DNA from: Allomyces arbusculus
Taxonomy: Eukaryota > Blastocladiomycota > Blastocladiomycetes > Blastocladiales > Blastocladiaceae
Direction of reading: 5' to 3'
Length of the DNA: 64,000 nucleotides
Assembly: GCA_027604705.1 (NCBI GenBank)
Contig: JADHYV010000030.1
Coordinates: 1 to 64,000 of the forward strand
A model generated the notes under the pieces. That model saw nothing but the letters and a program-made list of their open reading frames with translations, ran no database searches and had not been told where the DNA came from. Positions 1 through 64,000 of the stretch are shown here, one piece after another. Both the position numbers and the translations under genes were made by a program. How positions within the stretch are numbered: position 1 is the stretch's first letter; every line of letters starts with the position of its first letter.

Positions 1-1241
1 ATGCTAACTGTGGCACCTGTATTTACCCTTTTCGCCACCATGTTCGCGGCACAAGCGCAAGGTCTGGTGGTGGCGTCAACAAGGTCTTTGCGCATCCAAC
101 TTACAGCACGCGCACCATCTGCGAGTTGCGAACTGAGGTTGAACGTGGTAACAAAGCGCAGCGTGCACGAGCAGAGCGCTCGCAGGCAAAAGTGAGTCGG
201 CGACGCTCGTCCAACATGAACCGGTTGGAGCCGTGGTGCAGCAACGAGACAGATCGAGCATGAATGCACTGTGTACTAGCACTGTGGCAGGGTCGCGTGT
301 ACCCATTTCTTGTCCCGACTGCCAACACGCAGGACCCGCTTGGTGACGGTGGTGATTCTAGCACGCGCTCGTTAACTTCTCCAACAGCTCGACGTCCATG
401 ATCCATGGTGGCGCACGCAGCACGCGCGTGCACACGCACAGCATTCACAACAACTGGCGCAACACGTCACGAAAGGATAGCGCGCACCGGTTTCCGATGC
501 CGGAAGCCCTATTTGTTACAATACGCGCACACGCGCGATAACATTATTTCAGTCAACCAGGCTGTCTGACCGCGGTCCTGCTGCTGCAAGAATCGCGCAA
601 GCGTGAAGGCCATGCATTGATGCGTGCAATGGAAACTTCTAGGCGTGGTGGCTAGAGCGTCGTGGCACGCCCGTCCCACGTTCTCATCCGAAAAAATTTC
701 AAGGAGCGGCCGGCAGCAATCATGAGCTCTCTTCTCGGTCATTGGGGCAGTCTGTGCACGCGCTCGCGCATGTGAGCCGGTGCCGGTAAAAAACCGGATA
801 GGTGATCCGTGGCTGGGCTGGACACGGATCAGGTATGCAACACGCATGAGACACGCAAATGTGACCCTGGTTGCTGCCTTGCATGCATGCTGATTCAATG
901 GTTCGCATCCGCGCAATGTATCGGCGAGCGACCCCAAGTTTTTGGCAAATTTGAATAAGATTCATGTGTATGGGTCTCTGGCACCACCTCTGATATATTT
1001 CTTTCAGCCTTAATCATTGGCACGGCCGTGGGTGTTGCGAGATGTTGTTGTCGTGCAACACGTTGATCCGGCGCGGCTCGCACGCTCACAAGCAGCCATC
1101 TATGTCACAGTGGCCCACTCGAACAGCACTTTGGCCGCGCCAGGTCGAGCGCGCGGTCCAAAGTCAGAATATTGTTGACAGTACTCCATTTATGTTGGAA
1201 ACGATTTATGGCAAGAGCGAACGACTCCAGCACCCGGGTGT
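1..1241. other. Stretch without a supportable gene
   Basis: Only short open frames occur on either strand. None has a recognisable motif or can be joined by consensus splice sites into a convincing protein. No tRNA or clear repeat was seen. It may hold the 3' end of a gene outside the window, but nothing in the sequence shows this. Confidence 0.5.
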
Positions 1242-1997
1242 TCAGGGCGCGAGCGCACTCGCGCTGGCGCGCGTCGTGGTCGGCAGGTACTCGAGCATGT
1301 TGCGGAGAAAGACGCACACGACGCCGAATTGATCCTCGTCGGACCGGTCACACATCTGCTCGAAGAGCGAGCGCAGCGTCCCCGTGCAATGAAGGTGCGA
1401 GGTGAGTCCGACGACGACGATCGAATACTGGAGCATCATGCTAAAAACGGAGCGAAAATGAAGCGCGTCAGTTGTTGCAAAGAAGAGGTGCCGTCTTGAG
1501 CAACATAAAACGGACCAGAATGCGGCCCGCAGTGGAAGGACGCGAGGACGAGAACTGGTGCTGGCAGTTGGCGACATCCTTGACGCGGCCCACGCGGGTT
1601 CCACAGCGTCTGCGGGATCCTGCACGGGCGAAATCCACTCGGCGACAATGCGTGTCGGACGTGACCAAAGGTGTTGGTACGCGTTGTATTCGAGCAGGTC
1701 CTGCACGCTGCCAGCGCAGTCGAGCGGACCTTGGTGCAGCACAGCGCGCCCTTCAAAGAACGCGACCGCCGCCTCGGCGTGGTCGAGGAGGGCGTAGTCG
1801 GCGAACACTGAGCAGCCATCTGGGTCTTCCCAATCGCGGGTTACCTGGATGGGCGGGTGTGGGCGAGCGAGTAAAGCAATGTAGACGCTGGCGGGAGGTC
1901 GGCGCCCACGGATTTGGAGGTTGCGGAAGCGAATGCGTGCTTGTGGTTCGGGCCAGGGCGTGCCGACAAGGGATTCGAGATCAGGTTCGACGGTCAT
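1242..1997 (-). CDS. Unidentified protein, about 251 residues
   Basis: A single open frame begins at the ATG ending at 1997. The first ~145 residues look like a folded protein, with alternating hydrophobic and charged segments, for example VYIALLARP at about residues 38-46 and a stretch around AEWISPVQD. The middle (roughly residues 145-175) is basic and Ser/Arg-rich and may be an unspliced intron or a linker. The last ~60 residues are again protein-like (FGVVCVFLRNMLEYLP). I do not recognise a family. No signal peptide is evident. The exact structure is uncertain, because an intron between about 1420 and 1560 cannot be excluded. It is divergent from the Snf7 gene, with ~750 bp between the two starts. 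Confidence 0.4.
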   Translation of the reverse strand: MTVEPDLESLVGTPWPEPQARIRFRNLQIRGRRPPASVYIALLARPHPPIQVTRDWEDPDGCSVFADYALLDHAEAAVAFFEGRAVLHQGPLDCAGSVQDLLEYNAYQHLWSRPTRIVAEWISPVQDPADAVEPAWAASRMSPTASTSSRPRVLPLRAAFWSVLCCSRRHLFFATTDALHFRSVFSMMLQYSIVVVGLTSHLHCTGTLRSLFEQMCDRSDEDQFGVVCVFLRNMLEYLPTTTRASASALAP

Positions 1998-2750
1998 GTT
2001 GATTGTGCAGGTTGGTCGGCAGCGTGCTGAGCGGGGTCACGGTGGGTCGGTCGCGACTAGAAGTGCCGATGTTATGCGTGTAGTTGGACGCGGCGAAGCG
2101 AGTCGGCGCTTGCAGCTCCGCCCCAGCAAGCTGTTTCCAGACCTGATCGACCGAGGCCCTTCCGCGCACGGGTCGCACTCACGTGAGATGGATGCATCTC
2201 TCTGGCAAGGAAGGGCGGCACGGCAGCGCCGCTGATCATTTTCAATCGCATACACATTCAATCGGGCGTGCCCTGTGCGCCGGTTGGCCAGGTCGGCGAT
2301 CGCTCGAAAGTGGCACTTGCGCGCGTCTCCCACGTCTCGCACAATACACACGTGGCGCGTTGTTACGAGCTGCTCAGTGGGCAAATGGAAGAATGAAAGA
2401 AAATGGTTGCTTGATAGGTTGATAGGCCTCATCGAGCGTCATGAAGCGGCAAATTTCAGCATGTGACGTGGCCAGGAGACCGCGTCGCGGCTTGCAGACC
2501 ACCTTGCGCGGTGCACCCAGTCGGCCGCAGACAAAGACGTCAACGGCCACAATCCCCGCTACCGCCGTCGAGGACTTGCACCCCGCCAACTTGCCCCGCC
2601 ACTTGCCGCTGTTGAGCGCTCAGACCTGAGCGCGATCCTCACCCGTTTTTGGACCCGCGCCGACTCGAACCGACCGACACGAATCCGACCCGTCCGACCC
2701 ACTTCCCCGACCCCATTCATTTCGCGCCGCAATCCACCCAACTCGTCACC

Positions 2751-3708
2751 ATGTTCTTGTTCGGCAAGTCCAAGCCCAAGGCGACGCCCAAGGACGCCAT
2801 TATTCGGCTGCGCGAGACGCTCGACATGCTCGAGAAGCGCGAGCGGTACTTGCAGACCAAGATTGACAATGAGCTCAAGGCCGCCAAGGCCAACGCGACC
2901 AAGAACAAGCGCGGTGCGTCTTTGCCTCGACCTTCGGTGTCTCATGCGTTGCGAGGGCGACTGATACCGTTATGCTGGGCGCGTTCTAGTGGCGCTCATG
3001 GCGCTTAAGCGGAAAAAGCAGTACGAGGGCCAAATCGAGAAGATCTCGGGCGCGCGCATGACGATTGAGACGCAAATGATGACGATTGAAAACGCCAACG
3101 TGAACCTCGAGGCCATGAACGCGATGAAGGCTGGTGCCGACGCCATGAAGCAGATCCACGGCGCCATGTACGCTGTCGTCTTGCCGCGTTACAGCATCCC
3201 CATGAACCGTCTTTGACCCACGCCGCCCCCTGCGCCCACATCTAGGGACATCAACAAGGTGGACGCGACCATGGACGAGATCCGCGACCAAATGGACTTG
3301 GCCAACGAGATTTCCGACGCCATCTCGCAGCCTGTCGGGTTTGGCATGGACCTCGACGAGGACGAGCTCAACATGGAACTCGAGATGCTCGAGCAGGAGG
3401 AGCTCGACTCAAAGCTGCTGGGGCTTGACGCGGTGCCGATTTCGGCCCCAAGCGTGCCAACGACGGAGCCGGGTATGTTCGCTTCGCGTCGCGCCTGTCG
3501 CTCGTGCTACTCTTCTGACACCATGGTACTTGCGTGTAGCCGTCGCGGCACGGCCAACAAAGAACCAGGCGCTCGACGAGGACGAGGAGGCCGAGCTCGA
3601 GGCGCTCAAGGCATCCATGGTGCGACTTGATCCACTTGGGTTATTCGGGCTCGCGTCCCGATTCTAACCTCCTCCACTCTTCGCTTCGTCATTTTCTAGG
3701 CCATGTAG
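2751..3708 (+). CDS. SNF7: ESCRT-III subunit Snf7/Vps32 (CHMP4)
   Basis: Five exons: 2751-2913, 2990-3167, 3246-3472, 3540-3619 and 3700-3708, giving 218 residues. Snf7 polymerises on endosomal membranes as the main ESCRT-III filament subunit and drives budding and scission into multivesicular bodies. Seen here: an N-terminal basic segment (MFLFGKSKPK), long charged helices (DMLEKRERYLQTKID; ALKRKKQYEGQIEKI), the conserved stretch DINKVDATMDEIRDQMDLA, the EISDAIS motif, and an acidic C-terminal half (MDLDEDELNMELEMLEQEEL) typical of the autoinhibitory and MIM1-like region. Length matches the family (~220-240). The last exon encodes only Ala-Met-stop. Donors are GTGCG, GTACG, GTATG and GTGCG; all acceptors are TAG. 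The ATG at 2751 has a purine-poor but acceptable context and opens the canonical N-terminus. Confidence 0.93.
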
Positions 3709-4637
3709 TCAATCAACTTTCATTATCATGCAACGATTTGTGTCCTAGCTCGTGTGCGCCATTGTTGTTCAGTGCTCCAGAAACGAACGCGCTCGACATT
3801 TCCCTCTGCCGTCCTCGTCCCTGCTCGAAAATGCCCTCGCATTCTACCCGGGCTCCCTGTACCTACATGTTCCCTTAATTTCCCGCGATATTCCAGGCTC
3901 CGCCTTGACAGGCAACATGTTTTTGGTGTCGCGCGAGAGATTGCCCCCTGCCGCAGGATGCACGCGCCATCCTCACAACTTCCTTCTCCACCCACTCAAA
4001 CCCCTGTGCTGTTCGTCGTCAATGTCGGGCAAAAAGTAGAAGTCACAAAAAATTAGTGAGGGAATGGAAAGGGTGGCCGCGTGGGCGCATCGCCTGGGAC
4101 CTGCCGTGTTGTTCGGTTCACTGGCAAGGTCGAAACCACCACGTTCCAACCGGCAGACGAACCACACGCAATCCAGCACGGCGCTTTCACTTGCAATCAA
4201 GTTTGACCACTCGACCGTCACCGCGACTGTCTGCAAACCCAACCGCGCACCATCTGCACGTCGTCGCCAGGTGCGCCGGGCCGAAATTGACGTTGTGGAG
4301 CCCCAATCCTGTCAGCAAGCCGATGGACCCCCAATCGTTCAAGCTTCTTCAAGCGGGCGACCTGGCTCGGTGACGCTGGACCAAGGCCATGACCCGACGC
4401 CCATGGTCAGGGTCGAGAGTCGCGCGGGCGATGTCGGCTCATTGCGAGGGGAAAGCGGGTGGAATGGGGCTTCGACCATCGCAAATATTCGACTGATCAC
4501 CACGGACGGTTTGCCTTTTTGCCGTTGCTCCTGCACTCCCGCCGCTCGCGTGTAGTAGTCGGCACGATCCTGTACCTACGGCCCACGCTTTTGCGACCCG
4601 CTTCCTCGCTCTCGTCGCCCCTACGACCACCACCACA
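3709..4637. other. Intergenic, no gene seen
   Basis: About 930 bp between SNF7 and the PRPP synthase gene, both on +. It holds the 3' UTR of the first and the promoter of the second. There is no convincing open frame with motifs, and no tRNA or repeat was seen. Confidence 0.5.
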
Positions 4638-6022
4638 ATGCGCGATCTCGTTGTCCTCGGCGGCTCGTCGCACCCAGAGCTGACGCGCGCGATCTGCGAA
4701 CGTCTGGCCATTTCGCCCGGCCATGTGAAGCTCACCAAGTTTTCGAACCGCGAGACCAACGTGGAGGTGATCGAGTCGGTGCGCGGCATGGACGTCTACA
4801 TTGTGCAGTCCGGGTGCGGGTCAGTCAACGACAACCTTATGGAGCTGCTCATCATGATCTCCGCGTGCAAGATTGCCTCGGCGCGCAAGATCACGGCGGT
4901 CCTGCCCTTGTTCCCGTACTCGCGGCAGCCCGACGGTCCTTACAAGCGTAACGGCATGCCGCTCAACCGGCTGTCGGACGAGGCGTGCCAAAAGCTCGCC
5001 GACATGCAGGGCATGCCGTTCCCGCACGTCACATCGCAGCCGGCGTCGCGGTCGCCGTCGCCCACCAAGATGCTCGAGCACCCGGAGCGGTACAACTCGG
5101 TCTATGACGGCGAAACCAAGGTCGGGGCGCCCACCCCCGTCTCGGGCGTTGCGCGGCTGCAAAAGATTCAGGCCGACCACCAGATTGTGCGGTCGCCACG
5201 ATCGACGTCGCCCGTCTCGGCCTACGGCGGCAGCGTCAATGGTGGCCAGGGCAAGGCCGGCGCGCAGTACAAGTTGTGGACGGCCAAACCGGGGACGCTG
5301 ATTGCCGATATGCTCGTGGCCGCGGGCGCGCACCATATTATTACGATGGACATGCACCACCCACAGTTCCAAGGGTTCTTTGACATTCCGGTCGATAACC
5401 TCAACAGCTACCCGCTCATGTACAAGTACATTGTCGAGAAGATCCCGGACTGGAAGAATGCCGTCATTGTGTCGCCCGACGCGGGCGGTGCCAAGCGGTA
5501 CGGCTGTTTCCTCCTTTCGACTGGTTCATGTTGCGACGAGCGGTCCTCATTTCATCTCGTTTGCCTTCCATTAGAGCCACCGCCATTGCCGACGCCCTCA
5601 ACATGAACTTTGCCCTGATCCACAAGGACCGCCGGCACGCCACGTCCACGCTCACGCTCGTCGGCAACGTCAAGGATCGTGTTGTGATCATGATCGACGA
5701 CATTGCCGACACGTGCCACACGCTCGCGCGTGCCGCGCACGTGCTGACGCGCAACGGCGCTGCCAAGGTCTACGCGCTCGTGACGCACGGGATCATGTCT
5801 GGCGATGCCATTGACCGGCTCGTGCGGTCGCCCATCGACACGCTGATCGTCTCGAACACGGTCCCGCAGGTCGAGCACGTCAAGGCGGCGGCGGCCGCGT
5901 GCGGGCGCGCCGATAAGATCAAGGTGTTTGATGTGGCCCCGATCCTGGCCGAGGCCGTGCGCCGCATCCATAACGGCGAGTCGGTGTCGTTCTTGTTCGA
6001 CATTGTGCCGATCGTCAACTAG
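4638..6022 (+). CDS. PRS: Ribose-phosphate pyrophosphokinase (PRPP synthase) with internal insert
   Basis: Two exons, 4638-5497 and 5575-6022, giving 435 residues. The enzyme transfers pyrophosphate from ATP to ribose-5-phosphate, making PRPP for purine, pyrimidine, NAD, His and Trp synthesis in the cytosol. Motifs: N-terminal FSNRETNVEV, the catalytic-site FPYSRQ (~residues 92-97), the signature TMDMHHPQFQGFFDIPVDNL (~237-256), SPDAGGAKR, and the PRPP loop MIDDIADTCHT. Ordinary PRPP synthases are ~315-320 residues. This one carries ~115 extra residues between FPYSRQ and KPGTLIADML (about 98-215), comparable in place to the non-homologous regions of yeast Prs1/Prs5. The insert is rich in Ser-Pro pairs (SRSPSPTK, RSPRSTSP), suggesting phosphorylation. 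The intron donor is GTACG. Confidence 0.95.
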
Positions 6023-6521
6023 GCGACGGCGCGTTGCGGTGCCTGGCGCGCGACGGCGATCGTTTTTGCTGCTTCCTGTCTTTAGTTTCCCGTTTTTTGG
6101 TTCAAGTACCCCATCTCTCGCCTATCGTTGCCCTCGCGCGCCGGCCGTCCCCGCCTGTGATTTTCCTTCATTCTCGTCTTGGTCACGTAAAATACGTTGC
6201 GATGGTCCTTGTCCATTTGTTTTTCCAGGCCTTTCGATTTCCGCTTATGCAACTTGCTGGGGAAATGATGCCAGAAGCCGACTTGTTGCAAAGTTGCTCC
6301 AACGCTTCCGCCACAACTGGCGCAACGCAACACCAACCACAACCACCAACCGAACCCCCTGGCAAACCAAGCTGAACAACCAACCCGGTCTCGTCAAGCC
6401 CGACGCGCGCTCAACTGCCCGCAAAAGCTCGCCCGTAAATTCCCGACACCTGTCCATCTGCGCGCCGCGCCATGTGGCCGCAGCATGCATGCCCGTGCCG
6501 AATCTTGACGACGTGTCGCGG
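6023..6521. other. Intergenic, no gene seen
   Basis: This is the 3' flank of the PRPP synthase gene and the upstream region of the fructose-bisphosphatase gene. No motif-bearing frame, tRNA or repeat was seen. Confidence 0.45.
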
Positions 6522-6527
6522 TATAAA
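6522..6527 (+). promoter_or_regulatory. TATA box of the FBPase gene
   Basis: A TATAAA (in GGTATAAAGCC) lies 84 nt upstream of the FBPase start codon at 6606. This is a plausible core-promoter distance for a gene with a short leader. TATA-driven transcription fits a gene usually under strong carbon-source control, but no regulator site was identified. Confidence 0.5.
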
Positions 6528-6605
6528 GCCGGCCGACGCCCGCGCGTTACCGCTCGAGCTCTTCTCTTCCCGACCCGAGTCCTTTGCACGAACCACGATT
6601 TTACC

Positions 6606-7856
6606 ATGAGCGACCACACCAAGACCGACCTTGTCACGCTGTCGCGGCATGTCCTCGCCGACCAGCAGGCACACCCGGGCGCGTCGGGCGACTTGACGCT
6701 GCTGCTCGTGTCGATTCAGCTCGGCTGCAAGTTTGTCGCGACGTGCGTGCGCAAGGCCGGCATTGTCAACTTGTACGCAGCCCTGCCAGCACGACCGTAA
6801 CTGCGTTCGAGATCGAGCTGACGCGCGCGACCGGCTACTAGGACGGGTCTTGCAGGTGAGACCAACGTGCAGGGCGAGGACCAGAAGAAGCTCGACGTGC
6901 TCGCCAACGAAATCTTTGTCAACTCGCTGCGTTCGTCTGGCAAGGTGGCCATTATGGTCTCCGAGGAGGACGAGGACATGATTGTCGTGTCCGACGCGGA
7001 TCGTGACGGCGACCACGCTCGCTACGCGGTCGTCTTTGACCCGCTCGACGGCTCCTCCAACATCGAGGCTGGCGTTTCGATCGGCACGATTTTCGGCATC
7101 TACAAGTTGCTGCCCGGGTCCAAGGGCACGAACGCCGACGTGCTCCGCCCCGGTCGCGAAATGGTCGCTGCGGGCTACTGCATGTACGGCTCGTCGACGA
7201 CCATGGTCTTGTCGACCGGCGGCGGTAAAGTGCACGGGTACACGCTCGACACGACGATTGGCGAGTTTATTCTGACGCACCCGGACCTGCGCATGTCGCC
7301 GCGTGGGAAATTGATCTACTCGATCAATGAAGGCAACTCGGTCTACTGGGACGACGCATGCGTCGAGTACTTTGGCGCGCTCAAGAACCGCACCGTCGAG
7401 GGCAAGCCCGCGCCGTACGGCGCGCGATACGTCGGGTCGATGGTCGCCGACGTGCATCGCACGATTTTGTATGGTGGGATTTTCGCCTACCCGGCCGACA
7501 AGAAGTCCAAGTCGGGCAAGCTGCGTGTGCTCTACGAGTGTTTCCCGATGGCGTTTATTGTCGAGAACGCTGGTGGCCGTGCGACGACGGGGACCAAGCG
7601 GATTTTGGACCTGGAGCCGACCAAGTTGCATGAGCGGTCGGGCATTTTCCTCGGGTCGGCCGACGACGTGGCCGAGCTCGAGGCCGTCTACGCCAAACAC
7701 GCGGCGGGTGCGGCCGTGGCCAAGGTGGCCGAGGTGGCCGCACCGGTAGAAGCCGCGGTCGTGGCCCCGGCGGCCGAAGGCGCTCCCAAGCCCAAGACGA
7801 CGCCCAAGAAGTCGCCGTCGAAGAGCAAGGGCAAGAAGCGCGGCGGGCGCAAGTAG
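6606..7856 (+). CDS. FBP1: Fructose-1,6-bisphosphatase with lysine-rich C-terminal tail
   Basis: Two exons, 6606-6772 and 6842-7856, giving 393 residues. It hydrolyses fructose-1,6-bisphosphate to fructose-6-phosphate, the committed step of gluconeogenesis. Seen: NLTGLAGETNVQGEDQKKLDVL across the splice junction (AMP/substrate region), SEEDE (metal ligands), FDPLDGSSNIEAGVSIGT (metal and phosphate site), GSMVADVHRTILYGGIFAYP, and the family signature GKLRVLYECFPMAF. The catalytic domain ends near residue 335. The last ~58 residues are unusual for FBPase: an Ala/Val/Pro-rich linker followed by a basic stretch (PKPKTTPKKSPSKSKGKKRG) resembling histone-H1 or nuclear-localisation tails. The reading frame through the tail is the same exon as the domain, so it is not a splicing artefact of my model. 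Confidence 0.95.
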
Positions 7857-8284
7857 ACGACGACGACGACGATGGATGTTGTCTGTGGCCTGTGCGGGCC
7901 ACTGCTTGTCTTATTTTCTCATCATTTTTGCTCCCCACACATTGCCCGAATCAACTGGATCGTTTTGCTCAGCTTTTGAATGACAAAAGAGCGGCCGTGC
8001 GCGGGTCGTGTGCTGTCGCGGTGCTCACGGTCGATCGTGATGCAAATGAAATTGAGTCCACGTCACATTCACCGATCACATTGAGCGTCTTGTCGAAGTC
8101 GTGTCGGCTTTCCGCGGCTCGGCTCCCGACGTCGACCACCAAATCTGTTGGCAACAACGCTCCCCGCACAACGGCGAGCAGCAGTTGGTCTTGTTACCAA
8201 CGTTTGGATTGCGTGCCGAGCGCGAGCGCGACGTTCTCGACTCAGCTCCAACCGTCCAACGTCCAGCACCAGGCTCCCAAGACG
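7857..8284. other. Intergenic between FBP1 and helicase gene
   Basis: About 430 bp. The helicase frame stays open upstream to an ATG at 7892, but the translation there has low-complexity non-conserved sequence, so I treat it as leader and promoter. No other feature was seen. Confidence 0.4.
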
Positions 8285-11200
8285 ATGATTGGCAGCGCCG
8301 GCGCAAACGTCAAGCCCGAGCCCGCCGCCCAGCACGCCGTCATGTTCAAGTCGGACCCGTGCGGCGCAGCCGCAGCCAAGCAGGAGCCAATGGAGCAGAA
8401 TCCCAACATCAAGCAGGACATCAAGCCCGACGTCAAGTTGGACGTCAAGCCCGACCTGAAGCCCAACATCAAGAATGAAGCGGGCGCGCCCGAGGGCGGG
8501 TACCCGCACCTGCAATCGCTCAACGACGCGCAGTTTGGCGCTGTGACGTGCGATAACCCGGCCCTGATCATTTTGGCCGGCCCTGGTGCGTGAGCCACAA
8601 TTCTGCACAGAGCTCCAAATTGGAATGGCCACTCACCGGATGCCGCCTGGCGCGGTGCATTTCCATTGCTAGGGTCGGGTACGCACTCTCCATCTTCTCC
8701 ACCTGGAAATCCTGCGAGCAAGTGACTCACGATGGTTTCGCTCCAGGCAAGACGCGCGTTATCACGTCGCGCGTGGCTGACCTCGTTCTGCGGCGCGACG
8801 TGCGGCCGGAAAACATTGTCGTTGTCACGTTCACTAACAAGGCCGCCAATGAGATGCGCGAGCGCATTCAAAAGGCGATTGGGCCGTACATGACGGGTCG
8901 GCTGCAAATGGGTACGCTTTATGCTGCGTTTTGAACCGCTTGCGCGTTGATCGCGCTCACACAACGCTTTCTGACTTCTTTGAACGACAGGCACGTTCCA
9001 CGCGCTGTGCGCCAAACTGTTGCGCAAGCACGGGTACCGCATCGAGCTCAAGAGCAACTTCACAATCGCTGACCGGTCAGACAGGTACGGTTCTTGCCGT
9101 GACTTCTCAATCGCAGCCAACCAGTTTCTGACGCTCTTTTGCTCGGCTGGATAGCGAGGCGTACATGAAGCGCATTGTCAAGGCTGTTGACCCGAAATGC
9201 ACCAAGCCCGCCAACTACCTGTGGGACATCTCCAAGTTCAAGGCGCGCAACCAGGGCCCCGCTGACGTGCTGAGTGCCGTGAGCCCCGGCGCGGCCCCGT
9301 GGGAGGTGCGCAAGGCCCAGCTCTTAGCTGACGTGTTCACGTACGTGTGCGCGCTCAATGCATTTTGCTCCCTGGCGGTGCACCGAAACTAAATTTTTTC
9401 GACGCGTCTGTTTCAAAGGAGGTACCAGGACGAGCTCAAGGCGCACAACATTCTCGATTTTGACGACTTGCTCGTCTATGGCCACCAGCTGTTCACGGCC
9501 ATGCCCGAGCTCAGCGACGGCATGCACGAGGTGCTCGTTGACGAGTTCCAGGACACGAACGCGATCCAGTACGACTTGACGACTATGATGTGCGCCAAGC
9601 ACCAGCATCTGACGATCGTTGGCGACCCGGACCAGTCGTACGTCCTCCACCCCGCATCTCGACCTCACCCCATCTCGCATCATCTCACGCTGGACCCATT
9701 CCCTTCGTCACTCCTAGCATCTACGCTTGGCGCGCGGCCGACGTGACCAACCTGCACAAGGTGCAGAAGCTGTTCCCGGCCGCGTCGATGATCCACCTCG
9801 AGGAAAACTACCGATCGACGCAGGCCATCTTGCAGGCCGCACACCGCGTCATTTCGCAGGACAAGAAGCGCATTGCGAAGTCGCTCTACACGAACAACCC
9901 GATGGGCCACGCCGTGTTTGCCAAGGGCCACTTGACCTCGCAGCGTGAGGCCGAGTTTGTGTGCAACCAGATCCGAGGGCTCGTTGCAACCGGCCAAGGG
10001 CAGATTATCAATGGCGATTTTGCCGTGCTCGTGCGGTCTGGGTACTTGACGCGCTCGCTCGAAGAAGCGTTTGTGCGCGCCAAGATCCCGCACCGGATCG
10101 TATGTTCACATCCACTGAGTTCAGGCCACTTGGCGATTTTGATTCACACGCACAGCGATTCATGCTAGATCGGCGGCATGCGCTTCTACGAGCGCACCGA
10201 AATCAAGGACGTACTCGCGTACCTGCGTCTTGCCGACAATCCGCACGACCGGCCCTCGTTCGAGCGCGTGATCAATGTTCCCGCGCGCGGGATTGGCGAC
10301 ACGTCGGTCGGCCACATTATTGAGGCCGCCAACGCGCTGCAGATTTCGTGCTATGATGTCGCCAAAAAACTCGCCAACAAGGAGACGGTGCCCGGGATCA
10401 AGCGCATTTCGCGTGTCAAGCTGGCCGAATTCGTGGCCGTGATTGAGAAGTTGCGCGAAATGGCCGCGCAGCCCGACACGAACGTGGCCGATATTATTGC
10501 GTATCTCGTCTCGGCGACCAAGTACGAGGACTACTTGAAGGCGAAAGACGCCAAGGAGGCGACGACGCGGTGGGAGAACGTGCAGGAGTTGCTCAACACG
10601 GCCGCGCAACATTCAGCGTCGCTGGATGACGACGAGGAGGAGAAGAATGAGGACGAGGATGCCATGGACGAAGATAACGATGACGACGACGACCGCCGCG
10701 ACAGACCGACGGTCGACGCGAGCGTGCCGCTGCGGTCGTTCCTCAACTCGGTGTCGCTCGTCTCCGATATCGACCAGGAAACGGACCAGTCGAAGGTGAC
10801 GATCTCGACGCTGCACGCGGCCAAGGGGCTCGAGTGGCCGGTCGTTTTTGTCGTTGGCGCCGACGCATCGCAGCTGCCGCACGCGCTCTCCACCGGGCCC
10901 GCCCAAATTGAGGAGGAGCGCCGGTTGCTCTATGTCGGCATGACGCGTGCTGAGCGGCTGCTCTACGTGACGTGGCCTGAGCGGCGGACGCGCTACGGTA
11001 CGCCGACGCCACGCCTGAGCTGTGGATCATTTGTGAGACGATTTACTGACGCGTGATGTCGTAGGCGGTGACGAGGCAACCATTCGTTCGCCCTTCCTCG
11101 CATGCCTCGACGGGGCCATGTTCCCGAAGACCAAAAAGCTGCTCCTGACCACGGCGTCGCCGACGGTGGATCAGCCGCTGCTCGACTTCTTCACGAAGGT

Positions 11201-11692
11201 GCGGCAGCACCAGGCGGAGCAGTACGTGTTAACCCTCCAACACCTCCTTTCGTTCACCGACACTGACGAATCCGCTCCACCAGCGCGCCCTCCCCCACTG
11301 GGTCACAACCCAGCACCACGGCCGGTGCACCCGCTCCACCCGCTCCCGTCACCTCCACCACCTCCGCCAAGCGCCCGCTCGAGCTCGACACGGACTTGCC
11401 GGACCTCATCCCCGTGCTCAAGAAGCCGCGCGCCCCGCTCGCCCTTCAGTCCGCGCCGGCGGGCGGATTCACGACCGCATCGCAGCTGCCACGCAGGACA
11501 TCGCCCCCTAAAGGCGGCGGGTTCACGTCGGCAGCAGCACTGCCGCGCACGGCGCCGGCGCAGGCGCCGGCCACGAGCCGCGGGAAGACGAAGGCGGCCG
11601 CGGCGGCGTGGGCCGTGAATGCGGCGGACCAGGTGCTGGCGACGAAGCCGAAGCGCGGGTCGGCGGGGCGCAAGTATGCATCGAAGAAGTAG
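8285..11692 (+). CDS. SRS2: UvrD/Rep-family DNA helicase, Srs2-like
   Basis: Nine exons: 8285-8585, 8747-8911, 8991-9084, 9155-9340, 9419-9637, 9718-10099, 10169-10997, 11065-11221 and 11284-11692; 913 residues. Srs2-type superfamily-1 3'-5' helicases strip Rad51 from ssDNA and restrain recombination at forks. Motifs in order: Q-motif region LNDAQFGAV (~80-87), P-loop region ILAGPGKT (~96-103), VVVTFTNKAANEM (Ia), GTFHALCAKLLR (Ib), LVDEFQDTN (II), IVGDPDQSIYAWRAAD (III), LEENYRST (IV), VTISTLHAAKGLEWPVVFV (V), EERRLLYVGMTRAE (VI). An acidic loop (DDDEEEKNEDED) lies before motif V. The C-terminal tail is Pro/Ala/Lys-rich. The N-terminus has a tandem SUMO-consensus-like array (residues 42-65). 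As spliced, the P-loop is two residues shorter than the usual AGPGTGKT. Confidence 0.9.
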
Positions 11693-11812
11693 GAGGAGGG
11701 AGGGTTGTGACCGCGCTGTTGAGCCTGGAGAGATGGATAGGGCCGTGTTTGTTTTTTGGACTGTGGCATGGGTGGAGAGTTGGCGTGATGTTGTGTAATT
11801 TATTGGTGCGCT

Positions 11813-12844
11813 TTATCGTGATGGTTGGACGGTGGAGGGCACACGCGAGGTCGCAATGGACAGGAGCTCGTAGGTCGCGTCAGGGTTGCCCCACTTGCTG
11901 GGTGAGATTTCGTCGATGTCGAATCTGCGACCAACCAACAGAGATTAGCAAGGCGGGACGCGGGGAAATGACATGTCATTGCGCACGGTCAACGTACCCA
12001 AGCTTGGAGTAAAATTGCAGCGCGGCAGTGTTGACTATCGAATGTGATGCAGTGTGAGCGTAGCCCCATCGAAGGAACAGATTAGTGGCATCCATTCGAC
12101 CTGACACAAAGTGAAATCCTTGCCTTGGAACGCACTTTTGAACACAGTCAGCATGACCTTGGCCATGCCCACCTCCTGCGCAATCGCAACGAGCTCGTTC
12201 ATGAGCCAGCGGCCTAGCCCGTGACCTTGGCTCCCAGCACGAACTTGGACCTCATAGCTGTTCATGGCTGTCAGCAAACTTGCAGCCTCGTTCTTCATCT
12301 GTGCAACGAGAAAAACGCACCAATACAAAACAGGTACCCACGAGTCGTCCTCCTCCGCTTCCTCGATCGAGAAATCAAACATGGTAAAGGCAGCGACATT
12401 CTCCGAGCTCTGATCGCGCACGATCAGGTACCGCATCGTCGACTTGGCCATTTCGCGACGCTTGGCCTTGTCGTTCCAGCCGTCGGTCGCGTCGTAGAGT
12501 GCCTTCATGTTGGTCTTGACTAGGTCGAAGCACGCGGCGCGTAGAGTGGTGGAGAGAGTCGAGGAGGGATAGTACTCGAGATTCCACTCCTTGGCGGGGG
12601 GATCGGCATCGACTGGGGTGGTGGTGGTCGACGGTGGGACGACCGGAGAGCTGGAGAGCGGGCCGCGGAAAGTGAATTCCTACACACACCGCGGATTCGA
12701 GAGCAAAGCAACAGCCGGTGGAAGCGACACATTTTTCGAACCATCATGCCGCTGATGAGTCTATTGCCATGAAGCGCCGTCCTGTTCGCGAAAGCGTACC
12801 CGGTTGGCCTTGTTGGCCAGTTTCTGTGCTTGCTTTTCCTTCAT
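11813..12844 (-). CDS. NAA40: N-alpha-acetyltransferase 40 (NatD), histone H4/H2A type
   Basis: Five exons, in transcript order 12844-12800, 12679-12321, 12257-12136, 12034-11998 and 11924-11813; 224 residues. NatD acetylates the N-terminal Ser of histones H4 and H2A. Family landmarks: AACFDLVKTNMKALYDAT, WNDKAKRREMAKSTMRYLI, VLYCYEVQV (formed across a splice junction), the acetyl-CoA loop QGHGLGRWLMNELV, MLTVFKINTAALQFYSKLGF and FDIDEISPSKWG, all in Naa40 order. The length fits (220-240). The first exon encodes 15 lysine-rich residues; an upstream exon is possible because the frame is open for some 30 codons before this ATG without another Met. Introns 2-4 have GTGCG or GTACG donors. It is convergent with the helicase gene, ~120 bp apart. 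Confidence 0.88.
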
Positions 12845-13235
12845 GCCTTTAGCCGGCCAAGTATCAGCGAGTGCCGCTTGGTTTGCGACTTTCCGGATGG
12901 CGTGTGCCGGTTCTGATTACGAATCGGCAAGGCAATTCTCAAATGAGTTTGGGTCATTGGTTTCTTTTTTGCTGATCGAGTGCCAGTTAAGCTTCACGAT
13001 CGATTGCAGTAAGTCGTGATGATGCATACTTGCTGGAACTGCCGATGCTTCAGGCGCAGCGCTTCCCAGTTGCAAGAGTTGCAACAGCGACATTTTTGTC
13101 AATTCTCGTGCAATCTTTACCACGTCGCGATGAACAAGAGCAAACGTGCTCGAATCGAAACGGTGGTATTATTCAATCAAATATGCGAGCACTGACATGC
13201 TCGCTTCAAAATTGCCGAAGATCACCCTTGCGCCG
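12845..13235. other. Intergenic, no gene seen
   Basis: About 390 bp between two minus-strand genes, more AT-rich than the genes. No tRNA, repeat or motif-bearing frame was seen. Confidence 0.4.
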
Positions 13236-14165
13236 TTACTCGACGGCCTTGGGCGCGGGGCTCGCCGCCGCGGCTGCAGCATCGAGCGGACCGCACGTCA
13301 CAACGCACACGCGAACTGGCAGCGGGTCCTCGATCCCGCGTTCCTGGTAGAGCTCGTGGACTTGGCATTCTTTCTCGGCAAACGCGTGGCACACCGACGG
13401 GAACGTAGTGAACGTGTCGGATTTGGCCGTGCCGCGCTCCTTGTAGACCCACAGCATCCACTTGCGGTCCGTCTGCGCGGCGAGCGTGGCGAGCACCGGC
13501 GACGACCATGCATCAGCGACGCGCTTGTCCGTAATTGGCACAGTACAGTTTCTGCTGTCGTGCTGCAGTAATGCTGCGACCGTTGCGACAAAAGGCGGGA
13601 CCAGTTCCTGCAGCCACGTCGTCTCAGTCGCGAGCAGAATCTGGGCCGCGCGCGGGTCGTTGGGCGTCGACTGCCGCGCGAACGGGAATGTCCAGTTGAG
13701 CGGCTGTGCGGCAGCGGACCCGAAGCCGACGGGTACGGCCGCATGCCATGCATTGCGTGGGTCTTTGGTAGTCACGGACGCGGCGTTACGCTGCACATTG
13801 GCCCAGAGCAAGTCGACGACGGGGGCCACGTCGGTCAAGAGCACGTCGGCACCGAGCAAGGCCAGGCCGAGTCCGGCCGCGCCGGTACCGGACCCGAGCT
13901 CGAGCACGCGACGATGCGTGGCCGACTTGTGTTCGCCAATCGCCAGAATGCGGCGCAAATCGCATGCGACGGCGCAGTCGGTGCGTTGCAGGAACTCAAG
14001 CAGGAACGCGGCGCCCTCCCAGACCGAGTAGGCAGTCTGCGCAGCGAGCGAATATCCTTCGTCAAAGAAGCACGGGTCGAGCGCGTCGTCGTCTTCTTCC
14101 TCGGCGACCGACGCGACAGTGAGCGTATATGGCGCGACCGCGTAGGTGTGCAGCGTGACGGCCAT
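13236..14165 (-). CDS. Family-16 (METTL21-type) protein methyltransferase
   Basis: An intronless frame of 309 residues from the ATG at 14165. Family-16 class I methyltransferases use SAM to methylate lysines of chaperones, elongation factors and similar targets, or N-termini. Seen: TAYSVWEGAAFLLEFLQ (~44-60), typical of the segment before motif I; SAM-binding motif I VLELGSGTGAAGLGLAL (~87-103); LGADVLLTDVAPVVDLLWANVQRN (motif II and acidic residue); ILLATETTWLQELVPP, corresponding to the family's post-II D/E-x-x-Y-like element (here ETTW); and a C-terminal strand pair RVCVVTC. The C-terminus ends in an Ala-rich tail. The substrate cannot be read from sequence. The gene lies head to head with the FIP-type gene. 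Confidence 0.8.
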   Translation of the reverse strand: MAVTLHTYAVAPYTLTVASVAEEEDDDALDPCFFDEGYSLAAQTAYSVWEGAAFLLEFLQRTDCAVACDLRRILAIGEHKSATHRRVLELGSGTGAAGLGLALLGADVLLTDVAPVVDLLWANVQRNAASVTTKDPRNAWHAAVPVGFGSAAAQPLNWTFPFARQSTPNDPRAAQILLATETTWLQELVPPFVATVAALLQHDSRNCTVPITDKRVADAWSSPVLATLAAQTDRKWMLWVYKERGTAKSDTFTTFPSVCHAFAEKECQVHELYQERGIEDPLPVRVCVVTCGPLDAAAAAASPAPKAVE

Positions 14166-14803
14166 GTTGGTTGGTGCTGGATTACGGGGCTTGTCGGACT
14201 GGTACGTTGCACTAGCGCTTGCAATGCGTATTTCCGTGGCTTTGGTTGGTGGGTCGCGGGAGAGGGAGGACCTGCATTGTATCGTTGCCGTCGAGACTCG
14301 GGGGGGCTGCTGTGGTCACAGCGAACATGCCGAGCCGTGGGAAGCGACGCGAAGCAAGTGACCGGTGGCGACGGTTGCGGCAGAGTTTTCCTTGCATTTC
14401 GGGCGTGCAGCCCTTGGGCGACCTGTGATCGCGGGCTGGGCCGAATGTTGGCGAGCGACTGTGGGCGGTGGCAAACTGGCGCTGATTCTGTCCTGCAAAA
14501 GAAGCGCTCGCCGCGGTCACGGGCAGGTCCTGTCACTTGTCTCAATAGGGCTGCACCGAGTCACAGGCGGCTCCACCGCACGCGGTCCAAAATTGTATTC
14601 TTCCACAAATCATCGGCTTTGTCGCCGCTTTGTCGTACTGCCTGTCGTTTGTCTCCTTTGGCGCCACGACGAAGCGCGAGCTCTGGCCGTCGCGCGCACC
14701 GCGTTCTCTCCCAATTACATTCTCCTCCCCACATCCGACTTCCCGCAATCGAACCGCCACGCCACCCTCTACTGTCCGCTCGCCGTCGTTTCCACCAACC
14801 GCC
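14166..14803. other. Divergent intergenic region
   Basis: About 640 bp between the methyltransferase (-) and the FIP-type protein (+) start codons, presumably holding both promoters. No clear TATA box, repeat or RNA gene was seen. Confidence 0.4.
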
Positions 14804-16715
14804 ATGCCCGTCGTCGCGCCGTACCCGGGCGACGCCGACGCCGACGCCGCGCCGCCCACCGACGGCCAGTACGCCGATCCAGACGCGTTGCAGCGCCTGG
14901 CCGAGATCAAGGCCGCCGCGCACGGCTCGACCCACAGTTTTACGCAAAACGACGCGGATTCGCGGCCACACGAAGACTTGAATGGCTCTACCCACGAAAC
15001 GGCTGCAATGCCGCTCGACGACGCTTCAGCCGTGCCGCGCGACCCGGATCATACCGTCGACGTGAACTTGGCCGATACGGACGCGGCGTCCGTTCCGTCG
15101 GACGCTCCGGCATTGGTGAGCAACGAGGACGCAGCACCGGTCGTAGTCGCATTAGATACCGAAATCGTCGCCGATGCCGGCGCTGACGAGCCCGTTTCCG
15201 ACGACCTGCGGCCTGAGCAAGAACTGGTGTTGATGCCCACCCCCGACGCCGCCAACGAGGACTCGAACGCGCCGCCCGCGTCCGACGACCCGTTCAGCGA
15301 GCCCGACGGTACCCATGCTGGCCCCGTGCCCGAAGCCGAGGAGCGCCCGGTGGAGACGACCGACGAGCCCACGATTGACTCGGACCTGGCTCCCGAGACA
15401 GGAACCGATCCCGCAGCACTGGAAAGCGTGCTGCCGGAGTCGCAGGATTTGCTAGCGGGCTCGGAGCCACAGGATTTGCTCGCGGACCCGGAGCTGCAAG
15501 CAACCGACGTGCTTGAGCATGTCGCAGCCGATGGGGAAGAAGACGTCGCCGTGGACCTTTCCTCCGTGCCGTTGCCGCCGGAAGACGACGAGGAGCACGA
15601 GGCCACCAAGCTCTACCTCGCCCAGCACGCGCAAATTTCCGCATCGCACGACACCGACGACTGGGAGAAGATCGAGAACGACATTCACCCCGAGGACGTG
15701 CTGATGCCGCAATCCACGGCATCGTTGTTCCGTGACCTCGACGATGATGGTCAAGGTTCTGCCCCCCTCTCTCTCCATTTCACGCGTCTTCTTTGATAAT
15801 TCTGACGATCGATATTTCAAATTTCAGATTTCGGGTCCGAGACGCTCAACCGCCCCGCGACGCCGCCCGTCGAGCTCTATCACGCCCGGCCCGAGCCGGA
15901 CTTGACGCCACTGCAGCGCACGCAGCTGCAAGCCGCCGAGGTCATGGCCCCCGCGACGTACATTGACCTCGCGGACCTCGATCACGCGGCGCTCGTGGCG
16001 CGGTGCCGCGCGTTGCAGATGCAGCTCGACCAGCAGCACGCCGTGCACGAGGAACAAGTGGACGCGCTGGTCCAGGTTCGCTTCCTCTGTATTCCCCCCC
16101 CCCCCCCATCCCACCAACTCACTACTTCCTCTCCCCCCCCCCCCCCTGCGCAGGCTCACCGCGCCGCCATCCGGCAACAGCTCTCCGGCTCCCGCGCGCT
16201 TCTGTCGCGCAGCGTCTCGTTCCAGAACTTGCCGACGACCTTGACCAAGGCGCTCTCGTGCACGTCGATTGAGGACGCGCTCGAAGTGATTCGCACGGGC
16301 GACGACGACACGACCGCCCCACCCGTCCCGCCGCCCGTTGCCACGAAAAGCGGGCTCGGTGGGTCGCGGACACAGCTGACGCGCGGGTCGCAGGCGCACC
16401 TCGCGCGCACGGCACCGATCGCGCAACGCGCTGAGCCGGGCGACGACGAGGATGGGATGGTCGGGCGCGTGGATGTCGAGAAGGTGCGGCTCGAGGAGGA
16501 CTTGAACGGTACGTCGCGTCTCCTTGTTTTCCCGAGATGGACAGGAGATGGACAGTGTCAGCAATTTTTTTGACGCGGTGGTTTGTGGGTGCGTAGCGAT
16601 GAAAAAGGAAAACGACCGCCTGCTCGAGTACCTGCAGGTGCTGCTCGCGCGCATCATGGATACGCCCTCGGCCATGTCGGTGCTTGCGACGCCGCCGCCG
16701 TTCAAGCGAGGCTAG
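14804..16715 (+). CDS. Rab11-FIP-type Rab-binding (FIP-RBD) protein
   Basis: Four exons, 14804-15749, 15828-16075, 16154-16508 and 16597-16715; 555 residues. The first ~300 residues are acidic, Pro/Ser/Asp-rich and disordered, with short near-repeats around QDLLAGSEP and QDLLADPEL. Then come a helical segment with coiled-coil character (DHAALVARCRALQMQLDQQHAVHEEQVDALV) and SRSVSFQNLPTT. The C-terminal exon, KKENDRLLEYLQVLLARIMD, closely fits the FIP-RBD signature of Rab11-family interacting proteins, which bind GTP-Rab11 or Rab14 and link recycling endosomes to motors. This assignment rests on that one motif. No C2 or EF-hand domain is present. Intron 2 contains two C14 tracts. Confidence 0.6.
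16094..16146 (+). repeat. Paired poly-C tracts inside an intron
   Basis: Two runs of 14 C (16094-16107 and 16133-16146) lie in the 78-nt second intron of the FIP-type gene; the second abuts the acceptor as its pyrimidine tract. Such runs are prone to sequencing length error. Because they are intronic, they would not affect the protein model. Confidence 0.8.
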
Positions 16716-17220
16716 TGATGGGACAACTGGATTGGATAGTGGGAGAACCTGGACTTTTTGCGATGGGGATGGGACGCGATGAGAAGGAATGACGGGACGA
16801 CATGGGTATTTCGCAGTCGGAAAAATATCAGATCTGTATTTCCTTACTTGTCATCAACTTCCTCGTGAATTCGTTGGCCGCGGAAGTGCGCAATCAATCG
16901 GCAAAAATTGAGCAAACGTGGATTGGGTGTGGGCATCTCGTCCTTGTTGCCGTCATCGTGCTTGCTGAAGCGCACGGATTGCGACGAGGTGTCTCCCGTT
17001 GATACCGCCGCCGTTGCTAAGCGTCTGTTGCCGCACTGGTCGCTGAGCGCTTGTCATTTGTCAGGGCCTCGCCACTTGGTGGTCGGTGGTGGTTACGCTC
17101 AACGCCGCTTGGGGTTTCTGGTAGGCTTGTTGGTTGGTGTTCATATTCCCACCGCAGTTGGGTCACTGCGTGCATGCTGCGGATTTCGTGCGGGCGCTGC
17201 TGCAACGCTTGGCGCGTTTC
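16716..17220. other. Convergent intergenic, no gene seen
   Basis: About 500 bp between the ends of the FIP-type gene (+) and the small unknown gene (-). No motif-bearing frame, tRNA or repeat was seen. Confidence 0.4.
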
Positions 17221-17623
17221 TCACCACTCGACCGCATCCACCTCAACGACCGCCGGCTCCGCGCGCGCTAGGTACGCCAACTGCGCGGACCGCGCGTCAC
17301 GGTACCCGGCCAGGACGACCTGGTCGACTTCAGGCCACCGCGCAGCGACGGCTTCCTCGTTCTGTATACCAAAGAAACAAAGGATCCGTCAGCGGCCAGT
17401 TCTCGCAAACAGTCGTGCCGATGGCGTGATGGGAAAAGCGTACCCATATGAACGCGCCATCGACGTCCTTGATAACGGGCGTGCACACGTGGTGCAGGTC
17501 CCAGGGGCGCAGCGGCTCGTGCGCGGGCGGTGACGAGGAGAGTTTGGATGACGGCGATGACGGGGACGAGGGCAGCGAGGACATGGCGGTGGCCGTCGGG
17601 CGGGTTGGGGTCGTTGGGTGCAT
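17221..17623 (-). CDS. Small unidentified protein, 106 residues
   Basis: Two exons, 17623-17444 and 17361-17221. Splicing at GTACG and CAG, phase 0, removes 82 nt and joins FIW to NEEAVAARWPEVDQ. The first ~33 residues are Pro/Thr/Ser-rich and probably disordered. The rest is compact and acidic (PWDLHHVCTPVIKDVDG; ARWPEVDQVVLAGYRD; EPAVVEVDAVEW). I do not recognise a family and see no transmembrane segment. Support for it being real: consensus splice sites in the local style, a change from low-complexity to ordered sequence, a Kozak-like CCACC before the ATG, and a TATA-like element about 110 nt upstream. Another frame reading through the intron exists but is less protein-like. Confidence 0.55.
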
Positions 17624-17723
17624 GGTGGAGATGGACTGGCAGGAAAGTGGCTCGGATGGAAGAGGATGAGGAGGGTGTGCAAGGATGCGATGGAAAAGCG
17701 ACCGCAACCGGGGACGCACGCCG

Positions 17724-17740
17724 TATTTATTTTATCTCGA
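17724..17740 (-). promoter_or_regulatory. TATA-like element upstream of the small gene
   Basis: On the minus strand an AT-rich run (GATAAAATAAATAC) lies about 100-115 nt upstream of the ATG at 17623, surrounded by GC-rich DNA. It is a plausible core promoter. Confidence 0.4.
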
Positions 17741-18033
17741 CCTCGACCGCGTCCCGGTCTCGTCGAGTCATGGCGAGGAAAGTGCGTCAGCGTGCGAATC
17801 TCATGAGCAGTGCGCGATCACGACGTGGCTGCCTACCCGAACGAAGTGCCTGGTGACGCGGTTTCGCTGGCCGATCGAGTCATCGGTGTCGCGAGAGACA
17901 GGAATGCAGGAGCATGCTGCGCTGCGAGCCCAGCGTGACCCTCGCTTGTGAAACGGCAGCAGCGTGGGATCGTCACGAGGTCGCCACTTAACGCGATCAT
18001 CCATCAAATTTTGCATCAAACGAACCGCGACCA

Positions 18034-18196
18034 GGTCTATTAGCAAACTCCTTATGCCACAGTGCAACAAGATTGCTGCTAGGAGACACGAATACGCGAA
18101 ACAAGCCTTGCATCAGGCCGCTCGGGTACCATGGCGATGGTGGATTGCCAAAAATGGTCTGTCCAACCCTTCGCCCACCGGAAACCCGAGCCCAAC
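18034..18196 (+). repeat. Dispersed ~165-bp repeat, copy 1
   Basis: It runs from GGTCTATTAGCAAACTCC to CGAGCCCAAC and matches 19023-19184 in the same orientation, at roughly 85-88% by eye with one single-base gap near the end. No flanking duplication is apparent at this copy. On the minus strand both copies keep an open stretch around MQGLFR and NLVAL-HKEFAN. This may be a relic of coding origin or chance. Size and dispersion suggest a SINE-like or other short mobile element. I see no full RNA polymerase III box A/B pair. Confidence 0.8.
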
Positions 18197-18214
18197 ACTC
18201 CTCTGGAACGCACG

Positions 18215-18995
18215 GAGCGCTATGAGAGGGGACGCTCAAGGCGCCCCTGGACACACGGTCCAGAATGCTACATCACCCTCCTCCACCCGACCAACCTGGC
18301 AAATCCGACGGATTGGCGCCTTGGAGAACATCCGCGACACGATGGCGGGCCGCAAGCTGCGCACGGCAGACGGTGAGAGAGTGGCGCGACTCGCGCACAG
18401 CACAGGCACTGACTGTGGCTCGCGGTAGCAGTGACGTGGCGGACCGCGACGGGGGCCGGCTCAGGGTGCTTGGGCTTGTTGCTGCCCAGCGTCGCCCTCA
18501 GCGACGGGCGCTGCGGGGGCGGCAGGGACAGCTGGGCCGCGACAGCATTGGTGCCAGCTGTGCGAGGGCGACGGCAGTCACGGCACAGCACACATGGACG
18601 GGGCGGCCACTGCGGTGGCAGGACCGGCAAATCGGCGACAAGCCTGGACGTGCGGGCGGTGCAGCTTTTTCTGGATCCCAGTGGAGCACAGGTCGAACAA
18701 CAGTGCGAGCACGCGGCGTGGGCATGGCGGTCGCAGCGCGCCCTCGTCCGCCTTGGACGCATTCATGGTGGCTGAGAACAACTCCCTCCACCGGGCGAGG
18801 TTGTCGCGCGTGATCGCCGTGGATGCAAGGCAGCGAAGGTGGACGGGGCCTGGGTCGTGCGGCAGCAGCCACTGTGCGAACTGGTCGGGATGTTCACCCA
18901 GACCATGCCACATCCCCTCAGGGTAAGCGGACCGGATCGCGGCAGCGACGTTGGTGCACAGGCTTTCACACCCGAAAGGCCAGCGGTGGGGATCA
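18215..18995 (-). other. Possible coding remnant between the repeat copies
   Basis: On the minus strand the DNA between the two repeat copies reads as protein-like sequence starting FDPHRWPFGCES and continuing through GMWHGLGEHPDQFAQWLL and LARWRELFSATMNASK. An overlapping second frame is Cys/His-rich (ACSHCCSTCAP; RPCVLCRDC), like a zinc-binding segment. I recognise no family. It could be a decayed host gene or part of a mobile element bounded by the two repeats. There is no convincing start or splice model, so it is not called as a gene. Confidence 0.25.
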
Positions 18996-19016
18996 AACCC
19001 GTCAACATGGTGTAGA

Positions 19017-19184
19017 GACGAGGTTTATTAGCAAACTCCTTATGCCGCAGTGCGACAAGATTGCCGCTAGGAGACATAAATATGCGAAACAAGCCTTGCA
19101 TCGGGCCGCTCAGGGAACCACGGTGGTGGTGGCTCGCTAAAATTGGTCTGTCCAACCCTTCGCCCACCGGAACCCGGGCCCAAC
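19017..19184 (+). mobile_element. Short repeat (copy 2) inserted at tRNA-Val with target duplication
   Basis: This second copy of the dispersed repeat is bracketed by GTCAACATGGTGTAG at 19002-19016 and again at 19185-19199; the base before each is also C, giving 16 identical bases. The downstream copy is the 5' end of an intact tRNA-Val; the upstream copy is an orphan fragment. That is what a target-site duplication would look like if a ~168-bp element entered 15 nt inside the tRNA gene, with the duplication rebuilding the complete tRNA. A 15-16 bp duplication is typical of target-primed (LINE-mobilised, SINE-like) insertion. No coding capacity for transposition is seen in the copy itself. 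Confidence 0.65.
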
Positions 19185-19257
19185 GTCAACATGGTGTAGT
19201 CGGTTATCACATCTGTCTCACACACAGAAGGTCCGCAGTTCGAATCTGCGTGTTGAC
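19185..19257 (+). tRNA. tRNA-Val (anticodon CAC)
   Basis: A 73-nt cloverleaf: acceptor GTCAACA pairs with TGTTGAC over seven bases; the D arm GTGT-AGTCGGTTA-TCAC has the common Val-type loop; anticodon stem TCTGT/ACAGA encloses loop CTCACAC, so the anticodon is CAC (reads GUG, Val); variable AGGTC; T arm CGCAG-TTCGAAT-CTGCG. Internal boxes A and B are intact and there is no intron. The first 15 nt lie within the proposed target-site duplication, and the immediate 5' flank is the repeat element. Confidence 0.92.
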
Positions 19258-19555
19258 AAATAGCCTCGGTTGAGTCTGAAGTGACTCCTATCATTTGCTT
19301 TAACTGTTATGCGGCTGTTTTTGCTTCCGGTTACCATGTGACCAACGTCGATTTTGGATATTAGAAGCAGAAAATATTGGATCGCAAAGTCAGGGTGACA
19401 GAGAGTGACATGGCTTCTCGCTGAACAGACGCCGACCTGTTCCTCAATCAATCCTAGCGTCAAAACCGAAATGGATGTTGCAACACTGGTGGACAATACT
19501 CTCTCCCCACTCCCCTCCCCATCCCGTCCCTTCCCTTCCTACCACTTCCTCGTTT

Positions 19556-22500
19556 TTACTCGGCCGCAACCACGACCGCTTGCAAATGCTCAATCAGCGC
19601 ATCCTTGTGCACGCGCACCTCGTCCACGGGACTCGTCCAATCAATCTCGGCCAGCAGCTGGTCAACGGCAGCGGTTTCCTCCTCGGACAACGGATCGCCA
19701 ATCTCTTCGCGCACTTGCACGTACATAGGCACAGCGTTGACAAGCGTCTCGGCTGCAGCCTTACGTACGCGTGGGTACGTGTGGCATGTTTGCAGGATCA
19801 GGTGCCGCATGGCCTTTACGTGCGTCGCGGGGATGCCAGCAAGCGAGCCGTAGCTAGTGAAGAAGCGTAGGTCAGGTCAAGTGAACCGACACGCCAGTTT
19901 TTCGGCAATCCAATCAGCCACGTACATCTTCAATGCGGCCAAAATCTTGGGCACGTCCTTGATCCGCGCGACCTCTGTCTTGACGTCCTTGAACACCTGC
20001 TCGTGAAACTCGTCGTTGGCAAACATCAAGCACTGGTTCGTGTACAAGATATCGAGCGCCTCCAAGGCGGGCATGATCACGCGGTTCTGCTTGGCATACT
20101 CGGAAAGCACGCCCTGCAACTCAGCCGTGACCACATCCACGCGCGTTGCCGCATCCATGAGCTCGTCTTCGTCCTCGAGCCAGTCCATGATGGCTTTACT
20201 CGACGTGAGCACGAGCGACTCGGTCTTGCCCCCCATGCACAGCACGAACCCGAGCAGCACGGCGCGCCGGTACGCGTCGTAGGCCATGAGCGGGCTGAGG
20301 ATCTCGAACGCGAGCGTCGGCAAGTTCCACATGATCTCGGCACCGCCGGCTTCCGTGACGCGCGACTGCAGGACGTCGAAGTGCGGCACGGCCTCGACGG
20401 CCGACTCTGAGCGCGCAACAATCGCGAGGAGTTGTGTGAGCGACGTGCCGGCGACTTCGCGCACGCGGTCGATGCGCGACATGCCCTGGTGCACGCACCC
20501 AGTGACCATGGCTGCGAGCGCCGCCGGGTCGATCGCCGACAAGGCCGCATCGGCCGTCTTGACGAGCGCCTGCATCGCGGCAATGCGCACCCACGATCCA
20601 ACGTCGCCGCGAATCGTGGTCGTGTAGTCGTCGAGCGCAGCGAGCATGCACGCGACCGACTCGGTCAGGACCGCAACCCCACTTTCCGACTCGCCGAGCG
20701 CCGCTCCGTGCCGTTCCAGCACCTGGCCAAGCGCCTGCAGCGCGTTTCGCTTGGTCTCGGCGTCGATACTCGGCTTGGTCGGTTGCTCAGTTGCGGCAAT
20801 CAATGAGCGCACCGTGAACGCGACCAGCTCCTCGTCGCCCTTCGGCAACGGCGCCGCGCCCAAGGCAAGCGCAAACCCGCGCCGCGCAAATGCCTCGCCC
20901 GTCGGTCTGACCATCTTGGCCCAATGGTTCAAACACACAGCGAGCCGGTCGCGGTCAAAGTGCCGCAAAATCGCGGCGGTCGCGCGAGCCGTCTCAGCCT
21001 GCAGCGGCTCCTCCTTGCGCTTGAGCGACGACTCGAGAATTGTGAGCAATGCTGATGCCGTGGGCTCATCGAGTTCCGTTACTTGGCCAAGGGCCTCGAC
21101 AAGCCGCGCGACACCGGCGCGCGTTGTCTCGGACCCGAACGTGGTCATCCACACGGGCGGGATCGCCTGGATCCCGGTCACGATCGTGGCGACGTGGTCC
21201 GGGGCGACTTGGTCCCGCGCGGCCTGCATGATTTCGGCGAGTGCGATCATGGTGCCGTGGCGCACGTTCAGGTCCTTGTCGCTGATTTTCGAGACCTGCT
21301 CGACGGCGGGCGGGCGTCAGTGATTCCGGATCGCAATAGCGGCGCGCATGGCTCAATCAATAACAACGCACCAGCTCGTCAAAAATCCTCGGAAACTCGC
21401 TCGGCTGCAACTCAATCAACACGCCCATCGCCTGCGCCGCGACATTCCGCACATCAATATCCCAGTGCGTGACCGAATTCTTGAGCAGGTATTGCACGCA
21501 GTACGGGTGGTACTCTTCAAACGCGGCGACCTGTTTCGCGGCCACCAGGAACGAGTTGGTGCGGTTGCCGACGGCAAAGAAGTCGGCCGCGGTCACGATG
21601 TCGATTCCGTGCGGGAAAATCCCTTGCCGGCCGACATTTTCCTGGAACGCGGCCGACGCGGCACGGCGCACGTTCACTTCGCGGTCGTAGAGCGAGACGC
21701 ACACGAGCGAGGGGGCCAACGAGTGCACATGCGGTTTCATGATGTGCGGAGCATAGGCACGCGCAAACGACCAGCATACGTAGCAGGCCGCGTCGCGCAC
21801 GTGTGAGCCGATCGAGAAGTTGCCGCGGCGGATGTCGAATGAGAGAGCCTACGACAGGTAGAGCGTCGTGAGTTTTTGTGGAGCAAATGGCCACTGAATC
21901 GCTCATCAGCACACGTACCAACTCCATCCACGAAATGGCTTGCGGCAGCTGTTCGGGCAAGAGCAGGCCGCGGCGTGCGAGCTCGGCAAGGGCCAGGCAG
22001 GCGCCGTGCCACGTCACGTCGGCGACGCCGGCCAAATCAAACTGGCCGTTCTCGATCACGACGTTCTCGTTGAACAAGTCGAGAATCGAGATGCACACTT
22101 CCTCGGCGAGTTCTTTGGGCAGTCGGTACGTGATGCGCCCGACGCCCTTGGCCGCCGACCAGCGCACAATCGTGTCCTACACGTAGCGCGGGAGTTGGTC
22201 AGTCGCATCGGCGATTGCAATCGAACTCAATCGCAGTTCGATCATACCCTGTCGCGCAACCCGTTGAGCAACACGTGCAAAATCTGCTCAATCTCCTCGG
22301 GCACGTCGTCATCGTCCTCCTCGTCTTCCTCACTCTCCTCGACGCCCGAATCGACCTCCATCTCGTTCGCGCCCTGCACGTTCTTCTGCAGAGACCGCAT
22401 CCCGCGGCTGTACCGCCACTTCGGGATCTTTTGCTTGAGCAAGACCATGCCAATTCGCTGCGTGACTTTCATAATTAGCTTGCGCAGCAGCGAGTTGCTC

Positions 22501-23666
22501 TTGACGTTCGGCATGTCGGCAAACCGCAGCAGTGCGATAAATGAGTCAATGTGCGGCAGGATCAGGTTGCGGTCGGTGTGCCCGAGCACATAGGAGAGCG
22601 CCTGCATGATGCCCGTGATCTTGAACAGGTCCGACTGTTCGCCCGAGAGCTGCTCGTCGACCCACGCAGCAAACAGCGGCATTTGCGTCGGGGCCACGTC
22701 GACTCTGGAGAGGGTGGAGAGTACGCAGGTCAGGCCGACGAACGCGTTTGCTCACGTATTGACACCCAAAATCGATCGTACCGCGAAATCAAACGGCCAA
22801 CGAGCACCGCGGCCGCGTCACGCTCCTTACCCGAATAGTTGAGGAAGCTCTTGGCCGCATCGAGCACGCGCGTCACGACGTCCTAGATTCGAGTCGATCC
22901 AACGCGTTAGAAACAGACATGAAAGAGACAGTCAAGAAAGCCTTCATTGGAGCCAAAGATACGCACTTGTTCAAAATCACCCTTGTCGAGCCGCGTGATC
23001 GGGAACGGAATCATGACAACAAACGAGAGCCACAGCAACAGCACGTAGCGTGTGCTCCACGCCATCATGCCTTTCCTGTTCACGCTGTTGAGCAGACGCA
23101 GCACGCCCTCAAGATCCGACACCTCGTGCGAGAAAAACTTGACTATCACCGCATGTGCATAACAGTGAGCTTGGCACAGCCGCGACGGATTGACCCAGGG
23201 ACACGCACTGATTTTTTTGGGCCCGCGCACGTTGGCCACAGCGCGCAAAAACGAAAACAGCGCGTCGTCGAGCCGGCTCGGGTCCGAGAAGTAGTACTTG
23301 CGAATATGCGCAATAACGGGCTTGATCATGTCCTCCAAGTGGCCGTCGAGTAGCTGCGGCATCATTTGGTACCGGGACAACTACATCAACGCGATGCGAT
23401 AAGCCACCACCGCTTCGTCACATCAGCGCATGCAAATCACCGGCGCGCACCGTCTTGTTCAGCGGCGTGACGATCACCCAGGTCTTCATGAAATTGTCGT
23501 CGTCGCCCTCAAACTCGAGCGACGTGGCCAGGAGCTGCTTGATCGCGGCGTGCACCTCGTCGGCCTCCTTGAAGAACGTGTCGACGGGCTTAAGATCGTT
23601 TTCGAAATCCTCCATGGCCTCCTCCATGGCCTCCCTTGTCGCTTCCATTGATTCGTCGTTGGCCAT
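19556..23666 (-). CDS. TBCD: Tubulin-folding cofactor D
   Basis: Nine exons, transcript order: 23666-23451, 23380-23209, 23142-22967, 22882-22782, 22704-22248, 22176-21919, 21848-21372, 21295-19893 and 19853-19556; 1185 residues, close to the family's ~1190. Cofactor D (Cin1/Alp1) captures beta-tubulin and, with cofactors C and E, completes alpha/beta-tubulin heterodimer assembly; it is a HEAT/ARM-repeat protein. Landmarks: [106 protein letters not shown] and [14 protein letters not shown]. An acidic patch ([14 protein letters not shown]) precedes the RWSAAKG block. Exons were chosen by donor/acceptor consensus and unbroken phase. The last donor, GTGTCG, is the least typical. Confidence 0.93.
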
Positions 23667-24611
23667 GTTGGGTGTGCACGTGCGAGCGGGTGCTGGCGGG
23701 TGTTGACGAGCGTCTGTCGTTGGTGACGCGTCTTGATGTGCTGCAGCAGTTGGGGGCAGTGCAGAGAGTGTCGGTCGGCCGTGAAATGTATTTAACTCTC
23801 CAACATTCGCGCGGAGCCACGGCGACAGTCGTCTCGTTGTGGCGAAGCGCCACCTGCAGCTTCAGCTCAACACGTGACCGCGACGCTCCATGGTTCGGAC
23901 TTCAGTGTTGTTGCGGCCCAGCGTGCAAACCGACGACCAGGCGTCCTTGAGACGTCGATGCTGTGCGCTGGAAACCAAGGAGCGATCAAGTGCATTGGTT
24001 GCCGGCTCTGAGGAAAAGGTAGTGCAGATGCCACCATGCCGCGCAGTTCATCGCCACCTCTCGCGGTGGCAAAACTAAAAAGCTCCCAGTAAAAAAGTGA
24101 GCACGTCAGACCCATCCTGGTCCGCACAGTCCACCCAAATAAAATGAGGCCTTCATCCAGAGTTGAACAGGACCGTCGACTGCTACGGCATTGCAGACGA
24201 CTTTGCCCGCCACCAGTCCTTCGATTGTGATTTGTTCGTGTATCTCAACGATCGCCAATGCTCACGAGAAAAGCGCTCAGCACGCTGCAAGAGATCAAGG
24301 AACATGATGCAATATGGCAGTGAATAAGTTCACATCATCAATTGACAGAACTGAATGCAACAAGATTGTGTGAGGCAAGGTGTGCCCAGCGAACCAATGC
24401 CTGACAGATCATTAAGGGGTCCAGAATCGAACTGAAGGCCACCACGCGAGCCAAACGACAAGTCATGCCTGCATCCAAATCGAACTGGCAACTACTTTCG
24501 CGTGAAACAAGAAGCAGGACCAGGTCTTGTTGAGGCAACCAAGGTCTTTTCGTCGGGCCGTCCACAAACCGAGAGAGAGCCATCCCTTGCACATCAACGT
24601 ATATTCAGCGC
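23667..24611. other. Intergenic, no gene seen
   Basis: About 945 bp between two minus-strand genes. It is more AT-rich than the neighbours, with a TTAAATAC element about 125 nt upstream of the TBCD start that may act as its TATA box. A GTTCGATTC-like string on the minus strand near 24420 has no matching acceptor stem and is not a tRNA. Confidence 0.45.
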
Positions 24612-26846
24612 TCAAAACAGATCGACCAAGATCGCCCCTTCCTCCTCCACCGGCTGCACGGTTACGTCCGGCACCTCGTCCATAGCCTCTTCCATCGGGC
24701 CCAACTCACCCTCCTCGATCTCGCCGTCTTCGGGCTCACCAGCGTCTGCTGGCAGCGGCAACGAGGAGACGCCGCGATCCCCTCCCTTATCCCTTCGTTC
24801 TGGTGGAAGCGTCGGATCGGCGCCCACTGCGTCCTCGCCACGACAGTCGCCGTCTTCCTGGACCATCAGCACGCCCTCGCCGTCCTTGTCCGCGCGTTCC
24901 TCGACCACCGCACCCTCCTCGACCTCCTCTACCGGACTTTGGTCCCCGTCTACACCCTCGCCGTCGACGACCGCCGGCATCTGCCCTGTCCATGTCACCC
25001 CATCGGTAAAGAACCGGTTATTCACCATGAACCGGAGACACTGCAAGATATGGGAGTGCTCGAGGTGCATCTCGCGCTCGAGCAACTTGGCCAACAGCGG
25101 TTTACGGCGCTGCCTCGTGCCCACCGCCGCACCCGCACCCCCCGCCTTCTTGGCGGCCTCCCTCGCCGCTTGCGACCCGCGCGGTGCGCACCCCGGATCG
25201 TGCCTGAACCGGCAATTGTCCCCGCTCCGACAATGCCCACGGCGCCAGTAAATACAGATGCGGTGCGACTTGTGCACAGGTGCAAACTCGGCATCCCCAC
25301 CGCCAGCCGTCGCGCCGTCATGCGTACCGAGCTCGTCGGGCGCGTCGTTGTCTCCATCGGCAGCGGGACAGTCGGCGTCGGTGCGCGGCCGTTTGGCCAG
25401 CCGCTCAGGCCGCGGTTTCGGCGGGCGCTTGCCGTTGGGCAATAGTTCGCCGCGCGCAATCTTGGCAGCGATCTCGTCCTTTTTCTTTTGGATGTTGGCG
25501 TCGGTCGGGTACCGCCTTTTACGGTCCTCAATCCACTTGGCCAGTGCCTCGGGCGTGTCGAGCTTGATCTTGCACCAGCTTGGGATTTCCTTGGCTTCCT
25601 TGCCGCTACACATGCACACCAACGACAGAGTGAGCGACCAGAAATCGAAAATGAATCGGTGCGTGCGTGATCGCTACGTACATCCCGTGCATGTCCTCCT
25701 CGTGCTGCTTGACGACGCGCCCGGACGCGGCAAATTTGCACTGCGAGCACTGCACGTGCGTACGCGTGTGCGTGCGGTACTGATCGAGCGTCGAAAACGA
25801 CTTTTCGCACGCGTCGCACTCGTACGACCTACATCCCCATTCTGTCAGCCCCATCATCCCCGCCCCCATCACCCAACCTATCATGCAACGTACGTTGCGA
25901 CCGGCATCGGCGGCGGCGGCGGCGGCGTCCCTGTGACCACCGCATTCTCCGGCACTTGCGGGCCCGGCAACGGCGCCTTATTCGCGCGCGGCGCGTGCGG
26001 CCGCGGCGGGAGTCCTGCCGCGGTCCGCGCCTTCATTTTCTTTTCGACGGTCTCGTAGGTCGACGGGTAGGCCATGGCCGAATACATGGTGCTGGTCGGC
26101 GCCATCATGGGTGTCGCGAGCGGTGGGAGGGATGGCATGGCCGGGGTGGCGGTAGGAGCGGCAGCGAATTGCTTCTGCTGTAGTTGCATTTGTAGCTGCT
26201 GGATTTGCAGTTGCTGTATCGGGAGGAGACGGAGTCAGGCACGGTTGCGCACGAGAGAGAAAGGGGGGAGGGGGGCAAGAGAGTGCACCTGCTGCAGCAT
26301 CGCGTTCGCGGCCATGAGCGATGCCATCGTCGGCTGCTGGCCCGCGCCCGCGCCAGGGAGCATGCCCATGCCGGGAATCGCGGACATGCCGGGCATCGCG
26401 GCGGCGGGGTTCGCGTAATTCGGCGCGTACGCGCTATACACGCTCGCGGCGGGGGCCGGCGCTGGTGCAGCGGGGGCCGAGTTGGACGCGAAGTTGAGCG
26501 GCGGTGCGAAATCAGTCGATGACCACGCGGACCCCGTCGACGACGATGCTGGGGCCGAGTACTGTGGCGCCTGCTGTTGTTGCTGCGCTGCAGCGGACGG
26601 GTATTGGGTCGTGCCATACGACGTGGATCCAGGTAACGGGGCGACTTGGTTGGAAGCGGGCGAGGCGGTCCGTGCGTTGCTGTAGTGGAGCGGCGTGATG
26701 AATTTGGCCGCGGTCGAATTGTTGATATTCGTGCTGGGTGTGGGTGCCGGCGCGCTCGAGCCGAACGTCAACGGCTTGGTGAATCCGGTCGAGGAAGAAG
26801 TTGCTGCAGAGGCAGCGTGCGGCCGGCCGCGGAGTCTCGGGTCCAT
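24612..26846 (-). CDS. NUFIP1: NUFIP1-type snoRNP assembly protein with C2H2 and CCCH fingers
   Basis: Four exons, transcript order 26846-26289, 26213-25894, 25828-25682 and 25605-24612; 672 residues. NUFIP1 (yeast Rsa1) bridges snoRNP proteins with the R2TP/Hsp90 machinery for box C/D snoRNP assembly. The first ~290 residues are Pro/Ala/Gln-rich, with Q5-6 runs and QLQIQQLQMQLQQKQ. A C2H2 finger follows (YECDACEKSFSTLDQYRTHT), then a second CxxC...H...H unit (CSQCKFAASG). The NUFIP1 core is IPSWCKIKLDTPEALAKWIE with RKRRYPTDANIQKKKDE, and then a CCCH finger (ICIYWRRGHCRSGDNCRFRH). The C-terminus is acidic. Donors are GTGCA, GTACG and GTACG. Confidence 0.87.
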
Positions 26847-27178
26847 GGTGGTGCGACTTGTGGGTGCTTGAGCGCACGTGAAGGATGAAGGTATCGCTCG
26901 GAGCTGCTTGTGCGATGGCCGGTGGAGTGCGGAGGCCAAAGTTCCAAACGCGTCTGGTTGGTCGTGCTGACGAAATCATGTGACGACGCCTGAGCCGTTG
27001 CCTGGTGCAAACGCGTCTCTCACGCTGCCTTTCTCCACCCGTCACTGCTCATCTCGCCAGGCTCGGTCGACGCGAGAATGAGAGTTGTAATGGTGCCAAG
27101 TTGTTTGCGTGGCTCACCTGCGCCTGTTCGCAAATCGTCCCATCAGACACCACACCATCTGTATTCATGTCGTCCACG

Positions 27179-28254
27179 TCAGGTCGCCGCGAGGTGCGGT
27201 CCTGCTGGCGCGCCGTCCCCCAAATCCACGCCCGGCCCAAGCTCTTTTTCGAGCCGCTCAAACTCGCGCACCGCCGCAAGCAGCCGTTGCTTGTGATTGG
27301 CCACGGCCACGAGCGCTTCCACCACTAATCAAGTGAACCGCACGTCGGCATATCCTGTCGCAACTCATGTCAATCACATAAAAGCACAACGCACCCGTGC
27401 CAGCACGCTCCTGCGCCGACCGCAACGCCGGCGGCGTCAACAGCCCAAACCACTTGAGCGGGTCCGTCCCTGCTGCCGCTGCTACGGCAACCGTCGAAGA
27501 GGATCCCGGCAGAGTCGCGACCGACGTGGTCGTCGATGTGGACGACCGAGACGGCGACATGGGCCGCAATTCCGTCTCGGACGAGGTCGATGACGAGGTG
27601 GGCAGCGGTGTGTGGTAATCAGACATCGTGCGTGACGTCGTTGGGGAGGCCGGGGACGACGGGCGCGCAATGGACCGACGACGGGTGCGTATGTCGAGCG
27701 GTGCCTCTGCGGCCGTGCCGGGTGGGTCGTGATCAGGGGTAGGTGCGGAGATAGTGGCCGCTTCACTGGTAGCCAAAGAGGCCGTGGTGAGATGGGCGGA
27801 ACGCGCCAGTCGGTGCGAATGCGGCGGTCCTACGCACACGGTCGTTGTCGCGGCCATGCGGTAGTCGAAGCTGACCGCACCCAACCGCGCGCCGAGCGTT
27901 CGCCGCGCTGTCGACAGGTCAAAATTCGTCTAAGCAGCCCATACTGTCAGGATCACTGGGAATTCTGATGCAGAAACATCGTCAAGGCCCTACCGCGTTC
28001 AGCGCACGCTCGACCGCGACCATGCCCTCCAGGTACCGCTGGTACTCTTGTAATGCCGCGAGTAGCGGGGCGTCACGCGGATCACCGGCGTTAAGGCGTT
28101 CTTGGACGGCCATTGCCATAGAGTCGACGCGTGTGGGCGACGTAGCTCGCGCAGGGGAAGTAGGTCGTGGCGAGCGGGTGGATGACGGGCGCGGAGACGA
28201 GTTTCGTGTTGAGAGTGAAATTGGGGATGAGGGCTGCAATTCAACGTCGGTCAT
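27179..28254 (-). CDS. VMA22: V-ATPase assembly factor Vma22 / CCDC115
   Basis: Three exons, transcript order 28254-27994, 27929-27395 and 27324-27179; 313 residues. Vma22 works in the ER with Vma12 and Vma21 to assemble the membrane sector of the vacuolar H+-ATPase. Seen: an N-terminal helix containing LLAALQEYQRYLEGMVAVE, a second helix after the first intron with STARRTLGARLGAVSFDYRM (comparable to the family's segment after its first helix), a long Ser/Thr/Pro linker, the diagnostic TDPLKWFGLLTPPALRSAQ, and a C-terminal helix VVEALVAVANHKQRLLAAVR followed by EFERLEKEL. The family hallmark is the paired helices plus DPLRWFG-x-LxPP-xLR-x-AQ. Animal and yeast homologues are ~180 residues; the extra length here is the low-complexity linker. 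Confidence 0.85.
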
Positions 28255-29160
28255 GGCCGGTGTTTGCAGGTTGTCGTGGTTCGGGCTCGCGCTGAAGTGG
28301 GCGGTTGGGTGCCAGGTCGGTGCCGCCGATGCTTGCGGCCAGAGGCGGATCAAGTGCGCCAAGTTGGTGGAGGATCAGCACGCGGCAGGGACCCGCACGA
28401 CGCAGTCGACGGCGCGGTTGTCGTCGCGTCGTTGCCAAGACTCAAGCTTGGCTGAGCGCGAGTCGCGCTTTGCTGACGAAATTATGGAAACAAAATGACG
28501 CTTTCTTTACGCTATTTCGACCATTGTTCCATCCGTTTTGGCGCCACCACGATTCCAGCACCGCAGCACGATCAAGCACGGCTCAACTTGCTGCAATCTC
28601 ATCAAGGACTGTGCACGACACAGAATAGCACAATGCGACGCTCAACGCGAAGTTTGGACGACCTTGCACCGTGAAGAACCGCCGCTGCTGGCGGATGCAG
28701 CAGTGGCTCGGACCCGGCAAGCTGGTCCCAGGTCCGATCAGCAATCGCAACCTGGCAAGGATCAGGACTGTGGGAGATATGCGTGTGCAAATCCTGGGTC
28801 ACAGTGAGCAGAACGGGGCCGGGGTCCTTGCCTCCGCAAACCGCAGTGACCAGCGTAAAGTTCCCGACGCCGAACTGTTCCGTGTCCCCCACCCGTCGTG
28901 TTCCGACGCCGGCGTTGGGCCGGACCGCAGGGCCCATCAGCGTCACCACCCGCCCTGCGCGCCTGAGCGCCCAGCTCTGCCTTGCCCGTACGATCACCAC
29001 CGACGCGAACGGAACTCGCACCTCGCCCGTGTCACGATACCGCTGCGCACCTCGTCGCTTTGCTTTGCCTCGCCCAACGCGCGCGTACATAACCCGCGCA
29101 CCTCCCTCTCCATTGCAGCCCACCATCCATCCTCCCTCTCCACCCACCAACACCACCAAG
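28255..29160. other. Divergent intergenic region
   Basis: About 900 bp between VMA22 (-) and the unknown gene at 29161 (+). No motif-bearing frame, tRNA or repeat was seen. Confidence 0.4.
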
Positions 29161-29832
29161 ATGTCCAACAGCACTTCGACCACGCGCGCCGCCGCCAAGT
29201 CCACCACTCACCGCTACCCCACCGCCGCCGACCTGCCGCCCCTCCCCGCATCCGCCGTGCACGATGACCTCGACACGCCGGCTCTCTTTGTCGGGCAGCT
29301 CGCAAAGGACTGGGACGTGCTCGTGCACGACCATGACCGTGCGTCGTTCCCCGCCGCGTCGCTCGCGCACCCGGACACGCAGCAACCCGCCCGCCGACCC
29401 TCGCTCGCGTCGCTGAATGTCGATTCGGCACGACTCGCACCAAGCACCGTCCCGCCCAAGTCACCCGCGTCGACGAGCCCGCTCGCAAGCCCGGCACTGC
29501 GGCCGACACTGGCGACAATGCCGCACGGGCCCACGTCGACGCCCGTCGGCGCGTTGCGCGAAGTGGCGCGCGCGAGTGCGCATGTACCTGCCCCAACGAC
29601 CCCGGCGGTTGCGGGGCCTGTCGTGTGTGCCGATTGCGGCGCCTCTGCCGTGACCAAGACCGAGCTCGTTGTCCCGCCGCCGGCACCCGCACCGGCACCT
29701 GTCTCGCCGCCACTGATCGCGACGGCGGCCGCGGCGGTCGTCGACAAGTGCGTCGCGTGCATCGAGGCTGTCGCGCACGGTGTGCAGCGTGAGGCGGCGA
29801 GTAAGCGACCAATGGTCGCGTTCCGCCATTGA
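29161..29832 (+). CDS. Unidentified Ala/Pro/Ser-rich protein with two CxxC pairs
   Basis: An intronless frame of 223 residues; the ATG follows a CACCAAG context. Residues ~25-55 look ordered (ADLPPLPASAVHDDLDTPAL then FVGQLAKDWDVLVHDHDR). The middle is a Pro/Ser/Ala linker. Near the C-terminus two CxxC pairs (VCADCGASAV and KCVACIEAVAHGV), about 45 residues apart, could bind zinc together. No family is recognised and no signal peptide is seen. It is probably real because codon use matches neighbours and the opposite frames are less plausible. Confidence 0.5.
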   Translation: MSNSTSTTRAAAKSTTHRYPTAADLPPLPASAVHDDLDTPALFVGQLAKDWDVLVHDHDRASFPAASLAHPDTQQPARRPSLASLNVDSARLAPSTVPPKSPASTSPLASPALRPTLATMPHGPTSTPVGALREVARASAHVPAPTTPAVAGPVVCADCGASAVTKTELVVPPPAPAPAPVSPPLIATAAAAVVDKCVACIEAVAHGVQREAASKRPMVAFRH

Positions 29833-31310
29833 TGTTCGAGCTGTTGATACCAAGGAATTTGTTGGTTTGGTTTGGAATCTGGGCGTGTGCGGCCTAAGAG
29901 GAAATAGACCACTGGTTTGCATTTTCTCGTCCCGCTTGGGTTTCTTCCGTGTCAACACCCAGCAATCACGTCCACTGAGAGCGCCGATCAACCACCACCG
30001 ACTCCCTACCGCCGCTGCAGAAGATCACTTGCGCACGCAGTCGAGTGCTACCACGACGCGCAACGGGCACATCCATGCATCAGCCCACGGCAGGCCCGAT
30101 TCGACGCGGTTCAGTAATGGCATGCCGCCCGCCGCCCATGATCATTATTCTGCCGTTCCCACACTCCAAGTCCATTCAGCCAATCCGCGACAAGACACGA
30201 CCGGCCACCAATATCATCAGGCCATGTCGATCATTTGGCCGATCCGACCTGGCCTTGTGCTATTCAAGCTCATCGGAGTTCATATCCACAGATATCAAGT
30301 CAAGTAGAGAAGCCATGACGTTGGTTTGGTCGTCGGTGGCAGAGGGGGTGCAGCATCGATTCACACTTTTTGCGGTTCATTTTGCTGCTCCCGGTCAGCG
30401 AATGAGCAGCTCTAACAGGAGCGCGTGTATCACCGAATTCGAATCACTTATCGGGCGCAAGGTTTGGTGCGTTCACTGCTCGCATGACGTCGGCTCACCA
30501 CGAACTCGGTGCCGCGTCGGCTGCCAACGGCGTTGACTGTGAGAAACGCCGGTGCGCAATATAGAATCTGTTTACTTGGCGGACAGTGGTTTCGCAAGCG
30601 CTCGTGCGTGTTGCGTGTGAGGGCAGAGGTGGAGGGTCGCGTCGGGGCGCGGATTTGGAAGCACTCGCGCGGCCCCATCTTGCGTCGCAACCACGGAAAC
30701 AGCCTCTTTTTTTAAGTAGGACCAGAGCCAAAATATATATTGCGATATATGACGCATGAGCCAAACTTGTCGCTCGTGGGTGCGCGCACTGGACGGTTTG
30801 CGTGCACGAGCACCAACTATCCTCACCGTGTCTGATTCTCGCTCCGGCCGACCCAGTTCCGTAAATATCTTTCTTTGACCCTTTGGCAACCTTCTCCACT
30901 CGACAGAACCGAAGATCGCGCGCTCGCTCGCAACTAGGAGACCCTGGCCATCCATCGCGACGCGACCCGCACCCCTCACCCGCACCAAAGCCAACCCAAC
31001 GCGCGCGCGCGCTCAAATCGAATACATATCCATGGAATGTGTTATTCAATGCAATCCCGAGATAGCGGAGAAAAGAGAGGGAGAGAAAGCGGTGCCAATG
31101 AGATGAAACCAACAAAAGAGGATGGTCGATGCAGAACCGCCTTCCAGCCCGCACATGCGCGCGCATGCGGAGAGGGTCGGCGGAGACAAGGTGCAATGGT
31201 GAACGTTTTCGCAAAAACGAAAGAAAAAATAAATCAAACGCCGAGTCAGCACGGCATCAAAGTGAGGGGATGGGGGATCCTCGCGCGCGCGCTAGTCCTT
31301 GCGCCCGTTT
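29833..31310. other. Long convergent intergenic stretch
   Basis: About 1.5 kb between the stop of the unknown gene (+) and the stop of the surface protein (-). It includes AT-rich patches (for example AAAATATATATTGCGATATAT near 30730) and alternating CG near 31005-31015. No gene, tRNA or repeat family could be supported. Confidence 0.45.
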
Positions 31311-32811
31311 TTAGTTGTAGACCTTGGTCGGCTCCGGCGTCGGCTCGACAATCACCGTCGTCTCGGCCGCGCCGCCGTTGCCGTCGGTCTCGCACGGCGT
31401 CGGCTCGGCAATGATCGTCGTCGTGTCCTCGTCGCCGGACGCGCCGCCCGTGGCGGTCTCACACGGCGTGGTCGTTTCGACGTCGGCCACCGTGATTGTC
31501 TCAGTGCGCGTCAATGTTGCAGTCACCGTGGACACCTCGGTGCGCGTGACCGTCGTGGCCACCTCGTTCGTGACCGTCGTCGTACTCGTCTGTGTCACGG
31601 CGGGCAACGTGGTCGTTTCCGTGGTCACGACCGTGCTCGTCTCGGCCGGGAGCGTAATCGTCGTGAACTCGGTGGCAGTCGAGGTCGACGGGATCACGAT
31701 GGTACTCGTGGTCGTCTCGGTCTGCACCTGCGTCGAGGTCACCACGTCGGTTTGCGTGATCGTGGTCGAGACGGGAACGACACGCGTAGAAGTCGTAGTT
31801 TCAGTCGCAGTTGCCGTCAAAGTCGTCGTCGTGGGCACGATCTCGGTCGTCGTGACCGTGGAAGTCGAGAAAATTGTCGTCGGCACAAAAGTCGTCTGCG
31901 GCACGACCACCGTGCGCGTCGGCGGGTTCACGCACGTCGTGGAATCGACCGACGTAATCTCCGTCGTGAGAATTACTGTTTCAGTGACAGTCAAAGTCAC
32001 GTCCACGGGCACCTCGGCGACCCCACCGTTCCCGGGCGTCGAGCACACCGTCGTGGCCGGCTTGTACCCGTACCCGGCAATCGTCGTGCACGTGGCCTCG
32101 GGCGCAGGCGTCGTCGTGACCTCGGCGACGCCACCAGTGCCCGTCGACGTGTGGTACCCGTAGACCGGCGTCTCCGTGATCGGCACCTCGGCGACCCCGC
32201 CGTTGCCGCCGTAGCTCTTCGTGTACGTCACGGGCACTTCGGCGACGCCGCCAGAGCCCGTCGAGGTGCACGAGTGGCACACGCCGTACGCGTAGCCCGA
32301 CCCAGCGCCCGCGCCGGACCCAGTATCCGTGACCGTGGTGAACGTGGTCACCTCGGGTGCGGTCACCGTCACCGTCTCGGTCTGTGAGATGGGCGTGTCG
32401 ACGGCCGTCGTGGCATCAATCGGCGTCGTGAACACGTCGGTCACGACCACGGGCGGCTGCTCGTCGGTCGTCGTCGGCGGCGTATCCGTCGTAACGGGCA
32501 CATCGTTCCCGTTCGCGTCGCCGCCGCCGAGAATCACGAGCGTCGTCGTAGGCGTCGCCACGGGCGTGTCGACGAGCGTCGTCGACGTCGCGATCGTCAC
32601 CTCGCCCGTGGAAATGGACTCCGCCGGCGAGTAGTAGGCGTTGTAGACGGGCGCTCTGTGTGATCGGAACACGGAAAAGACGTGAGAAGATCGTGATGGC
32701 CGCGCGTGATCTTGACCGGCGGGCCCGGCCCGTCGATGGGCACACGTACGCGACAGACTGCCCAGCAAGCGCCACGAGAAACAGGGCAAGGAATGGCGTC
32801 ATGTTGGTCAT
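31311..32811 (-). CDS. Secreted Thr/Val-rich (mucin- or adhesin-like) surface protein
   Basis: Two exons, 32811-32750 and 32655-31311; 468 residues. Exon 1 encodes little more than a signal peptide (MTNMTPFLALFLVALAGQSVA), and a GTACG intron joins it to APVYNAYYSP. The mature chain is dominated by Thr, Val, Ser and Pro with dense potential O-glycosylation (TTTLTATATETTTSTRV). It includes four copies of a GGVAEV(P/T) unit (GSGGVAEVP, GNGGVAEVP, GTGGVAEVT, GNGGVAEVP) spaced by short Tyr/Gly-rich loops, and a few Cys (CHSC, CTT, VCS, CVNPP, CET twice). No C-terminal hydrophobic GPI signal is visible; it ends EPTKVYN. The architecture resembles fungal cell-wall or mucin-like proteins, but there is no recognisable adhesin domain. 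Confidence 0.75.
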
Positions 32812-32995
32812 CTCGTTGGGGGTTCGATGCGAGAAGAAAGAGAGCGGATCGTCGTAGTCGAGAGGGTTGGAGAGAGAAGGAGAAGCGCGGCCGTCCGGAA
32901 AGGTCGCGGTGAGAGAGAGAGAGAGCAGCAAGAGAGGGAGGAAAGGAAGACTGTGATCCGGTCGAGGGAGCGAGAGGGGGTGCGGGGGCGGCCCG

Positions 32996-33004
32996 GTATT
33001 TATA
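32996..33004 (-). promoter_or_regulatory. TATA box of the surface-protein gene
   Basis: On the minus strand TATAAATAC lies 185 nt upstream of the ATG at 32811, in otherwise GC/AG-rich DNA with GA-repeats in the leader. A strong TATA fits a gene with regulated, high-level expression. Confidence 0.55.
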
Positions 33005-33844
33005 CGGTCGAGAGAGGGCGGCCGAGCAAGCGCGCGAGCGCGCGAACATGCGTGGTGGGCTGGGGTCGAGTTGGTCGGGATGGTCGGGATGGGAAGGGTC
33101 AGCGAGCATCTTGCTTGTAAAGCGAGCCCGAGCGTGTGCGGGTTGTGCGAGTCGCGGCGCCGTGGCGGAATGGTGGGAGCGTGCTGCGCGCTGCTCCTAG
33201 TCTCCCAACTTGTACGGAAGCGTCAGTCGCGCGCAGGCGCGTGCGCGCGTGCGAGGATCGGGGCGTACGGAGAAAGGAAGCGCGAGCTTGCGGGATCAGC
33301 GCGCGGCCAGCGAGCGGGCAGCGCGCTTTGCGGGATGGGAGTAAGTAGGTGGGAGACGTGTCTTGTCGGCACGTGATGCCTCCCGTCTTGACCCCCTTGC
33401 CCGCTCCCATGCTTCAGCATTTCATCAAGCTGTCGCGCCCGACTTCATTCATTTTGCGCTTCGATTCGTGCAGCAGAAGGCCGCTGCGTGTGATGCGGGC
33501 AAGACATGAGAGCACCAAGCGCGCACGACGCGGCATGTCAAGAAAGAAATGACATCGGCAACGGCCCTGGTTTGGACCCTGCACCTCGACCCTGCTCGAC
33601 TTACTCGACCACTGTGGCGGCCATGCTCCTATTGCGGGAAGGTTAGTGGGGGGACAGCCCGGCCGCGCGGGAAGGGACAGCGAAAGCACGACCATGCCCA
33701 CAAGCGAACCAAGCGAACCACGACCACACTGACCACAACGGCGACCCCTGCGCATGATCAGCGACGGGCAGATGCGCAAAGATGATCATTGTTCCAACGC
33801 AAAAACACCCCACCACAGACGCAACCACTCTCAGATCAACCTCA
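33005..33844. other. Intergenic, no gene seen
   Basis: About 840 bp between the surface-protein promoter and the end of the LIM gene, purine-rich near 33000. No gene, tRNA or repeat was supported. Confidence 0.4.
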
Positions 33845-35059
33845 TCACGCCCTGCTGCCAGATCCACTGACCTCGGCCTTGGCCGTTGCCGGCACCGTGC
33901 GGCGCATCCGGTCCATTGCATGATGCGCGCACACAAGCACTCCCTCTTCAACTACCACCGCCAACGCCGTCGCCAACCGCGCGGGAGTATTTCCCTCGCC
34001 CGCTTTCGCACGACAATCCGCACAGACAAAGCACGCCGGGTGCCACGCGCGCGTCCCTCCCAGCACCACCGCCTCGCGGCGGTACACGTCGCGCGCGCAC
34101 GCAGCACAGGGCACCGCCGCACGCGTCGCAAAGAGCGAGGTATCGGCGTCAGCAATCGCCGCGGGCGCCGACCGCCGCGCGCGCTTTGCGGGGGGCAGCG
34201 GGGTCGGGTCCGCATCGGTCGATTCAAATGTGGCCCGGCGGCGCTTGAATGAGTTGGGCGAGAGGGATGCCGGGGTGGTGGAGGGGGCGGAGCGCTTGCG
34301 GCTCCGACTGCGCCCGCGTGTGTTGCCCGCAGGCGAGGACTCGAGCGCGGCGGCGGCGGCCTTGACGCGCACGCGCGACCGGCCGGCGGGGCTGATCGAG
34401 GCCTTGCGCCGCGGCGGCGCACGCACGGCGGCGGTGGGGGTCTCCGGGAGGGTGGAGGGGGTCGACTCGGCCTTGGCAACGATACGTGCAGAGCGTCTGA
34501 CGGGAGTCGCGGCGGCAGCACCGGCAGGAGTGACGGACCGGCGGCGCTTTTGCGTCGGGGCGGGCGCAGGCTGGGCCGTGATTGTCGTGGGCGGAACGAC
34601 GTGGTCGGCTATGGAAGTGGAGAACGAGATCGAATGAGCGCAAGTACTCGTTGATACGCTACACGACGGACGGAAAGGCAGCGTACTGTCGTGCTCAGCG
34701 ACCAAATTCATGGGCTCTGCCGCCCCACTCGGCTCGATCGCCGCCGTTGCGGCCGTCGCAGCCGCCAAACCGCGCACCCCGTCCTCGCGCACATCACCGT
34801 AGAGCGCTACTTCCTGTTCCTCGTGCCTCTTCGTCCCATCCGGCTGTAAATAGTTCCACCCGGCGGGCGCGCTCCGACGGGACCGTGCACGGGGCGGCTG
34901 AGGCGTACTCGACACAGACAACGCGTCCTGCACCTCGTGTTCGGCCGTGGTCGCGACCGATTCCCAAAACTGCTTGCGTGCACGAAACTGGGTCGGTGAG
35001 AGGCGTGGCGAGGTCGCCGACCCGGCTGGTGGCGGGGCACGGTTGGGCGTCGTCGACAT
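33845..35059 (-). CDS. Single-LIM-domain protein with long basic, disordered N-terminus
   Basis: Intronless, 404 residues from the ATG at 35059 (STTPNRAPPP); the frame is open further upstream but that part is not conserved-looking. The first ~320 residues are disordered, basic and Ser/Pro/Ala-rich, with several RS/RR clusters (KRRRSVTPAG, RGRSRSRKRSA, FKRRRATFES) that could be bipartite nuclear signals. The C-terminus holds one complete LIM zinc-binding domain: CAACARDVYRRE, then HPACFVCADC and VCAHH, matching C-x2-C, H-x2-C, C-x2-C and C-x2-H. LIM domains are protein-interaction modules, so a nuclear or cytoskeletal adaptor role is possible. The partner is unknown. Confidence 0.72.
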   Translation of the reverse strand: MSTTPNRAPPPAGSATSPRLSPTQFRARKQFWESVATTAEHEVQDALSVSSTPQPPRARSRRSAPAGWNYLQPDGTKRHEEQEVALYGDVREDGVRGLAAATAATAAIEPSGAAEPMNLVAEHDSTLPFRPSCSVSTSTCAHSISFSTSIADHVVPPTTITAQPAPAPTQKRRRSVTPAGAAAATPVRRSARIVAKAESTPSTLPETPTAAVRAPPRRKASISPAGRSRVRVKAAAAALESSPAGNTRGRSRSRKRSAPSTTPASLSPNSFKRRRATFESTDADPTPLPPAKRARRSAPAAIADADTSLFATRAAVPCAACARDVYRREAVVLGGTRAWHPACFVCADCRAKAGEGNTPARLATALAVVVEEGVLVCAHHAMDRMRRTVPATAKAEVSGSGSRA

Positions 35060-35485
35060 GGTGCGGTGGAAGTTGCTGGTGCAGGTGCGTGTGCGAGCAC
35101 GACGATAGTACTCGACTGTGAACCAGGACACATCAGGGCGTCGGCGAGGACAAGAACATGGCGCAGCAAGGAATGGGAGAAGGGATCGTGTCAATCCAGT
35201 GATGCACATGACCTGCACGTCCATTGGGTGCGGGGCGTTGTCTCGCGCTTCCACCTCATCGCCCGCAATGCTCGCCGTTCACGCGCGGCCCGACATGGCC
35301 CTCTGGTGTTTGGGTGAAATCACAAGCGCTCCTTGGTTTATTTGGCGCTCACATGTTGATGCACTCCTTCCATGGCCGCGGGCGCGACAACGCGCTCCCA
35401 ACCGTGCTGGCCCCCGCTGCCCATTGCCGCTTCTTCTCATCTCCCGTCCCAACTCGCCTGATATCCCTCTCCAGTCCCTCACCCC
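35060..35485. other. Intergenic, no gene seen
   Basis: About 425 bp between two minus-strand genes. No gene, tRNA or repeat was seen. Confidence 0.4.
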
Positions 35486-37126
35486 TCACCGGCCCCGCGC
35501 CTTAATCTCCTTTCCCTCCTTCTCAATCTCCACCACGTCTCCACTCGCCACCTCACACTTGAGCGCCCCTTTCAACTCCCACTCCCCCGCGTCGGCCCAC
35601 TTGGCCAAACACACCACCCTTGCCGCATCTTCCGCCTCGGACACGACCGCCGCGCGCTCTTTCACCATCCCCGCGACAAACGCGTCCCTCGTCATCTTCA
35701 CCGTCCCGTTGACCACCCTCTCCACCATCGCACGCATCTCGTTCGCCCCATGCACACGCGCCGCATCCACCAAATGCGCCTGAATGAGCGGCACCCTCTC
35801 CAACGGCCCCAACCCGTGCGCCGTCTCCATCGCGGGCCACACGACCAGTCGGTCATTGACGTCCCGCTGCGCCTGAACCAGCTGCGGTCCCAACTTGGAA
35901 TCGCGCATGGTCTGGATCCACGCACAGCACAAGTGCGGAATCATCCCCGTATCCGGCGAACGGAACCCGGCCAAATCCGCCAGGACTTCCTCGTACTCCC
36001 GTAGTTCGTCGGAACCCGAGAGCGCGCGGAACCGCGTGAAGACCGCGAGAAGATCACCGTCGCGCGTCGTGAACGCGCCGATCCCCGCAGTGAAACCGCG
36101 GTGGTTGCCCATATCCGCACACGAACTCGGCGTGTGGTGCGGGTTGATTCGCGCGAGAACGGTCGCAGCGCGCGCGGAGAGCGGAACCGGCGGCGGCGTG
36201 GACTCGGTCCAGTCGATCACGGCCACATCGCGGTCGGCGAGGAACAGCACGTCCGGCGCGTTGCGCGCGGGAGGCGGGAGGTCTTCCGGCGCGCAGACGC
36301 GGTCGGCGTCGACGACAATCGCGGGCGCGTCGTCGACGACGTTGGAGGCGGTAGAGGGCGGAGGGAGAATGGCCTGGTCGTCAAAGGGCGTTGGGCCCGC
36401 GTGGTCCGGCACCGCGGTCGGTTCGATGGAGGACGGCGCAGACGCCGGATCAAAGGGCGTGACCGGATCAAAGACCACGTCCTCGTCGACGTGCTGCGAC
36501 GGCGTGGGACCGGGCGACGCGTGCGCCGGGGCGCTGGGCTCGACCAACACAGTCTCGACCACGCCGTCGTCCAGGTCCACGACGTGCCCCACCTCGTCGA
36601 CCGCCGCGGCAGGAATCTCCTCATCCAACACGTCTGTTCCCGTGGGCCGCACATGCACCGGCACGACCGGCGACGGTTCCGGCGCTGGCGGTTCGTCGTC
36701 ATGTAATAGAACGTGCGCGAGCACTTCCGACGGCGACTGCCGCCGCCGGTGCAGGTCGTCGACGGGCACGTAGAGCGGTGCCGGGTTCGGGCCGGCCCAG
36801 GCGAGATGGTCGTCGCCCGATAAGAACCCGAAAACGCTGCCGGTGGCCGGGTCCGGGAGCGGGAGCGGGTCCGGGCGCGGCGCGGGCGCGGCGAGCGGGT
36901 CGGGGCCGGGGCCCGGGTTGGGGCTGGGGTTCGGGTTCGGGTTCGGGTTGGGCGCGGGATCAGGGCCGGGACGGGGGTCGGGGCGAGCGAGGACACGTGT
37001 GGTTGCGGTTGCAGCGGCGACGGCGAGCACGACGGCGAGGACGAGGCCGAGGCGCGTGCGGCACGTCGGGCGTGTGCGTGCATGAGCTGCTGGCGGGATG
37101 GCACGGCGCGCAGAACTCGACATCAT
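35486..37126 (-). CDS. Membrane-anchored or secreted GH46 chitosanase-like protein
   Basis: Intronless, 546 residues from the first of two tandem ATGs at 37126. It has a hydrophobic signal or anchor (RLGLVLAVVLAVAAATA, ~25-41), a Pro-rich wall-spanning-like linker with repeated Pro-Asn/Pro-Asp pairs (~48-95), and a long acidic region. The C-terminal ~220 residues resemble family-46 chitosanases, which cleave beta-1,4-glucosamine chains: CADMGNHRGFTAGIGAFTT aligns with the GH46 block I-G-D-G-R-G-Y-T, and GDLLAVFTRF and ETAHGLGPLERVPLIQAHLV with its later helices. The position of the catalytic Asp is Asn341 here, and no Glu sits at the expected upstream distance. It may therefore be a catalytically dead, chitosan-binding relative, or the alignment may be too distant to judge. 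Confidence 0.6.
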   Translation of the reverse strand: MMSSSARRAIPPAAHARTRPTCRTRLGLVLAVVLAVAAATATTRVLARPDPRPGPDPAPNPNPNPNPSPNPGPGPDPLAAPAPRPDPLPLPDPATGSVFGFLSGDDHLAWAGPNPAPLYVPVDDLHRRRQSPSEVLAHVLLHDDEPPAPEPSPVVPVHVRPTGTDVLDEEIPAAAVDEVGHVVDLDDGVVETVLVEPSAPAHASPGPTPSQHVDEDVVFDPVTPFDPASAPSSIEPTAVPDHAGPTPFDDQAILPPPSTASNVVDDAPAIVVDADRVCAPEDLPPPARNAPDVLFLADRDVAVIDWTESTPPPVPLSARAATVLARINPHHTPSSCADMGNHRGFTAGIGAFTTRDGDLLAVFTRFRALSGSDELREYEEVLADLAGFRSPDTGMIPHLCCAWIQTMRDSKLGPQLVQAQRDVNDRLVVWPAMETAHGLGPLERVPLIQAHLVDAARVHGANEMRAMVERVVNGTVKMTRDAFVAGMVKERAAVVSEAEDAARVVCLAKWADAGEWELKGALKCEVASGDVVEIEKEGKEIKARGR

Positions 37127-37842
37127 GGCTGGGCTTGCTGGATTGATTGGTCGGTTGGGTTGTCGGGGAGAAGGAGCGGCGACGGCGAGGTCGGGCCACG
37201 ACAGCAAGCGGGTGCGGGGAGCGACCGGAACAGGAACGACGAGGTGCACGACGATGTCGACGGGAGCGACGCGAGAGCCGAGGGCGGGCCAAGCGGCGGT
37301 GGTGGTGCGACGCGAGCGCGGTGCGTGGCCGTGGCGACCAAGCGGCGCGCGAGGAGCGATCGGCCGCGGTGCGAGACGCGGCGGCGCGTGAGGCGGTGCG
37401 TGAGACGAATCGCTGACGTGGTGCGCGCGCGTTGCACGTGTGCTCGGCAGAAGCAGCCGAGTCTTGTTTGCGCGATTCAGGCTGCGCATGGAGTGGCTTG
37501 GCAGGTCCTGCGCGGCGACATGTCATGCGGCGTCACTTTGCAAGAGCGGCGGCTCACGGGACTGAGTCACGCTGCGAACACCACGATCAGCTCCAGCACT
37601 GGCCGGCGCCGCCCGCGACGCGTTCGTCGTGCATCCGCCGCGCGATCGTCGCCAGCCGCGCACGACCGACCGGCCCCGGCCCCGTTCTCTCGTCCCCTCT
37701 CCATCCTCTCCACCGCCGCCCCACGCCCCCACCCGCGCCGTGTCGCCTCTGCCGCTCGCCCTCCAGGGTACAAAGCCGTGCGACCGCGCGCGTCCCCGCT
37801 CCAGCTCTCCAGCAATCCAGCACTTCCCCAAGCACCACCACC
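37127..37842. other. Divergent intergenic region
   Basis: About 715 bp between the GH46-like gene (-) and the PGM-like gene (+), presumably holding both promoters. No TATA box or repeat is obvious. Confidence 0.4.
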
Positions 37843-38964
37843 ATGGCCCCCATCGCCCCCTCTGCCGCGTCGCCCTCGCCGGCGACCGACGCAACGCCGA
37901 CCCCGTCCAAGGTCCTGCTCGTCTACATGCCCGGCAGCTCGGCGCTTTTCTCGCCCTCGACCCGCTCCGTCTCCTCGACGCCCACGCCCACGCTCGATGC
38001 CCTCGTCAAATCGGCCGCGACGGGCTCCTTGGTCCTGTCGGACGCGCCACAATCGGCCGTCTGCAACGCCAACCACGAGCTCGCGCACCTGCTCGGGCTC
38101 GACCTGACCCCGCGCCACGACTTTGTCACGGCAATGCACGCCATCCACCCGCACCTCAACGTGCACGTGCTCGCCGTCTCGCCCGACACACACGTCCTCG
38201 CCTCGGACCTGACCCTGTCGTCGACACTGCTCACGCCCTCGTCTCTGACCCCGGCGCGGCTCGCGGCGCTCGCCGCGCGCCACCTGGCGCCCAACTCGTC
38301 GACCGACGTGACGCTCGTGCACTTGCCGTACTTTGCGCCCGAGTCGCTCGTGCACGTGACTCCGCCGGCCACGCTCAACGAGGCCCTGCCGTGCGGCGGC
38401 CGGTCGGCGGCCTACTTCCCGGACCCGAACGCGCCATCGACGTCCCCGCGCCGCCGCGTCTACGTCGACCGCACCCCACCGCCTCCGGCGTTGACCAACG
38501 CCGACGCCTACCGCGCGCTCGTCAACGACTTCCTGGCCTCGGTCGCGACGAATGACCCGAACGTGTTGGTCGTTCTCGCGCTGTCGTGGGACCAGGCCAA
38601 CCTCCCGCCGCACTTGGCCGACGCGCGGCTCGCGCACTACGCGTCACTGACGCGCCGGCCCGTTGATGCGGAAGAAGAAGTGGAGGAACGGGCCACGAAG
38701 ACGGCGCGGTCGAGCTCGTTGCGCACGCTGCCGCTCGCGCTGGTGTATCATTGTCCGACGGATTTGGCGCCAGATGCCGTCGAGCAGTTGGACGTCGACG
38801 CGATTTTCCAGCGCGGTAGTTTGCAGAGTATCGGCGCCTGGCACTTTTTGCGCGGGATTGCCGCCAAGTTGGGCAAGCGGCACTTGGCGCAGGCCGGCAA
38901 CGTACAGCAGCAACAGCAGCAGCAGCCGTTTGTTGCGAATACGCCGGCGCAGGCCGCGGCTTGA
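37843..38964 (+). CDS. Degenerate cofactor-independent phosphoglycerate mutase-like protein
   Basis: Intronless, 373 residues from the ATG at 37843 (context CCACC). KVLLVYMPGSSALF followed by TPTLDALVKSAATGSLVL and ANHELAHLLGLD matches in order the N-terminal core of archaeal/bacterial ApgM-type phosphoglycerate mutases of the alkaline-phosphatase superfamily (there: a D-G metal site, T-P-N-L-D, then T-A-H-L-x-L-L-G). The C-terminal LALVYHCPTDLAPDAVEQLD and FQRGSLQSIGAWHFLRGIAAKL match their final segment. The metal-binding Asp after the first strand and the G-D-H and H-x-x-D motifs expected in the middle are not visible. The C-terminus carries a Q7 run. It is likely a pseudoenzyme or a very divergent member. 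The cell role is unknown. Confidence 0.55.
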   Translation: MAPIAPSAASPSPATDATPTPSKVLLVYMPGSSALFSPSTRSVSSTPTPTLDALVKSAATGSLVLSDAPQSAVCNANHELAHLLGLDLTPRHDFVTAMHAIHPHLNVHVLAVSPDTHVLASDLTLSSTLLTPSSLTPARLAALAARHLAPNSSTDVTLVHLPYFAPESLVHVTPPATLNEALPCGGRSAAYFPDPNAPSTSPRRRVYVDRTPPPPALTNADAYRALVNDFLASVATNDPNVLVVLALSWDQANLPPHLADARLAHYASLTRRPVDAEEEVEERATKTARSSSLRTLPLALVYHCPTDLAPDAVEQLDVDAIFQRGSLQSIGAWHFLRGIAAKLGKRHLAQAGNVQQQQQQQPFVANTPAQAAA

Positions 38965-39300
38965 GGGAGGAGATATGGAGTGGGGAGGGGATATGTACAT
39001 AACGGCTTTTTTTTTCCGAGAGGATGAGATTTCTGAAGAGATGTGGTCAAATGCAAAGTGTTTGTGATCATCTTGGTTGGTGTGCCCTCTCTTCGCCAGG
39101 CTCTAGCTTGCGCTCTCTCTCTCCGCCTGCATGAGTTCCAGCTCGCCAACAGAACACGAGCGAACAACAGCAAATACAAGCACGACAAGCACAATCCAGC
39201 GCGATCCACCGAGCGCGATCCGGGAAGCAACACTAAGAACGACACTAACACCAAGCACGACACCAACCACGAGCACGATCGAGCAACGCGACCGTCTGCC
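38965..39300. other. Short intergenic
   Basis: About 335 bp between two plus-strand genes, with a T9 tract near 39006 that may mark 3'-end processing. No gene was seen. Confidence 0.35.
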
Positions 39301-40167
39301 ATGACCACATTCGCCGCCACCGCCGCTGCACGCGCCATCTCCACCCCGTCTGCCACGTCGCTGCCCACGCACATCTGGCACATCCCCGCGACTTCCCTCC
39401 CCTCCCCCGGGCCGCACCACCTCCTCGTCATCCCGGGCTTCCTCACCTCGTCCCGCACCTCGACCAAAATCACGCGCCTCGCGCGCACCTCCCCCACCAC
39501 TACGTCGTTCCTCACGCTCGACCACTACGGCACCTTCACGCACCACGGCCACCTGTGGTCCGGCGCTCGCCGCCCCGGCCCCGCGCCGACGGATATCACC
39601 CTGCACCGCTGGACGCACGACGTCGCGTCCGCCGTCGAAACCGTCGGCTGGCGTGGCGGTCACTTGACGGTGGTCGGCATCTCGCTCGGTTTGGCGCTCG
39701 CCGCGCGCTGCGTGCCCCAATGGGCCGCGCAATTTGAGAACGTGCATTTGATTGGAGTTGGGGGGTCGGTGATCGATCCGAGTCGCAGTTTGCGCGCCAA
39801 GTGCGTTCCCGTGGGGGACGGGTGGTATGGGATGAAGTCGGCGTACGCGGAGAGTGGGGAGTTTGCGGTACCTGCAGCGTTGGTGGAGGACGGGCCGCGC
39901 GCCGGTGGGGAGCTTTTTGAGATTGAGGGAAGGGTGGAGTGGCCGTGGAATGTAACCGTGACATGCGTACATGGGGCGAGGGATATGGATGTGCCGTTTG
40001 AGCGGGCGGAAAGGGAGTGGGATACGGTGTGGGGGGTGGAGAAGGTGAAGGTGGAGAAGGTGGAGGACGGGGATCATCGGCTGAGTCGCGAGCAGGATTT
40101 GGAGGTGTTGGAGAAGGTGGTGTTTGGCACGGACTGGAGTGAAGGGCGAGTGATGAGGAGTGCGTAA
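39301..40167 (+). CDS. Alpha/beta hydrolase (ABHD10-like esterase fold)
   Basis: Intronless, 288 residues from the ATG at 39301. Seen: HHLLVIPGFLTSSRTSTK (oxyanion strand and loop), DHYGTFTHHGHLWSGA, the nucleophile elbow GHLTVVGISLGLALAARC with G-I-S-L-G, a candidate acid in VTCVHGARDMDVPFERAE, and the candidate catalytic His in VEDGDHRLSREQDLEVLEKVV. This order (Ser, Asp, His) and size fit small serine hydrolases such as ABHD10/YcjY-type esterases, and DGDHRLS is typical of that group. The first ~30 residues are Ala/Thr/Ser-rich and could be a mitochondrial presequence; this is weak. The substrate is not predictable. Confidence 0.78.
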   Translation: MTTFAATAAARAISTPSATSLPTHIWHIPATSLPSPGPHHLLVIPGFLTSSRTSTKITRLARTSPTTTSFLTLDHYGTFTHHGHLWSGARRPGPAPTDITLHRWTHDVASAVETVGWRGGHLTVVGISLGLALAARCVPQWAAQFENVHLIGVGGSVIDPSRSLRAKCVPVGDGWYGMKSAYAESGEFAVPAALVEDGPRAGGELFEIEGRVEWPWNVTVTCVHGARDMDVPFERAEREWDTVWGVEKVKVEKVEDGDHRLSREQDLEVLEKVVFGTDWSEGRVMRSA

Positions 40168-42008
40168 ATTGCCCGCATCCGTCATCGTCATGAATCGCTG
40201 TTACGGGGCGTGGTTTTGGTCGGTGACGGAGCGACCATGGCAGGCGGGATTGAATGAAATATATGTGAGCACTGATGGGAATGTAATCGCGTTCTATTGT
40301 TTGATGGCTGTGCAGACGCACAGTGCTGTCAGACTGACGCGGTTTGCAACTGGCACGCTGGCCGCTCATCCCAAGGCGCGTGCGAGAAACAATAAGGCAG
40401 CGCGTCAGAACACTCTTTTACTCTGCTCTGTTAGAGTCAGTCTGGCTGTTGAGCAACCAATCAGCAAAAAAGCCCAGGCGCACTGATCGAATGCCCAAAC
40501 GTGCGACGCTCGGTTCCTCTCGTTCTTCCTTCGCATCTAAGAAAACGTGTTTACACCAAATATCACTCTCCACCAGTTAAAAGCATCGCCTGGCGCATGG
40601 AAAGTATCAGCGGAGCACCAGCGGCTTTAAGGATCGCAACGATTTCAGTATATTGACGCGTCTGCATTTCTTGAGGGATATGTACGCGGACTGGTACAAG
40701 CACGAGCAAGCTGAACCACAACTTTTTCATATCTTCAGTGGCTGCACGCCAGTCTCAACATTCTACAGACCCATCTTAGCCTCTCTTGTGGTGGGCCATG
40801 GCTGTTGCAACTGACGATTTCGTGTCGTGAAAGTGGACCCATGGCTGAACAATCGGCTTACAAGTCGGGATCTCGCTGTTTCACACAAGAAGTAAATATC
40901 AGCGACGTGGTTCGAAGCTGTCACACCAAGACGCAGGTTCTGGCCACATGGCATTGCATTTGTTAGCCAAAAAGCAGTCAGTCAAGCCCGCTTGTCTGCA
41001 ACAGATGCCACTTCCAGACTCTCACATTGGGCAGTGACCAACCGGCGTTGGCGCCCACTGCAGGACTGGCATGGACTAGGCAGGCGCTCACCACAGGTAT
41101 CGCTCTTGTGCATGCGTTGAGATAGCCGCTCCGCATCGTGGAGACCAGTGCGACAACGCACTTAACACTCGCCAGGATCGCATCGAGTCGTCTCTGCTGC
41201 TTGACATGCCTTTGCATCCATGCACTCATTACTCATCCCTCGCCTGCACCATTTGCTGGCGGCCAGAGTTGCTGCTGGTAAGGAACTACCCTCCCCTGCC
41301 CCTACTTCCTCCACGTCGCTGTACACGTCGCCATCCACATTTCTCTCCTCCGCGTTCCTCTCCTCTGCATCGCTCTCCTCTGCATTGCTCTCCTCTGCAT
41401 CGCTCTCCTCTGCATCGCTCTCCTCTGCATCGCTCTCCTCCACGCTGCTCTCCTCTGCATCGCTCTCCCCCTCACTCTTGTCATTGTCGCCCTCCTCAAC
41501 GTTGTCATACTTCTGGTCGTTTCTCAGGACCCCAAAACGGGTATCTCCATCCAAAGTATATTGGCGGAGCTGGTGGCATGGGACCCACATAAACGTCCAA
41601 TGTTAAGAGACCATATCGCAGGCGGTGTGGGCAACATCTATGGCAAGATGCATCAAGACAGGCGGCGCAGCGTGGCCGGTCAATTATCAGCGAGTGCGTC
41701 CAGGTCCAACCCGGTCAGACCGTGCCAAACAATCATGAGCGTGTCAAGTTGCGAGAGCGTGTGATTCTTGATCAGCGTTGTGACCATCAGCGTGCCGGTC
41801 GGGCAGGTCAAGCGATGTGGGCAGTCGAATTGAGACGTGTGCTTGTTTTTGCAACCGTTCAGGAGGTTGCACATGACTTCGTCAACATGGACGCGCCGTG
41901 ATGGTCACCGTGCTGTCTTGAATGATCAATCTTTTTGCCGACCGCACTCACCATATCGACATATCGACTGCACATTTGAAACCAACGACTCTGCGCAAAT
42001 CAAGCAGC
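40168..42008. other. Gene-poor stretch with possible decayed coding DNA
   Basis: About 1.8 kb, noticeably more AT-rich than the gene regions. On the minus strand near 41680-41875 the frame reads LDTLMIVWHGLTGLDLDAL, which resembles a leucine-rich segment. The frame at 41162-41590 reads through the acidic minisatellite. These do not assemble into a convincing gene. The region may hold a decaying F-box/LRR-like gene. No tRNA was seen. Confidence 0.35.
41344..41475 (+). repeat. 15-bp minisatellite
   Basis: About nine tandem units of CGCTCTCCTCTGCAT, several exact and others with 1-4 changes. As 15 is a multiple of three, the minus strand keeps frame and reads a repeated acidic pentapeptide (ESDAE). 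This is either coding sequence for an acidic tail or a simple satellite. Confidence 0.85.
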
Positions 42009-43075
42009 ATGGACGTGCAAATCCATCTACCCAGCCATGTCCGCGCCGCCGACAACCGCGACGACGAGACCATGATCGACGCGAACGTGCACCTCGTCAC
42101 ACCCGGCGAGACTATCACCAACGACCCGCAATTCATGAAGTACCCGATCCGCTTATTCTCCACCCGTTCCTGCGGCCATGGGACTCCGATCTGACACGAA
42201 ATTGCATAGAGGCCACGGCGCCTATAATGACGGCGACCACACGCTCGTGTCGAGCCTGGGCGGCGTCGTCGACCAGATCAACAAGCTGATCACGGTGCGC
42301 CCGCTGCGCACGCGGTATTCGGGCGCGGTCGGCGACGTGGTTGTCGGGCGTATCGTCGAGGTGGGCCAGAAGCGGTGGGCAGTCGACGTGAACGCAAGGC
42401 AGCACGCGCAACTGATGCTGAGCGCCATCAACTTGCCTGGCGGCGTGCAGGTGCGCTACTTATATCATCCCGGGGAACCGCGACACGTGTGGGTCCTCAT
42501 TCGAGTGCGCTTTTCATTCGTAGCGCCGTAAATCCGAATCCGACGAACTGGCGATGCGCACCTTCTTTGCCGAAGGCGACATGCTCGTCGCCGAGGCGCA
42601 ATCCGTCCCGACCGACCGCTCCATCGCGCTTCACACGCGGTCCACGAAATACGGCAAGCTGCGCAACGGATGCCTGGTCACGGTCCCACCAGCCCTGATC
42701 GTGCGGTGCAAGTCGCACTTCCACTCGCTGCCGTGCGGCGTCGACGTGATTCTTGGGCTCAACGGGTACATTTGGGTGGCCGCGCACGTGGCAGCACCAC
42801 CAGCGATTGACGAGGCCGACGCGCGCGTAACGGCCGAGGCGCTCTACAGCAATCAGAACGACGAGATTGATGTGGCGACGCGGCTCAACATTGCGCGCGT
42901 CGCCAACTGCATTCGTGCGCTCGCGAGCCACGACTTGCCCGTGTCGGATACGATGATTATGTACGCGTACGAGGCGTCGCTCGCATTTGACCAGCCAGCG
43001 GAGCTGTTGACGGCGAGCAATGCGCGGGATGTGGCGACGCAGGCGCAGTTGATGGTGCAGCAGAGTATGGAATAA
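42009..43075 (+). CDS. RRP4: Exosome cap subunit Rrp4 (EXOSC2)
   Basis: Three exons, 42009-42139, 42210-42450 and 42524-43075; 307 residues. Rrp4 is one of three S1/KH cap proteins of the RNA exosome that guide RNA into the barrel and help hold Rrp42/Rrp41. Landmarks: VTPGETITNDPQFMKGHGAY (splice within Lys), the S1 domain GAVGDVVVGRIVEVGQKRWA then VDVNARQHAQLMLSAINLPG, and RRKSESDELAMRTFFAEGDM. Next come LVAEAQSV, STKYGKLRNGCLV, the KH-like VDVILGLNGYIWVA, and a helical C-terminus. The length matches yeast and human (293-359). Donors are GTACC and GTGCG. Confidence 0.93.
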
Positions 43076-43339
43076 CAATGGATAGAACCTCAAATGAAGT
43101 GTGTGGGATCAAAACACGTCGTGAACCTTCGTGCGGCGGTGGTTGCCAGGTGCAACGAGTCGCGTGATGGCACGCATCAACACTCCTCCACACGCTCCAC
43201 CTCGACGCGCTGACTTCCACGGCCCACCACGACGCGGACCTCCACATGGACGGGCTTGATCACAGCTCGACGACGCGACTAATTTCCAGCTGCAAGACGC
43301 CGAATTCAACCAGCCGATGATTCCAACCCCGAGGAGACC

Positions 43340-46300
43340 ATGACCTCCACCGCCCGCCCGGCCACCAAACCACGCCGGCGCACCGCTACCGACACGCGCG
43401 CCGACGTGACTGCCGCCATGGCCGTCTTTACCACGCCCGTACCCGACGCGCCCATGCCGGCACCGCCATTCCACGCGACGCTCGTGGACCTGTTCCGCAT
43501 CGTCGACGACGACGAATTGGACGGGTACGTCCCCTGCTGCATCACGCGTTCCCCCATTTCCGTCCCAAATTGATCACCATCTCCATTCGCAGAATGGATG
43601 TCGACGACCCCGACGACGCGCCCGGCCCGTTCCTGACCGCCGCCGACTACACCGCCCACTCGCACCTCGCCGCGTTCGTCCCGACGCGCCCGGCCAGCCT
43701 CGCTCCGTTCCTCGCACCAAACTCTCACGCACGAAACACCGTCACGGCGTCCGCGCCAGACCCGCCATGGACCGTCGCGCTTGCCGCCACACGCATGCCT
43801 TCCTCGTCTGCGATCCCCGTCCCGGCCATGCGCGTGCCATCTGCTCCCCCCGCGCCCGCTCCGGCGGATCCGCGCCCGACCGACCCGCGCCGTGCACCAC
43901 TACCACCACCGCCGCCAGCGCGGATCGCGCAATCCCCGCCAAGGACGCGGTCGATGAGCCCGGAAGTCTTGTCGCCGCCACGATCCGCACCGGCGACGTT
44001 GGCGGGGGATTTAGCGGTCGCGATGGCTGCGGCGATGGCAGGCGCCCCAGTAGCGGCAGGGACGGGTTCGCCGATCGTGCAGCTGCCCAACGAGAGCCTT
44101 GCATTCGCGTCGCCGCAGCACGTGGTGCAGTCGCCGGTCACGTCGCCGACGATCGGGGCCCTACCGGCGACCGTCGACGCACAACCGCCCGTGGGGCCCG
44201 CAGGGTTCGTGATGCCCGGTGCGTCGGTCCCACCGCCAGCAGGGCCCGCTGCGTTTGTGATGCCGGCACAGGCGACTGCGAATGGCGCGGTGCCGCCATC
44301 ACAATCGGCACCAGCACCGGCGGGATTTGTGGCGCCCAGCTTGCCTTCTCCCGCCCAGGCGGGGTTCGTCGCGCCTTCTGCGTTTCCGCCGGCCGCACAG
44401 GGATTCGTCCCACCGGCCACGCAGGCATTCGTCTCGCCCGCCGCTCTCCCGGCCGGATTTGTCGTGCCTGGCGTCCCCGTGCCGGTCGCACCACCGGTAC
44501 CACAAGCGGCGGCCATTGGGCCCGTCTCGGTGTTCACGGCGGCCGAGCATTTGCGGTACATGACGTTGCTGGCCAAGGCCAGGGTGCGCTTTTCTCGAAC
44601 GATGGACACGTCTTTTCCCGAACGGAGGAACTGAAGATGGTTAATATTGCAGGAACCGACCACACCATTGTCCGAAAGCGAGCAGGCCGAGCTCGACCGG
44701 ATGCGGCCTGTCTTCAAGCAAGAGCAGCAGCTCTACCGTGAGCAAGCGATGCAATCGCTCGCGCTCATGTCGGACCGGTACGTGGCCGTCTCGGGCAACG
44801 CCGAGGCCAAGATCATGCGGTACATGCATCTGCAGCACAAGCGCCGGCGGGTCTACCAGGTCCGTCCCCTCGTCGACTCTTGGATCCACCATCAGGAACG
44901 ACGACATTGACGTTCCCTCCCTGCATGTAGCCGCGTTACGCGACCACCGACTCATGGAACCCGCTCGACGGCAGCGCGCTCGACTCGGCCGCCACTACCA
45001 CGGCGCCGGTCCTGCGGTTCCAGGAAATGCTGCGCGCCGCGACCGGGACCGAACGCGTTGACATTGGCCTGTTCCGCACGACCGACGTGTCCCTGCACCA
45101 CGACCTGCCGCACTTTCTCGAACGCGCGTGTTTCCCGATGGTCTCGCGCGACACGCACGTTGCGGAACTCGTTCATCGCGCGCACCCGGTCCACGTCGTC
45201 GTTTCGTCCGGCACGCTCTCGCGCCTCGCGGCGCTCGCCGTCGACCTGCTCCGCACGGGGACGACGCACCACCCGCTGCACATCCCCGTCAGCGTCCGCC
45301 CCGACGGCGCCGTCTGTATCGATAAACCACTCCCGCCCGACTCGGTGACCCCGCGCGACGTGAACGCCAAGTACTTTACCGCGGCCATGCGCGAGTCGGC
45401 AAGGCGGCACGAGTACCCGGGCCACGTGGCTGTCGGAGACTTGCCCGAGACCACCGAGTACACGCTGTGGCAGGCGCAGTCGGGACTGCGGGTCATGGTG
45501 CGGTCGCGCGTGGACGACCCGGATTCGGGCATGCGCGTGAAAGCGCACGTCGAAGTCGCACCGGATATCGGTGTCGAGGAATTGCATGTGCGCGACCTGG
45601 CGGGGATCTGGATGAAGTCGGTCTTGCGAGCCGTGCCGCGTGGGGCCGGGGGGAATGTGCCGGAGGGGGAGATCAGAGTCGCGCGCGTACACCCGTTCTC
45701 CGGGCGCGTGGCGAACGTCGAGTTCTTGACGCATGCGGGGATTGCTGCCTCTGCTGCTGGCGCGCACAACGACGCCGATGGCAACGCGAGCGGGATTCCC
45801 TCACCCAGCGCGATTCTCGCGTTCGTCACGCGTCTCATCGCGTCGATCCACGACCGCACAACCGCCAAGTGCGCGGCCGTGCAGCCGTTACCTGAATTCA
45901 TGTTGGTCGTAAAACGCGACGACCCGCACGTGTATCTCCTGCAGAACGTGACGGCGGACGGTGCGCCGTGCCATCTCGATGTACGTGACGAGAAATGCAG
46001 ATTGGAACCCGTGCCCGTGCTCAGGCCGTTCAAATGGCGCGGGCCGCCGTTTCAGGTGCCGAATACGTTTGAGCCGCGGCCCGACGGGGTGCCAGTCACG
46101 GCACTGGTCGGTATGGGGGTACTGGTCCCGGCGCTGGCGGTCGCGGTCGACGCGGGGTTGGTGGATGTGGAGCCGGCGCCTGGTCCAGCAGAGGCGGTGC
46201 CTGTGCCCGTGCCCGTGCCCGAGCCGGTCCTGGACGCGACCGCTGAGGCCGATCAGCCGGCGGCCAAGAAGAAGGGCAAGAAGACCAAGAAGGCGAGCAA

Positions 46301-46673
46301 GAAGAAGAGCAAGAAGGTGCGCGAGCCCAAGAGTGAGGATACGGCGATCCCGACCGGCGAGACCGAGGCGGTCGCGGAACCGTCTTCACCCGCGAACGAC
46401 AACAGTGCGACCCCGCCGACGGGCGACTTGGAGATGGCCGATCCACCACCACCATCACCGCCCAAGTTGGTCGAGAACGCGGCCGCTACAGCGCCTCCAT
46501 CGCCCGAGGACAAGTCGCCGTTGCCCGAGACGACGCTCGCGTGGCGCGCGACAGATCCAGCGGCGGCGGGGATGGCCGCGGCGGTCGACGAGACACCCGC
46601 CGTTGCGGTCGTGCTCGTGTCCCCGCGGCGGGCCCGTGTCGCTCCCGTCACCGTGAGCGACGACGATCTGTAA
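43340..46673 (+). CDS. Little elongation complex subunit 2 (ICE2/NARG2)-like protein
   Basis: Four exons, 43340-43524, 43593-44583, 44653-44859 and 44931-46673; 1041 residues. In animals ICE2 is part of the complex that promotes RNA polymerase II transcription of snRNA genes. Evidence is the C-terminal half: PLHIPVSVRPDGAVCIDKPL then PPDSVTPRDVNAKYFTAAM (~580-610), followed by EYTLWQAQSGLRVMVRSRV (~637-655), in the order found in the NARG2_C domain. The N-terminal half is Pro/Ala/Val-rich with about seven [GA]-F-V-x-P units (~265-355), then a helical segment around LSESEQAELDRMRPVFKQEQ. The C-terminal tail is lysine-rich (KKKGKKTKKASKKKSKK) and acidic. Introns are GTACG, GTGCG and GTCCG. The family call rests on remembered domain landmarks, not a search. 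Confidence 0.6.
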
Positions 46674-47021
46674 TTGTGAAATTAAAACATTTTGATGGCC
46701 ATATTGCAACACCAGCGACGGGTCGGCGACAGCGCACTTTCAGGCTTCCCGCTTGGGCGAAAGTCGGCGAAACGGCAACGGCGACGTCAGTGGGAAAAAG
46801 TGACGTTCATGTCACGTGGCATTGAGCCGGACGCGTTCCTGTGGCGCGGCGAGCGCGTTCTTGATCGCGTTTTGTTTCGGTTTTCCAGGTTTCTGTTCGG
46901 CTCGGGCGGCCATGAATTTGTCGTCGGTGTCGGCGTGGATCCGACCCGGCACGGCCGAACCACACGGTACAAAAGCGCGCTGGCCCCCGCGCCCCGCCGC
47001 TGCTTCTCCATCCCTGCTACC
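46674..47021. other. Intergenic before MFE-2
   Basis: About 350 bp, with a TACAAAAG element about 53 nt before the MFE-2 start that may serve as a weak TATA box. Nothing else was seen. Confidence 0.35.
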
Positions 47022-50000
47022 ATGACCGACCAGCTCCGCTACGACAACCGCGTCGTCATTGTGACGGGCGCCGGCGGCGGTACGCTGCGCACCACCACGA
47101 CGCTCAGGACCAGCACCATGAGCAGCACCAACTGACGCGACGCGATTCCCGAAATTACTAGGCATCGGCCGCGTCTACGCGCACTACTTTGCTTCGCGCG
47201 GCGCCTCGGTCGTCGTCAACGACCTGGGCGGCTCCACGACGGGCTCGGGCGCCGACACCAAGGCAGCCGACGTGGTCGTCGATGAGATCCGCAAGGCCGG
47301 CGGCAAGGCCGTGGCCAACTACAACTCGGTCGAGGACGGCGAAGCCATTGTCGAGACGGCGCTCAAGGCTTTCGGCCGCGTCGACATTGTCATCAATAAT
47401 GCCGGCATCCTGCGCGACAAGGGTTTCGCGCGCATGACCGACGACGACTGGGACCTGGTGCACCGCGTGCACGTGCGCGGGTCCTACAAGGTCACGAAAG
47501 CCGCGTGGCCGCACATGCAGAAGCAGAAGTACGGCCGCATCATCATGACCGCGTCGGCCGCCGGGATTTACGGCAATTTCGGGCAGGCGAATTACTCGGC
47601 GGCCAAGCTCGCGCTGCACGGGTTCGGCATGTCTCTCGCGCGCGAAGGCGCCAAGAACAACATTCACACGAACGTGATTGCGCCGATCGCCGCGTCGCGC
47701 ATGACGGCGACGGTAATGCCGCCCGAGGTGCTCGAAGCGCTCAAGCCCGAGTTTGTCGCGCCCCTGGTCGGTTACCTGACGCATGAGTCGACAACCGAGA
47801 ACGGCGGCCTGTTTGAGGTCGGTGCCGGGTTTGTCGCCAAGCTGCGCCGCGAGCGATCGCACGGCGCCGTCTTCAAGGCCGACGCGTCGTTCACGCCCAC
47901 CTCGGTTGGCGCCAAGTTCCCGGAGATCATTGATTTCAGCCAGCCGCAGTACCCGTCGTCGATCATGGAGACGGATTGGATGGCCCTGCTCGAACGCGCC
48001 AAGGCGCTGCCGTCGAACCCGAACCCGGAGCCGCAACTGCGGTTTGACGGCAAGGTCGTGCTCGTCACGGGCGCTGGTGCCGGGATTGGCCGCGCTTACG
48101 CGCACCAGTTTGCCAAGCTCGGTGCCAAGGTGGTCGTGAACGATCTCGGTGTCTCGACGACGGGCTCGGGCTCGGACGCTAAGGCGGCAGATGTCGTCGT
48201 TGAGGAGATTCGCCAGGCCGGTGGCACGGCCGTCGCCAACTACGACTCGGTCGAGGACGGCGACAAGGTGGTCGACACGGCGATCAAGGCGTTTGGCCGC
48301 ATCGACGTGATTGTCAACAACGCCGGCATCCTGCGCGATAAGTCGTTCACGCGCCTGACCGATGCCGACTGGGACTTGATTCACCGTATTCATCTGCGCG
48401 CGTCCTACAAGATCATCAAGGCCGCGTGGCCGCACATGGTCAAGAACAAGTACGGCCGCATCATCAACACGTCCTCGGCCGTTGGCCTCTACGGCAACTT
48501 TGGCCAGACCAACTACTCGGCGGCCAAGGCGGGCATTGTCGGTCTCTCGTCGACGCTCGCGCTCGAGGGGAAGAAGAACAACATTCTCGTCAACACGATC
48601 GCGCCCAACGCGGGTACGCGCATGACGGCCACGGTCCTGCCACCGGAAATGGTCGAGGCGCTCAAGCCCGAATACGTTGCTCCCCTTGTCGCGTTCCTTG
48701 CGCACGAGTCCAACTCGTGTTCGGGCGGCATCTTTGAGTGCGGGTCCGGCTGGGCGGCCGCTGTCCGCTGGCAGCGGTCGGGCGGGCACGGGTTCCCGCA
48801 CAACAAGCCGCTGACGCCCGAGGCTATTGCCGCGCAGTGGTCGGCCATCACCAACTTTGACGACGGCCGCGCGACCTACCCGACGTCGGCCGCCGAGTCG
48901 TTCCAGACCCTCTACGCCAACATTCAGAACACCGAGGCAGCCGACGCCAAGGCGGCTGCGGCGGCCAAGAAGGGCGGCAAGAAGCAGGCGGTCCCGATCG
49001 ACGTCGAGAAGGCGATCAAGGCCACGTTCCCGTCGTCGTCGTTTGCCTTCACTGAGCGCGACGTGATCCTGTACGCGCTCGGCGTTGGCGCGACGCGCAA
49101 GGACCTGCCGTGGGTCTACGAGAACTCGGAGCAGTTCCATGCGCTGCCGTCGTTTGGAATCATCACGGGCTTTGCCGCCATGAACGCCGTGCCGTTTGGC
49201 GACTTTTTGCCGGAATTTAACCCCATGATGCTGTTGCATGGCGAGCAGTACCTCGAGCTCAAGAAGCCGATCCCGACGTCGGGCACGTTTGTGACGACGC
49301 CCAAGATTGTCGATATTCTCGACAAGGGCAAGGGCGCGCTCGTCACGATCGGTATCACCACGACCGACACGCAGGGCAATGAAATCTGCTACAACGAGGG
49401 ATCGCTCTTCATTCGCGGGCTCGGCGGATGGGGTGGGCGCAAGGACGGCGCTGACCGCGGCGCAGCCACGGCTGCCAATGTCATCCCGAAGCGCGCGCCC
49501 GACGCGTCGGTCACGGAAAAGACGTCCGAGGACCAGGCTGCGCTCTACCGCCTCTCGGGCGACTTGAACCCACTGCACATTGACCCGCAAATGTCGGCCA
49601 TGGGCGGGTTCGACGTGCCGATTTTGCACGGCCTCTGCACGCTCGGCGTCTCGGCCAAGCACGTCTACAGCCACTACGCTGGCGGCGACCCGGCCGCGGT
49701 CAAGTCGATCAAGGGCCGGTTTGCCAAGCACGTGTTCCCGGGCGAGACGCTGCGCACCGACATGTGGCGCGAGGGGAACAAGGTGCTGTTCCAGGTGACG
49801 GTCGTTGAGCGCAACGTTGTTGCGGTCGCGAACGCTGCCGTCGAGTTCCACAAGATCGCTGGCGGTGCTGCCGCTGCTGCTGCGCCCACTGCGGCCCCGG
49901 CCGCCGCGAAGGCATCGGGCGTGATCGTCGATGGGTTCAAGGCGTCGGCTGTCTTCCAGCAGCTCGCGGCGTCGATGGCGTCGCAGACGTCGGCCGCGCG

Positions 50001-50304
50001 CACCGCGCAGGTGGGTAAGGTTAAGGCCGTGTTCCAGTTTGACGTGAAGAATGGCGCGGGCGCCGTGCAGACGTGGCACCTGGATCTCAAGAACGGTGAA
50101 GGTTCGTTGGGTGTGGGTGCGGCCAAGGGCAAGGCCGACGCGACGATTGCGATTGGCGACGACGACTTGGTGAGTCTGGCCATGGGCAAGACCAACGGGC
50201 AGAAGCTGTTCCAGACGGGTAAGCTCAAGATCAAGGGCCAGATGATGCTTGCGATGAAGCTGGATGGGATCTTCAAGGGCGCGGGCAAGCATAGCAAGAT
50301 GTAA
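47022..50304 (+). CDS. FOX2: Peroxisomal multifunctional enzyme type 2 (two dehydrogenases, hydratase 2, SCP2)
   Basis: Two exons, 47022-47079 and 47162-50304; 1066 residues. It catalyses hydration of trans-2-enoyl-CoA and oxidation of (3R)-hydroxyacyl-CoA in peroxisomal beta-oxidation. Domains: SDR A (~1-300) with TGAGGGIG spanning the splice site, NNAG and Y-SAAK; SDR B (~315-610) with TGAGAGIG, NNAG and NYSAAK; a hotdog hydratase 2 (~650-925) with the motif YRLSGDLNPLHIDPQMS; and an SCP2 sterol-carrier domain (~955-1060) with VFQFDVKNGAGAVQTWHLDL and GDDDLVSLAMGK. It ends KHSKM, so Ser-Lys-Met is a near-canonical PTS1. Ascomycete Fox2 has two SDRs without SCP2; the animal enzyme has one SDR with SCP2; this protein has all four. 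Confidence 0.96.
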
Positions 50305-50730
50305 AGTGGTGGAGGGTGTGCCAGTTGGGAAGGAGTGGAGGGGGCTCGGTGCGGCGCCGGTTGGCGGCCACGGGCCCGAGGTCGTTGATAGTGCTTGTTC
50401 AGAAAGAAAGCATCGTTTTTCTGCTCGTTTTGTTCTCGTCGTGGTTGTTGCGGTGCTTTGTCAGGTGGAAGGAAGCGCGCCAGCGCAAGCACGACGCGAT
50501 CTGCCCGGTTCACGTGAGAATGACTAACTCGTTTCGCTTCGGCTCGCTCGCCCTGCTGCCCGCCTTCTGCCCACGTCTTCGCCAGCCTTCCCTGCCGACG
50601 ACTTCGTCGGCGATTTCTGGCCAGCTGCACGACCAACGCGCCAACCCGAGCTTCAACTGCACTCTCTTGACCTGCACCAACCCCTGCGCGGCCAACCGCG
50701 CCGTCGATCCGCCAGCAACCGCGACCAGCC
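50305..50730. other. Intergenic, no gene seen
   Basis: About 425 bp between MFE-2 and the HECT ligase gene on the same strand. No repeat, RNA or gene was seen. Confidence 0.4.
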
Positions 50731-53700
50731 ATGTTCTTCGACGGCCAGTTTCGCAGCAAGCGCACCATCAACCTCGGCGGCCGCAGCGCCGCGCACGCGC
50801 CCAAGGACCGCGCCGCCATTCTACGACAGGCCCACGAGGAGCGCCGTTTACGCGAGGAGAATCGCAGGCGGCAAGAGGGGGCAACCAAAATCCAAGTTCG
50901 TCATCCAACCCCACCCTTTTCTGTTGGTCATGAATGAACGACTGATGGCTGTTCTCGCGTGCAGAGCGTCTACCGTAACCACCGGCTCCGGACCGAATGG
51001 CGCGCGTGCGAGCGTGCCACATGGGACCACGCGTGGAGTACTGGGAGCGCGGCAGCGAATGGCGAACAATGGGTCGATCTGTTGCGCCGGCTCGTGTTCA
51101 TCTTTGACGTAACGTGCGGCGACGCGACCAGGCTAGTGGCCATGGTTGCGCCGCCGTTGCCGCCGCCGGGTGCGGTACCGGCGCTCGCGCAGTGCCCTGG
51201 TGTCGTGTCGCGGCTTGGTCGGTGCGCGTTCCAGAGGTGCGTGGGGTCGGTTTTGGGATGGGGAATACCTTCGGCTGACGGGATGTAATTTGTAGCCTAC
51301 CGGGTCTGAGCGATGCGGATCGCGACGGTCTCTTGCGGTTCACTCTGGCCGTAGGCGAGATGGCACCGCGATCCGTGTTTGGCAGTGCACTCACGCAACG
51401 GCTCGTTGCGCAGTTCCTGGCGACTCTCGACTATGGTGCCGGTCGCGAGCCAATGGCCCAGTTTGTGTGCGGTGCCGCGGTAACCGACCCGTCTTTGGCC
51501 GTCCTCCACCTTCTCTACGTCCCCGATCTCGCGTCCCGGTTCGCCCCACCCGCGCAGGCCGTGCTCAAGCAATCGTTCCCCGCCGATGCCGTGCACCAGC
51601 TCCTCGGTGACGCTTCGAGCGCGTTGTGGGCGCAAATTGCGAACACGTCCACTGCGTCTCGCATCATCTGCAACCTGCTCGACCTGTCGTCGGTGCTGCT
51701 TACGCAGGGCCAACTCGACTTTGTGCGCCGGTACCTGCAGACGATCATGGCCGCGTTCACGCGGTTCCCAGACCTCGAGCGCGATACGGCCCTTCTCCAC
51801 CGCCTCCTCGATACGCAGCACGTCGCGCAACTCTTTGACGCCGTCTCCGCTGTCGACTTGTCCCTCTTCTGCACCGTCTTCGCCCCACTCCTGCCGCACC
51901 TCCCACTCAACCGGTCCCCATTCATGCTCCTGCGACGCACCGGTCTCGTCACGCGGCTCTTCACGCACGTCTTCCCAAGCACCACGTCCCTCCCGGTCCC
52001 CACCGGCGCCGTCGCCGCCGGCAGCGCGCCCTGGGCCGTGACCGACTTCGTCTCTTCCCAACCGGCCCTCGTCAACGCGCTCACCGTCCTCGTCGATTTC
52101 CTGCACCGGCTCTACGCGTCGTGCGGCGACGACGAATTTTACGAGTTCCGGTGGATCGCACGCGATTCCTTGCTCCACCTCGCTCAATTCTTGAAATGGC
52201 TGTGCTTCAACGCCATCCACCACTCGCTCCAAGTCGTGCCTGCGCGGTTACTCGAAGGCGGGGTCGCGCTCCTGCAACACCTGTTTGCGCGCGACGCGCG
52301 CCGCGGGTACACTCCCTCGCGCGACTTCTGGTGGCTCGCGGGACTCGACACGGCCGCGTTTATTCGGCAAGCGGTCGCTGAAATGCCGCCGGACGTGATG
52401 GACATCGACGATGAGGAGGATGTTGATTCGGACGATGAAGAGGGGGACGGCGGCGTGACCGCGCGAAAGGAGGCGCGGATTCGCGCCAACCTGTCCCCGC
52501 GGCACCGGCTCCTGCGCGACTTGCCGTTCCTGTTCCCGTTCGAGGACCGCGTGCGGCTGTTCCGCGAGTATGTGGCCCGGGATCGGATGGCGATGGGGAT
52601 CGCAGAGAATGTGTATGTCCCGCCCGAACACCGGATCGTGGTGCGCCGGGATCACGTGGTCGAAGATGGGTTTGCCAAGATTCATCCGCTCGGTACGTAC
52701 GGTTGCGCGCGTGAGGTTGAGGAAGGATGGGTGGAAGGAGACTGACAGGGGTGGGATGGTATAGGGCCGCGGCTCAAGGGCCGGCTCGCGATCTCGTTCC
52801 TGAGCGAGCTCGGTATGGAAGAGGCCGGGATCGATGGCGGCGGCGTGTTCAAGGAGTTCTTCACGATGTACGCTGCGTCGCGCGCTGCTTTCGTGCGCAC
52901 CTCGTCACTCACTTGGCCACGATCACCCTAGGCTCGCCAACGAAGCGTTTGATCCGAAAATGGGCCTGTTCGACCGCAACCCCGAGCAGGAGCTTTATCC
53001 GAGCGTGCACGGACGGAAGCAATTGCCCATGTACGAGTTTCTCGGGCGCGTGATAGGGAAAGTGCTCTACGATGGTATCTTGGTGGAGGCCACGTTTGCA
53101 CCGTTTTTTATCAACAAGTGGCTCGGGATGCGCAATTTTGGTATGTTCGTTGCGCGTCGTGGGGGGGGGGGGGGGTCGGCGGATGGCGAAACTAACGTAT
53201 TTGGCTGTGTGTAGTCGACGACATGCCGTCCATGGATCCGGAACTCTACAAGCACTTGATGTTCTTGAAGAACTACGACGGCGACGTGGCCGACCTCGCG
53301 CTCGATTTCACGATCACCTACGACGGTGCGTACCGCTCTCCTTTATTGCCAGTGGAATACGGCGCGGCCATGCTGACACCTGACGTCAAATGCGTAGAGC
53401 AAGGCCAGACGCGCACCGTCGACCTGATCCCCGGCGGCCGCGACGTGCCCGTGACCAAGGAAAACCGCATCAAGTACATGTACCTTGTCGCCAACTACAA
53501 GCTCAACGTCTTGATTCACCGGCAGACCATGGCGTTCATGGACGGGCTCAAGAGTCTCGTGCAGCCTGAGTGGTTGCGCATGTTCAGCCAGGCCGAACTA
53601 AGTACGCTCTCGCTGTGTCTATGTGTTGCCCCATCGCCCCGCGGTGCTGACACGAATGTTTGTAGCGACGCTGATTTCCGGCGCACGCGCTGACCTCGAC

Positions 53701-54173
53701 GTGGCCGACATGCGCGCGCACACGCAGTACACGGGCGGGTACGCCGACTCGCACCCAGTGATTCTCGATTTCTGGGCGGTCGTGGAAGGCATGGGCGCCG
53801 AGGACCGGCGTCGGTTGTTGCGGTTCATTACGAGTTGTACGCGCGCGCCATTGCTCGGGTTCAAGGAATTACAGCCGGCGCTTTGTATTCGGCACGCAGG
53901 GGATGATCAGGATCGGTTGCCGACGAGCTCGACGTGGTACGTGATGATAGTGTTCCGCGTCCGTTGGATGGGCACACGACTGATGTTCTGCGTTGTCATC
54001 TTTAGCGTGAACTTGCTCAAGTTGCCGGCGTACAGGTCGCGCCGAGTGATGGAGGCGTACGTGTCCCTCTTCGTATCGTGTTCGGGTGGGGCGATCCTGA
54101 CCACCGTGTTTCTCGCATCGATAGCAAGCTGCTATACTCGATCCGGTCGGGCGCCGGGTTCGAGCTGAGTTGA
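50731..54173 (+). CDS. HUL5: HECT E3 ubiquitin ligase Hul5/UBE3C
   Basis: Ten exons: 50731-50895, 50965-51236, 51296-52692, 52765-52867, 52932-53140, 53215-53325, 53398-53601, 53666-53936, 54006-54056 and 54125-54173; 943 residues. Hul5/UBE3C acts at the proteasome, extending ubiquitin chains on stalled substrates. Seen: the family N-terminus MFFDGQFRSKRTINLGG, an IQ motif (ATKIQSVYRNHRLR, ~51-64), a helical middle, and the HECT domain from about residue 650: GRLAISFLSELGMEEAGIDG, VFKEFFTMLANEAFDP, MYEFLGRVIGKVLYDGILVE, LPTSSTCVNLLKLPAY. The catalytic Cys911 is encoded by a codon split across the exon 8/9 junction. A G15 tract lies in intron 5. The C-terminus GAGFELS is as expected. Confidence 0.95.
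53161..53175 (+). repeat. Poly-G (G15) tract in an intron
   Basis: Fifteen consecutive G, 20 nt after the donor of HUL5 intron 5 (53141-53214). It can form a G-quadruplex in the pre-mRNA; the exact length may be a sequencing estimate. Confidence 0.85.
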
Positions 54174-55061
54174 GGCCGAGAGGGCCGAGCAGTGCCGGGT
54201 TGTGACCATGAAATGACACGTTTTGTCCAGCGTCGATCGCGCATACGGTGTAGAAAGACCCGAAGACGCACGGGAACCTTGCTGCAGCTTGACGGCACCG
54301 GCTGTCGGTTCGGTTCTGGTGCGCTGCGCGACGCCTCAAGAAACCGACGAGAGCGCGCGGCGCTTGCATCAGTTCGTCGCGGGGGGACTACACGCATCGG
54401 CATCGGGTGGACAGCGCACCGGCTCGCGATCAGCAACGGCCCATACGGCCGGGGGCGGGGACAGGGACGCCGACGCAACGCGCGCGACTGATGGCGTGGG
54501 GGGCGCCGCGTCATGCGCATGGCATGCGCTCCACATTCGCCGGGGGTTCATGAGGGGCAAGCCGGTGCCAAGCAAGCCAGGGCCTTGGACGACATGCGGC
54601 CCGAGGCCCAGGACACGGCCTTCCTGGTGGGCGGGCGGCCAGATCAGGCAAGGGATCAGCGCGCCTCGCGTTCCTGTGCGGCGCGCCGCGTGGGTGGTGC
54701 GCTCGGCGGCACACGCGCGTTGAGGCGCGGCCGCACTTCACCGCACCGCAACCACCAAACCTTGATCCCGGCGCGTCCTTTGCCAGACTTTGGCTGCGTT
54801 TCGTGCAGGTCACCCAGGGATCTTGGCGAAGCAACCCACCGTGCGCCGCTCCCCGCCGTGCCTTCACTCGACAAGTATTTACGACCACCACGCCCGCCGT
54901 CGCGCGCAAGGACCCGGCACTCGCTTGTCCATCGCAGAAAGCAGCAACAACAAAAGCAACCACCAACCATCAGCAGCAGCTGTCTGTCTCCACCGCACCA
55001 CCACTCCGCTGCAGCACCGACAAGCTCATGCATCGGCGCCAGTAACCGCACTCCATCCACC
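54174..55061. other. Intergenic, no gene seen
   Basis: About 890 bp before the subtilase gene. The subtilase frame stays open upstream to 54513 but without conserved features, so the ATG at 55062 with its following signal peptide is preferred. No tRNA or repeat was seen. Confidence 0.45.
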
Positions 55062-57101
55062 ATGGCGCATCCACGATCAACGACGGCGACGGCGCGTGCA
55101 GCCTCTGCTGCCGCACCGCGACGCTCCCGGCGCTCCACCCCGACGCTGCGTGCGATCGCGACCCTCCTGCTCGCCATTTCCGCCGTCCTCCTCGCATCCA
55201 CCCCCATCCACTCGACGACCGCGGCCCCCAACGACATTTCCTCGGCGATCGCCTCGTTCGCCGCGGCGCACCCGGACGCAGCCGCTGCCGCCGAAAACGC
55301 CGTCGCCAAAGCCACGACGGCCCTCGCGTCGACTCCAGGCGCGAAACCGCAAGCTTACCTGTTCGGGTTCACCGACGCGTGCACAACGCGCGCCGCCGAT
55401 GCCGTGACGGCGCTGGGCCCGAAACTGGCCAAGTTCAACGTGACCATCGAGTGGGGGTACGATATTCACGGCGTGCGCGGCGTGAAAGTCGCCTACACGG
55501 GTCCGGCGTTGCCGCCTGTGTCGGTCCTGCAGGCCGCGGTACCCTGTCTGAGCTATGTCGAAAAGGACGGCACGCTCGCGCACGCGGGGGTCGTTCCGTC
55601 GGGGTCATCGTCGGCGACGGTGGCGCCGCCGGTGAGCAACGATGGGAGCAACAGCGGCGGGATGGATGGCGGCAATGCGGCGGCGGCAGGGGATGCGCCC
55701 GCTGCCACCGCAACGGGTGCGGCGAACGGCAAGGCCACGGGCAAGTCCGGTGGCGCTGCCGCGCCGTCGGCGTCTGCGACCCCGGTTCTGTCCCCCGTCA
55801 CGCCAGTATCAAACGCGACGGCCGTGACCGCGCCAGCACCACCGGGCCAAGAGAACGCATGCATCAAGTCCGAGGCCATGACTGTTTCGCAGTCGCTGTG
55901 GGGTATTGACGCGATGGACGGCACGCTCGACGGGAAGTACGAGTACGATCTGACAGGCGCGAAAGTGCACGTCTATGTCCTCGACTCGGGTGTGCGGTTC
56001 GACCATCCGGAATTTGAGGGTGCGCGAGCGGATATTCCGTTCACGGCCAAGACTCTCGCCGACGACCGGCAGGCCGCGCAACTCACGGATTGTACGGGCC
56101 ACGGCACGCACGTCAGTGCCGTGATTGCCGGACACACGGTGGGCGTCGCCAAGCAGGCGACCGTGCACGCGTTGCGCATTATCGGGTGCGACAAGACGGG
56201 CAGCGTGTCCGACGCGATCGAGGCATTGAATTGGGTCGCCGCCAACTTGCAGACACCCGCCGTGATCAACTTGTCGCTCGGCAGTACCGACTCACTGTCC
56301 GGGTTCACGCTGCCGAATGCGATTTCGGCGCTCGTTAACAAGGGCGTACACGTGGTGATTGCCGCGGGCAATTCGGCTGTCGATGCGTGCTCGTCCATCA
56401 CGCCGTCGACGCCGTCTCTCCTGAACATTCCCAACACGTACGTGGTCGGCGCGCTCGGGCACCCGGCGGCGACGGACCTCGCGCAGGGCAAGTACTTGCC
56501 GAAAATCGCGTCGTTTTCGAACACCGGGTCGTGCGTCAAGTACTGGGCGCCCGGCGTTGATATCTGGTCGGCGTCCAACCGCTCCATCGCCGTCGACGCG
56601 GACGTGACCGCGTTCGAGTCGCGGCAGGGCACGTCGCAGGCGGCACCGATGGTCGCGGGCGCGATTGCGCTCCACCTGCAAGCTACCCCGACCCTGACCC
56701 CCGCCGACCTGACCAAGTCGCTCTCAGCTAACGGGCTCGCATTGCCGTGGGGCGGCGTGCACGTTTTGGGCCCAGCGCCATCGTCGTCGTCCTCCAAGCC
56801 TCCGGGCACCGCGTCGGCGCTCGCGTTCCCTCTCGCCACGTGCACGACCAACAACACGGGCGTCGCCGCAGCGTTGCGGCAAGCCTTCCATTCCCGCCGC
56901 GCGCCGTACTACGCCATCGCCGCGGGCACGGCGTGCACGGTCATCGCCGTTGGCGGCGTCGCTTGGTGGGTCGTGCGTCGCCGCCGTCGGCAGCGCGCCG
57001 AGGCCGAAGCCAACAAGGACGACGTGGCGGCCGCGCGCCCGCTCGCGCCCGAGAGGCAGCAGGCGGGGCCGCCGCCACTCGTGTCGCAGGTGCAGGGCTG
57101 A
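55062..57101 (+). CDS. Membrane-anchored subtilisin-like serine protease (S8)
   Basis: Intronless, 679 residues. A basic N-terminus leads into a signal sequence (LRAIATLLLAISAVLLAS), then an inhibitor-I9-like prodomain (AYLFGFTDACT... GVKVAYTG; roughly 85-165), a Ser/Gly/Ala linker, and the catalytic domain from ~270. Catalytic residues by motif: Asp308 (HVYVLDSGVRFDHPEF), His347 (CTGHGTHVSAVIAG), oxyanion Asn437 (IAAGNSAVDA) and Ser525 (QGTSQAAPMVAG), as in proteinase-K-type S8A enzymes. A transmembrane helix near the C-terminus (IAAGTACTVIAVGGVAWWVV) is followed by an Arg-rich cytosolic stretch, so the protease probably faces outward or the vacuolar/Golgi lumen. Kexin-type enzymes also have a C-terminal anchor, but no P-domain is present. 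Confidence 0.9.
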   Translation: MAHPRSTTATARAASAAAPRRSRRSTPTLRAIATLLLAISAVLLASTPIHSTTAAPNDISSAIASFAAAHPDAAAAAENAVAKATTALASTPGAKPQAYLFGFTDACTTRAADAVTALGPKLAKFNVTIEWGYDIHGVRGVKVAYTGPALPPVSVLQAAVPCLSYVEKDGTLAHAGVVPSGSSSATVAPPVSNDGSNSGGMDGGNAAAAGDAPAATATGAANGKATGKSGGAAAPSASATPVLSPVTPVSNATAVTAPAPPGQENACIKSEAMTVSQSLWGIDAMDGTLDGKYEYDLTGAKVHVYVLDSGVRFDHPEFEGARADIPFTAKTLADDRQAAQLTDCTGHGTHVSAVIAGHTVGVAKQATVHALRIIGCDKTGSVSDAIEALNWVAANLQTPAVINLSLGSTDSLSGFTLPNAISALVNKGVHVVIAAGNSAVDACSSITPSTPSLLNIPNTYVVGALGHPAATDLAQGKYLPKIASFSNTGSCVKYWAPGVDIWSASNRSIAVDADVTAFESRQGTSQAAPMVAGAIALHLQATPTLTPADLTKSLSANGLALPWGGVHVLGPAPSSSSSKPPGTASALAFPLATCTTNNTGVAAALRQAFHSRRAPYYAIAAGTACTVIAVGGVAWWVVRRRRRQRAEAEANKDDVAAARPLAPERQQAGPPPLVSQVQG

Positions 57102-57463
57102 AGTATGCACGCGGCGTGTCCACCGTTTGTTGTTGATAGGTGTTTGTTTTTGGCGTGGTGCCCGCGAATTCCTGCTTGCACGATCACCCCTTCCCGTTCC
57201 GTTCTTTGATCTGTTGTTACCCCCTCACTGTGCTCCCACCGCCGCGCGCGTGCTCTCCACTGTGGATGCAGTCGCGCGCGTGCCTGTGTCTCGGATTCCG
57301 TTCGTGTCCTGTTCTCCCCTTGCGCGTTGGCCTCGCGCACCCGCGAGCGCCAGTCTTGCTTGCTCCCTTTTGCTCTCTTCCTGTCTGTACCTTCCCTTGC
57401 GTCCACAACCATTATTTTTTCTCCACTCCTGATCCCACATCCAATGCAAAACTCATTTCTATC
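57102..57463. other. Convergent intergenic
   Basis: About 360 pyrimidine-rich bp between the stops of the subtilase (+) and the unknown gene (-). No gene was seen. Confidence 0.35.
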
Positions 57464-58378
57464 TTACCGACGCATTCGCTTACTCGCCGTCCATCCGACT
57501 GGCCGCTCCCGCACATCCACGGCCTCATCCTCATCATTCTCGCTCATACTGTCCACCTCAAACTCGTCGCGCGACCGCATTCGACGTGCCCTTGCGCCCG
57601 CCGCTCCGGGGTGCGGGCCAACACGCCGGACCGCGACGACTGGTACGTCACCGTCGACAATTACGACGACCAGCGGAATTCCAACGCTCCCGGATCCGCC
57701 GAACGTTTCGATCCGTGGGCCGTCGTGCACGTGCACGGCGCGTTTCGTGACCAGTGCGAGTGCCGGTGCGAGAACCCTTGGAGCAAGGGGCGCGGTCCCG
57801 CTTGCCGCGCACAGGATCGACGCGACCACCTCCGCATCCGTGCAGAGCGGGTTCGCGCACGCCGACGCGAGGAGCGCGCACCGGATCGCCAGTAACGTCG
57901 CCAACTCGGTCGTCTGCACGACGGGCGACCAGACGAGCGCAGCCTCGGCCGCCAAGACCCGCGCGAGCGGGTGCGGCCAGATCGCTGGCACGTTCGGCAC
58001 GACCAACTCTGTTCCGGGACCCGTAGCGACGACGGGTAATTCACCCGCCAAGACGACTGGCCCAACGACTTTCTCGGCGTCGGCCAGGACCGCGGATACC
58101 GCGCGCTGGAACGGCGCGAGGAACAGCGCAGCGAGTCCGGCGAGATAGGTGAGCTGCGAACTTGGTGTCGTGCATGGAGTTGTGGAGGACGAGAAGTGCG
58201 CGGTCGCGGTGGACGCGAATGCGTGCAGCGCGGCAGACGGGTCGGGCAGGTGCAGGGTCGTGGCGGCCGACGGCCAGGTGGAGGCGAACGTCGGGAGGGT
58301 CGGGGTCGCGACCGCCGTGGTCGCTTGCGGGAGAGATTGCGGGGCGGGGGAGCCGGTCGGGGTTGGGTAGGCGAGCAT
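57464..58378 (-). CDS. Unidentified protein, 304 residues
   Basis: A single open frame from the ATG at 58378 (LAYPTPTGSP). The first ~90 residues are Ala/Thr/Pro-rich. From about 95 onward it is strongly hydrophobic and Ala/Val/Leu-rich (LAGLAALFLAPFQRAVSAVL; ATLLAIRCALLASACANPLC; VGIPLVVVIVDGDVPVVAV), consistent with a compact alpha/beta fold rather than clear transmembrane helices. It then ends in an acidic-basic tail (MSENDEDEAVDVRER... ASKRMRR). I recognise no family. On the other strand the same DNA gives no better protein. A TATATATA element lies ~240 nt upstream. Confidence 0.55.
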   Translation of the reverse strand: MLAYPTPTGSPAPQSLPQATTAVATPTLPTFASTWPSAATTLHLPDPSAALHAFASTATAHFSSSTTPCTTPSSQLTYLAGLAALFLAPFQRAVSAVLADAEKVVGPVVLAGELPVVATGPGTELVVPNVPAIWPHPLARVLAAEAALVWSPVVQTTELATLLAIRCALLASACANPLCTDAEVVASILCAASGTAPLAPRVLAPALALVTKRAVHVHDGPRIETFGGSGSVGIPLVVVIVDGDVPVVAVRRVGPHPGAAGARARRMRSRDEFEVDSMSENDEDEAVDVRERPVGWTASKRMRR

Positions 58379-58616
58379 CTTGGGCAGGCCGAGCGGGTGG
58401 AGCAGGTCGGTGCGTGGATGGCGCTGGTTGCGAGCGGGTCGAGCGGGCCGAGCTGGTTGGTGGTCGAGGTGGTCGAGGTGGTCGATGGTCGAGCTGAGGC
58501 GTGGTGATCGACCGTGCTGATTTGCTGCAGCCAAGTCGCGTCGGGTTTGATGGATTCGCCGTTGGCAATGGCGACTGTGTCGTGATCGTCGCGGCCACGG
58601 CGGGTCCTCGAGTCTA

Positions 58617-58627
58617 GTATATATATG
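58617..58627 (-). promoter_or_regulatory. TATA-like element
   Basis: CATATATATAC on the minus strand, about 240 nt upstream of the ATG at 58378. It is the only AT-rich element in the 930-bp divergent region, so it probably serves the minus-strand gene with a ~200-nt leader. Confidence 0.4.
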
Positions 58628-58639
58628 CGAGGCCCCTCG

Positions 58640-59308
58640 TCTTGTCTTGCCTTGTCTACTCGCCGTCGTCGTCGCCTTGACAGCTCTTGGTCGGCGTCCA
58701 GTCGGTCGCGTCGGCGCTGCAGGTGGAGGCGCCGGGTCCTCTGCACGTCGCTGTCGTGCGCGTGGCGTCTTGTGGCACGGCGATGACGCAAGGCTTCGTG
58801 GGATCAAGAGCCGAGGCGTCGATGGGAGCGTCGTGCAAGGCGTCGGGTCTTCGCTGCAGGACGGCCGCAGCGGCAGCGGTTGACCGCACGTCGCCGACCG
58901 CACCTGCCGCGAGACACCGAGCTGAAACGTCACGTGAGTCCCGCACCGGCAGGTGTCTCGCGTCTCGCGCCTCCATCATTTCCGCCGCATCGGTCTGATC
59001 GCCGCGGCGCCGATTGTTCATCAACGTGCCGCTCACGCTGCCGCTGCGTCTGGTCACCCCAAAACCCCGGTTCCGTCGCTCTCCGGCCCTGCTCCTGTGT
59101 AGTTCCGTCACCGCCCGCCTCCCACGCGCGTGCTCTCCCCGCCCCCGCTCTTTCTCCGCTCGCTCGACGCCGTCTCCGTGCACACCGGTCCCTTCATAGC
59201 CGCGACCGTCCCCCGCAATCCGGTCGCTCGAACAGCCAGCACACTCGCTCGTCCTCGCTCCCGTCCCTGTCCTCGCGCACTCCACCTCCCGCAACCGGCC
59301 AACCAACC
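58640..59308. other. Divergent intergenic region
   Basis: Rest of the region upstream of the thioesterase gene; pyrimidine-rich near 59100-59300. No gene, tRNA or repeat was supported. Confidence 0.4.
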
Positions 59309-59917
59309 ATGACCCTCGACAACAAGCCCACCGGCCTCGTCGCCGCCGACACCGATGCCGCCACGGCCGTCGCTGTCGCCGCCAAGACTGCTCCGACCAC
59401 CGCCGCGCCGACCACGACCAAGTCAGCGCTACACCTCACCCCCGCGCAAATCGCCTCGACCCACTCGTTCTTCCGGGACAACTTCGGTTTCGCCGCGGCC
59501 ACCCACGCGCGGCTCACCATCCACCCCGACGCGACCGCGACCATCGAACTCCTTCGCACCGACCTGCCGCTCCACTACGGTGGCCGGTCCGGCGAAAGCG
59601 TCATGAACGGCTGCGTGATCGCGGGCCTGTACGACATGATCGTCGGTTCCCTGGCACACTCGCTCGGCGCCCATCCCGAGGGCATCGACGACGGCGTGCG
59701 GAACAACGCGGCGACGATGAACGTGTCCGTTAATTTCATGCGCCCGTGCCCGCTCGAGTTGCCCGTGGTCATGAGCGCGCGCGTGGATTCGGTGGCCCGG
59801 AGGGCGGGGATCGTGTATGTGAGTGCCGAAATGAAGGATGCGCAGGGCAGGACGTGCTCGGTGTGCACGGGGATCGCGAAGTATGCGCCGCGGCCGCCCA
59901 AGGCGGTTACGGCGTGA
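59309..59917 (+). CDS. PaaI/ACOT13-type hotdog acyl-CoA thioesterase
   Basis: Intronless, 202 residues. After ~45 Ala/Thr-rich residues (possible organelle presequence or linker) comes a single hotdog domain: ARLTIHPDATATIELLRTDL, the conserved HYGGRSGESVMNGCVIAGLYDMI containing the hotdog helix with the catalytic-type acidic Asp in LYDMIVGSLAHSLG, MNVSVNFMRPCPLELPVVMS, and RAGIVYVSAEMKDAQGRTCSVCTGIAKYAP. This arrangement is that of PaaI-like thioesterases, which hydrolyse acyl- or aryl-CoA to acid and CoA. No PTS1 is present (it ends KAVTA), so a peroxisomal role is not indicated. A G15 run follows directly after the stop. Confidence 0.82.
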   Translation: MTLDNKPTGLVAADTDAATAVAVAAKTAPTTAAPTTTKSALHLTPAQIASTHSFFRDNFGFAAATHARLTIHPDATATIELLRTDLPLHYGGRSGESVMNGCVIAGLYDMIVGSLAHSLGAHPEGIDDGVRNNAATMNVSVNFMRPCPLELPVVMSARVDSVARRAGIVYVSAEMKDAQGRTCSVCTGIAKYAPRPPKAVTA

Positions 59918-59923
59918 GGCAGA

Positions 59924-59938
59924 GGGGGGGGGGGGGGG
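59924..59938 (+). repeat. Poly-G (G15) tract in a 3' UTR
   Basis: Fifteen G just after the thioesterase stop codon at 59917. It is the same length class as the G15 in HUL5 intron 5 and the two C14 tracts in the FIP-type gene. Confidence 0.85.
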
Positions 59939-60339
59939 TGGAGAAGGTAGGGATTGTCGATATGTACATGATTGCATTTTGGACCTGCCGATTGGGGACG
60001 GTGGATTGGACGACAGCAACTGGGGCGGATGTGCAATGGTGGTAGCATGGCCATCTCGCCAGCGCTGGCGGCAGTGTCGGCTACGGCAAACCCGTCCTTT
60101 GGGGTCATACATAGTGCGCGCTGATTCTCGGAGCATGTCAGGCCAAACGTCACGGTGACAGACAGGAGGTCAACAGAGCAATTCAAATTGGTTACACGGC
60201 CGAGCAGATTCTTTGCGACCAAATGGCAGAAACGAACACGACAAAAACGCCCCCAAAATCAACGCGCAATATGGAAATGCCCTCGGGCCCCTGCGCGACT
60301 CGACGCGCGCCAAGGCCCCTCTTCACTTCTCCAACCGCT
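59939..60339. other. Convergent intergenic
   Basis: About 400 bp between the thioesterase (+) and acetoacetyl-CoA synthetase (-) 3' ends. No gene was seen. Confidence 0.35.
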
Positions 60340-62442
60340 CTACAGCTTGAGTTCCGGAATCTTGTAGAAGATATCGAGCGACTCTGGGTTGCGCAGTGTG
60401 CCGGACGGCACGACCTTCTGGCCCGAGATAATGCGCTTGACGGCCACCTCTACCTTCTTGCCGTTGATCGTGTACGGGATGTCCGGGACGGCCACAATCA
60501 CAGCGGGCACGTGCCGCGGCGACAACTGCGCGCGAATCTTGGCCTTGATCGCATCCCGGATCGCGGGCGTGAGCGTCTTACCCTCAGCCATGACCAGGAA
60601 CAAGCACACGCGCTCGTCGTCGCCGACTTTTTGCCCGACCGCCAACGAGTCGGCGACTTCGGGCACCGCATCGAGGACATTGTAGAGTTCCGCCGACCCA
60701 AACCGGACGCCCGCCGGGTTGAGGGTTCCGTCCGACCGGCCGAGCATGACGACACCGGCGGTACCGGGCGTGAACTGCACGAAATCGCCGTGCGACCAAA
60801 TGTGCGGGAAGTGGTCAAAGTAGGCGGCCTTGTACTTGGCCATGTCTGGGTCGTTCCAGAAGTAGACGGGCATGCATGGGAAGACCTTGGTGCAGACCAA
60901 GTCGCCGGCGGTGCCGTTCGGCACGGGCTTGCCGTTATCGTCCCATGCCTCGATGCGCATGCCGAGGCACGCGCACTGCAGCTCGCCGCGGTAGACGGGC
61001 AGGTTCGTGTTATGGCCCGCAAAGAGTGAGACGATATCGGTGCCACCGGAGATGGAACCGAGAAGCAGGTTTTTCTTGATCTTGGCGTAGACATAGTCGT
61101 ACGACTCGGGCTTGAGCGGGGAACCGGTCGAGTAGAGCGAGTGCAACTTGGTCAAGTTGTGCGCCTGCACGTCGACACCGAGGTCCTGCAATGACTGAAT
61201 GTACTTGGCCGAGGTACCGAACGCGGTCACGCCTGTCATGTCGGCAAGCGTCCAGAGCACGTCGGGCTTGGGCTTGAACGGGGACCCGTCGTAGCAGACG
61301 ATGGTCGTGCCAATGGCCAGCGCCGAGACGAGCCAGTTCCACATCATCCAGCCGGTCGTCGTGTACTGGAAGAAAACGTCCTGCGGGCCGAGATTGCCGT
61401 GAATGACGTGTTCCTTGAGATGCTGCAAGAGCGTGCCACCCGCCGAATGCACAATGCACTTGGGCTTGCCCGTCGTGCCCGACGAGAAGAGAATGTACAT
61501 CGGGTGCTTGAACGGCAACGGCGTGAAGGTCAGCGGCGCCGACTTGTTGCCCGTGGCCAGGAAAGCGTCGAGCGTCAACACCTGCATGTGCCCGCCCGTC
61601 ACCTTGAGCCGCGCGAGGTCGGTCGGGTGCTCCTTGACAAACGGAATCACGACCAACTTCTCAACACAATCGGCGAGTCCCTGCGCGACATCGTGCAGCT
61701 TGCCGAGATGGTCGTGCACCTTGCCATTGTAGTAGACGGCATTGATCGAAAACAGAATCTTGGGCTTGATTTGCGCAAACCGGTCGAGGACACCCGTCAC
61801 ACCGAAATCCGGACTCGTCGAGGACCAAATCGCGCCAAGCGACGACGCCGCGAGCATGGCGACAATCGCCTCGATGCCGTTGGCAATGTACCCGCCCACA
61901 CGGTCGCCAATGCCCACACCGGCCGCGCGCATCGCCGCGGCCATGACGCGCACCTGCTCGACCAACTCGGCGCCAGTCAGGGACCGCAACTGCAGCGTTT
62001 CCGTCGAGGCCACAATCGCCGTCTTGTTGGACCCGTGCCACGGCGCCAGCAACGCCTCAGCAAAGTTGACACGCGCGTTCGGGAACCATTCCGGGAACGC
62101 GTCCATGTGCGCCTTTTCGTCAACGGCCGGGTTGGCCGACCCGTGAATGGGCACCTTGGTGTACTCGAGCACGTCGGTCCAGAAATCGGCAACGCGCGTC
62201 GTCGAGTACTCGTACAGGGCGCGGTAGGCCTTGCCCGCGGCGCCGGCCAGGGCTGCGTCGACGCGGTCCTTGTCGGTATGGCCCGCGGTCGCGGGAAGCG
62301 GCACGCGCACGGCAGGGAGGTGCCGCTTGGCCGCAACAAAGGCCGAGAAGCGCGTCATGTGGCTCGAGGCCAGCAGCGCCGCGGGCGGCGTCCACATGAC
62401 GGGCGGCACGGCGGCGGTGGTCGTGGTGGAGGTCGTGGTCAT
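60340..62442 (-). CDS. AACS: Acetoacetyl-CoA synthetase
   Basis: Intronless, 700 residues from the ATG at 62442 (TTTSTTTTAAVPPVMW); an upstream in-frame ATG at 62508 would add 22 unconserved residues. The enzyme makes acetoacetyl-CoA from acetoacetate, ATP and CoA through an adenylate, salvaging ketone bodies for sterol and fatty acid synthesis. Seen: WFPNARVNFAEALL, SLGAIWSSTSPDFGVTGVLD, the ANL-family P-loop ILFSSGTTGKPKCIVHSAGG, VFFQYTTTGWMMWNWLVSAL, GGTDIVSLFAGHN, SHGDFVQFTPGTAGVVMLGR, SDGTLNPAGVRFGSAELY and the C-terminal catalytic Lys region YTINGKKVEVAVKRIISG. The length fits the family (~650-700). FFQYTTTGWMMWN distinguishes it from acetyl-CoA synthetase. It is divergent from the biotin synthase gene. 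Confidence 0.95.
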   Translation of the reverse strand: MTTTSTTTTAAVPPVMWTPPAALLASSHMTRFSAFVAAKRHLPAVRVPLPATAGHTDKDRVDAALAGAAGKAYRALYEYSTTRVADFWTDVLEYTKVPIHGSANPAVDEKAHMDAFPEWFPNARVNFAEALLAPWHGSNKTAIVASTETLQLRSLTGAELVEQVRVMAAAMRAAGVGIGDRVGGYIANGIEAIVAMLAASSLGAIWSSTSPDFGVTGVLDRFAQIKPKILFSINAVYYNGKVHDHLGKLHDVAQGLADCVEKLVVIPFVKEHPTDLARLKVTGGHMQVLTLDAFLATGNKSAPLTFTPLPFKHPMYILFSSGTTGKPKCIVHSAGGTLLQHLKEHVIHGNLGPQDVFFQYTTTGWMMWNWLVSALAIGTTIVCYDGSPFKPKPDVLWTLADMTGVTAFGTSAKYIQSLQDLGVDVQAHNLTKLHSLYSTGSPLKPESYDYVYAKIKKNLLLGSISGGTDIVSLFAGHNTNLPVYRGELQCACLGMRIEAWDDNGKPVPNGTAGDLVCTKVFPCMPVYFWNDPDMAKYKAAYFDHFPHIWSHGDFVQFTPGTAGVVMLGRSDGTLNPAGVRFGSAELYNVLDAVPEVADSLAVGQKVGDDERVCLFLVMAEGKTLTPAIRDAIKAKIRAQLSPRHVPAVIVAVPDIPYTINGKKVEVAVKRIISGQKVVPSGTLRNPESLDIFYKIPELKL

Positions 62443-63076
62443 GCTTGGAGTACTGCTGGGCGGGAACGGTCGGAACTCGGCGCGGTTGGTCCGCTGACGG
62501 AGATACAAGTTGCGTGCTGGCTATCGCGGCGCTTGTTGAAGAGGGCGACAGAGGAGAGAGAGGGGCACGACGGGGGGCTGGACAAGAGAAGACGACGAGT
62601 TCGATGGCGGGCCGTAACGTCGCCGTCGTGGACGCCCGTGTTGGGCGCGGAAGAATCGGGTCTGCGATGGGTGGTGGGGCCGATGCGGCGCAACGTCAGT
62701 TTGCCCGCGAAAATGGTTCGTAAAAACCTGGCAAACCCTGAGCAACGATGATCACGACCGGAGGAAAATTAAATATTTCCCTTTGGCAAGGCTGCCACGG
62801 CGCGCGCCCCAACACTCCGTGCGACTCGCGGCTCGCTGGTGTTCCGTTCTCATCCACCCCGCAATCACGACACTGGCGCGCTCCGACTACTGCCGACGAG
62901 CTGACCGCCACGGCCGCAGCGACCACCAAGGCAGCCCGTGCCGCTGCCGTGCTCTCTCCCCCGCAGTCCGCTCCAGTAAACCGTGACCGTGCTTGTGCCA
63001 GACCTGTCAACTGTGGCCAGCACCCGCCTGCAGCAGCAGCAGCAGCAGCACTTCAACGCGATCAGCAAATTTCACC
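62443..63076. other. Divergent intergenic region
   Basis: About 635 bp between AACS (-) and BIO2 (+). It contains an AT-rich element (AAATTAAATATTTCCC) at about 62766-62781 that could drive BIO2, and a CAG run near 63030. No other gene was seen. Confidence 0.4.
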
Positions 63077-64000
63077 ATGCCGCGTCCCGCCCTTGTCCGT
63101 GCCATGACGGCCGCCGTTGCGACCACGACTGCCGCAACCACGCGCCGTGCTGCCCCCGCGGCTGCGGCCACGGCCGTGCGCCGTGCCCTGCTGCACACGA
63201 CGCGTGCGGCCACGCAAGCGACCGAGGCCACCACGACTTCGACGCCAACGTCGGCTCCGATCCCGCCGCCACCAAGCATGATCCCGAACGAAGTGCGGCA
63301 AGACAACCGCGCGCCGAGCGCGGCCGCACGTTTTGCGCAGACCGCGTCCGTGCGGTACGACTGGACGCGCGACGAGATCCAAGCCATTTACGACTCGCCA
63401 GTCATGGACCTGCTCTACTACGGCAGTACCGTGCACCGTCAATTCCACGACCCGCGCGCCGTGCAGCAGTGCACGCTGCTGTCGATCAAGACGGGCGGGT
63501 GTTCCGAGGACTGTTCGTACTGCCCGCAGTCGAGCAAGCACGCGACCAGTGTCAAGGCCAGCAAGATGCTGCCCGAAGACGAGGTGCTGGCCGCGGCGAA
63601 GCGCGCCAAGGAGGCCGGGTCGACGCGGTTCTGTATGGGTGCCGCCTGGCGGACGGCCGCGGGGCGCAAGACCGACTTCAAGAAGGTGCTCAACCATATC
63701 ACCGAGATTCGCGGCATGGGCATGGAAGTGTGCTGCACGCTCGGCATGTTGACAGCCGACCAGGCGCAGCAGCTCAAGGAGGCCGGGCTCTCGGCCTATA
63801 ACCATAACCTCGACACGTCGCGCGAGTACTATGGCAACATCATCACGACGCGCACCTACGACGACCGTTTGGATACGATTGGCAAGGTCCGCGACGCCGG
63901 GATCAAGGTGTGCTCGGGCGGGATCATTGGGCTCGGCGAGTCGGCCGCGGACCGTGTCGGGATGCTGCACACACTCGCGACGCTCCCGGAACACCCAGAA
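63077..64000 (+). CDS. BIO2: Biotin synthase, 5' part (runs off the window)
   Basis: 308 codons are present, all open, and the gene is cut by the window edge after ...LATLPEHPE. Biotin synthase is a radical-SAM enzyme that inserts sulfur into dethiobiotin in mitochondria. The first ~60 residues are Ala/Thr/Arg-rich and nearly lacking acids (RAMTAAVATTTAATTRRAAP), a clear mitochondrial presequence. The catalytic domain shows the radical-SAM cluster Cys142, Cys146 and Cys149 in KTGGCSEDCSYCPQSSKHAT, then STRFCMGAAWR, MEVCCTLGML, SAYNHNLDTSREYYGNII and GIKVCSGGIIGLGES, all in BioB order. About 60-70 residues of the expected C-terminus are missing only because of the window end. Confidence 0.95.
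   Translation, partial: MPRPALVRAMTAAVATTTAATTRRAAPAAAATAVRRALLHTTRAATQATEATTTSTPTSAPIPPPPSMIPNEVRQDNRAPSAAARFAQTASVRYDWTRDEIQAIYDSPVMDLLYYGSTVHRQFHDPRAVQQCTLLSIKTGGCSEDCSYCPQSSKHATSVKASKMLPEDEVLAAAKRAKEAGSTRFCMGAAWRTAAGRKTDFKKVLNHITEIRGMGMEVCCTLGMLTADQAQQLKEAGLSAYNHNLDTSREYYGNIITTRTYDDRLDTIGKVRDAGIKVCSGGIIGLGESAADRVGMLHTLATLPEHPE

Follow-up and report, generated by a model that had tools for sequence, protein, structure and literature searches.

A short repeat beside a tRNA-Val gene of Allomyces arbusculus is very probably the trace of a site-specific non-LTR retrotransposon (LINE) that inserted into the tRNA gene itself. The window, i.e., the whole stretch of 64,000 nucleotides analysed here, belongs to contig JADHYV010000030.1 (C30 in the following, where C with a number denotes a contig). 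Sequence comparison revealed the identical 16-mer CGTCAACATGGTGTAG at window positions 19000-19015 and 19184-19199. The second occurrence forms the start of an intact tRNA-Val gene with anticodon CAC (19185-19258, plus strand), identified by ARAGORN and scoring 66.5 bits with the Rfam tRNA model against a cut-off of 29. The first is an orphan, which comprises nucleotides -1 to 14 of the tRNA-Val (CGTCAACATGGTGTA, 19000-19014, plus strand) and represents the outer target-site duplication. Two bases, GA (19015-19016), separate A14 from the core of the element. The element lies antisense to the tRNA (19016-19184, minus strand) and corresponds to positions 7760-7928 of a LINE copy on C50, with 99.4% identity. 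The inner duplication restores the head of the tRNA and occupies 19184-19198 on the plus strand; base 19184 can be assigned equally to the LINE copy or to this duplication.

A preliminary description of the window had recognised the orphan and the identical tRNA-Val head around the repeat, and had proposed that a complete tRNA was left with a new 5' flank; both points are borne out by the repeated 16-mer, the intact downstream tRNA-Val and the duplication that covers its head. Entry inside the tRNA near box A likewise stands, but the breakpoint, given there as 15 nt, is best placed after A14, because the next G may derive from either the tRNA or the element. The view of the repeat as a tiny non-coding element had to be abandoned, since the window carries a copy, truncated at its 5' side, of a LINE of 7.9 kb.

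An older and longer copy of the same LINE, of about 0.93 kb, occupies 18029-18961 on the minus strand, in the same orientation as the first, and matches positions 6992-7927 of the C50 copy with 83.2% identity. It includes decayed ORF2 coding sequence with stops (protein matches at 18276-18542 and 18362-18961), and a tRNA head, looked for at its 3' end (C30:18029), could not be recognised there. The 168-bp repeat at 19017-19184 is represented a second time in the window, at 18029-18196, with 88% identity. A reading of the two copies as terminal repeats of an LTR or TRIM element was rejected, both being tandem pieces of one LINE end. Between the older copy and the orphan duplication lie 38 bp that cannot be aligned to the LINE (18962-18999, no strand assigned); in reverse, this segment resembles by eye the end of a tRNA T-arm. 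A paralogue of the tRNA-Val gene on C32 is 96% identical and has no orphan head; its flanks are non-homologous, and no empty allele was seen. Elsewhere in the window, a gene matching a Fox2-type peroxisomal multifunctional enzyme contains a direct repeat of 75% identity (47161-47828 and 48082-48749), probably a duplicated dehydrogenase domain; the gene spans 47122-50301 and shows 100% identity to GGF31_004702 from Allomyces arbusculus.

The partner LINE with a common 3' end, anticipated in the preliminary description, is a full-length copy of 7928 bp on C50 (approximately 1845-9772 of the stretch C50:124800-134799), flanked by a 15-nt duplication. Pfam searches identified an endonuclease (Exo_endo_phos, PF03372, 2.2e-10) in one ORF, and a reverse transcriptase (RVT_1, PF00078, 3.8e-15) followed by an RNase H (RNase_H, PF00075, 1e-15) in the long ORF. 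The ORF1 frame gave no Pfam match; a CCHC-like motif is visible in it by eye. Among solved structures, the reverse transcriptase matched R2 (8.9e-14) and human LINE-1 ORF2p (2.8e-12), and the endonuclease ORF matched no PDB structure. Related proteins were found in Blastocladiella emersonii only (42-44% identity), plus five distant ones. No long terminal repeat occurs at the ends of the C50 copy, whose self-match is a single continuous alignment. By its predicted endonuclease and reverse transcriptase domains, with neither LTRs nor integrase, the element qualifies as an APE-type non-LTR retrotransposon, and its copies show the common 3' end, variable 5' truncation and target-site duplications of a LINE. 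They run antisense to the tRNA, and their 3' end immediately follows tRNA nucleotide 14. Counted against the insertion model developed below are the missing structural match of the endonuclease and the state of the C50 copy, in which the endonuclease and reverse transcriptase frames are discontinuous and overlap out of register; any present activity of the element is thus putative. The same contig carries two inverted tRNA-Pro genes (C50:125866-126643) with flanks that are 98% identical, one of which harbours the full-length LINE and the other a 118-bp piece.

A search of the whole assembly (25.9 Mb, 197 contigs) with the repeat returned at least 18 matches. The junctions were assessed at 30 LINE 3' ends, comprising all 18 of these matches, 11 of 13 from a second search, and one from a junction-pattern search; C13:434917 (3' end missing) and C32:110146 (sequence not retrieved) were left out, and C71:65974, C146, C100 and the far end of C187 lay outside the survey. 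A tRNA head with no more than two mismatches adjoins 22 of the 30, compared with 25 of 3000 positions picked at random from sequence in which tRNA genes also occur; the offset is thus shared with other tRNA genes, as had been suggested. Among the 29 for which the flanks were read, 16 are exact at the tRNA head, three have one mismatch and two have two; the 22nd, C21:266489, adjoins an exact Met head by coordinates. One further end, C107:40989, was scored with three mismatches owing to a frame shift by the common TAG, and its 16-nt head is exact after a 3-nt shift. This copy is without its last bases and is joined at TAG, which is common to the tRNA and the LINE, an arrangement that fits internal priming by short pairing of the tRNA primer end with the RNA. 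Three ends (C50:134680, C120 and C7) have three mismatches, a level equalled by 151 of 3000 random positions, and are ambiguous. Four (C30:18029, C3, C25 and C1) lie away from tRNA heads and count against the model. The preliminary description had held that copies far from tRNA genes and without duplications would contradict its reading; the survey places 23 of the 30 at tRNA heads and four elsewhere, with three ambiguous.

The junctions fall into two families, which differ in their targets. Family A (GTGTA|GA|GACGAGG) occurs at Val, Pro, Gly-TCC and Gln tRNAs, which have a head ending in GTGTAG, and family B (GGCGCA|AG|GACGATG) at tRNA-Met, with a head ending in GGCGCA. Both fit a common scheme of tRNA nucleotides 1-14, two purines and GACGA, which places the breakpoint between A14 and R15 in either family. 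Pattern searches yielded 12 hits for family A, 11 for family B and 18 for the common core, with none for each reversed pattern. No family B junction was found at TAGCTCA heads and no family A junction at Met heads. A third family at TAGCTCA heads was considered and dropped: the searches gave 9 and 11 hits, the reversed patterns 8 and 8, and the true junctions belonged to A, B or the SINE described below. LINE fragments near tRNAs on C12, C46, C187 and C25 are off-geometry or of uncertain fit and were counted against the rule. A tRNA was found by ARAGORN at 7 of 10 loci with ORF2 fragments, a biased count, as the stretches were picked with the tRNA places known. At C46:76650-79300 and C187:4400-6600, ORF2 fragments occur near tRNA-Ala and tRNA-Thr, respectively, and their 3' ends were not found; these possibly represent further families.

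The interpretation of the flanking repeats as target-site duplications was corroborated genome-wide by duplications of 14-19 nt at two-sided sites. At 12 such sites, the exact shared run ending at A14 measures 15 nt in seven cases (Val on C30, Pro on C50 twice, Pro on C71, Gly on C54, Gly on C107 and Met on C44), 14 nt in three (Met on C32, C30 and C24) and 19 nt in one (Gln on C178), and is decayed by one substitution in the last (Met on C149). In 11 of the 12, the duplication starts 0-5 nt outside nucleotide 1 of the tRNA (ten at nucleotide 1 or -1, and once at -5). The duplicated segment thus covers the head from its 5' end, or from slightly upstream, and supplies barely enough sequence to rebuild the tRNA. 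Exact upstream duplicates of the tRNA head of at least 14 nt accompany 12 of the 56 distinct tRNA genes examined; nine of these are element sites and three are tandem tRNA genes (two tRNA-Lys on C16 and one Ala on C3). The longest head match was 12 nt in shuffled upstream sequence (20 shuffles each) and 11 nt downstream, apart from tandem tRNAs (22 and 18 nt). The tandem tRNA-Lys(TTT) genes are located at C16:294780-296590. A counterexample is provided by C21:163433, where a tRNA-Met is split and not rebuilt, with about 6 nt shared, one of them mismatched.

Occupation of the target was also counted at tRNA-Met. The 14-nt Met head has 19 exact copies in the genome (none for the reversed control), eight of which are orphans with an element 3' end directly after them. 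Of the remaining 11, nine have LINE or SINE sequence immediately upstream: SINE at C5, C18:181581, C24, C30, C32:185853 and C149 (the last judged from the head alone), and LINE at C44, C32:252757 and C21:266934 (a decayed tRNA). The other two (C18:293210 and C37:153914) show no element in the 500 and approximately 320 bp examined upstream. For tRNA-Pro, one head has eight exact copies, including three orphans followed by an element. The SINE is a follower of 188-189 bp that has about 60 nt in common with the 3' end of LINE B and a body of 126 nt of its own; all seven matches of this body lie beside a Met head or an orphan head. Its 3' end shared with a LINE and its unrelated 5' body are those of a SINE. 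A simple A or B box was found on neither strand of four copies, the tRNA-Val control being positive for both, and the body had no match in Rfam. From its sequence, the follower is thus SINE-like in build, without the usual pol III promoter, and presumably uses the machinery of family B. It could instead be a SIDE-like deletion product of a LINE B 5' end that has not been seen.

Several tRNA genes have evidently been hit more than once. Four orphan heads lie upstream of a single tRNA on C107 and three on C50, with LINE pieces between them; two layers are found in the window, at the Met genes of C30 and C32, and on C149. Newer insertions fall between the tRNA and the earlier ones. Identity of the 3' ends to the window copy drops outward (99, 99, 97 and 81% on C107; 99, 90 and 87% on C50; 100 and 88% in the window), and the outer copies thus appear to be generally more diverged. 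Whole fragments compared with the C50 copy give 94.3, 98.6, 97.1 and 70.0% on C107, with one inversion of the order.

Taken as sequence evidence, the common 3' end, the 5' truncation, the 14-19-nt duplications and the orientation show the anatomy of target-primed reverse transcription, as the preliminary description had surmised. The endonuclease of the element would nick the sense strand of the tRNA gene between A14 and R15, in box A, and the freed 3' end (...GTGTA or ...GCGCA) would prime cDNA synthesis on the LINE RNA, perhaps aided by pairing with its last bases. A cut in the second strand about 15 nt away, at the 5' boundary of the tRNA, followed by fill-in, would duplicate nucleotides -1 to 14. 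A whole tRNA with a complete internal promoter would then be left beside the 5' end of the element, open to repeat insertion. Repeated hits on the rebuilt tRNA would let copies accumulate on its upstream side, each separated from the next by an orphan head. At the 3' end of the RNA, pairing holds in 96.2% of cells, and the score for covariation exceeded 500 of 500 shuffles; two-sided pair changes (2) and extra pair types (11) were equalled in 202 and 186 of 500 shuffles, respectively, and single-sequence folding gave z-scores of -1.50, 0.62 and 0.21. These values lend weak support to a conserved 3' RNA structure in the LINE.

The endonuclease need not be what selects the site. The pol III machinery (TFIIIB/TFIIIC on the tRNA gene) might guide the LINE, as pol III factors are described to do for TRE5-A and Ty3 (PMC5391098, PMC5006619), and the presence of elements at tRNA genes of several isoacceptors agrees with this. 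The breakpoint, however, is exact to the nucleotide inside the transcribed region, whereas TRE5-A is reported to insert 47+/-3 bp upstream (PMC5391098). Moreover, families A and B divide the tRNAs by head sequence (GTGTAG or GGCGCA), with B absent from TAGCTCA heads and A from Met heads, and the off-target copies on C3, C25 and C1 lie away from tRNA heads altogether. We therefore consider guidance by pol III in place of box A recognition unlikely, although the two may have been combined. A somewhat stronger case, still a doubtful one, can be made for an endonuclease that cuts loosely, with selection purging the insertions that destroy a tRNA, such that the exact duplication is in part survivorship. 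The unrebuilt tRNA-Met at C21:163433, the tRNA relics at C21:266934 and C50:134993, and imperfect 12-nt direct repeats (by eye) at C3 and C7, neither of them next to an intact tRNA, speak for this explanation. Selection alone would also pass longer duplications, whereas 11 of 12 begin so close to the tRNA start, and the sense-strand breakpoint at A14 is identical in both families.

Two further explanations carry little weight. That the window copy is an independent SINE or other small tRNA-derived element, or that copying was primed by a tRNA fragment, is most improbable: the 188-bp SINE-like element does exist at tRNA-Met, but the window copy aligns with the LINE from end to end, and the duplications reach into genomic sequence beyond the mature tRNA (-1, and -5 to -1 at the Gln site of C178), bases that would be absent from a tRNA fragment. 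An origin of the duplicated heads in assembly error or segmental recombination might be suspected in a draft of 197 contigs, yet it is scarcely credible, as one and the same junction is found with differing tRNAs and element lengths on no fewer than 12 contigs.

Genomic islands and prophages of bacteria that insert into tRNA genes leave a whole tRNA gene, as the Allomyces LINE usually does, but they are recombinase-based and the replacement sequence is carried by the element. Among eukaryotic retrotransposons, TRE5 is described at approximately 47-50 bp upstream and TRE3 at about 100 bp downstream of tRNA genes, and 61% of the D. discoideum tRNA genes are reported to have a TRE (PMC5391098, PMC5006619). 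According to these accounts, TRE5-A and TRE3 resemble the Allomyces LINE as non-LTR elements at tRNA genes whose repeated hits build tandem TRE-TRE arrays; they differ in that insertion is outside the gene, guided by pol III complexes, and the tRNA is neither cut nor rebuilt. The breakpoint of the Allomyces LINE lies at tRNA nucleotide 14, and not some 50 bp upstream. Closer in position is Dp_NLTR-A of Dictyostelium purpureum, described as a non-LTR element with an RNase H after the reverse transcriptase, located 2-6 bp upstream of the mature tRNA, an as-yet unobserved specificity (PMC5006619). Both the domain order and the location close upstream of a tRNA recall the Allomyces LINE, and Dp_NLTR-A may have arrived at the same solution independently; the comparison is by description alone, the text searched in PMC5006619 mentioning neither a target-site duplication (TSD) nor entry into the tRNA. 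Dada DNA transposons are reported to insert precisely inside tRNA genes, in many families at nucleotides 8-13, in box A (PMC3706591, PMC8869645). Like the Allomyces LINE, they would thus be exact within the gene and at box A; unlike it, they are described with a DDE transposase, 6-7-bp duplications and disruption of the tRNA, as opposed to the RT, EN and RNase H domains and 14-19-nt duplications found here. Dewa of zebrafish, a sequence-specific, tRNA-associated non-LTR element, is similar in these respects but is said to target the spacer of a tRNA-Leu array (PMC3706591). R1 and R2 are cited as LINEs with specific sites in multicopy RNA genes, accompanied by SIDEs, which are short followers with a common 3' end, and R1 produces duplications of 14 bp (PMC3414825); their target is rDNA, and the gene is interrupted. 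As far as the consulted portions of these descriptions extend, a rebuilding duplication appears in none of those of TRE5/TRE3, Dp_NLTR-A and Dada. No LINE inside box A of a tRNA in fungi was found in the open-licence literature, Repbase and subscription journals being outside the scope of the search.

In compact genomes, mobile elements are known to lodge next to tRNA genes or to disrupt redundant copies. By contrast, the Allomyces LINE goes into the transcribed part of the gene, where the pol III promoter lies, and its target-site duplication is of a length that restores the gene. We tentatively suggest, as a reading that is possible and not yet the probable one, that a fungal LINE lineage evolved a stagger equal to the spacing between box A and the 5' end of the tRNA, whereby an insertion into an essential gene by itself repairs that gene; that two families pick isoacceptors by a six-base head (GTGTAG or GGCGCA); that the tRNA gene acts as a fixed port which pushes older copies outward in order of age; and that the promoterless follower at the tRNA start is putatively expressed from the upstream region of the tRNA. 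The stacked orphan heads form a record of insertion order at one site. If the endonuclease is responsible, the system would make it possible to test directly how a LINE endonuclease recognises a conserved motif of an RNA gene and how the two nicks are spaced. Families A and B, with their different heads, lend themselves to a natural comparison of what determines the choice of target.
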